From positions 1-40,216 of the IMG/VR virus record IMGVR_UViG_3300037225_000506: a DNA stretch of 40,216 nt, one strand, 5' to 3'. Shown here one piece after another: positions 1-40,216 of this stretch (positions are counted from its first letter, which is position 1; every line of letters begins with the position of its first letter). Source of the stretch: a virus. The position numbers and the translations under genes were made by a program. The notes below the pieces were generated by a model. That model was given only the letters and a program-made list of their open reading frames with translations. It did no database searches and was not told the DNA's origin.

Positions 1-116
1 ATATTGCCCTGGGCGTCCTTGACCACGGCGCGGACCATGCCGCCACCAGTGCTCTGGTGCGCCTGGAAGACCAGCTGGTACCCGTTGCCGAGGTCCTGCG
101 AGCTAAGGTCAGGCAT
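1..116 (-). CDS. hypothetical protein, N-terminal fragment cut by the window edge
   Basis: Only the first 38 codons are present (MPDLSSQDLGNGYQ start), because the gene runs off the left edge. The start is set by a GGAGG ribosome-binding site seven bases upstream of the ATG. The visible part is polar and glycine-rich with no recognisable motif. It lies two bases downstream of the stop of a tiny membrane ORF, so it belongs to the same minus-strand transcript. Function unknown. Confidence 0.7.
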   Translation of the reverse strand, partial: MPDLSSQDLGNGYQLVFQAHQSTGGGMVRAVVKDAQGN

Positions 117-118
117 TA

Positions 119-208
119 TTACCTCCATCCCCACTTGATTACCGCTCCGATGGCAAACCCAGACAAGAGGATCAGCCAGTCGGCAAAGGTCGTCTTTGGT
201 CGGGTCAC
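119..208 (-). CDS. 29-residue putative single-pass membrane peptide
   Basis: Tiny ORF starting with GTG, which overlaps the stop of the upstream gene as GTGA. It ends two bases before the next ATG. After a short basic N-terminus (MTRPKTTFADW) there is one hydrophobic stretch (LILLSGFAIGAVI) and a short basic C-terminus, as in one-helix phage membrane peptides. The fit between two coupled neighbours supports it. No strong ribosome-binding site is visible, so translation would rely on coupling. Function unknown. Confidence 0.5.
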   Translation of the reverse strand: MTRPKTTFADWLILLSGFAIGAVIKWGWR

Positions 209-804
209 ACGCACCCCACTTTCCGGACGCGAACGACGACCTCGCCGGTGCGGAGTATCTGCTCACCCTTTGGAGTCAGGACGTCTTTCGGCTTCGCGAC
301 CAATCGCTCCCGTGCGTAGCGGAGGGTTCGGCACGTCTGTTCAGCACGGCTCCAGTTTTTGTCTTCGATTTCTTTCCGAAGCTCTACGAGCATCTTGGCC
401 TCTTCTTTCTCCACCTCGTGGATGGCATTGGCGGTCGGCGGAACGTTCGCGCGGGCGATCAGGTCGAGGAACCGCAAGCGGTCCATGACGTTCCCCGGCA
501 CGTGGCAGTGGACGGCATCGGGCTGCGCCAGACTGCGCAGGAACGCGAGGTCCTTTAGTTGCAGACGGACTTGCGGGATCTTGACTTCAATGCTTGGCCT
601 GCTGAGGTCTTCCGTTTTGGTTTTTGGCATATAGCTCCTGTATTGGAAATTCTTACTCGGGATAGGAAGGTAAGACGAAGGAGCATCGGCGCAGAGCGTC
701 TTTTCTCCACAGTCCTCGCAAGCTCCATTCGAGGTGCCGAAGAAAGACGACTGTCTGTTAGCGTCCTTCATCCGGTGTTGGAAACACGGTTCGCATAAGA
801 ACAT
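205..804 (-). CDS. hypothetical protein with N-terminal zinc-binding knuckles
   Basis: 199 residues. AAAGGAG lies five bases before the ATG. The first 40 residues hold two CxxC knuckles (CEPC, CEDC) and one further Cys, a zinc-binding arrangement common in small phage proteins. The rest is mainly helical and charged, with a Lys/Glu-rich segment at about residues 130-165. An internal ATG (MPKTKTED, near residue 59) has its own AGGAG site four bases upstream, so a shorter second product is possible, or two ancestral genes may have fused. It precedes the tiny membrane ORF with GTGA overlap. Function unknown. Confidence 0.75.
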   Translation of the reverse strand: MFLCEPCFQHRMKDANRQSSFFGTSNGACEDCGEKTLCADAPSSYLPIPSKNFQYRSYMPKTKTEDLSRPSIEVKIPQVRLQLKDLAFLRSLAQPDAVHCHVPGNVMDRLRFLDLIARANVPPTANAIHEVEKEEAKMLVELRKEIEDKNWSRAEQTCRTLRYARERLVAKPKDVLTPKGEQILRTGEVVVRVRKVGCV

Positions 805-828
805 CTGCTCTCCTTTGGCTTTCGCCTT

Positions 829-857
829 CGGCTCCTGATTAAATCATACGGGAGCCG
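829..857 (-). other. intergenic hairpin
   Basis: Perfect 7-bp inverted repeat (CGGCTCC / GGAGCCG) with a partly self-complementary loop, in the 90-bp gap before the 205-804 gene. No U-tract follows on the transcribed strand, so a processing or stability hairpin is more likely than an intrinsic terminator. Confidence 0.45.
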
Positions 858-894
858 ATTCAACCCGTAGCCAACGGGCATCGTCAGGGCGAAC

Positions 895-1047
895 TTACTC
901 CGACTGGAGGATGTTGAAGCTGAACCCCTTCCTCCAGTTGTCCATAATCTTCTGGGCGAGGACGCGCAGGGCGGTCGCGTCCTCCACCTCGACCCTGAAC
1001 GTCCGCTTGTGGGCCTTCTTCATCACTACCGTCACCGGGAACTTCAT
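895..1047 (-). CDS. 50-residue hypothetical protein
   Basis: ATG preceded by GGAGAGCAAG. It encodes MKFPVTVVMKKAHKRTFRVE..., with a predicted beta strand, a helix (ALRVLAQKIMDNWRKG) and a final strand, and ends in TAA. It lies just downstream of the 1065-1274 gene in the same run. Coding character and the ribosome-binding site support it despite its size. Function unknown. Confidence 0.65.
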   Translation of the reverse strand: MKFPVTVVMKKAHKRTFRVEVEDATALRVLAQKIMDNWRKGFSFNILQSE

Positions 1048-1064
1048 CTTGCTCTCCTTTCATC

Positions 1065-1274
1065 TTAGTCCGGCAACAGCGCCCGAAGTTTGGCAGCTTT
1101 CAGCGCAGCGGTTGAAAGCTGATTGAGTTTCTTGTTGATCTGGCGAAGCTCGCGCTTCGCGTCTTCGTACAATGTTCCGCTGAGAGCAGGCGGCGGAAGC
1201 GGCTGAACGGTTTCCAGCGCTTTGAGCAGCACCACTTCCAACGCCTTCATGTAACGGATCTCGTCTCGGCTCAT
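1065..1274 (-). CDS. 69-residue hypothetical helical protein
   Basis: The start ATG overlaps the upstream stop as ATGA, the standard coupling in this cluster. The product (MSRDEIRYMKALEVV...) is helical with a central proline segment and a Lys/Leu-rich C-terminal amphipathic helix that could form a coiled coil. No family recognised. Confidence 0.7.
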   Translation of the reverse strand: MSRDEIRYMKALEVVLLKALETVQPLPPPALSGTLYEDAKRELRQINKKLNQLSTAALKAAKLRALLPD

Positions 1275-1747
1275 GCGACCTTCTCCTTGGCGGGCTCCAG
1301 CCAGCTGTCCCACCAATTGCACTCGGTGCACTTCATGTACCAGCGGCCCTCGTTCGGTCCGCCGCCGGTCTTGAACGCCTTCATCTGGTGCTGGCACTTG
1401 GGGCAGTTTACCAGCTTGCGCCCGAAGGTCCAGAGGGCGCGGAGCACGTCGGTCAACCGCCGCTCCCATCCGCCGACGCGCGTCACCCAGCGCCCGTACT
1501 TCGAACCGAGGGGCTTGCCCTGCGGGTCCGCCAACCAGCATCGGATGGAATCCTTGGCGGCTTCGGCGGAGTGGCCGTCGGCTCCGACCGAGGAGCGGAT
1601 GACGATGATGACTCCGGGCTTGACCGGGAGGTAGTATTGGTGCTCCCCGCTGATCAGTCCCGTATAGCCCCACAGCGGCGTGCGGGTCCCCTTGAGGCAC
1701 GGCAGCGCGGCCTCGAACTGGGCACGGGAGAAGTGGTCCACGCTCAT
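1271..1747 (-). CDS. hypothetical protein with C-terminal zinc ribbon
   Basis: 158 residues. AGGAGG is seven bases from the chosen ATG; an ATG six bases earlier would leave no room for the ribosome-binding site. The N-terminal 100 residues are a mixed alpha/beta domain of unknown family. Near residues 117-145 sits a C4 zinc ribbon of topoisomerase-like spacing (CPKC ... CTEC). It is coupled by ATGA overlaps on both sides. Nucleic-acid binding is a fair inference from the ribbon; no more can be said. Confidence 0.75.
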   Translation of the reverse strand: MSVDHFSRAQFEAALPCLKGTRTPLWGYTGLISGEHQYYLPVKPGVIIVIRSSVGADGHSAEAAKDSIRCWLADPQGKPLGSKYGRWVTRVGGWERRLTDVLRALWTFGRKLVNCPKCQHQMKAFKTGGGPNEGRWYMKCTECNWWDSWLEPAKEKVA

Positions 1748-2091
1748 GCACATGCCTCCTGAGCGACTTCCACGGATTGAATGGCTTTCAAATCCCAGAT
1801 GCAGCCGGACGCGCAATCCCACCCGTAGTACCAAGCAGTGTGGTAAGTCAACCGCCGCGCATAACAGTAAGGCGCGATGATGATGCCTTGGTGCTTGGCG
1901 GCGACCTTGGACCAGTCTATGTAATACAGATAGTTTCCGCTGGGTTCGTCCCGAATGAAGTCGACACACCATCGCTTCCAGTCATCTTCAACGGAGATCC
2001 AGAATCCACGTGGTTTGAAACTATCTTTTTGCGAGTAAGATCGCTGGGCTAGTTCCAAGGGCGCTGCCGCGTAGTGAAAAAGATTGCTCAT
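1744..2091 (-). CDS. conserved phage-type hypothetical protein (FKPRGFWISVEDDW motif)
   Basis: 115 residues in the ATGA-coupled series. It carries KPRGFWISVEDDWKRWC near residues 26-42, a motif I associate with small uncharacterised phage proteins of unknown role. The rest is aromatic-rich and looks like a compact beta-rich fold. No catalytic motif is visible and no function is assigned. Confidence 0.75.
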   Translation of the reverse strand: MSNLFHYAAAPLELAQRSYSQKDSFKPRGFWISVEDDWKRWCVDFIRDEPSGNYLYYIDWSKVAAKHQGIIIAPYCYARRLTYHTAWYYGWDCASGCIWDLKAIQSVEVAQEACA

Positions 2092-2255
2092 CTAAACAAC
2101 CTCCCGAATAAGCTGAGAACAACCCTGCCTGCCTTCCGCTCGCGGCCCGAGCGCGTTAGCGGGACACCGATTCGGCGGGATATCTTGCCCTTCAGCGCAC
2201 TGATACCGACGACGCGCCGCCAACTGAACGACATTCCAGGGATTCCGGTCTTCAT
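2088..2255 (-). CDS. 55-residue basic protein (GIPGMSFSW family)
   Basis: GGAGG lies four bases before the ATG. The product starts MKTGIPGMSFSWRRVVG and continues with a very basic Arg/Lys/Ser-rich segment ending LSLFGRLFR. Short basic proteins with a GIPG-SFSW-KR core recur in phage and metagenomic genomes; their role is not known to me. DNA or RNA binding is possible from the charge. Its stop overlaps the next start as ATGA, and its start overlaps the upstream stop. Confidence 0.65.
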   Translation of the reverse strand: MKTGIPGMSFSWRRVVGISALKGKISRRIGVPLTRSGRERKAGRVVLSLFGRLFR

Positions 2256-2425
2256 TGGTCCTCCAAGTCTCCTGCCCGGTGACCGTCTTCCTCGCACCCT
2301 TTGGCGTGCTTCGGGCAGACGGGCTTGCTGTGCAAAGAGCAGATCTTGGTCGCCCGTTCGACGTGACCTTGGTCAAAACAGATGAAGCATTTGAGGAAGT
2401 AAAGTGGGTGCTCAATTTTCTTCAT
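2252..2425 (-). CDS. 57-residue zinc-binding small protein
   Basis: Encodes MKKIEHPLYFLKCFICFD..., with a CxxC, a Cys/His-containing middle and CPKHAKGC near the C-terminus, consistent with a single structural zinc site. Both ends use the ATGA overlap typical of this run. GGAGGAACAAGC provides a ribosome-binding site. Function unknown. Confidence 0.65.
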   Translation of the reverse strand: MKKIEHPLYFLKCFICFDQGHVERATKICSLHSKPVCPKHAKGCEEDGHRAGDLEDQ

Positions 2426-3189
2426 GCTTGTTCCTCCTTGACGGTCACACTCTCGATGGGGTTGATGGCCGGGGTGACGATCCGACGACCGGCCTTCATG
2501 TCCGCCCGTTTCTTTTTTCCGTAGTTAGGAGAAGCTGTTCCAGTAGGCATGCAAAAGGTGCCAGTAGGTAGATTGACCGCATCTTCTTGAGTCCAACCGC
2601 GTTTCAAGCGTCCATAAATTTTGTGTATGTCGATGCCCTTGATACGTGCCCATTCGGCGCATGTTTTTGTTTCTCCATTGGCAGTAACGAAACGGGTAAT
2701 CCCTCGATTCTCCATCTGCTCACTTCGGTTCGCCCATCGAACATTACCGGGCTCATAATTTCCGTTTCTGTTCGGCCAGAGATCAATTGTGTGCTGCGGA
2801 GTAGGTTTTCGCCCCATGTAAGATAAGAATTTTCCGAAGTCTTTTCGCCACGAACCGAACACTGTTTTTCCACTTCCTCCATAGCGGTCGTATGCAATGT
2901 TTTTAGGGTCATAGCATCGTGAGCGCATAGCAGTCCAACTTTTGTATTCGGTACTAACTTCCGTGACGCATCCTCCGTGTTTTATATGACTGATTCCCAT
3001 CTGGGATATCACGCACTGATGGCACTGGATGGATTTCCCTCGCTTCAGCTCCGTGCCAGACTGATCAATCTTCCTGCCGCAATCACATTTACAGCGGAAG
3101 GTGGTCCTCCCCTTGACTACTCCAAGGCATTTGCGAATTGTCAGTTTCCCGAACCGCGTACCTACTGCGATGATCAATTTGTTTGCCAC
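2422..3189 (-). CDS. HNH homing endonuclease with AP2-like C-terminal region
   Basis: About 255 residues from a GTG with GGGAG ten bases upstream; an in-frame GTG at 3228 lacks a ribosome-binding site. Features in order: GTRFGKLTI N-terminal strand, a Cys cluster (CKCDCG, CHQC), then the HNH-type core (YKSWTAMRSRCYDPKN, YGGSG, W..F..F, IDLWPNRNGNYEPGNVRW) and a C-terminal AP2/HTH-like specificity region (TCAEWARIKGI ... RLKRGWTQEDAV). It would make site-specific breaks to spread itself. It overlaps the 3' part of the neighbouring gene out of frame, as expected if it inserted there. Confidence 0.85.
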   Translation of the reverse strand: MANKLIIAVGTRFGKLTIRKCLGVVKGRTTFRCKCDCGRKIDQSGTELKRGKSIQCHQCVISQMGISHIKHGGCVTEVSTEYKSWTAMRSRCYDPKNIAYDRYGGSGKTVFGSWRKDFGKFLSYMGRKPTPQHTIDLWPNRNGNYEPGNVRWANRSEQMENRGITRFVTANGETKTCAEWARIKGIDIHKIYGRLKRGWTQEDAVNLPTGTFCMPTGTASPNYGKKKRADMKAGRRIVTPAINPIESVTVKEEQA

Positions 3190-3358
3190 GTTTAAGTTTC
3201 TCCCAATTAAATTCCCACTCCGCGCCACAGCCGAGGCAGGTCACGTGAGTCGGCCCCCGGCGCTGAAAGCAGTTGAGGTTTCCCACCCGGCGCAGAGACT
3301 GAGGGAACGTCATCCGCTGGTGGAGGCAACCGAACAGGGACTCCAGCAGCTTGATCAC
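3089..3358 (-). CDS. small zinc-knuckle phage protein, C-terminus probably replaced by HNH insertion
   Basis: GTG start overlapping the upstream stop (GTGA), with GGAGGGAG nearby. Residues 1-60 look like an intact conserved phage protein (MTFPQSLRRVGNLNCF ... THVTCLGCGAEWEFNWEKL). The last 30 codons read out of frame through the start of the HNH endonuclease gene and look unnatural. The simplest reading is that the endonuclease cassette inserted near the KLKRGKQI codons and supplied a new tail. A single CxxC knuckle suggests metal binding. Function unknown. Confidence 0.65.
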   Translation of the reverse strand: MIKLLESLFGCLHQRMTFPQSLRRVGNLNCFQRRGPTHVTCLGCGAEWEFNWEKLKRGKQIDHRSRYAVRETDNSQMPWSSQGEDHLPL

Positions 3359-3531
3359 GGCTCCCTCCGCATCCTTAGGTGAACAATCCCCTTCGGGCTC
3401 CCAATGGCGTCTGGCAGGGAGTCTCCGGCTTTCACGTGATCGGCTGCCATCTGGAGCAGGCGGGCGGCTTCTTGCCGCTCGACCGGCTCCGCGGACTCTG
3501 TAATATAGACGAACAGCTCGATTTTCAGCAT
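3355..3531 (-). CDS. 58-residue hypothetical protein
   Basis: ATG with GGAGG seven bases upstream; an in-frame TTG two codons earlier sits too close to the ribosome-binding site. The product (MLKIELFVYITESAEPVERQ...) has one strand and one helix and no known motif. It overlaps the upstream stop (TGATG) and is followed by GTGA coupling to the zinc-knuckle gene. Confidence 0.65.
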   Translation of the reverse strand: MLKIELFVYITESAEPVERQEAARLLQMAADHVKAGDSLPDAIGSPKGIVHLRMRREP

Positions 3532-3746
3532 CAGCAAACCTCCAGGCGTTGAGACTGATAACGCCCCTGCCTCAGCGGAGCCGAGTGCGGGAATCGAACG
3601 TCATACGCGTAGTGGGAGTAGAGCGACCCGTCCGGCGCGTAACCAGCCATCCACCGAATCCGGCGGACGACCCCGGTCAAGCGACCTTCGTGCTTTCCGC
3701 TGAGAACTTTTACGCGTTGCCCCACGGTCAAAATGTTGATCTTCAT
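3531..3746 (-). CDS. 71-residue KOW/SH3-like protein
   Basis: ATG with GAAGGAG four to five bases upstream. The sequence VGQRVKVLSGKHEGRLTGVVR resembles a KOW-type small beta barrel, followed by tyrosine-rich strands. Such folds often bind RNA or proteins, but no specific role follows. It is the first gene after a 238-bp leader with several hairpins, so it probably opens the transcript that runs toward position 1. Confidence 0.7.
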   Translation of the reverse strand: MKINILTVGQRVKVLSGKHEGRLTGVVRRIRWMAGYAPDGSLYSHYAYDVRFPHSAPLRQGRYQSQRLEVC

Positions 3747-3785
3747 TTGGTCTCCTTCATGCGCTCTCCCTGGTTTGTTTTTGTG

Positions 3786-3827
3786 CGGTCGGGAGGAGCA
3801 AGGAGAGCGCCGAACCCCTCCCGACCG
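3786..3827 (-). other. perfect 11-bp leader hairpin
   Basis: CGGTCGGGAGG (3786-3796) is perfectly complementary to CCTCCCGACCG (3817-3827) around a 20-nt loop. It sits in the leader of the 3531-3746 gene, between the conserved leader element and the start codon. No U-tract follows; a regulatory or stabilising RNA hairpin is likely. Confidence 0.55.
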
Positions 3828-3903
3828 TTTCACTCTGCGTTATCGGGCTTGTGACCGTTCCCGTTGGATGCCTTGGGGGATCATCCTTCGGAAGCCGCAT
3901 TAC
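3828..3903 (-). promoter_or_regulatory. leader element, copy D of a recurrent family
   Basis: Shares with the other leaders, on the minus strand, the word GTAATGCGGC and a hairpin whose loop reads GGTCACAAGCCC. It also shares ATAACGCAGAGTG with the leader at 4474-4545. It lies about 80 bases upstream of its gene, with a second strong hairpin between. Likely a cis-acting RNA element or promoter-proximal structure; function inferred only from recurrence. Confidence 0.5.
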
Positions 3904-3914
3904 GGGGATTGGAT

Positions 3915-3985
3915 ACCCCGCTAGGATGCCCCTTAAAGGTTCCTAGAACTCGCTAGGAAGCGTCGGAGGACGCTTCCTGGGGGAT
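3915..3985. repeat. GC-rich palindromic repeat copy with terminator-like hairpin
   Basis: Contains a perfect 10-bp hairpin (AGGAAGCGTC / GACGCTTCCT, 3955-3978), the shared word CTAGGAAGCGTC, and two smaller GGGG/CCCC hairpins. It is directly downstream of the 3985-4212 stop, so it may end that transcript. Its words resemble those of the repeat copies near 9.8, 15.2, 31.0 and 37.5 kb. Confidence 0.4.
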
Positions 3986-4212
3986 TATACCCCCTCAGCA
4001 GCTCGGATCGCTCCTGAGGCGTTTGTCCGTTCCGGCAAGCCGCGAAATCCCGACACGACGACGCGGTCGCAACCCGTGCCCGCTGCCGGAAGCCATTTTG
4101 CGAGCGCCAGCGCCATCCGCTTTTGGCTCACGCGACACCTGACCACCGCCGCTCTCTTGTCTGCCAGCGCGAGGCAGACCAGCGCGTACATCGCCAATCC
4201 AAGTGCCATCAT
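3985..4212 (-). CDS. 75-residue hypothetical protein with hydrophobic N-terminus
   Basis: First of two adjacent ATGs, with GGAG seven bases upstream. The N-terminal 18 residues (MMALGLAMYALVCLALAD) could be a membrane segment or a secretion signal. The remainder is basic, with VVVSGFRGLPERT near the C-terminus. A CCGTAAAATTAA motif 24 bases upstream matches the recurring start-proximal motif and overlaps the stop codon of the preceding gene. Function unknown. Confidence 0.65.
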   Translation of the reverse strand: MMALGLAMYALVCLALADKRAAVVRCRVSQKRMALALAKWLPAAGTGCDRVVVSGFRGLPERTNASGAIRAAEGV

Positions 4213-4224
4213 GTTTTTTCTCCT

Positions 4225-4238
4225 TTAATTTTACGGTC
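4225..4238 (-). promoter_or_regulatory. CCGTAWARTTA-type start-proximal motif
   Basis: Minus strand reads GACCGTAAAATTAA, 24 bases from CCG to the ATG of the 3985-4212 gene. It is one of six matches placed 16-28 bases before a start codon. The stop codon of the upstream gene is embedded in it. Candidate promoter for a phage sigma factor. Confidence 0.5.
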
Positions 4239-4473
4239 TCGCGGTCTTCATCGGGACACCCTCGGCGAGGCACCCTTCCAGGTCCAGCGGGCGGGCGCTG
4301 TAGCTGAGGACGTCCGGATGCCCGTCGGCCATCTTCTCGAACGCCACTTGGTTGTCACGGCGGACGTAGAGGACCAGCTCGGCCTTGGTCCCGGTGTTGG
4401 CGACCACTTTCTCGCAAAGACCCACGGGGAGGATGGTGCCGGGCTTGCGCATCTGGACTTGGTAGCGGATCAT
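4231..4473 (-). CDS. 80-residue hypothetical protein
   Basis: Start chosen at MIRYQVQMRKPG because AAGGAGAGCAAACCA precedes it, the same ribosome-binding block used by five other genes in this region. The protein has alternating strands and a helix (NQVAFEKMADGHPDVLSY) and no recognised motif. It has its own leader element upstream. Function unknown. Confidence 0.7.
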   Translation of the reverse strand: MIRYQVQMRKPGTILPVGLCEKVVANTGTKAELVLYVRRDNQVAFEKMADGHPDVLSYSARPLDLEGCLAEGVPMKTARP

Positions 4474-4545
4474 TGGTTTGCTCTCCTTTTTGATTTCCAC
4501 TCTGCGTTATGCGCGGGCTTGTGACCGCCGTTGGCCGCATTACAG
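4474..4545 (-). promoter_or_regulatory. leader element, copy A of a recurrent family
   Basis: Minus strand: GTAATGCGGCC, a GCGG/CCGC hairpin with loop TCACAAGC, then ATAACGCAGAGTGG and the ribosome-binding block AAAAAGGAGAGCAAACC before the ATG. The same order of parts recurs before other genes between 3.7 and 9.1 kb. Confidence 0.55.
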
Positions 4546-4587
4546 TAGGACGAGCCGCTCGCCCGCCCTACGCATCACCTCCTGTGG

Positions 4588-5325
4588 TTAGTCGCTGAGT
4601 GTTACGGGTTGTCCCGTCTCGCGGTACCTGCGAATGATCTTGGCCTTGCTCTCCGGGGAGAGGCGCTCGAAGGCCTCCGTCATCTCCCAGTTGGTCTCCG
4701 TCGGCGTATGGCCTGCCTTGATGTCCTCCTGGATGCGCTTGAAATGCTCCGGCTCCCCGACGCTCATCAGCGAGAGGTCGAAGGTCCGCGTCTCATCCAA
4801 CATGCGTACGGCGGGGGCGGGAGTGACGATGATGGATGATTGCCGCGCGGGGTCTTTAGCGTGAGCCAAGTCCTTCCAATGATCCGGATAGTTACATCCG
4901 CATTTGCATTTTTCTGGTAGAGATGCGGAGAACTTCTTGCTGGGCGGGTTGAACTTGATGGGAGCTGGAGGCTTGTTGCCATTGACGATGGGTGCGGGCG
5001 GTTTGCCGTTGGTCATGTCCCAGTAGATGCCGTTCGGGTCGACCTTTTTGCTCCGCGTGCTCGCGCTCCCGCTGTACCCGAAGGCGTGGTCCGCCTTGTC
5101 CGGCACCGGGGGGTTGTACTTCAGACTACCGACCGGAGGCTTGGGGAAGGCCTCGGCGGCCTCGGCCAGATGCGGGCGGATCGCGTCGAGGAGATCGGAG
5201 ACCTCGACGGCGGCGTTGGAGCAGTTCTCCCATTCACCCTCGCGCGCAGCGGTGATCGCACAAGACAGGTGTGAGGCGATGATCTTGAGGCGATGGGAAG
5301 CTTCGGATCGTGTTATCAATCCCAT
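4588..5325 (-). CDS. 245-residue hypothetical protein with proline-rich linker
   Basis: The ATG follows the stop of the upstream gene directly, and GGGAGGGG serves as ribosome-binding site. Layout: helical N-terminal domain (about 1-65, SEASHRLKIIASHLSCAIT), a Pro/Lys linker with near-repeats (NGKPPAPIVNGNKPPAPIK), a short Cys-containing segment (KCKCGCNYPDHW, possible metal site), and a helical C-terminal part (TETNWEMTEAFERLSPESK). No family recognised. It shares a transcript with the 5326-5619 gene. Confidence 0.7.
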   Translation of the reverse strand: MGLITRSEASHRLKIIASHLSCAITAAREGEWENCSNAAVEVSDLLDAIRPHLAEAAEAFPKPPVGSLKYNPPVPDKADHAFGYSGSASTRSKKVDPNGIYWDMTNGKPPAPIVNGNKPPAPIKFNPPSKKFSASLPEKCKCGCNYPDHWKDLAHAKDPARQSSIIVTPAPAVRMLDETRTFDLSLMSVGEPEHFKRIQEDIKAGHTPTETNWEMTEAFERLSPESKAKIIRRYRETGQPVTLSD

Positions 5326-5619
5326 CTAACCCCTCCCGTGAATGCAGAGGCACTCGCTGCCCGAACTGCAAGCCGGGCAGGTGCACTGGTCATCATCCCG
5401 ATAGTGACGCTTGGAAGATGCGGGACGCGCCGAGGGCTTCACCGCGCAGATGAAAGTGGTCGCGTCGTGCCAGAGGACCCGCTCCACGATCTCGCTCTTT
5501 GTCTCTCCGCTCCGCTTGGAGACGATAACGGTCGTGCCGACGGCCACGCTGCTCGGTGAGTTGAATGTCACGCGGATGCCCCAGTCTCCGCTCTTCAGTT
5601 TGGTGTATGTTGCGGTCAT
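5326..5619 (-). CDS. small WGIR-type protein with C-terminal Cys cluster, paralog of 8749-9075
   Basis: 97 residues from an ATG behind AAAAGGAGAGCAAACCTT. N-terminal half: TYTKLKSGDWGIRV, then a beta-rich domain with TVIVSKRSGETK and VERVLWHD. C-terminal half: RHYRDDDQCTCPACSSG followed by SECLCIHGRG, a four-Cys cluster. The gene at 8749-9075 has the same order and an almost identical last 25 residues, so the two arose by duplication. Role unknown; the Cys cluster suggests zinc. Confidence 0.75.
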   Translation of the reverse strand: MTATYTKLKSGDWGIRVTFNSPSSVAVGTTVIVSKRSGETKSEIVERVLWHDATTFICAVKPSARPASSKRHYRDDDQCTCPACSSGSECLCIHGRG

Positions 5620-5621
5620 AA

Positions 5622-5690
5622 GGTTTGCTCTCCTTTTCCATCCGCTTTCTGCCCTCCGGACTTTGGACCGGACGTACGGCGCGTTCAAAA
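5622..5690 (-). promoter_or_regulatory. leader element, copy E of a recurrent family
   Basis: Minus strand: GAACGCGCCGTACG, then a hairpin GTCCGG-TCCAAA-GTCCGGA, then AGAAAGCGGATGG and AAAAGGAGAGCAAACC before the ATG. It is closest to copies F and G, which share the (A)ACGYRCCG...ACG word and the AGAARRCGGRYGG block. Confidence 0.55.
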
Positions 5691-5697
5691 GGAATAT

Positions 5698-5728
5698 GGG
5701 GAACGGGAGGCTGACCCTGCCCGTCCCC
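5698..5728 (-). terminator. terminator-like hairpin after 5739-6518 gene
   Basis: GGGG-a-ACGGG pairs with CCCGT-CCCC around a 12-nt loop, starting ten bases past the stop codon. On the minus strand it is followed by CATATTCCTTTTG, a weak pyrimidine tract. Probably an intrinsic terminator or RNA 3' end. Confidence 0.5.
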
Positions 5729-5738
5729 TTGGTTCGGC

Positions 5739-6518
5739 TTACTCGTGGGCGACGTAGCGCCGCTCGCCAGCCTTGTTCTTGACGGCGTCGATCTTCACGC
5801 CCTTCGCGCGGGAGTTGGACACGAAGCTCTGCGCGCTGGGGACCGTCCACCCGCCCGCGGCGGCGATCTCCTCGATAGTCGCGCCGGTCTTCCGCGACAT
5901 CAGCGCGAGGGCGGCGGCTCCACCACCGGCCTTCTTCGCGGCCTTCGGGGCGGCTTTGGCGGTCTTCTTCGCGGGCGGGGCTGCCTTTTTTGCGGTAGGC
6001 GCGGGTTTGGCCGCCTTCTTTGCGGCGGTCTTCTTAGAGGCTCCGGCGGCGATCGGCGGAGCGGCGTTCACGGGGGTGTTAACTTCGGCGTTGGAATCCA
6101 TTTTGATTTGTCCTTTTTCAGAAATTTTCAAGCACTGGTTGGAGCAGTACTCACCGCTCCTGCCTCTCCAGCAGAGGGTCACTTGCTTACCGCATCCGCG
6201 GCGGTCGCAGAACTTTCGGGCGATGCCCGAGGTTCCAAAATCTTCGGCGGTCACTTCCATCTTCGTCTCCTCGGCGAGGATTTCGCACGCGGCGTGGTAC
6301 ACGCGGCCGTCCCGCGTGCGCATCGCGCCGTCCAGCCTGACGAGGTGCTCGCAGACGCAGCACTCGCGTACGGAGCTCCCCTTCTTCCCGTCCTTCGCGT
6401 CGACGAAGTCGTTGATGCACTTCCGGGAGCAGAACTCGAGGTCGCTCTTGAAGAGCTTGTACGGAACCGCTCCGACGGCGTTCGGGCACCCCTGCATCGA
6501 GCAGGCCTTGTGGGTCAT
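5739..6518 (-). CDS. multi-zinc-finger protein with H1-like linker and DUF3489-like C-terminal domain
   Basis: 259 residues. N-terminal 135 residues hold three Cys clusters of treble-clef spacing (CSMQGC..FCSRKC; CCVCEHLV..YHAAC; FCDRRGC..YCSNQC). Residues about 140-200 are a Lys/Ala/Pro-rich linker like a histone H1 tail. The last 60 residues (ALALMSRKTGATIEEIAAAGGW ...) resemble the DUF3489 winged-helix type and match the C-terminus of the 6613-7608 protein. An internal ATG (MDSNAEVN, near 6101) has AAGGA upstream and could give a linker-plus-domain product. DNA binding is likely; the target is unknown. Confidence 0.75.
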   Translation of the reverse strand: MTHKACSMQGCPNAVGAVPYKLFKSDLEFCSRKCINDFVDAKDGKKGSSVRECCVCEHLVRLDGAMRTRDGRVYHAACEILAEETKMEVTAEDFGTSGIARKFCDRRGCGKQVTLCWRGRSGEYCSNQCLKISEKGQIKMDSNAEVNTPVNAAPPIAAGASKKTAAKKAAKPAPTAKKAAPPAKKTAKAAPKAAKKAGGGAAALALMSRKTGATIEEIAAAGGWTVPSAQSFVSNSRAKGVKIDAVKNKAGERRYVAHE

Positions 6519-6580
6519 CGTCCTCCTTCCCCATCCGTCTTCTCTCACCCTCGGCTTTGGACGAGGCGTCGGTGCGTTAG
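6519..6580 (-). promoter_or_regulatory. leader element, copy F of a recurrent family
   Basis: Minus strand: CTAACGCACCGACGCC, a CCTCG/CGAGG hairpin with loop TCCAAAGC, then GAGAGAAGACGGATGGG and AAGGAGGACG before the ATG. Aligns with copies E and G. Confidence 0.55.
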
Positions 6581-6582
6581 GA

Positions 6583-6607
6583 GAGAGGGGCCTTTCGGAC
6601 CCCTCTC
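6583..6607 (-). terminator. terminator-like hairpin after 6613-7608 gene
   Basis: Perfect 8-bp stem GAGAGGGG / CCCCTCTC with a 9-nt loop, six bases downstream of the stop codon. No long U-tract follows on the transcribed strand, so efficiency is uncertain. Confidence 0.5.
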
Positions 6608-6612
6608 GATTC

Positions 6613-7608
6613 TCAGGCGGAGTACGTCTTCGCGCCACCTGCGTTGGAGGCGTTGATGACGATGCCTTTCTTGCGGGTGTTGGACACGAAGCTCTGGAGG
6701 GATCCGAGCGTCCAGCCGGTCGCGGCGAGCAGCGAGTTGACGGTCGCGCCGCCGGGTTGCCGCATCAGCGCGAGGGCGGCGGCTCCCTTGTCTCGCGGGA
6801 GCGCCCCGTTGGGGGCCACGCGGGCGGCGCGGTTCCCAGAGGCGCGCGAGGCCTTCGCTCCGGCGGCGGCCACCGGCTTGCCGACAGGCTTCATGACTTT
6901 ATCCGACCCGGCCGCCCACGCGTAGACCGCATTGAGCACGTTCGGGAGGGTCTCCATGAACTTGTTGCCGTCGAATGCCTGCTCACCGTTGACGTCCGTC
7001 GCGATGGACACAAATCGTGCGACGGTGGTGGCCTCGGCCAAGATGGTCTTCAGCGGAGGTTCGCCGACCATCAGGTTGAGCTCCGTGCGAGGCACCAGGA
7101 TTTCACCCTCCAGGAACTCACGGTCGGCGTTGAACGTCATCCGGAAGTTAACGCCGAAGCTTTTGAAAGCGTCGTTGAAGTTGGCGAGGACCCGTTGGAC
7201 GTTGGTGACGTTTTGCCCGGGAGCAACCGCATCATCTACTTTCGGTAGGCTCTTGCCGCTCCAGATCTGCTCGTAGAGGCGGATGGCCTTCTCCAAGAAC
7301 GTGGCCTTCTCCTGCGGATACGGGGTCGAGTCGCCGACGCCCTTGACCTTTACGGCCATGTCGTAGGACTTCTGCTGTGCGGGGTTGAGCGCCGCTTGGT
7401 AGAGCAGTGGGCTGGGGCCGTTGGCCGGGCAGATTGCCTCCGCGTACCACTCGTGCGCCAGCTTCAGGCTGGTTAGCCGGTCGACCGACATCCACTCGTA
7501 TGCTGCCGTCAGGCCGGCAAGGTTCAGCGTGGGGACCGCCGCGACGATGGCCGCCGGGGGCGCATATCCGGCGTAGGTGCTTCGCCGTCCGTAGTTTCTT
7601 CGTGCCAT
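6613..7608 (-). CDS. 331-residue protein with DUF3489-like C-terminal domain
   Basis: Start at MARRNYGRRSTY behind AAAGGAGAGCAAACCC. The N-terminal 230 residues form an unrecognised helical domain (LTAAYEWMSVDRLTSLKLAHE ... FLEKAIRLYEQIWSGKS ... LEGEILVPRTELNL). Then comes an Ala/Arg/Lys-rich linker and a C-terminal domain (AALALMRQPGGATVNSLLAATGW, SLQSFVSNTRKKG) matching that of the 5739-6518 protein. The shared tail suggests both bind similar DNA or the same partner. Own leader and terminator, so probably a monocistronic, well-expressed gene. Confidence 0.7.
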   Translation of the reverse strand: MARRNYGRRSTYAGYAPPAAIVAAVPTLNLAGLTAAYEWMSVDRLTSLKLAHEWYAEAICPANGPSPLLYQAALNPAQQKSYDMAVKVKGVGDSTPYPQEKATFLEKAIRLYEQIWSGKSLPKVDDAVAPGQNVTNVQRVLANFNDAFKSFGVNFRMTFNADREFLEGEILVPRTELNLMVGEPPLKTILAEATTVARFVSIATDVNGEQAFDGNKFMETLPNVLNAVYAWAAGSDKVMKPVGKPVAAAGAKASRASGNRAARVAPNGALPRDKGAAALALMRQPGGATVNSLLAATGWTLGSLQSFVSNTRKKGIVINASNAGGAKTYSA

Positions 7609-7609
7609 G

Positions 7610-7660
7610 GGTTTGCTCTCCTTTGTGCGAGGGGCTTGAGACCTCGCTTGCCGCATTACG
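7610..7660 (-). promoter_or_regulatory. leader element, copy B of a recurrent family
   Basis: Minus strand: GTAATGCGGCAA, a GCGAGG/CCTCGC hairpin with loop TCTCAAGCC, then ACAAAGGAGAGCAAACCC and the ATG. This is the shortest copy and defines the core. Just upstream, ACGTC-GAGA-GACGT may end the preceding transcript. Confidence 0.55.
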
Positions 7661-7687
7661 GCACGTCTCTCGACGTTCCGCTCTCTG

Positions 7688-8659
7688 CTAGACCGATGCC
7701 GGGGGAAGGCACAATCTGTGCACTGCCTCGACGAACTTCGTCTCGAACGCGGCTTCCGTGTTAACCACAACGCACTCCCCGCCGAGCGCCGCGCAAGCCG
7801 CCTTCAACGCGTCGTTGGGGTTCTCGTCGCCGATGTGGATGTAGTCGAGGATGATGCCGGACTGCTTGAGCACCGGCACCCATTCGGGGAGGACGTTCGT
7901 GCCGCTGTCACCGCCGTCAGAGACGACAATAAAGTGATGAAGGCCAACCGAACTGGGGTGCTTGCGGCAGCACTCGACGCCTGCACGGATAGACGCCATG
8001 ATGTCTGTCCCGCCGGAGTTGACGCTGTCCATGCCGACCTGGATTCGGTCAACCACTGCGCGGACCTCGTCCGCCGTGCCCGAGTCGAAGACAACCTTTG
8101 CGCCAGCCCCGAAGGCGATCACCGCAAGGGAAGACTGTGGGAACTTGGCGAAGCGTGCTTCGATCTCCTGCTTGGCGAGCTTGGCGACCAGCTCGATGCG
8201 GGAGGGCGGCTGCATGTGCGGCTTGCTCCAGTCGATCGCGACGTGGAAGCTGCCGATCAGGTCGTGCTGGATGACGCGGGTCTTGATCTCCTCGTCTGTG
8301 ACCGTGAAGGTTGGCGGCATGCCGGGAACCAAGGGGTCGATCATCTTGATGATTTCCTGCTGTTCCCACCCGAGGTCTTGGCCGCTCATCACTACCGCGA
8401 TGGCGTCGGCGACTTTCGCGCGGATGCTTGCCAGCCTCTCGGGCGTCCAGAGGTACTGGTCGGCGAAGCCCTTCTTGTTCTTGTCGGCGGCGATCCGCTC
8501 GCTCATGCTGCCGGACACGTCGAAGCAGAAAACCATCTTGGCAAACTCTTCATACACGCCCGTGAGTTTCTTGAGGACGCTGCTGGTGGGTTGCAGTTCG
8601 GTCTTGCGGATGGTAAGGCCCGCGTTGCCGCTGAATGTCATTGTCGAATCGAGTTTCAT
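7688..8659 (-). CDS. von Willebrand factor A domain protein
   Basis: 323 residues from MKLDSTMTFSGN behind CAAGGAGAGCAAACCAA. The vWA metal-ion-dependent adhesion site is complete: DxSxS in FDVSGSMS (Asp47, Ser49, Ser51), the threonine in GGTDIM and the aspartate in VSDGGD. The domain covers roughly residues 40-315. vWA proteins scaffold metal-dependent protein complexes; phage relatives include structural and tellurium-resistance-like proteins. No partner AAA ATPase is in the window. Its own leader suggests independent control. Confidence 0.85.
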   Translation of the reverse strand: MKLDSTMTFSGNAGLTIRKTELQPTSSVLKKLTGVYEEFAKMVFCFDVSGSMSERIAADKNKKGFADQYLWTPERLASIRAKVADAIAVVMSGQDLGWEQQEIIKMIDPLVPGMPPTFTVTDEEIKTRVIQHDLIGSFHVAIDWSKPHMQPPSRIELVAKLAKQEIEARFAKFPQSSLAVIAFGAGAKVVFDSGTADEVRAVVDRIQVGMDSVNSGGTDIMASIRAGVECCRKHPSSVGLHHFIVVSDGGDSGTNVLPEWVPVLKQSGIILDYIHIGDENPNDALKAACAALGGECVVVNTEAAFETKFVEAVHRLCLPPASV

Positions 8660-8721
8660 TTGGTTTGCTCTCCTTGAAAATAGATAATGCGGACGGGCTT
8701 GGAACCGTCCAGCCGCATTAC
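8660..8721 (-). promoter_or_regulatory. leader element, copy C of a recurrent family
   Basis: Minus strand: GTAATGCGGCT, GGACGG-TTCCAAGC-CCGTCC hairpin, then GCATTAT, which can also pair with the 5' GTAATGC to lengthen the stem. The ribosome-binding block CAAGGAGAGCAAACC and the ATG follow. It is the best-paired member of the family. Confidence 0.6.
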
Positions 8722-8748
8722 AGGGCCGAAGCCTTGTCCTCTGCGCCG

Positions 8749-9075
8749 TCAGCCGCGCCCGTAGATGCAGAGGCACTCGCTGCCGGAGCTGCACTGCGGG
8801 CACGTGCATTGGTCATCATCGTTGCGGTATCGGCGACGCCCCGAGTAAGAGAATGCTGATGCCGTCCGCGCGATGGAGCAGAGACTGACGGTCTGCCCGC
8901 TCTTGCTGTCGGTTCCGGTCCAGAGGACCTTGCTGATGGTTTCTGTCTTGGATGTTCCATCCCGCTTCGTGACTGTGACGGAAGCTCCCGCCGAAAGTTT
9001 GCCGGCCGCTCGAATGCCCCACGATCCGTCGCGGAGCTGAGTATACGTTGCTTTCGCTGTTGTTGCTGTACTCAT
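8749..9075 (-). CDS. small WGIR-type protein with C-terminal Cys cluster, paralog of 5326-5619
   Basis: 108 residues from MSTATTAKATYTQL behind CAAGGAGAGCAAACGT. It repeats the plan of the 5326-5619 protein: YTQLRDGSWGIRA, a beta-rich middle with VTVTKRDGTSK and ISKVLWTG, then RYRNDDDQCTCPQC and SECLCIYGRG. The N-terminal halves have diverged while the Cys-rich tail is nearly unchanged, so the tail is probably the functional part. Role unknown. Confidence 0.75.
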   Translation of the reverse strand: MSTATTAKATYTQLRDGSWGIRAAGKLSAGASVTVTKRDGTSKTETISKVLWTGTDSKSGQTVSLCSIARTASAFSYSGRRRYRNDDDQCTCPQCSSGSECLCIYGRG

Positions 9076-9150
9076 ACGTTTGCTCTCCTTGAAAATCTGT
9101 CCCGCCCGTTTTCTTCCCCCGCAACTACGGATGCGGCGTCGGCACGTTCG
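9076..9150 (-). promoter_or_regulatory. leader element, copy G of a recurrent family
   Basis: Minus strand: GAACGTGCCGACGCC, a CCGCA/TGCGG hairpin with loop TCCGTAGT, then GGGGAAGAAAACGGGCGGG and CAAGGAGAGCAAACGT before the ATG. Most divergent loop of the set, but the flanking words match copies E and F. Confidence 0.5.
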
Positions 9151-9466
9151 ACGGGCGACAGCGGCGATTAGCGGCTGCGCCCTGATTTCGTTTGGTGTTG
9201 TTTCGATTTGTTTTTTGCGTCATCGGGCCGTGGGATCCCCGTTTCAATCTCGGGTGGCCTTCGCCGTTCTTGTGGATAACCTAATCACCTTACGTAACGC
9301 CATGCCAAGCTCTATGCCATTCGACTCGTGCGTTGACGAGTGCCGGTTGAGAATCTCCAATCCGTGGTGGATAAAGCTGGAGTCTTACGTTGGCGGCGCA
9401 TTGCCGCCCCGGCGTGGACCGTGGGTTCCTGTGATGACGGGGGTTTAGGTTTACCGTGGGAACTAT

Positions 9467-9535
9467 TCAGATTTCAAAAATCTCTTGGAGACGCTTGAGG
9501 CCGGCGTTGGTGACGTGAAGATCTGTAGCGAACAT
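9467..9535 (-). CDS. possible 22-residue ORF
   Basis: Encodes MFATDLHVTNAGLKRLQEIF plus two residues, with amino-acid usage that looks coding. AGGA lies about nine bases upstream. It lies inside the long leader between the promoter at 9655-9683 and the 8749-9075 gene. It could be a leader peptide or a gene remnant. Low confidence because of length alone. Confidence 0.2.
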   Translation of the reverse strand: MFATDLHVTNAGLKRLQEIFEI

Positions 9536-9654
9536 CGTCTCGACGTTCCTGCTTCACCTGCCACCGGGTGTTCCACCCGAGGTTTCAAGCCGCTTGCTAT
9601 CGCCGCTTTCCGCCCGCCGGTCTTTTTGATTACTCCGTGCTGCCTTACTTCTTT

Positions 9655-9683
9655 AATATATACTCGTTTTTGTGGAAAGTACA
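9655..9683 (-). promoter_or_regulatory. sigma70-like promoter P1
   Basis: Minus strand: -35 TGTACT (9678-9683), 17-bp spacer, -10 TATATT (9655-9660). The surrounding bases match the promoter at 33035-33063 (shared TACTTTCC-type core and GTATATATT). Transcription would start near 9648 and run through the long leader into the 8749-9075 gene. Confidence 0.6.
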
Positions 9684-9774
9684 CAAGTTTTTTGAATTAT
9701 TTTCAGATTATTTTCCGGGAGACCAAAGGCCGGAGGGCGGCGCGGAAACCGCGTATATATAGATGGCGCGGCGC

Positions 9775-9870
9775 GAGTCATGCGGACCTCCAGGAGGCGT
9801 CTCCGAGGGAATCCCATAGGAAACGGTTAGGCGCGCCGCCGCGATCCATCCTGGGGCTCCGCAGGAGGCC
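9775..9870. repeat. GC-rich repeat copy
   Basis: Contains CCATAGGAAACGG, GGCGCGCC and CATCCTGGGGCTCCGCAGGA. These words resemble, often in inverted order, those in the copies near 3.9, 15.2, 31.0 and 37.5 kb. Non-coding here. Boundaries are approximate. Confidence 0.3.
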
Positions 9871-9937
9871 GGGTGAACCGTTCCGTCAAGTTCTGACTCC
9901 GAGATCGTTGATTTTTAACAAGTTCTCGATCCATGTG

Positions 9938-9959
9938 AAAACTCAAACCTTTGGTTTAA
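9938..9959 (-). terminator. intrinsic terminator after ruvC-like gene
   Basis: Minus strand: TTAAACC-AAA-GGTTTGA stem-loop followed at once by GTTTTC. The stem includes the RuvC stop codon. It separates the ruvC operon from the non-coding region. Confidence 0.6.
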
Positions 9960-10456
9960 GTCCGTTGAGAGAATCGGCGGCCCCACTCCGCTATCAGGAG
10001 CGCTTCTGCCCTGTTATGATCTCGTTTTCGGTCCAGATCCGCGCAGGATGGGAACAGCTGGAGCGCCCGGACGATGGAGGCGTTCTTGTCGGCCCCAGCA
10101 GGAATGAGCAAGTCCTTCTTCCACCGCGCGGGCTCGACTCGCGTAACCGGGACGCGGAGCACGGCGAGGATGCCAAGCCAGAGACCCAGGCCCATGCCCT
10201 GAGAAAACCCGCCGACGCTCCCGGTGCGGGGCATCGCGTGAAGGTTCTCGATGGTGACTTGGACATCACCTCCGGCGGACTTGACGATCGCTTCTATTAG
10301 CGTCGCCATCGGCCCGTCGCAGTAGGCGGTGCGGCTTTTCTTGCCAGTCTTGACGACGACTGTGGGGATGTCTTGGAGGGAGACGATCCGACCTTTCGTA
10401 TCGAGAGCGGCGACAGCCCCGGTGCAGCCACAGTCGATCCCAATGTGCAATTTCAC
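9956..10456 (-). CDS. ruvC: RuvC-like Holliday junction resolvase
   Basis: 166 residues, close to the RuvC family length. Acidic active-site residues are in place: Asp8 in HIGIDCGCTGA, Glu70 in VTIENLHAMP, and the C-terminal DHNRAEALLIAEWG helix with Asp146. The enzyme would cut branched DNA left by recombination-dependent replication before packaging. GTG start overlapping the upstream stop (GTGA). The adjacent terminator makes it the last gene of its transcript. Confidence 0.88.
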   Translation of the reverse strand: MKLHIGIDCGCTGAVAALDTKGRIVSLQDIPTVVVKTGKKSRTAYCDGPMATLIEAIVKSAGGDVQVTIENLHAMPRTGSVGGFSQGMGLGLWLGILAVLRVPVTRVEPARWKKDLLIPAGADKNASIVRALQLFPSCADLDRKRDHNRAEALLIAEWGRRFSQRT

Positions 10457-10641
10457 TTGCCAGTCTCCTTGTGCGCGGCCACATCTGCGGCATCATTTGA
10501 GTTGGCCTGCACAAATCCCATCACTCCCAATACGAGTGCGATTGGTAGTGCCGGGAATAGCACGTCTCGGCCAAATCCATCCATCAGCACAACTCCAGCG
10601 GCGATCCCACAAACTAGTGGGTAGTAGTGCTTAAGCGGCAT
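10453..10641 (-). CDS. 62-residue membrane protein
   Basis: Start at MPLKHYYPLVCG behind GGGAG. Two hydrophobic segments (about residues 7-22 and 28-46, LFPALPIALVLGVMGFV) suggest two membrane helices, with a polar C-terminal tail. It overlaps the 3' end of the coiled-coil gene by 11 bp and is coupled to ruvC by GTGA. Possibly a lysis-related or envelope protein, but position alone does not show this. Confidence 0.65.
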   Translation of the reverse strand: MPLKHYYPLVCGIAAGVVLMDGFGRDVLFPALPIALVLGVMGFVQANSNDAADVAAHKETGK

Positions 10642-11893
10642 CTTTGGACTCCCTGTGCGCGGCCACGAAGGTGGCGGCACGGTCCAGGCGTCGGTTTAGC
10701 TCCCCCCACGACTGTGGGCCATCCATGTAACCTTGGATGATATCTACCGCCTCCGCGAGTGCCGCCTCCGCCTTCTCCCGAGCAGAATTCAGCGCGTCCA
10801 TATCTTTCCGCAGTCGCGCGTTGTCTTCGATCAGCACTTCCCGTGCGGCCTTCTCGGCGGCGAGGTCAGCACGGAGTTGAACAATCTCTACTTCTGGGTG
10901 TCCTTCCCAGAAAGTGAATAACATCTCCCTCATCATGTCTGAGTGCTCATGTAGTTTATCTGCCTTCAGCCGCTCGTTCTCCACCCGCAATTCCTCCACA
11001 GCCTTTACCAATTCCGGGATTGGATAGTCTCCGGTCCCGTGGAACTGCCTGTGGGGCATGATGGCGCTAGCCAAGGCGTCCAAATTCACTCGCAGCATGA
11101 GCTTCTGAGCATCCCGGTTTACGAGTTGCCGAAGGGCTTCATCGCGCTCTGCTGTCATGGTCAGCGCGTAAGCCGCACTGCCTTCGTGGACAACAGGCTG
11201 GCAGGGGCAGGAGGTGGCGAGAGCAACATCACGCTGTTGTGCCAATTGAAACTCTTCCCGCGCGTCCACACCGTGAAACCATTCCCACGAGTCTTCCAGC
11301 GCCTTCCTGACGGCACATTCGGGAGCATTCACCGATGGCACAAGTTGCTTCGCCGCTGCGATGCCTACCGCGTGCTCCGCATCTGTCGCGGTCTCATAGG
11401 CGTATTCATCAGACGCCCCGGCAGCCATCCTCACAGCGCACTCGGGGGGATGCACTACGGCAGCCATCGCCATTTGGCTTTGAGGTCCCAGTTCCACACG
11501 ATCAATGACCACAGATATATCGTCAACAGGTCCATGAATCCCGCTATTACCCACATCCACCACGGCATTATCATCTCCTTCTCCTTTGGCACACTCGTAG
11601 GAGACAGATGCCCCGGCAGCGTCCTGCTGTGCCGCCGGGGCATCGTTACATCCCGGCGAATGGTTGACATTTGTCGGGCATGGGGCATCACCTCCTTCCA
11701 GTTTCATCCATACATCCAATCTTTCTCTCGTGACGACGGAACGCCACGGTTGGTGCGCCAGCAGCCAATCAAACTGCTCCACGTCCCGCCGCATCTCTTC
11801 CAATGCGACCAATGCTGCTTGGTACCGGACCGCATACCCAGTATCGAGTACATGGTTGTTGATGAATGCCATTACCTTTTGGTAGTTACTCAT
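10631..11893 (-). CDS. 420-residue coiled-coil protein of unknown function
   Basis: Start at MSNYQKVMAFINNH with GGAGACAAGAA upstream. Layout: helical N-terminal 75 residues, a Cys/Ala/Pro-rich low-complexity middle that contains PECAVR twice, and a strongly heptad-patterned C-terminal 200 residues (VEELRVENERLK, LRADLAAEKAAREVL, RLRKDMDALNSAREKAE). The middle is overlapped by a membrane ORF in another frame and by a long inverted repeat, so the continuous frame might join what used to be separate genes. Function unknown. Confidence 0.55.
   Translation of the reverse strand: MSNYQKVMAFINNHVLDTGYAVRYQAALVALEEMRRDVEQFDWLLAHQPWRSVVTRERLDVWMKLEGGDAPCPTNVNHSPGCNDAPAAQQDAAGASVSYECAKGEGDDNAVVDVGNSGIHGPVDDISVVIDRVELGPQSQMAMAAVVHPPECAVRMAAGASDEYAYETATDAEHAVGIAAAKQLVPSVNAPECAVRKALEDSWEWFHGVDAREEFQLAQQRDVALATSCPCQPVVHEGSAAYALTMTAERDEALRQLVNRDAQKLMLRVNLDALASAIMPHRQFHGTGDYPIPELVKAVEELRVENERLKADKLHEHSDMMREMLFTFWEGHPEVEIVQLRADLAAEKAAREVLIEDNARLRKDMDALNSAREKAEAALAEAVDIIQGYMDGPQSWGELNRRLDRAATFVAAHRESKDAA
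11455..11574 (-). CDS. possible 39-residue membrane protein nested in the 10631-11893 gene
   Basis: AAAGGAG lies six bases before the ATG. The product (MIMPWWMWVIAGFMDLLTIY...) has one long aromatic hydrophobic helix and a basic KAKWRW tail, very like genuine small phage membrane proteins. It lies entirely inside another frame, so at most one of the two may be real over this stretch. I consider this one credible. Confidence 0.4.
   Translation of the reverse strand: MIMPWWMWVIAGFMDLLTIYLWSLIVWNWDLKAKWRWLP
11607..11644 (-). repeat. strong inverted repeat
   Basis: GATGCCCCGGC (11607-11617) is perfectly complementary to GCCGGGGCATC (11634-11644), with two more pairs after one mismatch, around a 10-nt loop. 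It sits just upstream of the nested membrane ORF. No U-tract. It may be an RNA hairpin controlling that ORF. Confidence 0.45.
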
Positions 11894-12258
11894 TTCTTGT
11901 CTCCAAATTTTAGTGTGAGCCACTGACCGATGTAATCCGCGATGCTGTGTACGCTCGGGATGTCCGGCTTGCCTGTGAAACCTGCAGGCTCGAACTTGAG
12001 CCCTGTCAGCTTGCTGGCAATCTCTTGTATTGGAACCCCACGCTGAAAGGCTAAAGAAATGACCAGCGCCAGCGCGTGGCACAGGCCGCGCTCGAAAGAC
12101 CCAGCATGATCGAATGTCAGGAAGACCTCGCCGGGAGTCTTGTCTTGGTAAAGACCTACGGTGATATAGCCTTCCAAATCCTTCTCTGGAGGTGAGCGCT
12201 TGATGTGCAGCTTGCGAGTGATGGAATCCCGCTCGACGGGCATGGGTCGTCTGTTCAT
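11890..12258 (-). CDS. stand-alone TSCPD-domain protein (ribonucleotide reductase C-terminal-like)
   Basis: 122 residues corresponding to the TSCPD domain found at the C-terminus of class II (B12-dependent) ribonucleotide reductases. Typical signatures are RDSITRKLHI, GYITVGLYQD, PGEVFLTF, SLAFQRGVPIQEI, LTGLKFEPAGFTGKP and HSIADYIGQWL. No reductase catalytic part is present, so it probably modulates a reductase or acts separately. ATGA overlaps on both sides place it in the operon with the coiled-coil protein and ruvC. Confidence 0.8.
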   Translation of the reverse strand: MNRRPMPVERDSITRKLHIKRSPPEKDLEGYITVGLYQDKTPGEVFLTFDHAGSFERGLCHALALVISLAFQRGVPIQEIASKLTGLKFEPAGFTGKPDIPSVHSIADYIGQWLTLKFGDKK

Positions 12259-12620
12259 CTCTCATCCTCTTGCGGAATAGGCAAATCTTCGAACGGTGCA
12301 CCTCTGCCATATGAGACGTTGACGTGATCCTTTCCTACCCACATACAAGTTTTATAGGGAAGGAGTTCTCGACAAGTATTGCAGGCGGTCTTTGGCATCT
12401 CTACTCCTGCGGCCTCCAACGCTCCCCAAAGCAGATCTTGTGGGTCGTAATCGGTCTTGACGCAGACTTCTGGGCGAGGACGTAAGTAAGTATTCTCCTC
12501 CTCCTCAAACGCCTTTATGATTGCTGATTCCAGTGCTTTGGCAAATCTCTCTTGAGTTGCCCGATCACGCTGTAGCTTATCTGCCCACCAGAGAGCGGCA
12601 ACTTGTATCGCATTGGCCAT
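12255..12620 (-). CDS. 121-residue hypothetical protein
   Basis: CAGG upstream of the ATG. N-terminal helix (QVAALWWADKLQRDRATQERFAK) and a possible Cys pair near the C-terminus (ACNTCRELL). No family recognised. Preceded by a CCGTATAATTAA motif 24 bases from the start, so it may be the first gene of the unit running to ruvC. Confidence 0.7.
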   Translation of the reverse strand: MANAIQVAALWWADKLQRDRATQERFAKALESAIIKAFEEEENTYLRPRPEVCVKTDYDPQDLLWGALEAAGVEMPKTACNTCRELLPYKTCMWVGKDHVNVSYGRGAPFEDLPIPQEDER

Positions 12621-12632
12621 AATTTTCCTGTT

Positions 12633-12646
12633 TTAATTATACGGTC
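12633..12646 (-). promoter_or_regulatory. CCGTAWARTTA-type start-proximal motif
   Basis: Minus strand reads GACCGTATAATTAA, 24 bases from CCG to the ATG at 12620, the same spacing as at 4225-4238. Candidate phage-specific promoter. It also contains the TAA stop of the frameshifted small gene upstream. Confidence 0.55.
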
Positions 12647-12736
12647 TCGTCCGGATCATACTCCACGACGATGAAGCGGTCGTCCAAGATCGGGCTGGTC
12701 GCGGAACTTCCAGAGATCACCTTTGATCAGTTTCAT
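12637..12736 (-). pseudogene. small gene broken by an apparent frameshift
   Basis: The ATG overlaps the upstream stop (ATGA) and opens MKLIKGDLWKFRDQP. That frame then turns unnatural and stops at TGA (12656-12658). One base later the next frame continues as ILDDRFIVVEYDPDETV and stops at TAA (12637-12639), directly before the next leader. Skipping one base at CCC-G would give a 32-residue protein filling the gap. Either a sequencing error, a real mutation or a +1 frameshift. Confidence 0.45.
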
Positions 12737-13017
12737 AGTTGGTTCAACTTTAGTTGGCAGTGTTCGCAAGTCCCCTCGTAAGGATATTGCCGACACATAT
12801 CAGGTCGCGTATCGTAAATCATGCATAAATGCGTTTGTGGATTCCAGTGACGGCAGGTGTAGCGATCATGATCTTCTCGATGATCGATGACTATGAGCAT
12901 TTCTACGATGTCAGGTATTTCCGACAACGGAGACTGTGTTGCAAGATCTTCCAAGTCTTTGAAACGGGAGGTTCCAACACAGAAGTCTTCACAGCACTTT
13001 CCAGTGCAGCTGCTCAT
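12733..13017 (-). CDS. YkgJ-like zinc/iron-chelating domain protein
   Basis: 94 residues from MSSCTGKCCEDFCV behind GGAG. The family pattern is visible: CxxxCC..FC at the N-terminus and YTCRHW ... HLCMIYDTRPDMCRQYPY at the C-terminus. The conserved cysteines are proposed to bind zinc or iron (PF03692-type). The biochemical role of the family is not settled. It follows the SbcDC gene by two bases. Confidence 0.75.
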   Translation of the reverse strand: MSSCTGKCCEDFCVGTSRFKDLEDLATQSPLSEIPDIVEMLIVIDHREDHDRYTCRHWNPQTHLCMIYDTRPDMCRQYPYEGTCEHCQLKLNQL

Positions 13018-13019
13018 AA

Positions 13020-15944
13020 TCAAATCTCCTTCACTGTCGCTATCCCGTTTCGCTTCTCTACCTGCCACTCTCGGTCCGGAGAGACCTCACCTAGAATATA
13101 CGGATTGTGTGAAATCAAAACGCAGTGCTTAAACCTATCTGTCACCTTTGACAACCCCTTTGCGAAGGCAGCCGCATTGACAGAGTCCAATCCTTCCGCT
13201 GGCTCGTCCAAAATCAGGGCGTTCGCGGGCGACATCGTATCCATGAACGCGAAGACCGTGATGATTGCCGCCATTCGGCTTTCCCCCGCGCTCTGATCCC
13301 GGAAGCTCTCGCCACCACCCTCGTTGTGGATCTTGGGCAAGTCTATCTCCCCGCCGGACATCTCAAACGAGACCCCGATCTTGCCGTCGGAGAAGATCTC
13401 CGAGTACCTCTGGGCGGCAGAGTTCAGGGCGGGAGCCGTCGCCGAGGCCAGGAACGCAGGCAGGCCATCCCTCCCGACGGCAGACAAGCAAGCCTCGACG
13501 AACCGCTGCTCGTAGATGCAAGCCAGTCGCGCCCGCTCGTGAACGCTCTTGGTCCGTTGTAGGGTCTTGACTCGCGCCTGCTTGGAGTTCAAAATGCCTT
13601 CCAGTCGCTGGCGGGAATCCAGTTGCTCCCGTAACTGATTCCACTCGGTCATCAACGCGGAGTGCTTCTTTACCGCCGTCTCCCACTCCCTCTGCCGCAT
13701 GTGCCGTTGCTCGGACTTCGCCTGGCGTTCATCTCGGTTGGTGTCTTTCTTCGCGTCGTAACTTTCCAGTTCTAATTCCAGCGCGTCGATCTGAGTAGAC
13801 AGCTGCTTGACGTTCTTCTCCAACCGCGCTACGTCCACGCGAGTTCCGCACGTGGGGCAGTCTCCTTGGAGCCCCGACAGTTCCTTCCGGCGGTCGATCA
13901 GGTGGTTCATGCGAACTTCCAAGTCCGTGGCCTTGAACAGCAACTTCTCGAACGCCTTCTGATTCTCGTCCATCCAAGCGCCGATGCTGTCGATGGCCTT
14001 CTGCGCGTTGTTCTTGGCCGTGGCCTGCTCCAGCATCTCGCGCTCTTTACTCGTGATGTCCTTCGGTGAAACTTTAGCAGAGGAGGCCAATGCCTCTACT
14101 ATCTCCAGAGTTCCCGATGACGCTTCGATAAGAGCAGAGTCAGAGTAGGAGACATCCATCTCCACTTCCTCCACCGCTCGCTTGCACCTCAGCAACGCCT
14201 TGCGGATCTTGGCCTCGGCCTCGATGAACCGTTCTAGGCCGAGCAGTCGCGAGAACAGCTCCTTGCGCTCCTTGTCGGTGCCGAATACAGACCCAATGTC
14301 CCGCTGCCCGACGTATACGGCGTTGGTCAGCACGCTCCAGGTTAACCCGGTCAATCTCTCGACTGCTGCCTGCGTCGCGTTGGCGTCCCCCATCGAGATC
14401 TCTTTGTCGTCGAGGTAAGCGCGAAAGTTGTTCGGTCGGCGGCCCCTCACGACCCGGAGCTTTCTTCCGCCGGCCAACGTGAGATGGGTCTCTACCTTGG
14501 CGGCTGCCTCGGTTCCCTGCCGCGCCCACCCATCGAAGGTCTGCCCCTTGAACGTACGACCGAACAGCGCCAAAAAGGGCAACGTCGTCAAACTCGATTT
14601 TCCCGCGCCGTTGCTGCCCGGCCAATCATGATTAGTTCCCGTGACGAGAGTCAGCCCTCGCTGGTCGAAATCCAGCTCAGCTTTCTCGAAGCAGAGGACG
14701 TTGGCCGCGGAAACTTTTCCCAGCGTGATGCCTTGGAGCCCGACCCCGCCCCCCGACGGCAGGTGCTTGCGGATGAACGCTTCCATCTGCTCGATGGTCG
14801 TCTCTTCCGGGAGCTCGACTTTCTCCAAGTACCGCCGGAGTATCGCCGCGTCTCCGCCCTTGATGTCGACCTGTTCGACGGCCGCGGCGCGTTGAATCTC
14901 GGGGACGAGGACGAGGTCGGCCCCCTCGTACTTCTTCTCCAGCCGGGCGCGAGCAGCCTTTAGTTCCATCACCTGGTCAGAGACGATCGGAACCCGCACT
15001 CGGACGCGAGTTCCCTTCCACCCGGTTTTCGGAACGAAGAAGTTGGGGGCGTCTGGATCGAACAGTCCGGGCACGACCGATGGAACCCATGAGAGCTGAA
15101 TCTTGGCGGCGGCAGCCTTCTCATTGATGGACGCGACCATCAGCTCCTTCACCTCGTTGACTTCTCCCCATGAGGTCGAAAAGGGCGATCCAGGGTAAAT
15201 GACTGCCCCGGAGAAGCCATAGGATGCCCTTTCTTGCGCGTTTAGAGCCCCTAGGACGCGTTTCTGGCCGTCGGCTGGGGCTTTCCTACTCCCCGGACTG
15301 GCGGAGGGCTTAAAAACGATTTGAGGGCGGTGAATGTGGCCCGAGACGCAGAGGTCGTAGGTGTCGGTTCCGACTTCATCTAGCGTCAAGCCGGTTCCCT
15401 TGGAATATGCGTTGCGCTCGCAGCCGGTGACTTCGTTGTGGAAGGCAAGGATCTTGACGCTAGGTTTGCCGCCTTCGACAAGTTTGTGGGATCTGGCATC
15501 GGCGGCAGCTTCCGCGAACGCTTTCTTCTGCCGCACGGGGTCTCGAAAGTAAGGAACCATCCAGATGAGGCCACCGGGGAATCCAAGACCGGACCGCTGC
15601 CAGTCGTCGTCGGCTATTCGTACATAGGAGTTCTCTTTCCCCGATATCTCCACCACTGGAATGCAGGAGGGAGTCCCATCGTGTACGCCAATGCTATCGT
15701 GGTTCCCGCGGACGAAATAGAAGTCGGCTTCGGCCGATATTCGCTGGACCATCTCGATCAAAAAGTTGGTGACTCGCTGATCTACCAAAGCGCTCTGCGT
15801 ATCTTTTGCGTCTCCGAGGAAGACCACGGCTTTCCGCTCGTTCTTCCAAGAATTCAACTTCGCGACGATCTGATCGACGACTTGCTGGCACTTCAGGAGG
15901 TTGTCGACGCGCGCCTGGAAATCGCCTGTGAAGAGTATTCGCAA
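13020..15944 (-). CDS. SbcD-SbcC (gp47-gp46-like) fused recombination nuclease
   Basis: About 974 residues from TTG with GAGGA upstream. N-terminal 260 residues are a metallophosphoesterase nuclease: GDFQ, GDAKD, GNHD (80-83), AFHN (His169), GHIH (202-205). From about residue 400 comes an SMC/Rad50-type ATPase: P-loop SNGAGKSS (Lys near 449), coiled coil split by a CPTC zinc hook (near 697-700), QSAGES signature and LILDEPAEGLD Walker B. In T4 and bacteria these are two proteins that process DNA ends. Here they are one polypeptide, with a repeat-like insertion after GHIH. Confidence 0.92.
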   Translation of the reverse strand: MRILFTGDFQARVDNLLKCQQVVDQIVAKLNSWKNERKAVVFLGDAKDTQSALVDQRVTNFLIEMVQRISAEADFYFVRGNHDSIGVHDGTPSCIPVVEISGKENSYVRIADDDWQRSGLGFPGGLIWMVPYFRDPVRQKKAFAEAAADARSHKLVEGGKPSVKILAFHNEVTGCERNAYSKGTGLTLDEVGTDTYDLCVSGHIHRPQIVFKPSASPGSRKAPADGQKRVLGALNAQERASYGFSGAVIYPGSPFSTSWGEVNEVKELMVASINEKAAAAKIQLSWVPSVVPGLFDPDAPNFFVPKTGWKGTRVRVRVPIVSDQVMELKAARARLEKKYEGADLVLVPEIQRAAAVEQVDIKGGDAAILRRYLEKVELPEETTIEQMEAFIRKHLPSGGGVGLQGITLGKVSAANVLCFEKAELDFDQRGLTLVTGTNHDWPGSNGAGKSSLTTLPFLALFGRTFKGQTFDGWARQGTEAAAKVETHLTLAGGRKLRVVRGRRPNNFRAYLDDKEISMGDANATQAAVERLTGLTWSVLTNAVYVGQRDIGSVFGTDKERKELFSRLLGLERFIEAEAKIRKALLRCKRAVEEVEMDVSYSDSALIEASSGTLEIVEALASSAKVSPKDITSKEREMLEQATAKNNAQKAIDSIGAWMDENQKAFEKLLFKATDLEVRMNHLIDRRKELSGLQGDCPTCGTRVDVARLEKNVKQLSTQIDALELELESYDAKKDTNRDERQAKSEQRHMRQREWETAVKKHSALMTEWNQLREQLDSRQRLEGILNSKQARVKTLQRTKSVHERARLACIYEQRFVEACLSAVGRDGLPAFLASATAPALNSAAQRYSEIFSDGKIGVSFEMSGGEIDLPKIHNEGGGESFRDQSAGESRMAAIITVFAFMDTMSPANALILDEPAEGLDSVNAAAFAKGLSKVTDRFKHCVLISHNPYILGEVSPDREWQVEKRNGIATVKEI
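15236..15300. repeat. GC-rich repeat copy inside the SbcD coding region
   Basis: Contains CTAGGACGCGTTTCTGGCCG and a GGGGC/GCCCC-rich tail. Read in the SbcD frame it encodes part of KPSASPGSR...GQKRVLGAL, a low-complexity stretch between the GHIH and YPGSP motifs where SbcD relatives usually have a short loop. The methyltransferase ORF at 37.5 kb encodes a similar segment, so this looks like an in-frame insertion. Confidence 0.4.
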
Positions 15945-15948
15945 AGGT

Positions 15949-16335
15949 TTATTCCTCGATTTTCAATCCACTAAGCGCCTCGGCGAGGTCGGCCATCTTC
16001 TCGCAGAGATCTTTCCAATGATTCATGGTTTCCGGTGAGAATCGCAAATCCTCAAGGTTTGGAGCATATAGGAACTTCTCAACTGCCTCCGCCGCCGCAA
16101 AGCAAATCTTGAGCATCTTTATCTCCGGCCGCTTCTCGCATTGGACGATGTGCTTCAGCAGAGCTGCGTTCCTGGCGTCCACGCTCATGCCCGCGCAGTC
16201 GGTGACATGCCCGCAATAGGAGCAAGTGACGGTAGAGCATGCTTCGATTACCCGCTGTTCGATGAGCGTCCTCCACTTCCGTCGCGGGGTGTGAAGGAGT
16301 TCTTTGACTAGCCATTCGGAGTAGTGTATATTCAT
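15949..16335 (-). CDS. 128-residue hypothetical protein with zinc-finger-like motif
   Basis: AGAGGAA upstream of the ATG. Residues 38-70 contain CSYCGHVTDC and HIVQCEKRPE, a CxxC...HxxxC arrangement that could hold zinc. The C-terminal half is helical (LKICFAAAEAVEKF ... WKDLCEKMADLAEAL). It lies four bases upstream of the SbcDC start. Function unknown. Confidence 0.7.
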   Translation of the reverse strand: MNIHYSEWLVKELLHTPRRKWRTLIEQRVIEACSTVTCSYCGHVTDCAGMSVDARNAALLKHIVQCEKRPEIKMLKICFAAAEAVEKFLYAPNLEDLRFSPETMNHWKDLCEKMADLAEALSGLKIEE

Positions 16336-16691
16336 TTCCTCTTGGGGATTCTCTTTGGCAACGCTGCTGGGGATACGATGAGCTGCCCGTTGGCGTCATC
16401 CCAAACGCACTGGTGAGCGGCACCGTCATCGTACAGTGCGCTCCGGTGCGAGAAGGTAACGCGAGGTTGCCAGCAGCTCTCGCTCTGCTCGTGCAGGCTC
16501 ACGACCGCGACGCAGTTGGGGATCTCTAGCGGCTTGAGCGAGATGATCCCAGTACCAGGTTCTTCCAATATTGCGACCTTGTTGGCTCCGTTCTGCCGTA
16601 GTAGCTTCACCGCTTCCGCGTTGAGCAGGAGGAAGCGGGAGTTACGCCCGGAGACCTTGGCGGTGGGGAAACTGTGAGCCGGAGTGTTCAT
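16332..16691 (-). CDS. 119-residue hypothetical protein
   Basis: Starts MNTPAHSFPTAKVSGRNSRF. A beta-rich pattern (SRFLLLNAEAVKLLRQNGANKVAILEE, ISLKPLEI) and a basic C-terminal tail (LPKRIPKRK). ATGA overlap with neighbours on both sides. No family recognised. Confidence 0.7.
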   Translation of the reverse strand: MNTPAHSFPTAKVSGRNSRFLLLNAEAVKLLRQNGANKVAILEEPGTGIISLKPLEIPNCVAVVSLHEQSESCWQPRVTFSHRSALYDDGAAHQCVWDDANGQLIVSPAALPKRIPKRK

Positions 16692-16800
16692 TTGTACTTC
16701 ACCTTTAAGCTCTTCGACTTCTTTGACGAATCGAGGTACACTCCGTGATCTTCTGCGTCTTTAGTTGCTTCATTGGCCGCCTTATCTCTTTCAAAGTCAT
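16688..16800 (-). CDS. possible 36-residue ORF without a clear in-frame start
   Basis: The frame reading DFERDKAANEATKDAEDHGV and continuing to a Lys-rich end has natural composition, and its stop overlaps the next ATG as ATGA. The ATG that overlaps the upstream stop (16798-16800) is in a different frame and opens an unnatural Arg/Lys peptide. A one-base error or a -1 shift just after that ATG would restore a normal gene. Low confidence. Confidence 0.3.
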
Positions 16801-17273
16801 CTTCGTTTCCTTGGTGGGCGGTTGTCGTACTTCAGCCAGCGGTCCAGCGACGGCGCCAAGTTGCCGGCCTCCACCCTGATCTCGGCACGACGAAGCATGG
16901 AGGTCAGGAAAGACCTCTCGGCCAACGAGTTCCACTCGACAACCCCACGAGACACCTTGGTCACCCGCACGTCGGCCCCGACCTCCAACAGCCCCCACCA
17001 TGCGGGAACGTCCAGTCGGGAGAGCAAGCCCTTAGGGGTCATGAAGTACCGCCGCTGGCCCATCCCCGAAATCGGATTTTGTCGAAAATATTTTCGAGCG
17101 TCAGATTTGAAGTCCAGAACGGTGGCCTTGCACTCGATCACGCAGGAGCGCTCGCCCTTGAACCCGATGGCGTCAGGGATCTCACCGACCTCGGTAGAGA
17201 ACTCGGTGAAGACCACGTAATCCCTTGACCGGAGCCACTTGGCCGCGTGTTGAACGAGTTCAGAGTGAGTCAT
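16797..17273 (-). CDS. PD-(D/E)XK-type nuclease (MmcB-like)
   Basis: 158 residues from MTHSELVQHAAKWLRS. The core is visible: FTEFSTEVGEIPDAIGF with the acidic residues, then CVIECKATVLDFKSDA (ExK) and RKYFRQNP, followed by RRYFMTPKGL and PAWWGLLEV. This matches the MmcB/VRR-like branch of PD-(D/E)XK nucleases linked to DNA repair. An upstream in-frame ATG would overlap the previous gene more; MTHSELV was chosen from homology-like length. It sits beside replication genes and probably processes DNA ends. Confidence 0.7.
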   Translation of the reverse strand: MTHSELVQHAAKWLRSRDYVVFTEFSTEVGEIPDAIGFKGERSCVIECKATVLDFKSDARKYFRQNPISGMGQRRYFMTPKGLLSRLDVPAWWGLLEVGADVRVTKVSRGVVEWNSLAERSFLTSMLRRAEIRVEAGNLAPSLDRWLKYDNRPPRKRR

Positions 17274-17445
17274 ATATCCCAAAAGTATCTCGATGATACT
17301 CGATAAAACCACACAACACACAAGTTCTGTGCTGAATAATGTAGTTACCCTTCACTCGCTTTATTCCGTCTTCATCGACTCTGGTAATGGTACCTTCCTC
17401 TTTGATTGACCAAGCTCCCCAGGTATGCCTCCAAAAGCAAATCAT
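17260..17445 (-). CDS. 61-residue hypothetical protein
   Basis: GGAGTAGGAAG precedes the ATG. The product (MICFWRHTWGAWSIKEEGTI...) ends with HRTCVLCGFIEYHRD, a single CxxC. It overlaps the clamp-loader stop by four bases and the nuclease start by 14. Short Trp/Cys proteins of this type are common in phages. Function unknown. Confidence 0.65.
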   Translation of the reverse strand: MICFWRHTWGAWSIKEEGTITRVDEDGIKRVKGNYIIQHRTCVLCGFIEYHRDTFGIYDSL

Positions 17446-18434
17446 CTTCCTACTCCTTGATATCGTTTAGTTACCTTCCACAAAACGGCCCACAACCACA
17501 CCATCATCGTCGAATCTTCCAGCGGCGGTGCGCAGAGTTCCAGGAGCGAGGTCGCCGCACGATCTCCTCCCGAGCCAGTTCCTTCGCGCTCCAAGACCCC
17601 TCGAAGCCAACCGGAGCACGACGCGCGTATCCACCTAGCCTGATCCGACGATGCGTTCTTGAGGGCGGCCGCGACGGTCTTCCATTGCCCGGAAGTCATC
17701 GCCTTGCAGACCCGTAGGGAGTCGATTCCAGATTCATCGGTTCCCGCCACGGCCTCCACGGCAGACAGCCCCGACGCGTACTTCTCCAGCGCCATCAGGA
17801 GGTCTCTCGGCGCGGCGATCTGCATCAGGTGGCACTGCTCGAACAGCGGAGCCAGAGAAAGCGTGATTTTAGCCCGCGCCGCTTGCCTGGTCAGAAACGT
17901 CTCGCTGGCGTCGAAGCCCAGGAGCTTCATCTGATAAGTCACGCACCGCTTGCGAAGCGTCGGCAAAATCTTCTGAGGCGCGGTTGTGCAAAAGATCCAA
18001 ATGAGATGCGCTGGAGGTTTCTCCGTGGGGTCGAGAAGCAAGTCTTGTGCGTTCCCCGAAAGACGTTGGCACTCGTTGAGGATTATCACGCGCTTGCCCT
18101 CGCCGATGGGTTTGTAGCGCGATATTTCGACGATCTTCCTGACATCTTCCACGCCGGTCTGATCGCTGGCATTGGTTTCGTGAATGGCGAACTCCAGCTT
18201 GCGCTTCCAGCACTCGTCGCACGGATCTCCCCACACGGTCATGTGAGTGCACTGAAAGGTTATAGCCAAGATGTTGGCGATGGTTGTCTTCCCACATCCG
18301 CTGGGTCCCGTGAACATCCAAGAGGCCGGCTGCCGGAATACCATCTGCTTGCGGATGGCGGCGACCGTGGACTCTTGCCCGCAGAGAGCTGAGAGGGAAC
18401 GAGGCCGCAACGCGAGGCTAAGTATCTTCGCCAT
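17442..18434 (-). CDS. clamp loader ATPase, DnaX/gp44-like
   Basis: 330 residues. AAA+ motifs: Walker A GPSGCGKTT (about 43-51), a Cys-containing insert (CTHM...CDEC) like the DnaX zinc module, Walker B-like VIILNECQRLS (118-125) and sensor-1 FCTTAPQK, with RKRC following. It loads the sliding clamp encoded at 28523-29569. The usual Walker B aspartate is replaced by Asn120 while the glutamate is kept. No separate small clamp-loader subunit was recognised in the window. Confidence 0.85.
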   Translation of the reverse strand: MAKILSLALRPRSLSALCGQESTVAAIRKQMVFRQPASWMFTGPSGCGKTTIANILAITFQCTHMTVWGDPCDECWKRKLEFAIHETNASDQTGVEDVRKIVEISRYKPIGEGKRVIILNECQRLSGNAQDLLLDPTEKPPAHLIWIFCTTAPQKILPTLRKRCVTYQMKLLGFDASETFLTRQAARAKITLSLAPLFEQCHLMQIAAPRDLLMALEKYASGLSAVEAVAGTDESGIDSLRVCKAMTSGQWKTVAAALKNASSDQARWIRASCSGWLRGVLEREGTGSGGDRAATSLLELCAPPLEDSTMMVWLWAVLWKVTKRYQGVGR

Positions 18435-18635
18435 TTAAGCATCTTCCTCGATGACGATTCCTTGCAGTTTCTTGAACTCGTCCGCTCGCAAGGAGATGAT
18501 CTTGATCTTGGGCTCGCGGGCGTCGTCGAAGATTTTTATGAAGGTAAGGTTGACCCATACCTCCGAGCTCGTGTGATCTTTTTTGGTTTGAACGGTCATG
18601 ATTCGGCCGTCGTTAAGTTGGATCATTTGCATCAT
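18435..18635 (-). CDS. 66-residue hypothetical protein
   Basis: The ATG overlaps the RecA stop (ATGA). It encodes MMQMIQLNDGRIMTVQTKKD and a beta-strand-rich remainder (VWVNLTFIKIF, KIKIISLRADEFKKL), acidic at the end. It lies directly before the clamp-loader gene. Unknown role in the replication operon. Confidence 0.65.
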   Translation of the reverse strand: MMQMIQLNDGRIMTVQTKKDHTSSEVWVNLTFIKIFDDAREPKIKIISLRADEFKKLQGIVIEEDA

Positions 18636-19552
18636 TCCTCACCCCCGTCTCCGTCCTTCTTGTACGCAACGTCCTTCGCAGGCACGAACTCCAGCACGCC
18701 CTTGAGCAAGCGGTAGCCGATCTCAGCCCCCTCCTCCCCGCCGCACTTGTTCTTCGTCGCCTTCAAGATTCCCTGAATGCCGACGTTCTTTCCGCCGTCC
18801 TTGCAGAACCCCGTTCGCTTCGCGCGGAGCCTGACCTGGCAATAGAAGCGCGGAGCGTTTCCGCCTGGACTATACCAAGGCGAACCCATCTTCACTCCCG
18901 GCTTTTGCCGCATCTGGTTGATGAAGATGAACGTCGTGTTGTAGCTCTGCGCGCAGGCCATCCATCGACGCATCAGTCGGCCGACGAACATCGGAAGGTC
19001 CATGTTAGTGCGCATGTTTGAGTTCTCGATGCCGGCGTCGCCCTCGCCCTCCGTCAGCAGCGACGCGACGGAGTCGATGACCCCAATCTGCTTCGCGGCG
19101 ATCTTCTTGCTAATCGGACTCTTGATGACGGCCTCGATCTCGGCGCAGAGTTCCTGTGCGGTCGAGAGTCGTGGACTCTTCTCTTGGTGGGTCTTCCCGG
19201 TTTTCTTGTCGACGTAGCTGAACTGTCCGACGTACGGCTGAATGAGCTCCACCTTGTCGGGGTTGAGCCCGCGAGCCCTCGCCCACTTCTCGTCCCACGA
19301 GTTCTCCAAGTCTCCCCACACGACGCGCGCTCCTCCGACTTGCGCGAGCGCCGACAAGGACAGCGCGATGGCCGTCTTCCCGTGGCTCTCCATCCCCGTG
19401 ATCTCGATCATGGTCCCGTATGGGATGCCAAAATCAGCGTGTCCGATGACGCGGTTCAGGTCGGGGAGACCGGTGTCGAGGTACGCGCGAGGCCGCCACG
19501 CCATCGCGAGGTGTCCCAGTTTCTTCCGGATCGCGTCTAGTTCTTTTCCCAT
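18632..19552 (-). CDS. RecA/UvsX-like recombinase
   Basis: 306 residues. Motifs: GIPYGTMIEITGMESHGKTA with Walker A at 53-60, Walker B-like QIGVIDSVASL near residue 165, a loop-2 segment INQMRQKPG, and SPGGNAPRFYCQVRLRAKR, as in RecA cores. It would pair homologous strands for recombination-dependent replication and repair together with SbcDC, SSB and RuvC. The gene starts after a strong terminator that ends the SSB transcript. Confidence 0.88.
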   Translation of the reverse strand: MGKELDAIRKKLGHLAMAWRPRAYLDTGLPDLNRVIGHADFGIPYGTMIEITGMESHGKTAIALSLSALAQVGGARVVWGDLENSWDEKWARARGLNPDKVELIQPYVGQFSYVDKKTGKTHQEKSPRLSTAQELCAEIEAVIKSPISKKIAAKQIGVIDSVASLLTEGEGDAGIENSNMRTNMDLPMFVGRLMRRWMACAQSYNTTFIFINQMRQKPGVKMGSPWYSPGGNAPRFYCQVRLRAKRTGFCKDGGKNVGIQGILKATKNKCGGEEGAEIGYRLLKGVLEFVPAKDVAYKKDGDGGEE

Positions 19553-19567
19553 TAGTTTTGATTTTCT

Positions 19568-19607
19568 CGAAAAGAAAAAGGGGCTGCCGCCGAAGCAGCG
19601 ACCCCTT
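19568..19607 (-). terminator. intrinsic terminator after the SSB gene
   Basis: Minus strand: AAGGGG-tcg-CTGC, loop, GCAG-CCCCTT followed by TTTCTTTTC. Strong GC stem plus U-rich tail, seven bases after the SSB stop. Best-formed terminator in the window. Confidence 0.8.
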
Positions 19608-19614
19608 CGTTGGT

Positions 19615-20652
19615 CTAGCGTTTTTTGACGGGCGCGGCAACCTTCTTGGCAGGCGGCGCGACCTTCTTGGCGGGAGCCGGAGCCGTCTTGCGGGCGGGCC
19701 TCACCGGCTCGGATTCCTCTTCGACCTCCTCGACTTCTTCTTCAACCTCCTCCTCTTCGGGTTCTTCCTCCGGCTCGTCGGCCGGTTCCTCTTCCTCAGC
19801 TTCCTCCGGTTCCTCCTCGTCGGCGGGGGTTTCCTCCTCCGGCTCGTCCTCGGCTGCCTCGGACTCTTCCTCCTCTGTCTCCTCAGGCTCCGGCTCGTCT
19901 TCCGGCGCGGGCTTCGCGCCTCGGCGGCGAGGAGCCTCGTCGCGCTCTGCGTCCTCTTTCTTCGGCCGTCCGTAGTACGCGCTCTTCTGGTCCTCCGCGT
20001 CGTAGGCGGGGACGACGGAGTCGAGGTCCTTCACGGCCGCGAGGACCGACGCCGGCACCTTGCTCGGGGTCTCGTCGCCCTCGACCTCGGTGTACCGGGT
20101 CTGGAGCATCTGGCCGGTGCGCTCGATGTTGATGTTGTAACCCTTGACGGGGTCCACATAGTCCTTCTTGCTGCTGGCGATCTTGCTGTAGACGCGGACG
20201 GCCAGGGATTGCCCCTGCTTGCCGGGGATGCCGCTACCGGTGGAGACCCACCACGGCTTCGGCCCGCCGAACTTCTGCGTGTCGGTGTCGAACTTGGATG
20301 CGTGGACGACGAACTGCTCCGCCGCCCGGATCTCGTTGGCCTGGGCGCGCTTCGCTGAGCTCCCGCTGCCCTCCAGTTCGGGAATCTTCACGTCGCACAG
20401 CCAGCACTTGCCCCTGCCCTCGATGTCCTTCCCGCAGCCGCACATCGCCTTGTCGGGTCCGACGTTCCGGTGGACGCGGAACTCGCGATAGGGCGGGTTC
20501 ACGATCCCCTTCGGGTTGACCTTGCCCTCCGGGGTCAGGTCCTTCTTGTCCGGGAGGACGCGGAGGCAATTGCTGCCCTCCAGTATCTTGATGCTCGTTC
20601 CCTCCGATTTTTGTTTGACGCGATCTCGTGCGCCGCTTCTCCAGTCGCCCAT
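19615..20652 (-). CDS. single-stranded DNA-binding protein, T4 gp32-like
   Basis: 345 residues from MGDWRSGARDRVKQKS behind AAAGGAG. The N-terminal 210 residues look like a gp32-type OB domain: SNCLRVLPDKKD, a zinc site CGCGKDIEGRGKCWLCD, and QSLAVRVYSKIAS. Then follows a very long Glu/Pro-rich acidic region (about 240-315). Unlike gp32 or bacterial SSB, whose acidic tip is last, it ends in a basic Lys/Ala/Pro tail (APAKKVAPPAKKVAAPVKKR). Coats ssDNA at forks and during recombination. Confidence 0.82.
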   Translation of the reverse strand: MGDWRSGARDRVKQKSEGTSIKILEGSNCLRVLPDKKDLTPEGKVNPKGIVNPPYREFRVHRNVGPDKAMCGCGKDIEGRGKCWLCDVKIPELEGSGSSAKRAQANEIRAAEQFVVHASKFDTDTQKFGGPKPWWVSTGSGIPGKQGQSLAVRVYSKIASSKKDYVDPVKGYNINIERTGQMLQTRYTEVEGDETPSKVPASVLAAVKDLDSVVPAYDAEDQKSAYYGRPKKEDAERDEAPRRRGAKPAPEDEPEPEETEEEESEAAEDEPEEETPADEEEPEEAEEEEPADEPEEEPEEEEVEEEVEEVEEESEPVRPARKTAPAPAKKVAPPAKKVAAPVKKR

Positions 20653-20696
20653 AAACGATTTCTCCTTTGTCGAACTTTTTGGTTTGAAATTGAACT

Positions 20697-20852
20697 CTAC
20701 TCGTCCGCGTCGCGCGCGCCCATCAACTCCTTCAGGTGCGCGCGCTTCTCCTTGAAGTACGCCTTGATGCCCGCCCGGACGACGCCGAGGGCGAGGCACG
20801 AGACCAGCAGCGCCGCGAGCAGCCAGGCGAAGATCATCCAGAGCGCGCTCAT
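20697..20852 (-). CDS. 51-residue single-pass membrane protein
   Basis: Starts directly after the upstream stop. It encodes MSALWMIFAWLLAALLVSCL, a clear membrane helix that continues to about residue 25, followed by a basic amphipathic segment (GIKAYFKEKRAHLKEL) and an acidic end. GC-rich codon use matches its neighbours. Function unknown. Confidence 0.65.
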   Translation of the reverse strand: MSALWMIFAWLLAALLVSCLALGVVRAGIKAYFKEKRAHLKELMGARDADE

Positions 20853-21359
20853 CTAGTTCCCCGGAAACCGATCCCGCAGCTTGCGACGGGTCTCGGCCAG
20901 CTTCCCGGCCCCGGCCTCCACCGCGCTCTGGAGAGACAGCTCGCTCCTCATCAAGTTCCCCACCACCTGCAAGCTGTCCCTGCGCATCCTGAACGCCTCC
21001 ACGAGGAGCTTGGCGAACTCGTCGGCCTCGTCTGCGGCGTCGAACGCGTGGCGGGCGTCCGTCACGTCCTCGTCTACCAGGAGGAGCGACTCGATGGCTC
21101 CCTCCGTCATCTTCTCCCCGAGGTCTTTCGCCGTCTTGCGGATCAGCAGCTCGTGCTCCGCTTGCGTGCGCTCCCAGCTCATCTTCGCCGCGCTCCGCGC
21201 GCCCATGGTCTCGACCCGGTACCGAATCGCGTCCACGAACATCCCCGGGTTCTGGGCGGCCGCGTCCACGACGTTCTCCGGGGAGAAGTCGATGCGGTTG
21301 AGCAAGTCCTCCACGTTGGTCCTCTTCGCCGCTTGGTTGGTCGTCGTCGGTTTCTTCAT
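20853..21359 (-). CDS. 168-residue helical hypothetical protein
   Basis: First gene after the polymerase C-terminal gene, behind a CCGTATAGTTA motif. Almost wholly helical and charged (SAAKMSWERTQAEHELLIRK ... LQSAVEAGAGKLAETRRKLRD). The position next to SSB and polymerase suggests a replication-recombination accessory protein, but no family is recognised. Confidence 0.7.
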   Translation of the reverse strand: MKKPTTTNQAAKRTNVEDLLNRIDFSPENVVDAAAQNPGMFVDAIRYRVETMGARSAAKMSWERTQAEHELLIRKTAKDLGEKMTEGAIESLLLVDEDVTDARHAFDAADEADEFAKLLVEAFRMRRDSLQVVGNLMRSELSLQSAVEAGAGKLAETRRKLRDRFPGN

Positions 21360-21365
21360 GGCTAT

Positions 21366-21379
21366 CTAACTATACGGTT
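21366..21379 (-). promoter_or_regulatory. CCGTAWARTTA-type start-proximal motif
   Basis: Minus strand reads AACCGTATAGTTAG in the 26-bp gap between the polymerase stop and the 20853-21359 start, 18 bases from CCG to the ATG. Candidate phage-specific promoter for the SSB/RecA side of the cluster. Confidence 0.55.
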
Positions 21380-21385
21380 TCAGAA

Positions 21386-23137
21386 TCACTCGGCGATCGC
21401 TTCGGGCATCAAGTCCTCCCACCGCTTGAACTCGACCTCTCGCTGCTTCTCGCGCCATCGAGACAAGAACTCCTCGACGGGTCCGCCCTCGTAGTCCGTC
21501 AAACTCCCCATGCAGAAGCCCGCAGACGCCTCGGCGATCAGCGGAACGTGGAGCTTGATCCCGAACTCCCGCTCGGAGTAGGCCGCTGCTCCCTCCTGCA
21601 TGAGGTGCTTGCACTGCTTGTACGCTTCTGGGAGGTCTCGCAAGTGGACTCGGAAGACCAGCGCGTCGTGGATCTCCATCAAGCATTTTTGGAGAAGCCC
21701 GTAAGTCCGCGACTTCATCTCCAGGAGGGCGAGCGCGATGAGGATTAACCCATGCGCCGAGCCTTGAATCGGACTGTTAACCGCTTGGTTCGCCCAGAAA
21801 GTCTTGCGCCCGTGCTCGTTGGTCTTGTTGATGTCCCGGCGAAACCCGTAGAGCGTCTCGACGAATCCTTCATTTTCCGCCTGGTCGTGCATCTTCTGAA
21901 TGAACGCGGCGACTCCCGTGTACGTCTTGAAGTACTTGTCGTAGAGCTTGACGAGCCGCTTGTAGGTGATCCCGGTCATGTCGGCGTTCTTCCCGTCGAT
22001 GGCCCTGATCTTGGCGACCACGTACGGGTAGAGGGACTCCCTGCCGAGGCCGAAGATGACGCCAAAGTGCATGTTCTTCACCATCTTGCGGAGGTTCTTC
22101 TCGGCTTTGATCCTCTCCACGGGCCACCCCGTGAGGGAGTTCCCGACGAGGCAGTGGATGTCCTGCCCCGTGTTGAACTGGGAGATGAGGAGCCGGTCCC
22201 CGGATATCTCCGCGAGCATCCTTACCTCGATCTGACTGTTCTGCGTGACGACGCCGCAAGCCAAAACATAGTTGTGATCCGGCTCCACCGTTATCGTGAA
22301 CATCGGTTGAGTTCCTGCCGGTTCGATGGCGATGATCTTGTGATTTAATCCGCGCTTTATTTTCTTTACGAGCCGATTAGAGTACCCGTAACTAAGGCCG
22401 AAATGATCAGCTACTTTTGAAGCTGTCCAGTTGTCGACGCATACAAACTGATGTAGGAACTGCATGTCTTCATCAGACAGTTTGCTGTTTGGGTTCCCTC
22501 GCCCGTTGTAAGAACGGCGCTTTTTAACGCCTTCTCTAAGCGCCTTGATCCTGACCGCATGATCTTGTTTCGCGTAGATGACTCTCATGTGTTCCGCTCG
22601 ATGATCGTACCTCAACTTGTACTCTAAATTTCCCGGAGAGTTGTTGGTAGGATCATCGTCTTTATGATGAACTTCATGCCCTTCTGGGCAAGGTCCCAAA
22701 TAAGCTTCGGCCACCAAATGATGCTCGTAGTCATATATGAAATGAGACCTGGAGTACCACGTCTTGTAACCTCCTCCGTTAGATCCCGGGCGACAAGGCA
22801 CCATCCGTTCCCCGATCCGTAACTCTTCTGTGGTTTTGACTACAACTCCGGAAGTTTTTCTCGCTTGTACTTTTTCCAGAGTGGGCCATCTGTGATCATA
22901 GGAAGCGATGACGGACTCATCGTTGTCGAACGTTACTTTATACGCTTTTTTCGGACGGACCGTCTTAATGCGTGTTACTGCGCCCCATTTTATTCTTCCA
23001 TCTCTGTAAGTAAGCACGGGGGTGCCGACGCTTAAGCTGCTTATCTTTACTGCCCCATTCAATGTTTGTATGAGGGTGTCCGGATGCAAGCACTGGTCGG
23101 CAGCGAGGAACACCCAGAGGTCATCGAGATCCTTCAC
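21386..23137 (-). CDS. DNA polymerase I family, C-terminal part, with intein
   Basis: 583 codons from GTG overlapping the upstream stop (GTGA). The first 15 residues end FLAADQ. A 285-residue intein follows, and the frame resumes SQIEVRMLAEISGD, rebuilding polymerase motif A with its catalytic Asp. Further motifs: RKMVKNMHFGVIFGLG (motif B/O-helix) and LMEIHDALVF (motif C, HDALVF in place of HDE). The exonuclease half and the first part of the palm are encoded at 25117-26940, so the two products must assemble into one polymerase. Spliced length is about 298 residues. Confidence 0.9.
   Translation of the reverse strand: MKDLDDLWVFLAADQCLHPDTLIQTLNGAVKISSLSVGTPVLTYRDGRIKWGAVTRIKTVRPKKAYKVTFDNDESVIASYDHRWPTLEKVQARKTSGVVVKTTEELRIGERMVPCRPGSNGGGYKTWYSRSHFIYDYEHHLVAEAYLGPCPEGHEVHHKDDDPTNNSPGNLEYKLRYDHRAEHMRVIYAKQDHAVRIKALREGVKKRRSYNGRGNPNSKLSDEDMQFLHQFVCVDNWTASKVADHFGLSYGYSNRLVKKIKRGLNHKIIAIEPAGTQPMFTITVEPDHNYVLACGVVTQNSQIEVRMLAEISGDRLLISQFNTGQDIHCLVGNSLTGWPVERIKAEKNLRKMVKNMHFGVIFGLGRESLYPYVVAKIRAIDGKNADMTGITYKRLVKLYDKYFKTYTGVAAFIQKMHDQAENEGFVETLYGFRRDINKTNEHGRKTFWANQAVNSPIQGSAHGLILIALALLEMKSRTYGLLQKCLMEIHDALVFRVHLRDLPEAYKQCKHLMQEGAAAYSEREFGIKLHVPLIAEASAGFCMGSLTDYEGGPVEEFLSRWREKQREVEFKRWEDLMPEAIAE
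22238..23092 (-). mobile_element. intein with HNH endonuclease domain in polymerase motif A
   Basis: 285 residues. Begins CLHPDTLIQTLNG (block A, Cys1), block B-like VIASYDHRW, block F-like MFTITVEPDHNYVLAC, and ends VVTQN before +1 Ser. The penultimate residue is Gln instead of the usual His. An HNH-type region lies in the middle (HHLVAEAYLGPCP, HEVHHKDDDPTNN, SPGNLEYK), followed by NPNSKLSDEDM and an HTH. Its AT content is higher than in the flanking exteins, consistent with transfer. Confidence 0.9.
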
Positions 23138-23289
23138 TCGCGCGTCACCGTCCACGACGCGCCCTCCAGGAGCGCCGTTACGTCCTCTTGAATTAGCTCT
23201 ATGACCTGGGCGTCGGACATGGATGCGAACTGCTCCTCCGTGGCCCAGAAGTCCTCTAACTCCTTGGTGACCGTGACGGAGACGCGCAT
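23134..23289 (-). CDS. 51-residue hypothetical protein
   Basis: GGGAGGGGGACTG precedes the ATG. It encodes MRVSVTVTKELEDFWATEEQ and a helical rest ending in SWTVTRE. Its stop overlaps the GTG start of the polymerase C-terminal gene, so it is translationally coupled to it. It lies between the two polymerase halves. Function unknown. Confidence 0.65.
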   Translation of the reverse strand: MRVSVTVTKELEDFWATEEQFASMSDAQVIELIQEDVTALLEGASWTVTRE

Positions 23290-23675
23290 CAGTCCCCCTC
23301 CCGGCGGTACGAGAACGGCTCCCGCATTCTGGAACCGCTGTGCCCGAGGTAGGTGCTGGTGTCGCTGCGCTCGTGGGGCCGGGTGGCACTCTCCGCCGCC
23401 GTGTTCCAGTGGAACAGCGGGTTCTCCGGAGCGCGGGTCTCCAACCAGGCGTAGTTGAAGAGGTTGCGGAGGTTCTCGGAGTTGCCGGTCCGCTCGTACT
23501 TCTCCAGCTCCTTCCGCATCCGCGTCATGTACTTCATCCTCCTGCTCGGACCGCCGTGCGGGGCCTCGTAGCGCGGGTACCCGAAGGCGAGGCGATTGGC
23601 GGCCTGCTGGACGAACTCGATGAAGTGCGGCCAGTCGTGACGGAACTTGCCGCTGCACCAGACGGTGAACTCCAT
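23289..23675 (-). CDS. 128-residue hypothetical protein
   Basis: GGAGG six bases before the ATG. It encodes MEFTVWCSGKFRHDWPHFIE..., Trp/Arg-rich, with PSRRMKYMTRMRKELEKY and LRNLFNYAWLETRAP. I do not recognise the family. It overlaps neighbours by TGATG on both sides and is part of the insert separating the polymerase halves. Confidence 0.65.
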   Translation of the reverse strand: MEFTVWCSGKFRHDWPHFIEFVQQAANRLAFGYPRYEAPHGGPSRRMKYMTRMRKELEKYERTGNSENLRNLFNYAWLETRAPENPLFHWNTAAESATRPHERSDTSTYLGHSGSRMREPFSYRREGD

Positions 23676-23839
23676 CAGTAACCTCCATCCGTGCAGTAGT
23701 CGCAGCACCCGCAGCTGCCGTCTTGACAACTCCCGCCACTACGATACTCGGCGTTCTTTTGCGCTTCTTCCGCGAGGTACCGACGAATCCGTTCTTCCCG
23801 TTCGTCGATCTTCTTGATCTCAGCAGCGATGGATATCAT
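23675..23839 (-). CDS. 54-residue protein with Cys-rich tail
   Basis: ATGA overlap with the MazG gene. N-terminal 30 residues form a charged helix (AAEIKKIDEREERIRRYLAE). The C-terminus is Gly/Cys-rich (SCQDGSCGCCDYC), able to bind metal. Function unknown. Confidence 0.65.
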   Translation of the reverse strand: MISIAAEIKKIDEREERIRRYLAEEAQKNAEYRSGGSCQDGSCGCCDYCTDGGY

Positions 23840-24252
23840 CGGTCATCTCCGTCGCCGTGAAGAGTTCCTCGTAAAACTCTCCCAGCGTATTTCTCCAGCG
23901 CGATGTCGGCTACCTCTTGAAGGGTCATCCCGAGCTCGAAAACTGTCGCTGACACGTACCACATCACGTCGCCCAGTTCTTTGCAAATGGCCAAGCGCCG
24001 TTCCTCGTTCAGGTGTCCGTCGTAGTCTCGGAGCAATTTCTTTACTTTCTCCGCCACCTCACCGCTCTCTCCGCATAGCCCCAACGCAGTATAAGGGAGA
24101 TTACTTCCTTTGTCAGGATATATGGCAGTGTCCATGCAACGCTTTTGAAACTCATTCAAAGTAAGTTGCTGGCAGACCGAGCAAAGTTTCCCAGCCGTTC
24201 CGACTTCTCGACTCTGGCACTGCGGGCAATAGTCTAAATTCGGATCTTTCAT
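23836..24252 (-). CDS. MazG-like nucleotide pyrophosphohydrolase
   Basis: 138 residues. A short N-terminal zinc ribbon (CPQC ... CSVC) precedes the MazG-type helical core: LTLNEFQKRCMDTA, LGLCGESGEVAEKVKK (EExxE-type site) and ICKELGDVMWYVSATVFEL. These enzymes hydrolyse NTPs or dNTPs, and in phages they may clean nucleotide pools or lower ppGpp. The neighbouring thymidylate synthase supports a nucleotide-metabolism role. GAGGATAAGCAA precedes the ATG. Confidence 0.82.
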   Translation of the reverse strand: MKDPNLDYCPQCQSREVGTAGKLCSVCQQLTLNEFQKRCMDTAIYPDKGSNLPYTALGLCGESGEVAEKVKKLLRDYDGHLNEERRLAICKELGDVMWYVSATVFELGMTLQEVADIALEKYAGRVLRGTLHGDGDDR

Positions 24253-24458
24253 TTGCTTATCCTCATTTCGATTGTTATCAAGTGCATCTCGGCTATGGTA
24301 TCCTTGTACCCCAAGTAAGACATCTGAGTATAAAGTGGCTCTTTGCCAGATCTCGTATGCCCCTTGACGTAAGTACAAGAAATTCCATTCACTAACTGAT
24401 ACCGGGCAAGCAGCATGAATCCAGCTAGCTTCAAAAACTCCCGTTCCCAATTCTTCAC
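24249..24458 (-). CDS. 69-residue hypothetical protein
   Basis: ATGA overlap with thyX. It encodes MKNWEREFLKLAGFMLLARY and a beta-rich rest (YVKGHTRSGKEPLYTQMSYL). No motif recognised. Its position between thyX and mazG suggests co-expression only. Confidence 0.65.
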   Translation of the reverse strand: MKNWEREFLKLAGFMLLARYQLVNGISCTYVKGHTRSGKEPLYTQMSYLGYKDTIAEMHLITIEMRISK

Positions 24459-25120
24459 CGCATCTTACTCATAGCCGCCGTCTGTTTCGTTAGTGGCTCA
24501 ATGTCATCGAACAGTATCGGAATCTTTACCTTCAGTTCAGCCAGTAGTGGAATGGTCACCTGTCGCATCTGCGGATGGGCTTCTTTGGTCGTCCGCATGA
24601 TCATAATGTGCCGAAGATTGCGGAGGTTAGTCGTCGTGATTATCCTGCTGGCAAGGGCGTTGGGAAAGACAGAGCGGGCAATCTGAGGAGCGCATCCCTC
24701 GTTGATTAACTTCTGGTACCACTTCTCGGCGTCCTCGATCCCACATATCCACGAGGCCTCTCTCGCTACCTCGTCTGGCTCCCCGTTGAAAGGCGTGATA
24801 AAGCTAGGGGGCATCTTCTTCTGGTAGTTGACAAAACGCGTACTTTCCTGTGTGAAAGCGCACAAGCGGTGCCGCACCCACTCGTGGGTAATGCCGCGGT
24901 CCACCACCATGTCGATGGTAACCGAGGCGTGCTCCACGATGCTCCAGTCCCCGTGGCCCAGAACCACGGTTTCGATGAATCGTCTCCAGGAGTCCTCGGT
25001 CTGCGCTTCTTCAGAGCGGTGGGAGATCCGCCCGCACCACTCGATCTTCTTCAGCAGCTTGACGCCGGCCTCCAGGTCGGGGACGTCCATCAGCCGCGCG
25101 TACGGCGTCACTATGTTCAT
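24455..25120 (-). CDS. thyX: flavin-dependent thymidylate synthase ThyX
   Basis: 221 residues. The ThyX signature is present as WVRHRLCAFTQESTRF (Arg83-His84-Arg85 through Ser93), with upstream FIETVVLGHGDWSIVEH and downstream NLRNLRHIMIMRTT and AHPQMRQV. It makes dTMP from dUMP using FAD and methylenetetrahydrofolate, supplying thymidine for phage DNA. The start at MNIVTPYARL overlaps the polymerase N-terminal stop (ATGA), with GAGGAGAAAT before it. Confidence 0.92.
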   Translation of the reverse strand: MNIVTPYARLMDVPDLEAGVKLLKKIEWCGRISHRSEEAQTEDSWRRFIETVVLGHGDWSIVEHASVTIDMVVDRGITHEWVRHRLCAFTQESTRFVNYQKKMPPSFITPFNGEPDEVAREASWICGIEDAEKWYQKLINEGCAPQIARSVFPNALASRIITTTNLRNLRHIMIMRTTKEAHPQMRQVTIPLLAELKVKIPILFDDIEPLTKQTAAMSKMR

Positions 25121-26940
25121 TTCTCCTCCAAAGCCAATCTCCACCGGCGGTCCGACACCATCAAGTTCTGCATCATCGGGTTCCCGTGCGTATTCTGGAA
25201 ATTGAGGATGCCCTCGGCCTCGGCCCGGTCCCCCTTGCCGCTTCGCAGCCTCCCCGTGACCGCGCCAACTAACCACCATATAGTTCTAAGTTCGCCATCG
25301 TGGAGTTCTGCGCTCCTCGCGTACCCGGCGAGGTAAGTCGACGCGATCTTGCCGATAGTCCTACGCTTCATGACTAATTCCAACACCGGGTCTCCGGTCT
25401 CAGCGAGGAGAAGTTCCAGGATCTCCTTCCCGGTCCCGCGCGTGACAGTCCCCCTCCTGTCCGTCGGCGTCGGCAGCTTCAAGACGTCGTAGAGCAGGTG
25501 GGCCACCTGCTGCGAGGAGTCGCACTCGAAGCCGGGATCGTCGGCTAACTGCCTGAGATGCCTATCTAACTCTGCGATCATCTTCGGGACTGCCTCCGAC
25601 GCTTTCTTCCAGTTTTCCCAATCAAGGATCGGCCCGCGCCGCTCCATCTTGTCGAGAGTCATCCCGGCCCTTACGTACACTTTGGCGAGAGCTTGATTGA
25701 CTTGCGGGCTAAACCTCTCTTCCAGTCGCTTCGTCACGTCACAGTCTCCGCAGTTGCGCAAGACGAGGAGATCGAGCGGCACGTTGGCATAGTTGACCGA
25801 TCCGAAAGTGCCGTCGCCGCCCGCATGTTCGATCACGGTGTCTTTGTAGTCTCCGAACTCGGGGAAGAACAGGTATGTGAGATTCTCTAATCCGCAGCTA
25901 CGAAGAAAAGAATGCCGTAGGAACGTCCCGTACATCGTGTCATAATCGTACCCTCGCAATTTGGCTCCGAGGTATATCGCGCTCGCGGCCGAGTCATATG
26001 ACCCGTTCTGGAGAGTCTTCGGAATCGATACGTCTTCTAACAAGAGTTTCAACCGCCGACGTAAACTCTCACGCGTCTTCAAATCGGAACTCGCTTCAGG
26101 ATGATCGATGACTACGGACCAAGCGCGGCCCGTCCAAGTCTTCCAGTTCCCTATGACGCGAAACTTTCCGACTCCGAATCCCGCCAGTAGCATCACTTTC
26201 TTCCCATTGACTGTTCCATCTTCTACGTCATAACTGACTCGCCGTCCGGCCTTTGCTTCGGCCTTGATGATCTTCTCCATCGCGTCGAACGTCTCGACGG
26301 ACTCTACCGCTTCGTAGCGCCTCGACTTTATGTAACCCCATCGACCGGGATTCTTTAAGATCGTTGCGACGGCCCGCAGCTTCTCCTTCCAGACGTTGAA
26401 CTCCCATCCAGCCGCTTCTCCTCTTCGCAGAAGGTATGACGGGTGCTGGAGATAAACACAATACGCATTCCACGGTTCGTGCCAAAATACCGGATGATCT
26501 TTCTTTAATGCTTTCCCGAGAAGTTGTTCTCCCGCTATATCCCCGAGTATCACGTGAACGACGGCCTCTCCGCGGTTAAGGTCGAGAGCTTCCGAGTTGT
26601 AAACGGCACAGCACTGGAGTTCCCGCTTCGTCGGGTCGCGCTCTTGGCCATCATCGGCAGGCCAGCACCTCACTCCCGCGTTCTGCACGTCGAAGTGGCC
26701 CCTCGTTAATCCGACCTCCGACAGCGCCTCCCACAAGAGCTTACCGGAGCTCCCCGACAGCTCCAAGCCCTTCGCGTTGTCGATCTTCCCCGGCCACGCT
26801 CCCCAAAGCATGGCCCGTCTGCCCTTGACGCGCGATAGTCCCTTGATCTTCTTGACTCCGGCTATACCGTCGAGGGGGCAATGCGAACACCCCAAGACTT
26901 CGCCTCGGCGGGTCACCGGCTGGTTAAACAGATTTTTCAC
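25117..26940 (-). CDS. DNA polymerase I family, N-terminal part with UDG-like and 3'-5' exonuclease domains
   Basis: 607 residues from GTG (GTGA overlap). Residues 1-195 resemble family 4-type uracil-DNA glycosylases: CSHCPLDG, GAWPGKIDNAKGLELSGSSG, GVRCWPADDG, ELQCCAVY and HPSYLLRR, with enough Cys for an Fe-S cluster. Residues about 230-420 carry a DEDD exonuclease: SYDVEDG (Exo I), NGSYDSAAS (Exo II) and DCDVTKRL (near Exo III). The polymerase part ends soon after TGRLRSGKGD and LNFQN, just before motif A. The remainder is encoded at 21386-23137. Confidence 0.88.
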   Translation of the reverse strand: MKNLFNQPVTRRGEVLGCSHCPLDGIAGVKKIKGLSRVKGRRAMLWGAWPGKIDNAKGLELSGSSGKLLWEALSEVGLTRGHFDVQNAGVRCWPADDGQERDPTKRELQCCAVYNSEALDLNRGEAVVHVILGDIAGEQLLGKALKKDHPVFWHEPWNAYCVYLQHPSYLLRRGEAAGWEFNVWKEKLRAVATILKNPGRWGYIKSRRYEAVESVETFDAMEKIIKAEAKAGRRVSYDVEDGTVNGKKVMLLAGFGVGKFRVIGNWKTWTGRAWSVVIDHPEASSDLKTRESLRRRLKLLLEDVSIPKTLQNGSYDSAASAIYLGAKLRGYDYDTMYGTFLRHSFLRSCGLENLTYLFFPEFGDYKDTVIEHAGGDGTFGSVNYANVPLDLLVLRNCGDCDVTKRLEERFSPQVNQALAKVYVRAGMTLDKMERRGPILDWENWKKASEAVPKMIAELDRHLRQLADDPGFECDSSQQVAHLLYDVLKLPTPTDRRGTVTRGTGKEILELLLAETGDPVLELVMKRRTIGKIASTYLAGYARSAELHDGELRTIWWLVGAVTGRLRSGKGDRAEAEGILNFQNTHGNPMMQNLMVSDRRWRLALEEK

Positions 26941-27668
26941 AGCAAAGACCTGCGAGGTGATTTCTTTTTCACAGAAACGCTTTTGTTGAAAAGGAGACGA
27001 CGTGTCTGGTTAAGTCTCTTCACGGCGATGGCGCAGTATTTCTCCTCGATTTCGATGCCGATGGCGCGGCGGCCAAGTTGCTTCGCGGCTACCAGCGTTG
27101 TGCCGCTGCCCATAAACAAGTCGAGAACGACCTCGTCTTGCAAGGTTCCGAGTCGGATGAGCTTATTGATGACGCGCAGCGGCTTCACCGTCGGATGCAT
27201 GAAATCATTTTGCTCCGACGGGCTGACGATGAACCTGCTCTTGTCTCGAAAGGAGCCGTGCAGCTTGTTGGCCGAGAAGTGGTGCACAATGTACTCGGTG
27301 TCCGGAAGGTAGTTCCCGTTGGACAGCGGCGTGGGGTTCGGCTTGTTCCACGTGATTAGCATCCATCTCCTTTCGGGGCTTTGAGCGGCGCGCAAGATCT
27401 CAATTAGTTGATTTTTCCCGCAGAAGCAGAACCAGTTGTCGAATGACCGTAGCAACCCGACGTCGAACCCCCCGTCGATGTGCCCGTGGATGTCGGCAAG
27501 GTACTTGCGCCGTGCGCCGATGCCGCCTCCCTTCGCTCCGATTTCGTAGGGAGGATCAGTAAGCACTAAATCCACCTTCGGAAGATGAGGCAGTATGTCG
27601 TTGCAATCAGCGCAATAGATCGTGATACCTTTCCCGTCATCGTAGTAAGGTTTGAGCAGTTTACTCAT
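26937..27668 (-). CDS. DNA adenine or N4-cytosine methyltransferase, beta type
   Basis: 243 residues. Motif IV DPPY lies near residue 38, ahead of motif I (DLFMGSGTTLVAAKQLGRRAIGIE near 190-215), the beta-class order for amino-methyltransferases. HPTVKPLRVI is the typical motif before the FxGxG loop. It methylates adenine or N4-cytosine using S-adenosylmethionine. Orphan enzyme: no cognate restriction gene is visible. The stop overlaps the polymerase N-terminal start. Confidence 0.9.
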   Translation of the reverse strand: MSKLLKPYYDDGKGITIYCADCNDILPHLPKVDLVLTDPPYEIGAKGGGIGARRKYLADIHGHIDGGFDVGLLRSFDNWFCFCGKNQLIEILRAAQSPERRWMLITWNKPNPTPLSNGNYLPDTEYIVHHFSANKLHGSFRDKSRFIVSPSEQNDFMHPTVKPLRVINKLIRLGTLQDEVVLDLFMGSGTTLVAAKQLGRRAIGIEIEEKYCAIAVKRLNQTRRLLFNKSVSVKKKSPRRSLL

Positions 27669-27711
27669 TTCAATCGTCGCTTAAATCACGTTTCTTGCCC
27701 TCTACCGTGGC

Positions 27712-27789
27712 CTAGGATCGCTCGCCGGGGTCGAACCCATGTTGAGCTACCTGTTCCGGGAAGGATCGCTTAGAATAAACTCTACGCAC
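27712..27789 (-). CDS. possible 25-residue ORF
   Basis: GTG with GGGAG five bases upstream, overlapping the stop of the 27782-28495 gene. Encodes MRRVYSKRSFPEQVAQHGFD and five more residues before TAG. After the TAG the same frame reads ATVEGKKRDLSDD to a TGA next to the methyltransferase ATG, so amber read-through would give a 39-residue product. The DNA superficially resembles a tRNA T-arm, but no cloverleaf forms. Confidence 0.3.
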   Translation of the reverse strand: MRRVYSKRSFPEQVAQHGFDPGERS

Positions 27790-28495
27790 TCGGTCTCCCT
27801 TTCAATTGCGCCGGTTTTCTTTCGGTCTTCGCTTTGGCTCGCCTTTGATGGTTTACCGGATGCAAATATGGAGTCCCAACTCCCTCCCCGAAGACCTCAG
27901 CCAGTTCTGGCGCGAATGTGAAGTAGCAGTAGTTCGGGTTGGTCAGCGTTCCCAGAAGCATCCGCTGCGCCTCTGCCTTGGCGATCCCGCGCGTTCGCAG
28001 ATAAAACAACGCTTCTTCGTCAACTCGCGCTTCGTCGCTGAGGTAGTGAATGCGAAGCCCGTCTTCCTCGCAAAATTCCAGGAACTTCGTGATATCGACT
28101 TTTTGGTACTCGTGCGGCCAAATGTGGACCGCTCCGTCCGGTGTATTGATGACTGCCTGTTGCAGATGAACGTACTCCCGCTCCTTCCGCCGTTTGATCC
28201 CAAGGTCATGCAACAGAACCCGCGAATTGGAAACATGCGGCATCGCGTACCAAAGCGACAAATGCGGGACGGTGACCACTTTTGTGCTGGCTGCATCGAC
28301 CTGTCGCCCGACCGTTACCGACACCAGCAACATGATCCAACCGCCGCCCTCAGGGATCGCTTTGCCGTATTCTTCTGGAAAGGCGTCTTCTGGGCATTCG
28401 CGCCGATGGACCATATCGGTGATTGTCGAGTCCTTCTGGAGTTTGGCGTCCTCCGATTCGGTCCAAGCGGGATTCGGAATCATTCGAGGTATCAT
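27782..28495 (-). CDS. 237-residue protein with SufB/SufD C-terminal-like segment
   Basis: The N-terminal 150 residues are beta-rich and unrecognised (WIMLLVSVTVGRQV, VHIWPHEYQKVDITKF). Near residues 170-200 the segment RVDEEALFYLRTRGIAKAEAQRMLL matches the pattern seen at the end of SufB/SufD iron-sulfur scaffold proteins. PNYCYFTFAPELAEVFGEG and TPYLHPVNHQRR follow. Whether this is true homology cannot be judged here. A basic tail ends the protein. It sits between the sliding clamp and methyltransferase genes. Confidence 0.7.
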   Translation of the reverse strand: MIPRMIPNPAWTESEDAKLQKDSTITDMVHRRECPEDAFPEEYGKAIPEGGGWIMLLVSVTVGRQVDAASTKVVTVPHLSLWYAMPHVSNSRVLLHDLGIKRRKEREYVHLQQAVINTPDGAVHIWPHEYQKVDITKFLEFCEEDGLRIHYLSDEARVDEEALFYLRTRGIAKAEAQRMLLGTLTNPNYCYFTFAPELAEVFGEGVGTPYLHPVNHQRRAKAKTERKPAQLKGRPSA

Positions 28496-28522
28496 GTCAG
28501 CTTACTCGTTGGTACAAAAATT

Positions 28523-29569
28523 CTACAGGTCCGCGAAGACGAGCGCGCTTCTTATTTTCCCGTCGAGGTACCGAAGGCAGGTCGCGTTGGCGGTCTTGGC
28601 GATCTCGACGCGCGCCTGGCACGCGGCGGCCCTCTCCAGCCACGGAGCCAGCCTCCTTATCGGCCACACGGCGGCGGCCATCCCGTTGACGAGCTTCGCC
28701 GGAACTGTCTTCTGGAACTTCCCGGCTCCGAGGTCCACCGTGAAGGAAATTCCCTTCGCGGCCGGCTCAACTTTGGCGTCTTCCGCCTTGTCCACCAGGA
28801 ACTGAGACGCCGTCTGGATGACTTCCAGCAAATCCTCAGCCGAAGCTTCGGCGACCGTCGGAGACTTCAACGCTATAGCGAGGGAGGTCTTGCACATGTC
28901 CAGCGGGTAGTTGTCGAGGTCGGCGGAGCGCGGCTGGAATACGTGCCCGTCCGGCGTGACCGCCCCCGCTCCCCTGTCGTCCGTGGCCAGCTTGCCGCCG
29001 GATGATGCCAAGAACTGCGCGACCGCCGCGGGGAGGAAGAAGCTCTGCTTGATCGACGGCGACAGGTACGCCGCGAGGAAGATCGTGTCGGTCGCGACGA
29101 CACCGTAACCCTTGACGAAGTTGACCGCTTCCACGCTCTCGGCTCCGGCGGCCGATGGGAGGTATTTCACGGCGACTCCGACGGCGGCCTTCAGCTCGGG
29201 AGAGAGATCATATTCACCGACGGGTTTCCAAGACTCGTACCCGGCGACGACGGCGCGCGCCGGGATCTCCAGGCGCTGACCAGCTTTCATCAAGATGGCC
29301 CCGCTCTTGTCGACGAAGACCTCCACCTCATCCTTCCGCGCCGTGGCCAGGAACGCCTTGAGCGCACGGCGGTCGACGTGGGCGGTCCACTTCCCAGGCT
29401 CGGCGACGGCGACCCTCGACTCTGCGAAGGATATCCCGGTCAATGCCAGCGAGAGTTCCGAGTCGGTCCTCTTGAGCCTGACGTGCTGGCTGCTCTCCAG
29501 GGCCGCGACCGCGACCACGGCGTCGCAGACCGCGAACGCCGACTTCAACTTCTCAAGTTTGATCTTCAT
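28523..29569 (-). CDS. sliding clamp, DnaN-like (DNA polymerase III beta type)
   Basis: 348 residues, near the bacterial beta-clamp length (about 370). The three-domain plan is visible from repeated strand-helix patterns: KLKSAFAVCDAVVAV, LALTGISFAESRVAVAEPG, RRALKAFLATARKDEVEVF, and FFLPAAVAQFLASSGG. It tethers the polymerase to DNA, is loaded by the 17442-18434 ATPase and, by analogy with T4, may also serve late transcription. AAGGAAACTC precedes the ATG. Confidence 0.75.
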   Translation of the reverse strand: MKIKLEKLKSAFAVCDAVVAVAALESSQHVRLKRTDSELSLALTGISFAESRVAVAEPGKWTAHVDRRALKAFLATARKDEVEVFVDKSGAILMKAGQRLEIPARAVVAGYESWKPVGEYDLSPELKAAVGVAVKYLPSAAGAESVEAVNFVKGYGVVATDTIFLAAYLSPSIKQSFFLPAAVAQFLASSGGKLATDDRGAGAVTPDGHVFQPRSADLDNYPLDMCKTSLAIALKSPTVAEASAEDLLEVIQTASQFLVDKAEDAKVEPAAKGISFTVDLGAGKFQKTVPAKLVNGMAAAVWPIRRLAPWLERAAACQARVEIAKTANATCLRYLDGKIRSALVFADL

Positions 29570-29585
29570 TTATTGAGTTTCCTTG

Positions 29586-30317
29586 TCAAAATAACCCTTT
29601 GCGTCCGCGTTTTGATTTAACCCATACGGAGGCAGATTGTTGTGATTCTATTCTCTCGGCGAGCACGATTCCGCGAACGGCTTTAGAAGGCGGTTGATAA
29701 CTTCCGTTCCACCGGTTGTCTAGCCCGATGCTGCGCGCGACATTTGTGCTGTCGGTGGAAGCGAATGGAAACTTGGTGAAGATTTCTGGATCCAGCATTC
29801 TCAATCCATGCAGTTTGGTAAAAGGCCTGCCGTTTTTAGTAACCACGGCCATCGCCTCATTCATGCGTGCCCACCATCTTATGGTTCCAATAGTTGAATA
29901 CTGTCCGCTAGACCCAAAAGCCACCTTTTCATACTTCTCCGTTAACGAACTCAAGCGTGCGAGTGACTCGTGAATGTGCCAAACGGGAACTCCGGTTTTA
30001 TTTCCCGCGAGTTTCCACTTTTTCAAAAAATCATCGTTTTCTTTTTCACTCCCGTCAATGACATCGGGTATCAAGGCCCAGTCGAACCCGGGGTGACACT
30101 CCCACTCCATAACCCACTTATGATAACCATCAAAATCAACTTGCTTACCGAGTTTCCACTCTGAAAACGCCCCGTTATCCAAAATAAAAGACTGACAAAT
30201 TTCGGCGACCAACTCGATTTGTTCCGGATTGGCAAAAGACACGCATGCATGCCTTCCCATCAAAATCTTCGCGGCGGCAGAATCCGGAGACATCGGCGTT
30301 CCATGATAATGGATCAT
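29586..30317 (-). CDS. DpdA/TGT-like 7-deazaguanine transglycosylase
   Basis: 243 residues from an ATG overlapping the queD stop (TAATG). Motifs of the phage DpdA group: HYHGTPMSPDSAA, FILDNGAFSEWKLG, HPGFDWALIPDVIDG, VPVWHIHESLARL, AFGSSGQYS and LHGLRMLDPEI with FPFASTDST. TGT-type enzymes swap guanine for a 7-deazaguanine base; phage DpdA does so in DNA, which protects from restriction. Linkage to queD supports DNA modification. Confidence 0.78.
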   Translation of the reverse strand: MIHYHGTPMSPDSAAAKILMGRHACVSFANPEQIELVAEICQSFILDNGAFSEWKLGKQVDFDGYHKWVMEWECHPGFDWALIPDVIDGSEKENDDFLKKWKLAGNKTGVPVWHIHESLARLSSLTEKYEKVAFGSSGQYSTIGTIRWWARMNEAMAVVTKNGRPFTKLHGLRMLDPEIFTKFPFASTDSTNVARSIGLDNRWNGSYQPPSKAVRGIVLAERIESQQSASVWVKSKRGRKGLF

Positions 30318-30670
30318 TAGATGTCCAAAGAAACCCCGCACCTCTCGGTCTCTCTTATTTCAATTCGACAGATCCCGGGAAGGGAACCTTTCAAAATCCC
30401 GGCCATCCACATCGCTAGATGCTCACACGTAGGATTCTCCAACAGCGGGATTTCGTTCAAGCATCGATGATCCACCAATACTTTTACAGACTCCCACATT
30501 ATCTTCACGTCTGCGTAATCGACTACCCATCCAGAAGTGTCTCCGACCTTTCCTGAAACTTCTAGTCGGATTTTGTAAGTATGCCCATGAAGAGCGTGAC
30601 ACTTGTGATTCTTTGGAACGTTAGGAAGCCAATGCGCAGAGTCGAAGCTGTCTTCTATAAAAATTTTCAT
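30317..30670 (-). CDS. queD: QueD, 6-carboxytetrahydropterin synthase
   Basis: 117 residues, the normal QueD/PTPS length. Zinc-binding histidines are seen in FDSAHWLP and ALHGHTY, with the catalytic Cys in NHKCHALHGH. Other family motifs are VVDYADVK, LVDHRCLNE and NPTCEHLA. It makes 6-carboxy-tetrahydropterin for preQ0 synthesis. FolE, QueE and QueC are not in this window, so the rest of the pathway must come from the host or elsewhere in the phage. Confidence 0.9.
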   Translation of the reverse strand: MKIFIEDSFDSAHWLPNVPKNHKCHALHGHTYKIRLEVSGKVGDTSGWVVDYADVKIMWESVKVLVDHRCLNEIPLLENPTCEHLAMWMAGILKGSLPGICRIEIRETERCGVSLDI

Positions 30671-30976
30671 TTATTCTTCCGGCTTGCTAACTATACGGCA
30701 GCACACGCGGCGGTCGGGGCAGTTGGTCGAACAGTCTTCCGAGGACACGTCGTACCCGAGGAGCCGCTTGCCGTCCGGCATGACGACGGTCGGCTTCCCG
30801 AAGCAGCTCTTCGCGTGAGGAGCGAGCTGCATCTCCCGGTAGCAGCGGGAGCAGACCAGCTCCTCGATCTGGTAGTCGCCGCGGGCGATGTCCTCGGCGG
30901 AGTACCTCTCGAAGCACAATAAGCACTCCAGCACCCCCCTCGACTTCCCGCGGTTGACTTGGTTGACGACGGACAT
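30671..30976 (-). CDS. 101-residue multi-cysteine protein
   Basis: Contains LECLLCFERY, ELVCSRCYRE, HAKSCFGKP and DCSTNCPDRRVCC, enough cysteines for two zinc sites. The pattern is seen in uncharacterised phage proteins. The last codons carry the CCGTATAGTTA motif that precedes queD. It is preceded by a repeat-rich leader and lacks a clear ribosome-binding site. Confidence 0.7.
   Translation of the reverse strand: MSVVNQVNRGKSRGVLECLLCFERYSAEDIARGDYQIEELVCSRCYREMQLAPHAKSCFGKPTVVMPDGKRLLGYDVSSEDCSTNCPDRRVCCRIVSKPEE
30687..30699 (-). promoter_or_regulatory. CCGTAWARTTA-type motif before queD
   Basis: Minus strand reads GCCGTATAGTTAGC inside the last codons of the upstream gene, 28 bases from CCG to the queD ATG. 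It is the only one of the six matches that lies in coding sequence, so it is the least certain. Confidence 0.4.
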
Positions 30977-31093
30977 AAAGTCTCAAGCGTTCTGGCCGCT
31001 TCTAAGGCCTCCGGGCGCTCCGGACGGTACTTTTTACCCGGAACGCCCCGGAAACGCAGCCACGGCCTCCTAAACGGCCCAGAAACGGCGTCC
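30977..31093. repeat. 117-bp intergenic GC-rich inverted repeat
   Basis: Left part CGTTCTGGCCGCTTCTAAGG and right part, read on the other strand, CGCCGTTTCTGGGCCGTTTA are related, so the gap can fold into one long imperfect hairpin. The words GTTTCTGGCCG and TCCGGGGCG recur in the repeat copy inside the SbcD gene. It separates the sigma-like gene from the 30671-30976 gene. No ORF seen. Confidence 0.45.
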
Positions 31094-31651
31094 CTACGCG
31101 ATCATCTGGCGGTAAACCGCCACGAAGTCGTCCGCCGAGGCCCCGCAGCGCCTCGCCGTCTTGACCAGGTCGTCGAAGGACTCCCGCGACGCCTCCCTCG
31201 CCCGCCCCTCGAAGATCAGCTGGAGGAGGTCGAGGACGCCGTCCGATCCGATCATGAGGACGCGCTCGACGACGTTGGCGGACTCCGCTAGCTCTTCGTC
31301 GGACTGCGTCGCCAGAGCTTCGGCGCACTTCCCGATCTGCCGCGGAGTCATCGTCTCCAAGTCCACCGTCTCGCACGCGGCGTACTTCATCGTCTTCATG
31401 TGCAGGAGGATCGACAGGCAGCAGTTGTCGGCGACGTGGTGGATCCAGGTGGACTCCCGCGCCTTCGCGGCGTCGTACATCGTCTGCTTCCGCCAAACGT
31501 GTGCGCGAACCTCCGAAATCATGTCCTCGGCGTCATACCATGCCCTGGCCCGAGCCGGCAGTTTGCGCCACCAGTACAGGCACCTCCCGGATATGATGCC
31601 CAGGTGACGGGCGGAGATGTCGTCTTCTTCTTCTTTCTTGAACCGTTTCAT
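31094..31651 (-). CDS. sigma-like transcription factor, region-2 type
   Basis: 185 residues from MKRFKKEEEDDISARH behind AGGAGAGCAACTTTG. Residues 35-95 resemble sigma70 region 2: WYDAEDMISEVRAHVWRKQT, YDAAKARESTWIHHVADNCC. The C-terminal half is helical without an obvious region 4. Length and layout recall T4 gp55, the late sigma that works with the sliding clamp. It may recognise the CCGTATARTTA motif found before several genes here. That link is inference. Confidence 0.65.
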   Translation of the reverse strand: MKRFKKEEEDDISARHLGIISGRCLYWWRKLPARARAWYDAEDMISEVRAHVWRKQTMYDAAKARESTWIHHVADNCCLSILLHMKTMKYAACETVDLETMTPRQIGKCAEALATQSDEELAESANVVERVLMIGSDGVLDLLQLIFEGRAREASRESFDDLVKTARRCGASADDFVAVYRQMIA

Positions 31652-31670
31652 CAAAGTTGCTCTCCTATCT

Positions 31671-32603
31671 CTAAGTCTCAAAAAGCTGGTGCCGTAAGGA
31701 CAAGATGTGGGTCAAGTCCCTGTCGGCGCAGAACTGCCCGAACGCAGCTGCGCTCGCCGCTCGGTCCTTCCATCGTTGCGCACCGTCCAATCGCCAGCCG
31801 TTCACGTCCACCTTGGCGACGCACTCCCTCACCCGCGGGTCGGACCACTTGCGGGGGAGGCGGGCAGCGAACCAAGAGAGGCGGATCGCCGGCCACGCCT
31901 CGCCGTACTTCTTCTGGATCCACGGCGGCTGGTCCTCCAGCTCGGTTATCAAGCTGATGCCGCCGTGGATCAGCTTCTCGGCGGTCTTGGGACCCATGCC
32001 GCGCATCGGCTTGATGTTGTCGCTCTTGTCCCCGCCGAGAGCGAGGTACTCCGCCCAGCGATTGATCGGGAAGCCGTGCTCCTTCTCGACGCTCGCCGCG
32101 CTCAAGGTTTGGAACACGCTCTTCCCTTTCTGAGGCACGAGGATCTTCACGCGGTCTCCATCGAGAAGCTGGTAGAAGTCCTTATCCGTGGAGTAGATCA
32201 GCTTGTTGCCGGGACCGCTGACCAAGATCCCGATCACGTCATCGGCCTCCAGTCCCATCACCGACGCGCTCTCGTAGCCGAGAAGACGAATCGCTCGGTT
32301 GAGGTCGGCGAACTGGCCGAGGCACCGGGCGCGCTCCTCGGCGTTGGAAGTTCTGTTGGCTTTGTAGCCGGGAAGAAGGTCGTCGCGCCAGTTCTTGGGT
32401 TTCTTAGCTCCCGCGACGGGAACGCCGTGGTCCCAGCAAAAAATGATTCGTTTAGAAACAGTTCTTCGAAGATCGGCTATTATTCGCAGCACGCCGTGCA
32501 GGACGCTGGTCGGCTTCCCCGAGGAGCTCTTGAGTTGCGGGGCCGCGTAGTGCGTGCGGAAGCCGACGTTGCTGACGTCCACGAGGATAAGTGGTTCCCT
32601 CAT
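31671..32603 (-). CDS. 5'-3' exonuclease / flap endonuclease (T4 RNase H-like)
   Basis: 310 residues from MREPLILVDVSNVGFR; the ATG overlaps the upstream stop (ATGA). FEN/PIN motifs: VDVSNVGFRTHY (Asp), FCWDHG, LPGYKANRT, GLEADDVIGIL, YSTDKDFYQLL and LGGDKSDNIKPMRGMGPKTAEKLI (H3TH). It removes primers and flaps, the task of the PolI 5' domain, which this split polymerase lacks. Confidence 0.9.
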   Translation of the reverse strand: MREPLILVDVSNVGFRTHYAAPQLKSSSGKPTSVLHGVLRIIADLRRTVSKRIIFCWDHGVPVAGAKKPKNWRDDLLPGYKANRTSNAEERARCLGQFADLNRAIRLLGYESASVMGLEADDVIGILVSGPGNKLIYSTDKDFYQLLDGDRVKILVPQKGKSVFQTLSAASVEKEHGFPINRWAEYLALGGDKSDNIKPMRGMGPKTAEKLIHGGISLITELEDQPPWIQKKYGEAWPAIRLSWFAARLPRKWSDPRVRECVAKVDVNGWRLDGAQRWKDRAASAAAFGQFCADRDLTHILSLRHQLFET

Positions 32604-32842
32604 AAAGGCCACTCTACACCCAACAGTTTCGCTCCCGTCGCGGTGAGTGGTTTACCGCCGCGCACATGCTCTGTGCAAGAACTTGTTTGCTCTTCGACAT
32701 AAATCTCATGGTTTATCCGCCGCACGACTAAGTCTACCGCTTCTGAGTATCGATCTCGAAGATAAGCATGATGCTCCATCTTATTTTCACTACCAATCCG
32801 ACGCGGGTCGACTTTTACTTTTTCCCCAAAATGCCTGCTCAT
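32600..32842 (-). CDS. 80-residue hypothetical protein
   Basis: Start at MSRHFGEKVKVDPRRI with a weak AAGG site. Charged, with a central helix (YLRDRYSEAVDLVVRRINH) and a C-terminal RGGKPLTATGAKLLG. It lies between the HTH protein and the exonuclease, two bases after the HTH stop. Function unknown. Confidence 0.6.
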   Translation of the reverse strand: MSRHFGEKVKVDPRRIGSENKMEHHAYLRDRYSEAVDLVVRRINHEIYVEEQTSSCTEHVRGGKPLTATGAKLLGVEWPL

Positions 32843-32844
32843 CG

Positions 32845-33027
32845 TTATGCCGCCTTGAACCCCGTCGCCCACTTGTAGGTCACGCCGCGGAGGATCATGC
32901 TGACCGCCGTCTGCGAGATCCCCATCTTTTGCGCGATTCGACTCTGCGACCACTTCTCTTTTATAAAGAGAGTCAGGACGCTCTGAACCTGCGCCGCGGT
33001 CAACTTCGCCACCTTGCTCTTCCTCAT
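32845..33027 (-). CDS. 60-residue helix-turn-helix protein
   Basis: MRKSKVAKLTAAQVQSVLTL, then an HTH of the sigma-region-4/recombinase type: WSQSRIAQKMGISQTAVSMI, ending ILRGVTYKWATGFKAA. Basic and small, suited to DNA binding as a repressor or activator. The -10 box of the promoter at 33035-33063 ends eight bases before the ATG and there is no ribosome-binding site, so the mRNA is probably leaderless. Confidence 0.75.
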   Translation of the reverse strand: MRKSKVAKLTAAQVQSVLTLFIKEKWSQSRIAQKMGISQTAVSMILRGVTYKWATGFKAA

Positions 33028-33034
33028 GTTTCTC

Positions 33035-33063
33035 AATATATACTAACCGAGCGGAAAAGTAAA
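33035..33063 (-). promoter_or_regulatory. sigma70-like promoter P2 of the HTH gene
   Basis: Minus strand: -35 TTTACT (33058-33063), 17-bp spacer, -10 TATATT (33035-33040). Same spacer and flanking sequence type as the promoter at 9655-9683. The predicted start lies at or within two bases of the HTH ATG. Confidence 0.65.
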
Positions 33064-33094
33064 CACTTTTTAACTTGTGAAGTTATCCGCCTGC

Positions 33095-34015
33095 TTACTC
33101 AGACCGCTGGGCGACGCGGAGCCGCACGCCGAGCAGGCGAGAGTACTCGACGGCGGACTCGACGGCGCATCTTATGTCAGGTAAGTCCGCCTCGTCCGCC
33201 GGCAAGTCGATGGGCCACGCGACCTTGACAGATCCTCCCCAACTCTCCCGCAGCTTGTCGGCTATCTTAACGACGCCCGCGATCCCCGGCGCATCCGGGT
33301 CAGGATACAAGACGATCTCCTCGCAGGCGCTATCGCTTATCTGCTTTAGCTGTCTGTCCGTCAGCGTGCTTCCGAGCAAGGCACCGGCGGATGTGTGCAT
33401 AGACCGTCGCACGCGAAGCGCCTTGATCGCGCCCTCACAGAGGACCACCTGCTTGGCCGTGAGGTCGAAGGCGAAGATGCCCTTGTCTCCGCGGCTGTTC
33501 AGGTACTTCGGAATCCTCCTGCCCGTGAAGTCCCTCGCGTTGATGCTGACGAGCTCTCCCTTGTCCCACGCCGTGAACAAGATCCGATAAGCGTACCTCC
33601 CGACGTAACTGACGCCGACGCGGTGCTTGCGCATCTGTAAGTCGGAGACCCCGCGCTTTGACAGATAGTCTTTCGCCTGCCGGTCGAGGTCGTCGATGGG
33701 ATCGCACAGTAAGCGGAAATCCGCTGGGAGTTCAGTCCGCTCGATGGCGACGTCTTCCTGCCTCACCTCGAATCCCGTTGGAACTTCTGCGATCCGAAGA
33801 GCTTTCAAGAAATATGGGATGGCTCGCGAAGACTTCCATTCGCAATGCACGCATTTTCCCCATCCTAGCTTAGAGTGAAGGCATAAGCGATACTGCGTAT
33901 CTACGCCTTTACCTTTACCTATGCAAAAGACGCAGCACACATGAACCTTGGCGGGGTCGCCCGAGGAGACCCGAAACGGCACGCCTCGGCGGCGCAGAAT
34001 GTCTTGCAAAGTCAT
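33095..34015 (-). CDS. DnaG-like primase with zinc finger and TOPRIM domain
   Basis: 306 residues. An N-terminal zinc-binding part (CCVFC near 27-31, then CLH and CVHC near 55-58) precedes a TOPRIM domain with CEGAIKAL (Glu) and YPDPDAPG (DxD). It synthesises RNA primers with the DnaB-like helicase encoded across the divergent region. No helicase fusion as in T7. ATG preceded by the CCGTAAAATTTA motif. Last gene of the minus block. Confidence 0.85.
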   Translation of the reverse strand: MTLQDILRRRGVPFRVSSGDPAKVHVCCVFCIGKGKGVDTQYRLCLHSKLGWGKCVHCEWKSSRAIPYFLKALRIAEVPTGFEVRQEDVAIERTELPADFRLLCDPIDDLDRQAKDYLSKRGVSDLQMRKHRVGVSYVGRYAYRILFTAWDKGELVSINARDFTGRRIPKYLNSRGDKGIFAFDLTAKQVVLCEGAIKALRVRRSMHTSAGALLGSTLTDRQLKQISDSACEEIVLYPDPDAPGIAGVVKIADKLRESWGGSVKVAWPIDLPADEADLPDIRCAVESAVEYSRLLGVRLRVAQRSE

Positions 34016-34018
34016 CTG

Positions 34019-34033
34019 CTAAATTTTACGGTT
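34019..34033 (-). promoter_or_regulatory. CCGTAWARTTA-type start-proximal motif before primase
   Basis: Minus strand reads AACCGTAAAATTTAG, 16 bases from CCG to the primase ATG. No ribosome-binding site lies between, only TTTAGCAG. Pairs with the matching motif at 35114-35127 that faces the plus-strand block. Confidence 0.5.
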
Positions 34034-34061
34034 TACAACGGCACGCAAGTTGGTGTAAGAT
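34032..34061 (+). promoter_or_regulatory. possible plus-strand promoter for the structured region
   Basis: TTTACA (34032-34037), 18-bp spacer, TAAGAT (34056-34061). Moderate match to sigma70 boxes. If used, transcription would start near 34068 and cover the structured non-coding region. Confidence 0.35.
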
Positions 34062-34067
34062 TTAATT

Positions 34068-34920
34068 GCGGTTGCGTGTACCAGGCCAGGGACGTAATCG
34101 AGAGTAAAAGTGGTCAGGGTGGGAGTTGGTACTTCAGACTTCCAGCCCCACCACCCCACTTTAAGTCTGAAATGTTATCAAAAAAGCCTCTAAACTTCTC
34201 GCCTGCCACGAACAAGCCGTTAGAGCCATATGCTCCGGCTTCCCTCCTTCAAAGCCTCCCGGCTAACCATCAAGTTCCGTTCTTCCAAGCGTACCTCGAG
34301 GGTGCTGCTTCGACGTTAACCAACCGCGTGGTGCGCTTATCTGTGCCCAACCGTTTCGGACCACGCATTGTTTTCAGCCCGTACGAAAGAGTTGTTCCTC
34401 ACATAGCGGGCGGCGCGGGAGCTACGCAGAGAACCTGCGAGATCGTGGCGCGTGGGGTGACCACAAACTCAAAAAGCAAGCTTCGTCCAGAAGGTGGATG
34501 GCGGGACGGCAAACCGACGCGAGCCGGACGGGCGGAGCTCTGCGTGATCAGCTGGACGGCGAGGAATCCCCGCCATAGGTGCGGCCTATGGGAGAGTGAA
34601 CTCGCCAGTCTGAGGTCAATTAACACGATCCTGTGCGAACGGTCCGGCGATAAGACCGGTGCTCTTGCTAAGAGAGCGTGCGGCGATGAGCCTGGATGTC
34701 TGAGACGGGGACAACATCCTCAAGCTTTTACGGAGGCGATTCAACTTATCATGCCGGTCTGCCGCGTCAAGTTCGGCGGCCAAGATCGCATGGTGAGCGA
34801 CTTCGCAGAGGACTTCAACCGTGGGGAAAGCGTTGACTTTCACCCGCACCGCAACGTAGGTCTCCTAATTCGTTTGTCTTCGCGCCTAGTTTGATTTCCA
34901 AATTCTTGATGAACTTGGTT
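34068..34920 (+). ncRNA. candidate large structured non-coding RNA (about 0.85 kb)
   Basis: No credible protein gene lies here, yet many perfect stems occur in order. An H-type pseudoknot: AAAGTGG 34107-34113 with CCACTTT 34156-34162, GGTGGG with CCCACC, and loop TTCAGACTT 34133-34141 with AAGTCTGAA 34163-34171. GCGTGGT/ACCACGC (34326-34332, 34360-34366). CGCAG/CTGCG. GGCGAG/CTCGCC (34558-34563, 34601-34606) enclosing CCATAGG-TGCGG-CCTATGG. CGGTC/GACCG. GCTCT/AGAGC. GGATGT/ACATCC. Size and setting recall the GOLLD/ROOL class of large phage RNAs, but I cannot match either. Strand is inferred only from the promoter; ends are approximate. Confidence 0.5.
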
Positions 34921-34983
34921 TCGGATTTAACGTGTCGATGAATGGGTTAGGGGGCCTACGCTTTTAAGATGATCATATGGTGA

Positions 34984-35063
34984 CTACAAGACACATACGA
35001 TCAGAACCACTAACGTGGTTCTTCTCTAGTGTCTTGTAGAGAAATCTCAAAAACGGAGATTTC
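34984..35063 (+). promoter_or_regulatory. cluster of three perfect hairpins upstream of the plus-strand block
   Basis: CTACAAGACAC (34984-34994) pairs perfectly with GTGTCTTGTAG (35029-35039). Inside is AGAACCAC-TAAC-GTGGTTCT (35003-35022). Directly after comes GAAATCTC (35041-35048) with GAGATTTC (35056-35063). Could be an RNA leader switch, an operator, or an origin structure. None is followed by a clear U-tract on the plus strand. Confidence 0.6.
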
Positions 35064-35113
35064 CTAAAGCAAAGTTCTCACTTTCACGTAAAGGGATGGA
35101 ACCAAACTGTTTG

Positions 35114-35127
35114 AACCGTATAGTTAA
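35114..35127 (+). promoter_or_regulatory. CCGTAWARTTA-type start-proximal motif of the plus-strand block
   Basis: Reads AACCGTATAGTTAA, 23 bases from CCG to the ATG at 35139. No ribosome-binding site is seen between motif and ATG. The only one of the six motifs on the plus strand, and it precedes the first plus-strand gene, which supports a promoter role. Confidence 0.6.
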
Positions 35128-35138
35128 ATGTATCGTTT

Positions 35139-35651
35139 ATGTCATCTATAAAAGCAGAGACTTCAAAATGGAATCGCACCGTCGCCGCGTCGATGATCCG
35201 ATTGGACAACGCGGAGCGTCGGAAGAAAGGGTTAGACTTGTTCACGTCGGAACCATTGGTTGGAATGCCTGAGGGTCCGATAGCGTCGCTGACGCTGATG
35301 AACTACAAGGTATGGGCCGCGCGGTACGGGGTTTCACTCGACTTCGTCCTCGAGGCGGTCTTCTTCAAGTGGCGGTACAAGCGTAAAACGCGCAAGGGCA
35401 ATGTTTGCGCGTTCGGACTTGAGCCGAGAGCGGCCACGGGAGAAGAAACGAGGCGTTTCGTCGAAGAGACGGTCGCCCGCGTTTACCCTTGCGGAGAGAA
35501 CAAGAGACAGTCATTCCAGTTTCTCCCGATGGAGCCGAACGGCCATCACGGGATGGATGACTTCCTCGTCACGTACGGAAAAGAGATGAAGCGGAGACAG
35601 GCGGAGTTCGCGAAGCCGGCAGCACGCGGGGAACGGAACTATCGTCGATGA
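35139..35651 (+). CDS. 170-residue hypothetical protein, first gene of the helicase operon
   Basis: Starts MSSIKAETSKWNRTVAASMI, basic and helical, with LTLMNYKVWAARYGVSLDFV resembling a small HTH-like element. No Shine-Dalgarno sequence. Its stop overlaps the helicase ATG (ATGA), so it is coupled to the helicase and could be a loader or regulator, but this is only positional. No family recognised. Confidence 0.7.
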   Translation: MSSIKAETSKWNRTVAASMIRLDNAERRKKGLDLFTSEPLVGMPEGPIASLTLMNYKVWAARYGVSLDFVLEAVFFKWRYKRKTRKGNVCAFGLEPRAATGEETRRFVEETVARVYPCGENKRQSFQFLPMEPNGHHGMDDFLVTYGKEMKRRQAEFAKPAARGERNYRR

Positions 35652-37009
35652 AGACTCAGCAAAGCGACCGCTGGTGGGACGACGCGGATTTTCAAGACGG
35701 CCTTGTCGCGCTGTTGACGCGTGATTACCGCACGCTCAAGGACTGCGCCGCGCTCCTGGACACGGACGACTTCCAGCCGCAGAAGGGGATGCGTGATGGG
35801 CGTTCTCGCTGGATCGTGGCCGAGCGCGCGCTAGAGCACTACAAGCGGCATCGTGAGCCGGTCGGATCCCTCCTTCGCGCCGACGTTCTCCAGCACGTCC
35901 ACGGGATCGGGTTCGGGGCCGCGCAGAAGGCGGAGGTCCAGGCGTACCTCGCCAAACTAGATGCGCTTCGCACTGAGGCCCCGGCCGCCATCGTCGAGAA
36001 GGTTGTCCAATTTAAAAGCCTTCGACTCAAGGCGGCAGCGATAGAAGAGCTCGCCGATTTACATGCGTCCGGCGCGCTGACCGACGAGAAATGGTCAGAA
36101 ATTTCCAAGAAAGCCATGGCTGCGACGTGCCGGGAGACCGCCACTACGGACTACATGACGACGTTCGATTCCCGGGCCGAGCGCCGCGCCAGGAACGCGA
36201 CGCACCCGCGCGCCCCGTGGACGTTCATCGACCCGCTTGACTCCATGGTCAGCACCGTGGGTCGCAAGCAGCTCGGGATGTTCCTCGCGCCTTACAAGCG
36301 CGGGAAGAGTGCCGCGCTCCTCTGGATGGCGGCAGCCTACGCCCTCCAGAAGCTGCGCGTGCTCTACGTCACGCTAGAGGATCCGGAAGAGCTCATGGAG
36401 GACAGGCTTGACTCGATCATCACGCATGTCCCGCTGAAGCAGCTCACCGACTACCCGAAGATGACGCGGCGTAGGTTCGAGCGCCGCCGCGGGACCACGG
36501 GGATGCGCCATGGCGGGATCCAGATATATGACGGGACGGAGGGCGGGACGACGGTCGCCGTCCTGGAGTCGCTCCTAGAGACGATGCGTGACGAGGGGGA
36601 GCCGGCGGACGCACTCATCGTGGACTACGACGACGAGGTCGTGGCTTCTCAGAGGTACAAGGAGAAGCGGTTCGAGACGGACGACGTGTACCGCGGCCTT
36701 CGCGCCCTCAACGCCAAATACAACACGATTGGGTGGACGGCTGCTCAAACTCAAAGAGATACGCGGCAGTTGAAGATTCTCAGCGGCGATAAAGTGGCCG
36801 AGGACATCGGCAAGATGCGTAAGGTCACCTGCGGGCTCTCGCTCGGGAAAGGCGAGTGGACGGAGGACAGTATATTCTTGTGGGTGGCGGCACACAAGTC
36901 CGACAAGATGGACGTCGGGTGTGAGATTATTCCTGATATGCGCCGACTTTTAATTTTCGACCGCGAAGCTACTAGAAAAGCTATGAAAGAACACGGTGGC
37001 CAATCATGA
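35648..37009 (+). CDS. DnaB-like replicative helicase
   Basis: 453 residues, the usual DnaB size. The N-terminal 160 residues are helical (WWDDADFQDGLVALL). The RecA-like motor starts near 200: WTFIDPLDSMVSTVGRKQLG, P-loop LAPYKRGKSAAL (first Gly replaced by Ala), VLYVTLEDPEELM, Walker B-like ALIVDYDDEV, and WTAAQTQRD (motif H4-like). It unwinds DNA 5'-3' at the fork and works with the DnaG-like primase. Coupled by ATGA at both ends. Confidence 0.85.
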   Translation: MKTQQSDRWWDDADFQDGLVALLTRDYRTLKDCAALLDTDDFQPQKGMRDGRSRWIVAERALEHYKRHREPVGSLLRADVLQHVHGIGFGAAQKAEVQAYLAKLDALRTEAPAAIVEKVVQFKSLRLKAAAIEELADLHASGALTDEKWSEISKKAMAATCRETATTDYMTTFDSRAERRARNATHPRAPWTFIDPLDSMVSTVGRKQLGMFLAPYKRGKSAALLWMAAAYALQKLRVLYVTLEDPEELMEDRLDSIITHVPLKQLTDYPKMTRRRFERRRGTTGMRHGGIQIYDGTEGGTTVAVLESLLETMRDEGEPADALIVDYDDEVVASQRYKEKRFETDDVYRGLRALNAKYNTIGWTAAQTQRDTRQLKILSGDKVAEDIGKMRKVTCGLSLGKGEWTEDSIFLWVAAHKSDKMDVGCEIIPDMRRLLIFDREATRKAMKEHGGQS

Positions 37010-37476
37010 ATTTGGGATCGAGGCACTCCAAAGAAACACGCGCGAAAATGTCCGCTGCTCAAAGAGTTTTTTGGAGTGCCGAAGAAAACCGTAAAAAGAA
37101 ATCGGCATCTCAAAAGGCTTTATGGACTCCTGAAAAGCGCCGCGCTCAATCCGACCTTTTCAAAACCGGTGCCGTTGTAAACGGGATGACCGGGAGAAAG
37201 CATTCTAAAAAGTCTATAAAGTTGATGTCTGACGCAGCCAAGAAAAGAAAAATATCTCCTGTTGGGAAGAAACTCTCCTTAGCTGAAGGCGCCGTCGGGA
37301 TCTTAGTAGTTCAGTTGCGGTTTGGCGTTCATCACGTGATCGTCAACGGGTTGCCGGCCGACGAGTGTTACGAGACCATGGAGGCGGCGAAGCAGGCGGG
37401 CGTCGACCTCGCGCGGCGGATCATGCAGCACGCGGCGTACCAACTGGATCTCTTGAAGATGCGGGAGGAACCGTGA
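37006..37476 (+). CDS. composite protein: NUMOD3-type repeats fused to a phage protein
   Basis: 156 residues. The first 90 carry NUMOD3-like DNA-binding repeats (HSKETRAKMSAAQR, KSASQKALWTPEKRRAQ, GRKHSKKSIKLMSDAAKKR) typical of GIY-YIG or HNH homing endonucleases, but no catalytic domain. The remaining 65 residues (AVGILVVQLRFGVHHVIVNG ...) look like an ordinary phage protein. The 5' half is visibly more AT-rich. Probably a homing-endonuclease remnant fused to a host gene. ATGA and GTGA overlaps with neighbours. Confidence 0.7.
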   Translation: MNLGSRHSKETRAKMSAAQRVFWSAEENRKKKSASQKALWTPEKRRAQSDLFKTGAVVNGMTGRKHSKKSIKLMSDAAKKRKISPVGKKLSLAEGAVGILVVQLRFGVHHVIVNGLPADECYETMEAAKQAGVDLARRIMQHAAYQLDLLKMREEP

Positions 37477-40216
37477 AGCGCGCCTCTAAGCCATCGGTGG
37501 CTTCCGGGGATGCTGCGGCAAGGGGCGGGGCCGGAGAACGCGTCCTGGGAGCCCGGAGCGGCCTAGGAATGCGTCCTGCGGGGCTCCTGGAGATGGAGGT
37601 TCCAGTCTCGGTGACGATCTATGGCTCCGGCAGGCAGCCGCCGCAGACTACCGAGGTCTGCCCGACGGTGCAGGCTATCGGGATCGGCGGCGGGTTCAGG
37701 TCGCAGTACGAGGTCAACGTAGAATCAACCATGGGAGATCAAGCGATGAGCATCGGCAAGACACCGCGGGGCGGGGCGGTCACGAGGAAGACGCTGTTCG
37801 GGGAGGTGGTTATCCAGCCAGACTTCGCGGCGGTGGACGGGCGGATCGCGACCAACTGCCAATGCCCCGCTTGCGGGTACGAATGGAACGCGCCGCTCGC
37901 CAAGAAAGTCGCGCGCCCCTTGTTTGGGAAACCCGCGCCGGTGGTCACCGCCGGTTTCAGCTGCCCGAAGTGCAAGCACGCTTGGGAGGGGAAGCCGCGG
38001 GCCGCTCAGAGGTTCGGAGCCAAGGACGGGAAGTCTATAATCGCTAAGACTTCAGTCGCGGTGGAAAAACCTCTTTATCGAGTGCCGTTAATGAGCGAGA
38101 TCAAAAAGTTCTCGCGGAACGGGTTCAAGGTCGTCAGCACGTTCTCGGGTTGCGGCGGTTCTTGTACCGGGTACAAGATGGCAGGGTTCGACGTCGTGTG
38201 GGCCAACGAGTTTGTTCCGGCGGCGCAGGACTCTTACCGCGCGAACTTCCCGGACACGATCTTGGATTGTCGAGACATACGGAAAGTTACTGCAATGCAG
38301 ATCCTCAAGGCGACGGGGTTGAAGAAGGGAGAATTGGACTTGTTCGATGGATCGCCGCCTTGCTTCCCCGCCGGTGCTTTGGTGCTGGCCAAGCGTGGTT
38401 TGATTCCGATAGAGGAGATCGTTGTCGGCGATGAAGTTCTTACGCACAAAAACCGCTGGCGTTCCGTGCTACGCGTTGGGAGTAAGGAAGCCGAGACGAT
38501 CGTCTTGAAAGGTCATGGTCATTGGGGGTTGGAGACTACCAAGGAGCACCCGTTCTGGTCTCGAAGGTTGAATCAGCGTTACGTACGCTGCGGGGGCGGG
38601 AAGAGCCGCTACGTAAAGACGTGGAACGATCCGGAATGGATCGAAGCTCAGGACATGAAGAAACTGTTTTGGGCGACGCCGAACATGGTGGAAGATACTC
38701 CTTTATCGATTCCGGCCGTGGCGGGGAGAAAAGTGAACTTTAACCAAAGGTTCTGGTGGATGGTAGGACGTTGGCTCGGCGACGGTTGGATTATAAATCC
38801 GCGCCGAAACAATTTCGGTATCTGCTGTTCGCAAGAGGAAACTTCATTTTTGGAGTCTATGTTGAAGTCGGTGGCTCCGATTGCTGGATCGGGCAATGCT
38901 GGAGACGGAGAGTTGCGTTGGACGGTTATAAAAGTTAGGACCGGAACGCAGTTTAGCTGCGCTCATAAGGGTCTTGTGGAGTGGTTGCAAGACAATTTTG
39001 GTTGCGGAGCTGCTGACAAGACGATTCCGGCATGGGCGTTGACTATGAAAGATAGTTGGCGGCGTAGTCTTTTGGAGGGTTACTTTTCAGCAGACGGTTT
39101 TAAGATGAAAGAAGAGGGTCATTCAGCTATAAATACGGTAAGCAAGAAGTTGGCCGTTGGTACGCGATTGCTAGTTGAATCCCTAGGGATGACGGCTACG
39201 CTTGTTTGGCAAGACATGCCTAAGAAGACGATGATTGAAGGGAGGGAAGTAAATCAGAAACCGTTTTTTAGAGTCGCTTGGCGTTATGGGGAAACGAGAT
39301 GTGTTCAGCGGGATACTGAATATACTTGGGGCCGCGTTCGCCGTGTGCTTGATGGCAAGGAATCTGTCATTGTTTATAACATCGAAGTGGAAGAAGATCA
39401 CAGTTTTACTGTTGATGGAATGGTTGTCAAAAACTGTCAAAGTTTTTCGACCGCCGGTCGGCGCGAGAAAGGCTGGGGCAAAGAGAAGAAGTACGAGCAC
39501 GGGGCCAAGCAGATGAACGAGGACTTGTTCTTCGAGTACGTTCGCCTGCTCAAAGGGCTCCAGCCGAAGACGTTCGTGGCGGAGAACGTGAGCGGCCTCG
39601 TCAAGGGCACGGCAAAGGGGTACTTCAAGCTGATCCTCGCGGCGCTGGAGGGATGCGGGTACGAGGTCGCGGTCAAGGTCCTCGACGCGCAGTGGCTCGG
39701 CGTCCCGCAGATGCGGCAGCGCGCGATCTTCGTCGGCGTCAGGAACGACTTGGCCGCGCTGGGGTTCCACCCGGCGCACCCCGAGCCGCTGCCCTACCGG
39801 TACACGGTGCGGGAGGCGCTTCCGTGGGTCGTCAAGCCAGTTCACGGCGGTTTCTCCGTCACTAGCTGCGAGGATACTCCATCGCCGACCGTGACTTCTA
39901 CGCAGTGTAGGATGACGACTGAGGTTCCAGTCATAAAGACGCGGGTGGTCCACGACACGAGTGGTAAGGGCGGCGCGGCGGGCGTCAACAGCTACAGCGC
40001 GGGGGACATCACGGACAAGCCGTGTCCCGCAGTCACCGTGGGCGTCAACTCCTTGAACAGCTCTCACTTCCAGGTCCTGGAAGTGAGAGGGGGCGCGTCG
40101 CGTTGGAGGTCGGTTGTCTATGAGCATGAGATTCGGGCCGGGGAGCTGCGGGTCAGCGTGATGAGCACCGGGTCGATCCGGCACCAGGAGGCCGGGAGGA
40201 GGCAGAGGCTGGACGC
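37473..40216 (+). CDS. C5-cytosine DNA methyltransferase with N-terminal zinc ribbon and intein, right end cut
   Basis: Open frame from GTG (GTGA overlap) to the window edge. Possible later starts are ATG 37746 (GGGAG upstream) or 38091. Order: low-complexity segment, a CPACGYEW ... CPKCKHAWEG zinc ribbon, motif I-like VVSTFSGCGGSCTGYKMAGF, then DGSPP interrupted by an intein, resuming with the catalytic CQSFSTAG (motif IV), FVAENVSGL (motif VI, ENV) and PQMRQRAIFVGVR (motif VIII, QxRxR). It transfers methyl from S-adenosylmethionine to cytosine C5. Target unknown. Confidence 0.88.
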   Translation, partial: MKRASKPSVASGDAAARGGAGERVLGARSGLGMRPAGLLEMEVPVSVTIYGSGRQPPQTTEVCPTVQAIGIGGGFRSQYEVNVESTMGDQAMSIGKTPRGGAVTRKTLFGEVVIQPDFAAVDGRIATNCQCPACGYEWNAPLAKKVARPLFGKPAPVVTAGFSCPKCKHAWEGKPRAAQRFGAKDGKSIIAKTSVAVEKPLYRVPLMSEIKKFSRNGFKVVSTFSGCGGSCTGYKMAGFDVVWANEFVPAAQDSYRANFPDTILDCRDIRKVTAMQILKATGLKKGELDLFDGSPPCFPAGALVLAKRGLIPIEEIVVGDEVLTHKNRWRSVLRVGSKEAETIVLKGHGHWGLETTKEHPFWSRRLNQRYVRCGGGKSRYVKTWNDPEWIEAQDMKKLFWATPNMVEDTPLSIPAVAGRKVNFNQRFWWMVGRWLGDGWIINPRRNNFGICCSQEETSFLESMLKSVAPIAGSGNAGDGELRWTVIKVRTGTQFSCAHKGLVEWLQDNFGCGAADKTIPAWALTMKDSWRRSLLEGYFSADGFKMKEEGHSAINTVSKKLAVGTRLLVESLGMTATLVWQDMPKKTMIEGREVNQKPFFRVAWRYGETRCVQRDTEYTWGRVRRVLDGKESVIVYNIEVEEDHSFTVDGMVVKNCQSFSTAGRREKGWGKEKKYEHGAKQMNEDLFFEYVRLLKGLQPKTFVAENVSGLVKGTAKGYFKLILAALEGCGYEVAVKVLDAQWLGVPQMRQRAIFVGVRNDLAALGFHPAHPEPLPYRYTVREALPWVVKPVHGGFSVTSCEDTPSPTVTSTQCRMTTEVPVIKTRVVHDTSGKGGAAGVNSYSAGDITDKPCPAVTVGVNSLNSSHFQVLEVRGGASRWRSVVYEHEIRAGELRVSVMSTGSIRHQEAGRRQRLD
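37500..37590. repeat. GC-rich repeat copy in the methyltransferase N-terminal region
   Basis: Contains GAACGCGTCCTGGGAGCCCG (37537-37556) and CTAGGAATGCGTCC (37563-37576). The first aligns with the reverse strand of the copy in the SbcD gene (AACGCGTCCTAGGGGCTC). In frame it encodes KPSVASGDAARGGAGERVLG, comparable with the SbcD insert. Confidence 0.4.
38361..39434 (+). mobile_element. intein with LAGLIDADG endonuclease at the methyltransferase catalytic cysteine
   Basis: 358 residues. Block A CFPAGALVLAKRGLIPIEEI, block B-like LETTKEHPFWSR, two LAGLIDADG helices (WWMVGRWLGDGWI and SLLEGYFSADGF), block F VYNIEVEEDHSFTVDG, and block G VVKN before +1 Cys. Penultimate Lys replaces the usual His. 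The +1 Cys is the catalytic Cys of the PCQ motif. Codon use is less GC-biased than in the extein. Confidence 0.93.

Follow-up and report, generated by a model that had tools for sequence, protein, structure and literature searches.

A noncoding stretch with strong hairpins at its 3′ end between divergent replication operons of a phage fragment

Does the gap between two divergent operons of a phage hold a large structured RNA, a gene, a replication origin, or a spacer? The window, i.e. the whole stretch of DNA analysed, is an entire IMG/VR virus record of 40,216 bases and represents a phage fragment. Its genes have phage replication and nucleotide functions; they encode DNA polymerase pieces, thymidylate synthase, an SbcC-like exonuclease, a 5′-3′ exonuclease, primase and a DnaB-like helicase, as well as a cytosine methylase with an intein-type domain. 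The primase block runs leftward from 34015 and the helicase block rightward from 35139. The ~1.1 kb separating these divergent operons show neither triplet periodicity nor codon bias nor protein homology.

The replication genes of the window host several mobile elements. The DNA polymerase is split across two frames, one part with an HNH endonuclease region, with the thymidylate synthase in between (21386-26940, minus strand), and the cytosine methylase has Hint and LAGLIDADG domains (37365-40214, plus strand). At 8693-8745 (minus strand), the Rfam model RF02684 detects a type-P5 twister ribozyme (49.7 bits). A probable start with the Shine-Dalgarno sequence AAGGAG near 8656 lies a short distance downstream of it. 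In addition, inverted copies at 3575-3602 and 36160-36187 resemble the T-arm and 3′ half of a tRNA (GTTCGATTCC).

The coding potential of the gap was estimated in several ways. The mutual information between base and codon position in 34172-34894 is 0.0097 bits (chi-square p 0.14), compared with 0.014-0.15 bits in known genes of the window, of which some pieces have values of only 0.014-0.02 bits. With respect to codon usage, the stretch scores 0.035 bits per codon, versus 0.115-0.48 for genes. Searches of all six frames against Pfam and PHROG yielded nothing credible, only chance matches with E values of 0.2-0.8, and no protein relatives were found in phages, IMG/VR or GTDB genomes. The original prediction had seen no credible gene here. 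Periodicity, codon score and homology agree with this view, but it overlooks a plus-strand frame that is free of stops over 292 codons (34016-34894), a length equalled by one of 3000 dinucleotide shuffles of 34016-35138. The stretch is thus noncoding by all tests except this long open frame. A 77-aa frame on the minus strand (34616-34849) is protein-like in appearance; it was rejected, having no relatives.

The long frame could belong to a protein gene that is an orphan or was acquired recently, in which 240 codons (34172-34894) would be translated with a codon usage that is not yet adapted. Besides its length, a weak periodicity within 34720-34894 (p 0.015) is compatible with such a gene. However, the periodicity is absent overall, the codon score is near zero, and Pfam, PHROGs, phages, IMG/VR and GTDB genomes contain no match, so that we regard a gene as unlikely. 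Selection of a protein-like kind is not detectable either. A single-sequence AlphaFold2 model of the 240-aa frame has a pLDDT of 36, a value that is uninformative because the protein would be an orphan.

For the RNA level, folding energies were compared with those of shuffled sequences. The plus strand of 34068-34966 has an MFE z value of −3.07, and none of 60 shuffles folded as well. With its lack of triplet periodicity and codon bias, this interval is a candidate noncoding transcript of ~0.9 kb with putative ends. For comparison, thirteen 675-nt pieces of the remaining window were folded on both strands, resulting in a mean z value of −0.89 (sd 1.27) and an sd of 1.14 for the difference between the strands. 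When both end hairpins are excluded, the body of the stretch (34176-34850) has values of −1.13 on the plus strand and +0.95 on the minus strand. Hence, the body folds at the level of background coding DNA, with a mild preference of ~1.7 sd for the plus strand, and a structure is not demonstrable in it.

GOLLD and ROOL could not serve as positive controls, as neither scored in 14 control genomes, and the noncoding RNA of phage ICP1 was substituted. The ORF-less gap of ICP1 has a z value of −2.26, and its interior a value of −1.68. Because this proven RNA scores similarly weakly, the folding energy neither supports nor refutes a long noncoding RNA at the locus under study.

The individual elements that had been put forward fared differently. 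The predicted eight or more perfect stems exist, but their number is within the range expected by chance: with a minimum of 6 bp and a maximum loop of 30, the stretch has 8 such stems, dinucleotide shuffles have 4.9 ± 2.0, and 8 of 60 shuffles have at least as many as the stretch. The longest of these stems has 9 bp, a length also attained by the shuffles. The nested element of GGCGAG/CTCGCC around CCATAGG/CCTATGG is indeed found in the sequence (34559-34611, plus strand); the z value for 34538-34620 is −1.8, and 9 of 200 shuffles fold equally well. Near the 5′ end, a hairpin composed of AAAGTGG/CCACTTT and GGTGGG-GTTGG/CCAGCCCCACC (34107-34171, plus strand; z −3.9 for 34095-34175) had been interpreted as part of an H-type pseudoknot. 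The complementary 9-mers are located as claimed, i.e. TTCAGACTT (34133-34141) can form 9 bp with AAGTCTGAA (34163-34171), to which it is exactly complementary. However, zero nucleotides would be left to span a stem of ~20 bp, and therefore the pseudoknot requires that the lower stem AAAGUGG/CCACUUU is open. As judged from this geometry, the pairing of TTCAGACTT with AAGTCTGAA is an alternative fold to the lower stem, and is incompatible with it in intact form.

These results bear on the view that the locus encodes a new large ornate phage RNA comparable to GOLLD or ROOL, in which the whole 0.9 kb fold into one defined structure with pseudoknots and which is abundant during infection. The size and the ORF-less gap have precedents (PMC7567579, PMC12286853). 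The z value of the whole plus strand, which no shuffle matched, and the 5′ hairpin with its alternative pairing would also be in line with it, as would the fact that even the ICP1 RNA, an abundant transcript, attains no stronger score. In contrast, the body alone is at background level, and the number of stems is at the level of chance. GOLLD and ROOL are often neighbours of tRNA islands, whereas ARAGORN found no tRNA genes in the 40-kb window, which is itself a fragment. The GOLLD covariance model (RF02032) covers the conserved 3′ half of that RNA. Neither GOLLD nor ROOL (RF03087) nor any other Rfam family matches the stretch, at the gathering threshold or at an E value of 10. No GOLLD and no ROOL were detected in 13 relative records, in searches that had no positive control.

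A new class also requires relatives. None were found among phages and plasmids, where the DNA showed no similarity, nor in IMG/VR, in GTDB genomes or among 26 records of related phages, and BLAST of the relatives' loci revealed no second copy. Covariance models built from the single sequences of 34480-34620 and 34849-34970, which have a limited reach, matched only the window. Three short matches were rejected: a 20-nt near match in one genome is a chance hit located in an apparently coding stretch; for the 16-mer GGTGACCACAAACTCA, all 16 loci share the seed or a few bases only, mostly inside open frames; and the match to the 17-mer GAGAGTGAACTCGCCAG in two loci does not extend. As the collections searched contain no relative, and hence offer no covariation, the class claim is unproven. 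That large phage RNAs of a new class are represented by 34068-34966, combining a switching 5′ hairpin with a 106-nt 3′ hairpin and confined to an unsampled phage lineage, is in our estimation improbable, about as much as a protein gene.

The strongest structure of the locus is this 106-nt hairpin (34855-34960, plus strand). It was missed in the original prediction, the boundary of which, at 34920, cuts through it. The hairpin consists of 24 uninterrupted pairs (34855-34878/34937-34960) and is followed by CTTTTAAG; its z values are −7.3 on the plus strand and −3.4 on the minus strand. For comparison, the longest stem in 60 shuffles has 15 bp. Seventeen of the pairs are Watson-Crick pairs and seven are G-U pairs, and all seven of these non-Watson-Crick pairs are G-U on the plus strand. 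If transitions had decayed a perfect inverted repeat and either strand were equally likely, the probability of this distribution would be 1/128. This bias argues for selection on the hairpin as plus-strand RNA, as judged from a single sequence that has no close relatives.

Two further hairpins follow. A two-tier inverted repeat, CTACAAGACAC...GTGTCTTGTAG enclosing AGAACCAC/GTGGTTCT, with 11 and 8 perfect pairs, is located at 34984-35039, and a third hairpin, GAAATCTC/GAGATTTC, with 8 perfect pairs at 35041-35063. The region 34940-35070 has z values of −5.3 on the plus strand and −7.3 on the minus strand.

Potential signals for transcription were found on both sides of the gap. The motif RACCGTAWARTTW recurs shortly 5′ of six start codons in the window, including those of the primase and helicase operons, and is probably a phage promoter, as suggested by these positions. 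A matrix scan places the sites at 4223, 12631, 21364, 30685 and 34018 on the minus strand and at 35114 on the plus strand. They have the six highest scores in the window; these scores are not independent because the matrix was built from the very same six sites. The copy in front of the leftward primase operon is AACCGTAAAATTTAGC (34018-34033, minus strand), and that in front of the rightward helicase operon is AACCGTATAGTTAAAT (35114-35129, plus strand), the top match in the window and a member of the training set. In addition, a weak sigma70-like promoter, TTTACA-18-TAAGAT, with 9 of 12 consensus matches is present at 34032-34061 on the plus strand. It would start a transcript near 34068; 0.7 such sites are expected by chance in the region, and it may thus be a chance occurrence. 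The hairpins are not accompanied by a recognised canonical terminator, i.e. one with a U-run. Several of the readings of motifs and spacings were picked after inspection of the data.

Taken together, we give about an even chance to the explanation that a noncoding spacer specific to this lineage separates the divergent operons, that its plus strand is transcribed from ~34068 to the 106-nt hairpin, and that the hairpins insulate the helicase promoter. Each of the two operons has its own copy of the promoter-like motif. The plus strand of the stretch is most likely transcribed; transcription would start at about 34068 and would end at the hairpin 34855-34960, and this hairpin and the two following ones would terminate transcription, or act as insulators, ahead of the helicase promoter at 35114. 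What was observed directly comprises the hairpins and the motif, as well as the absence of coding signal and of relatives. The results of the noncoding tests, a hairpin beyond the range of the shuffles, hairpins before the operon in relatives (see below) and the background level of the body count in favour of a spacer. The 292-codon open frame, a sigma70-like site that may be due to chance and the lack of a U-run terminator count against it.

Relatives of the locus were collected via an alignment of the helicase, resulting in 29 loci with identities of 30% or more and three additional weak ones. They were drawn from one collection, and the window as well as the relatives are mostly fragments. 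The 29 loci share the gene order helicase-primase-exonuclease, and the closest one, L090, has a helicase identity of 48%. The content of the site before the operon varies among these loci. In L090, a noncoding stretch of 0.65 kb with strong hairpins (z −7.9 on the plus strand and −7.2 on the minus strand) separates a leftward gene from the rightward operon. Strong hairpins of differing sequence are located directly before the helicase operon in L090 (8494-8622), L094 (9259-9390), L097 (8340-8400) and L101 (8945-9080). In L094, only ~80 nt separate the leftward ORF from the first hairpin, which leaves no space for a 0.9-kb RNA; the 0.9-kb body is therefore not a feature of the family. Comparison of these loci indicates that several members have hairpins preceding the operon, and that the 0.9-kb body is lineage-specific as far as the collections show.

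The relatives exhibit further elements. Repeat arrays precede the helicase operon in L105/L006, L099 and L100. Those of L006 (5780-6600, identical to L105 8780-9600; 22 units) and L100 (8615-9040; ~12 units) are regular, with units of 36-39 nt that contain the conserved boxes GTAyCG (GTAACG) and GAAAGATTyG, the remainder being variable. Both lie in noncoding DNA ahead of the helicase operon, in two phages from different metagenomes, and could represent binding sites of the kind found at origins, an RNA array, or a novel element. L099 has looser, GT-rich arrays before the helicase operon (4570-5430 and 6570-7085), with GGCAGATnnG units every ~48-75 nt. A type II hammerhead ribozyme (Rfam RF02276, 40.4 bits) is present at L094 5728-5795 on the minus strand.

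Similarly improbable is a replication origin at which the transcript would act as primer or control RNA, as in ColE1 or at RedRock-like mycobacteriophage prophage origins. RNA-based origins are known in phages (PMC7157519), and the position between the primase and helicase operons, the inverted repeats at the DNA level and the binding-site-like arrays of some relatives would suit an origin, but this reading lost its main support because the GC-skew switch follows gene direction in the relatives, with two relatives of ~125 kb running one way throughout and a third (89 kb) having its skew minimum away from the site, and no partition or repA gene was recognised nearby.

If the 0.75-kb body is functional, the stretch is perhaps a functional long noncoding phage RNA, for which, by analogy, the ICP1 type would be the nearest model. 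In ICP1, gp139 and gp140 are separated by 1 kb without ORFs, from which a noncoding RNA of ~800 nt arises, the most abundant transcript in infection (PMC7567579). The two loci have in common the phage context, an ORF-less gap of ~1 kb, the lack of an Rfam family at threshold and weak folding (z −2.3 for ICP1). They differ in that the ICP1 RNA was seen by RNA-seq, whereas the stretch in the window is known from its sequence alone and ends in a very strong hairpin. The Kayvirus lncRNA1 and lncRNA2, with regions of 570 and 525 bp and a function that is unknown (PMC7698491), are likewise long noncoding stretches within a phage genome; they were seen by RNA-seq and adjoin tRNA genes, in contrast to the stretch between two replication operons. 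GOLLD and ROOL share the size class and the phage setting with the stretch, which differs from both by the lack of a match at an E value of 10 and of any covariation, and from GOLLD also in having no tRNA genes in the window and no family. At the RNA-based origins of extrachromosomal mycobacterial prophages, a noncoding RNA with a proposed primer function is also located beside an operon (PMC7157519). Those regions are required for prophage replication and adjoin parABS, a context not seen in the window.

Several phages produce abundant long RNAs with unknown function, of which few classes have been defined, and this locus adds a further orphan candidate. The main lesson is that folding energy by itself decides nothing for such candidates, since a proven phage long noncoding RNA scores about equally. 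Standing by itself in the gap between the operons and marked by a distinct 3′ hairpin, the locus would be a clean test case if relatives emerge.
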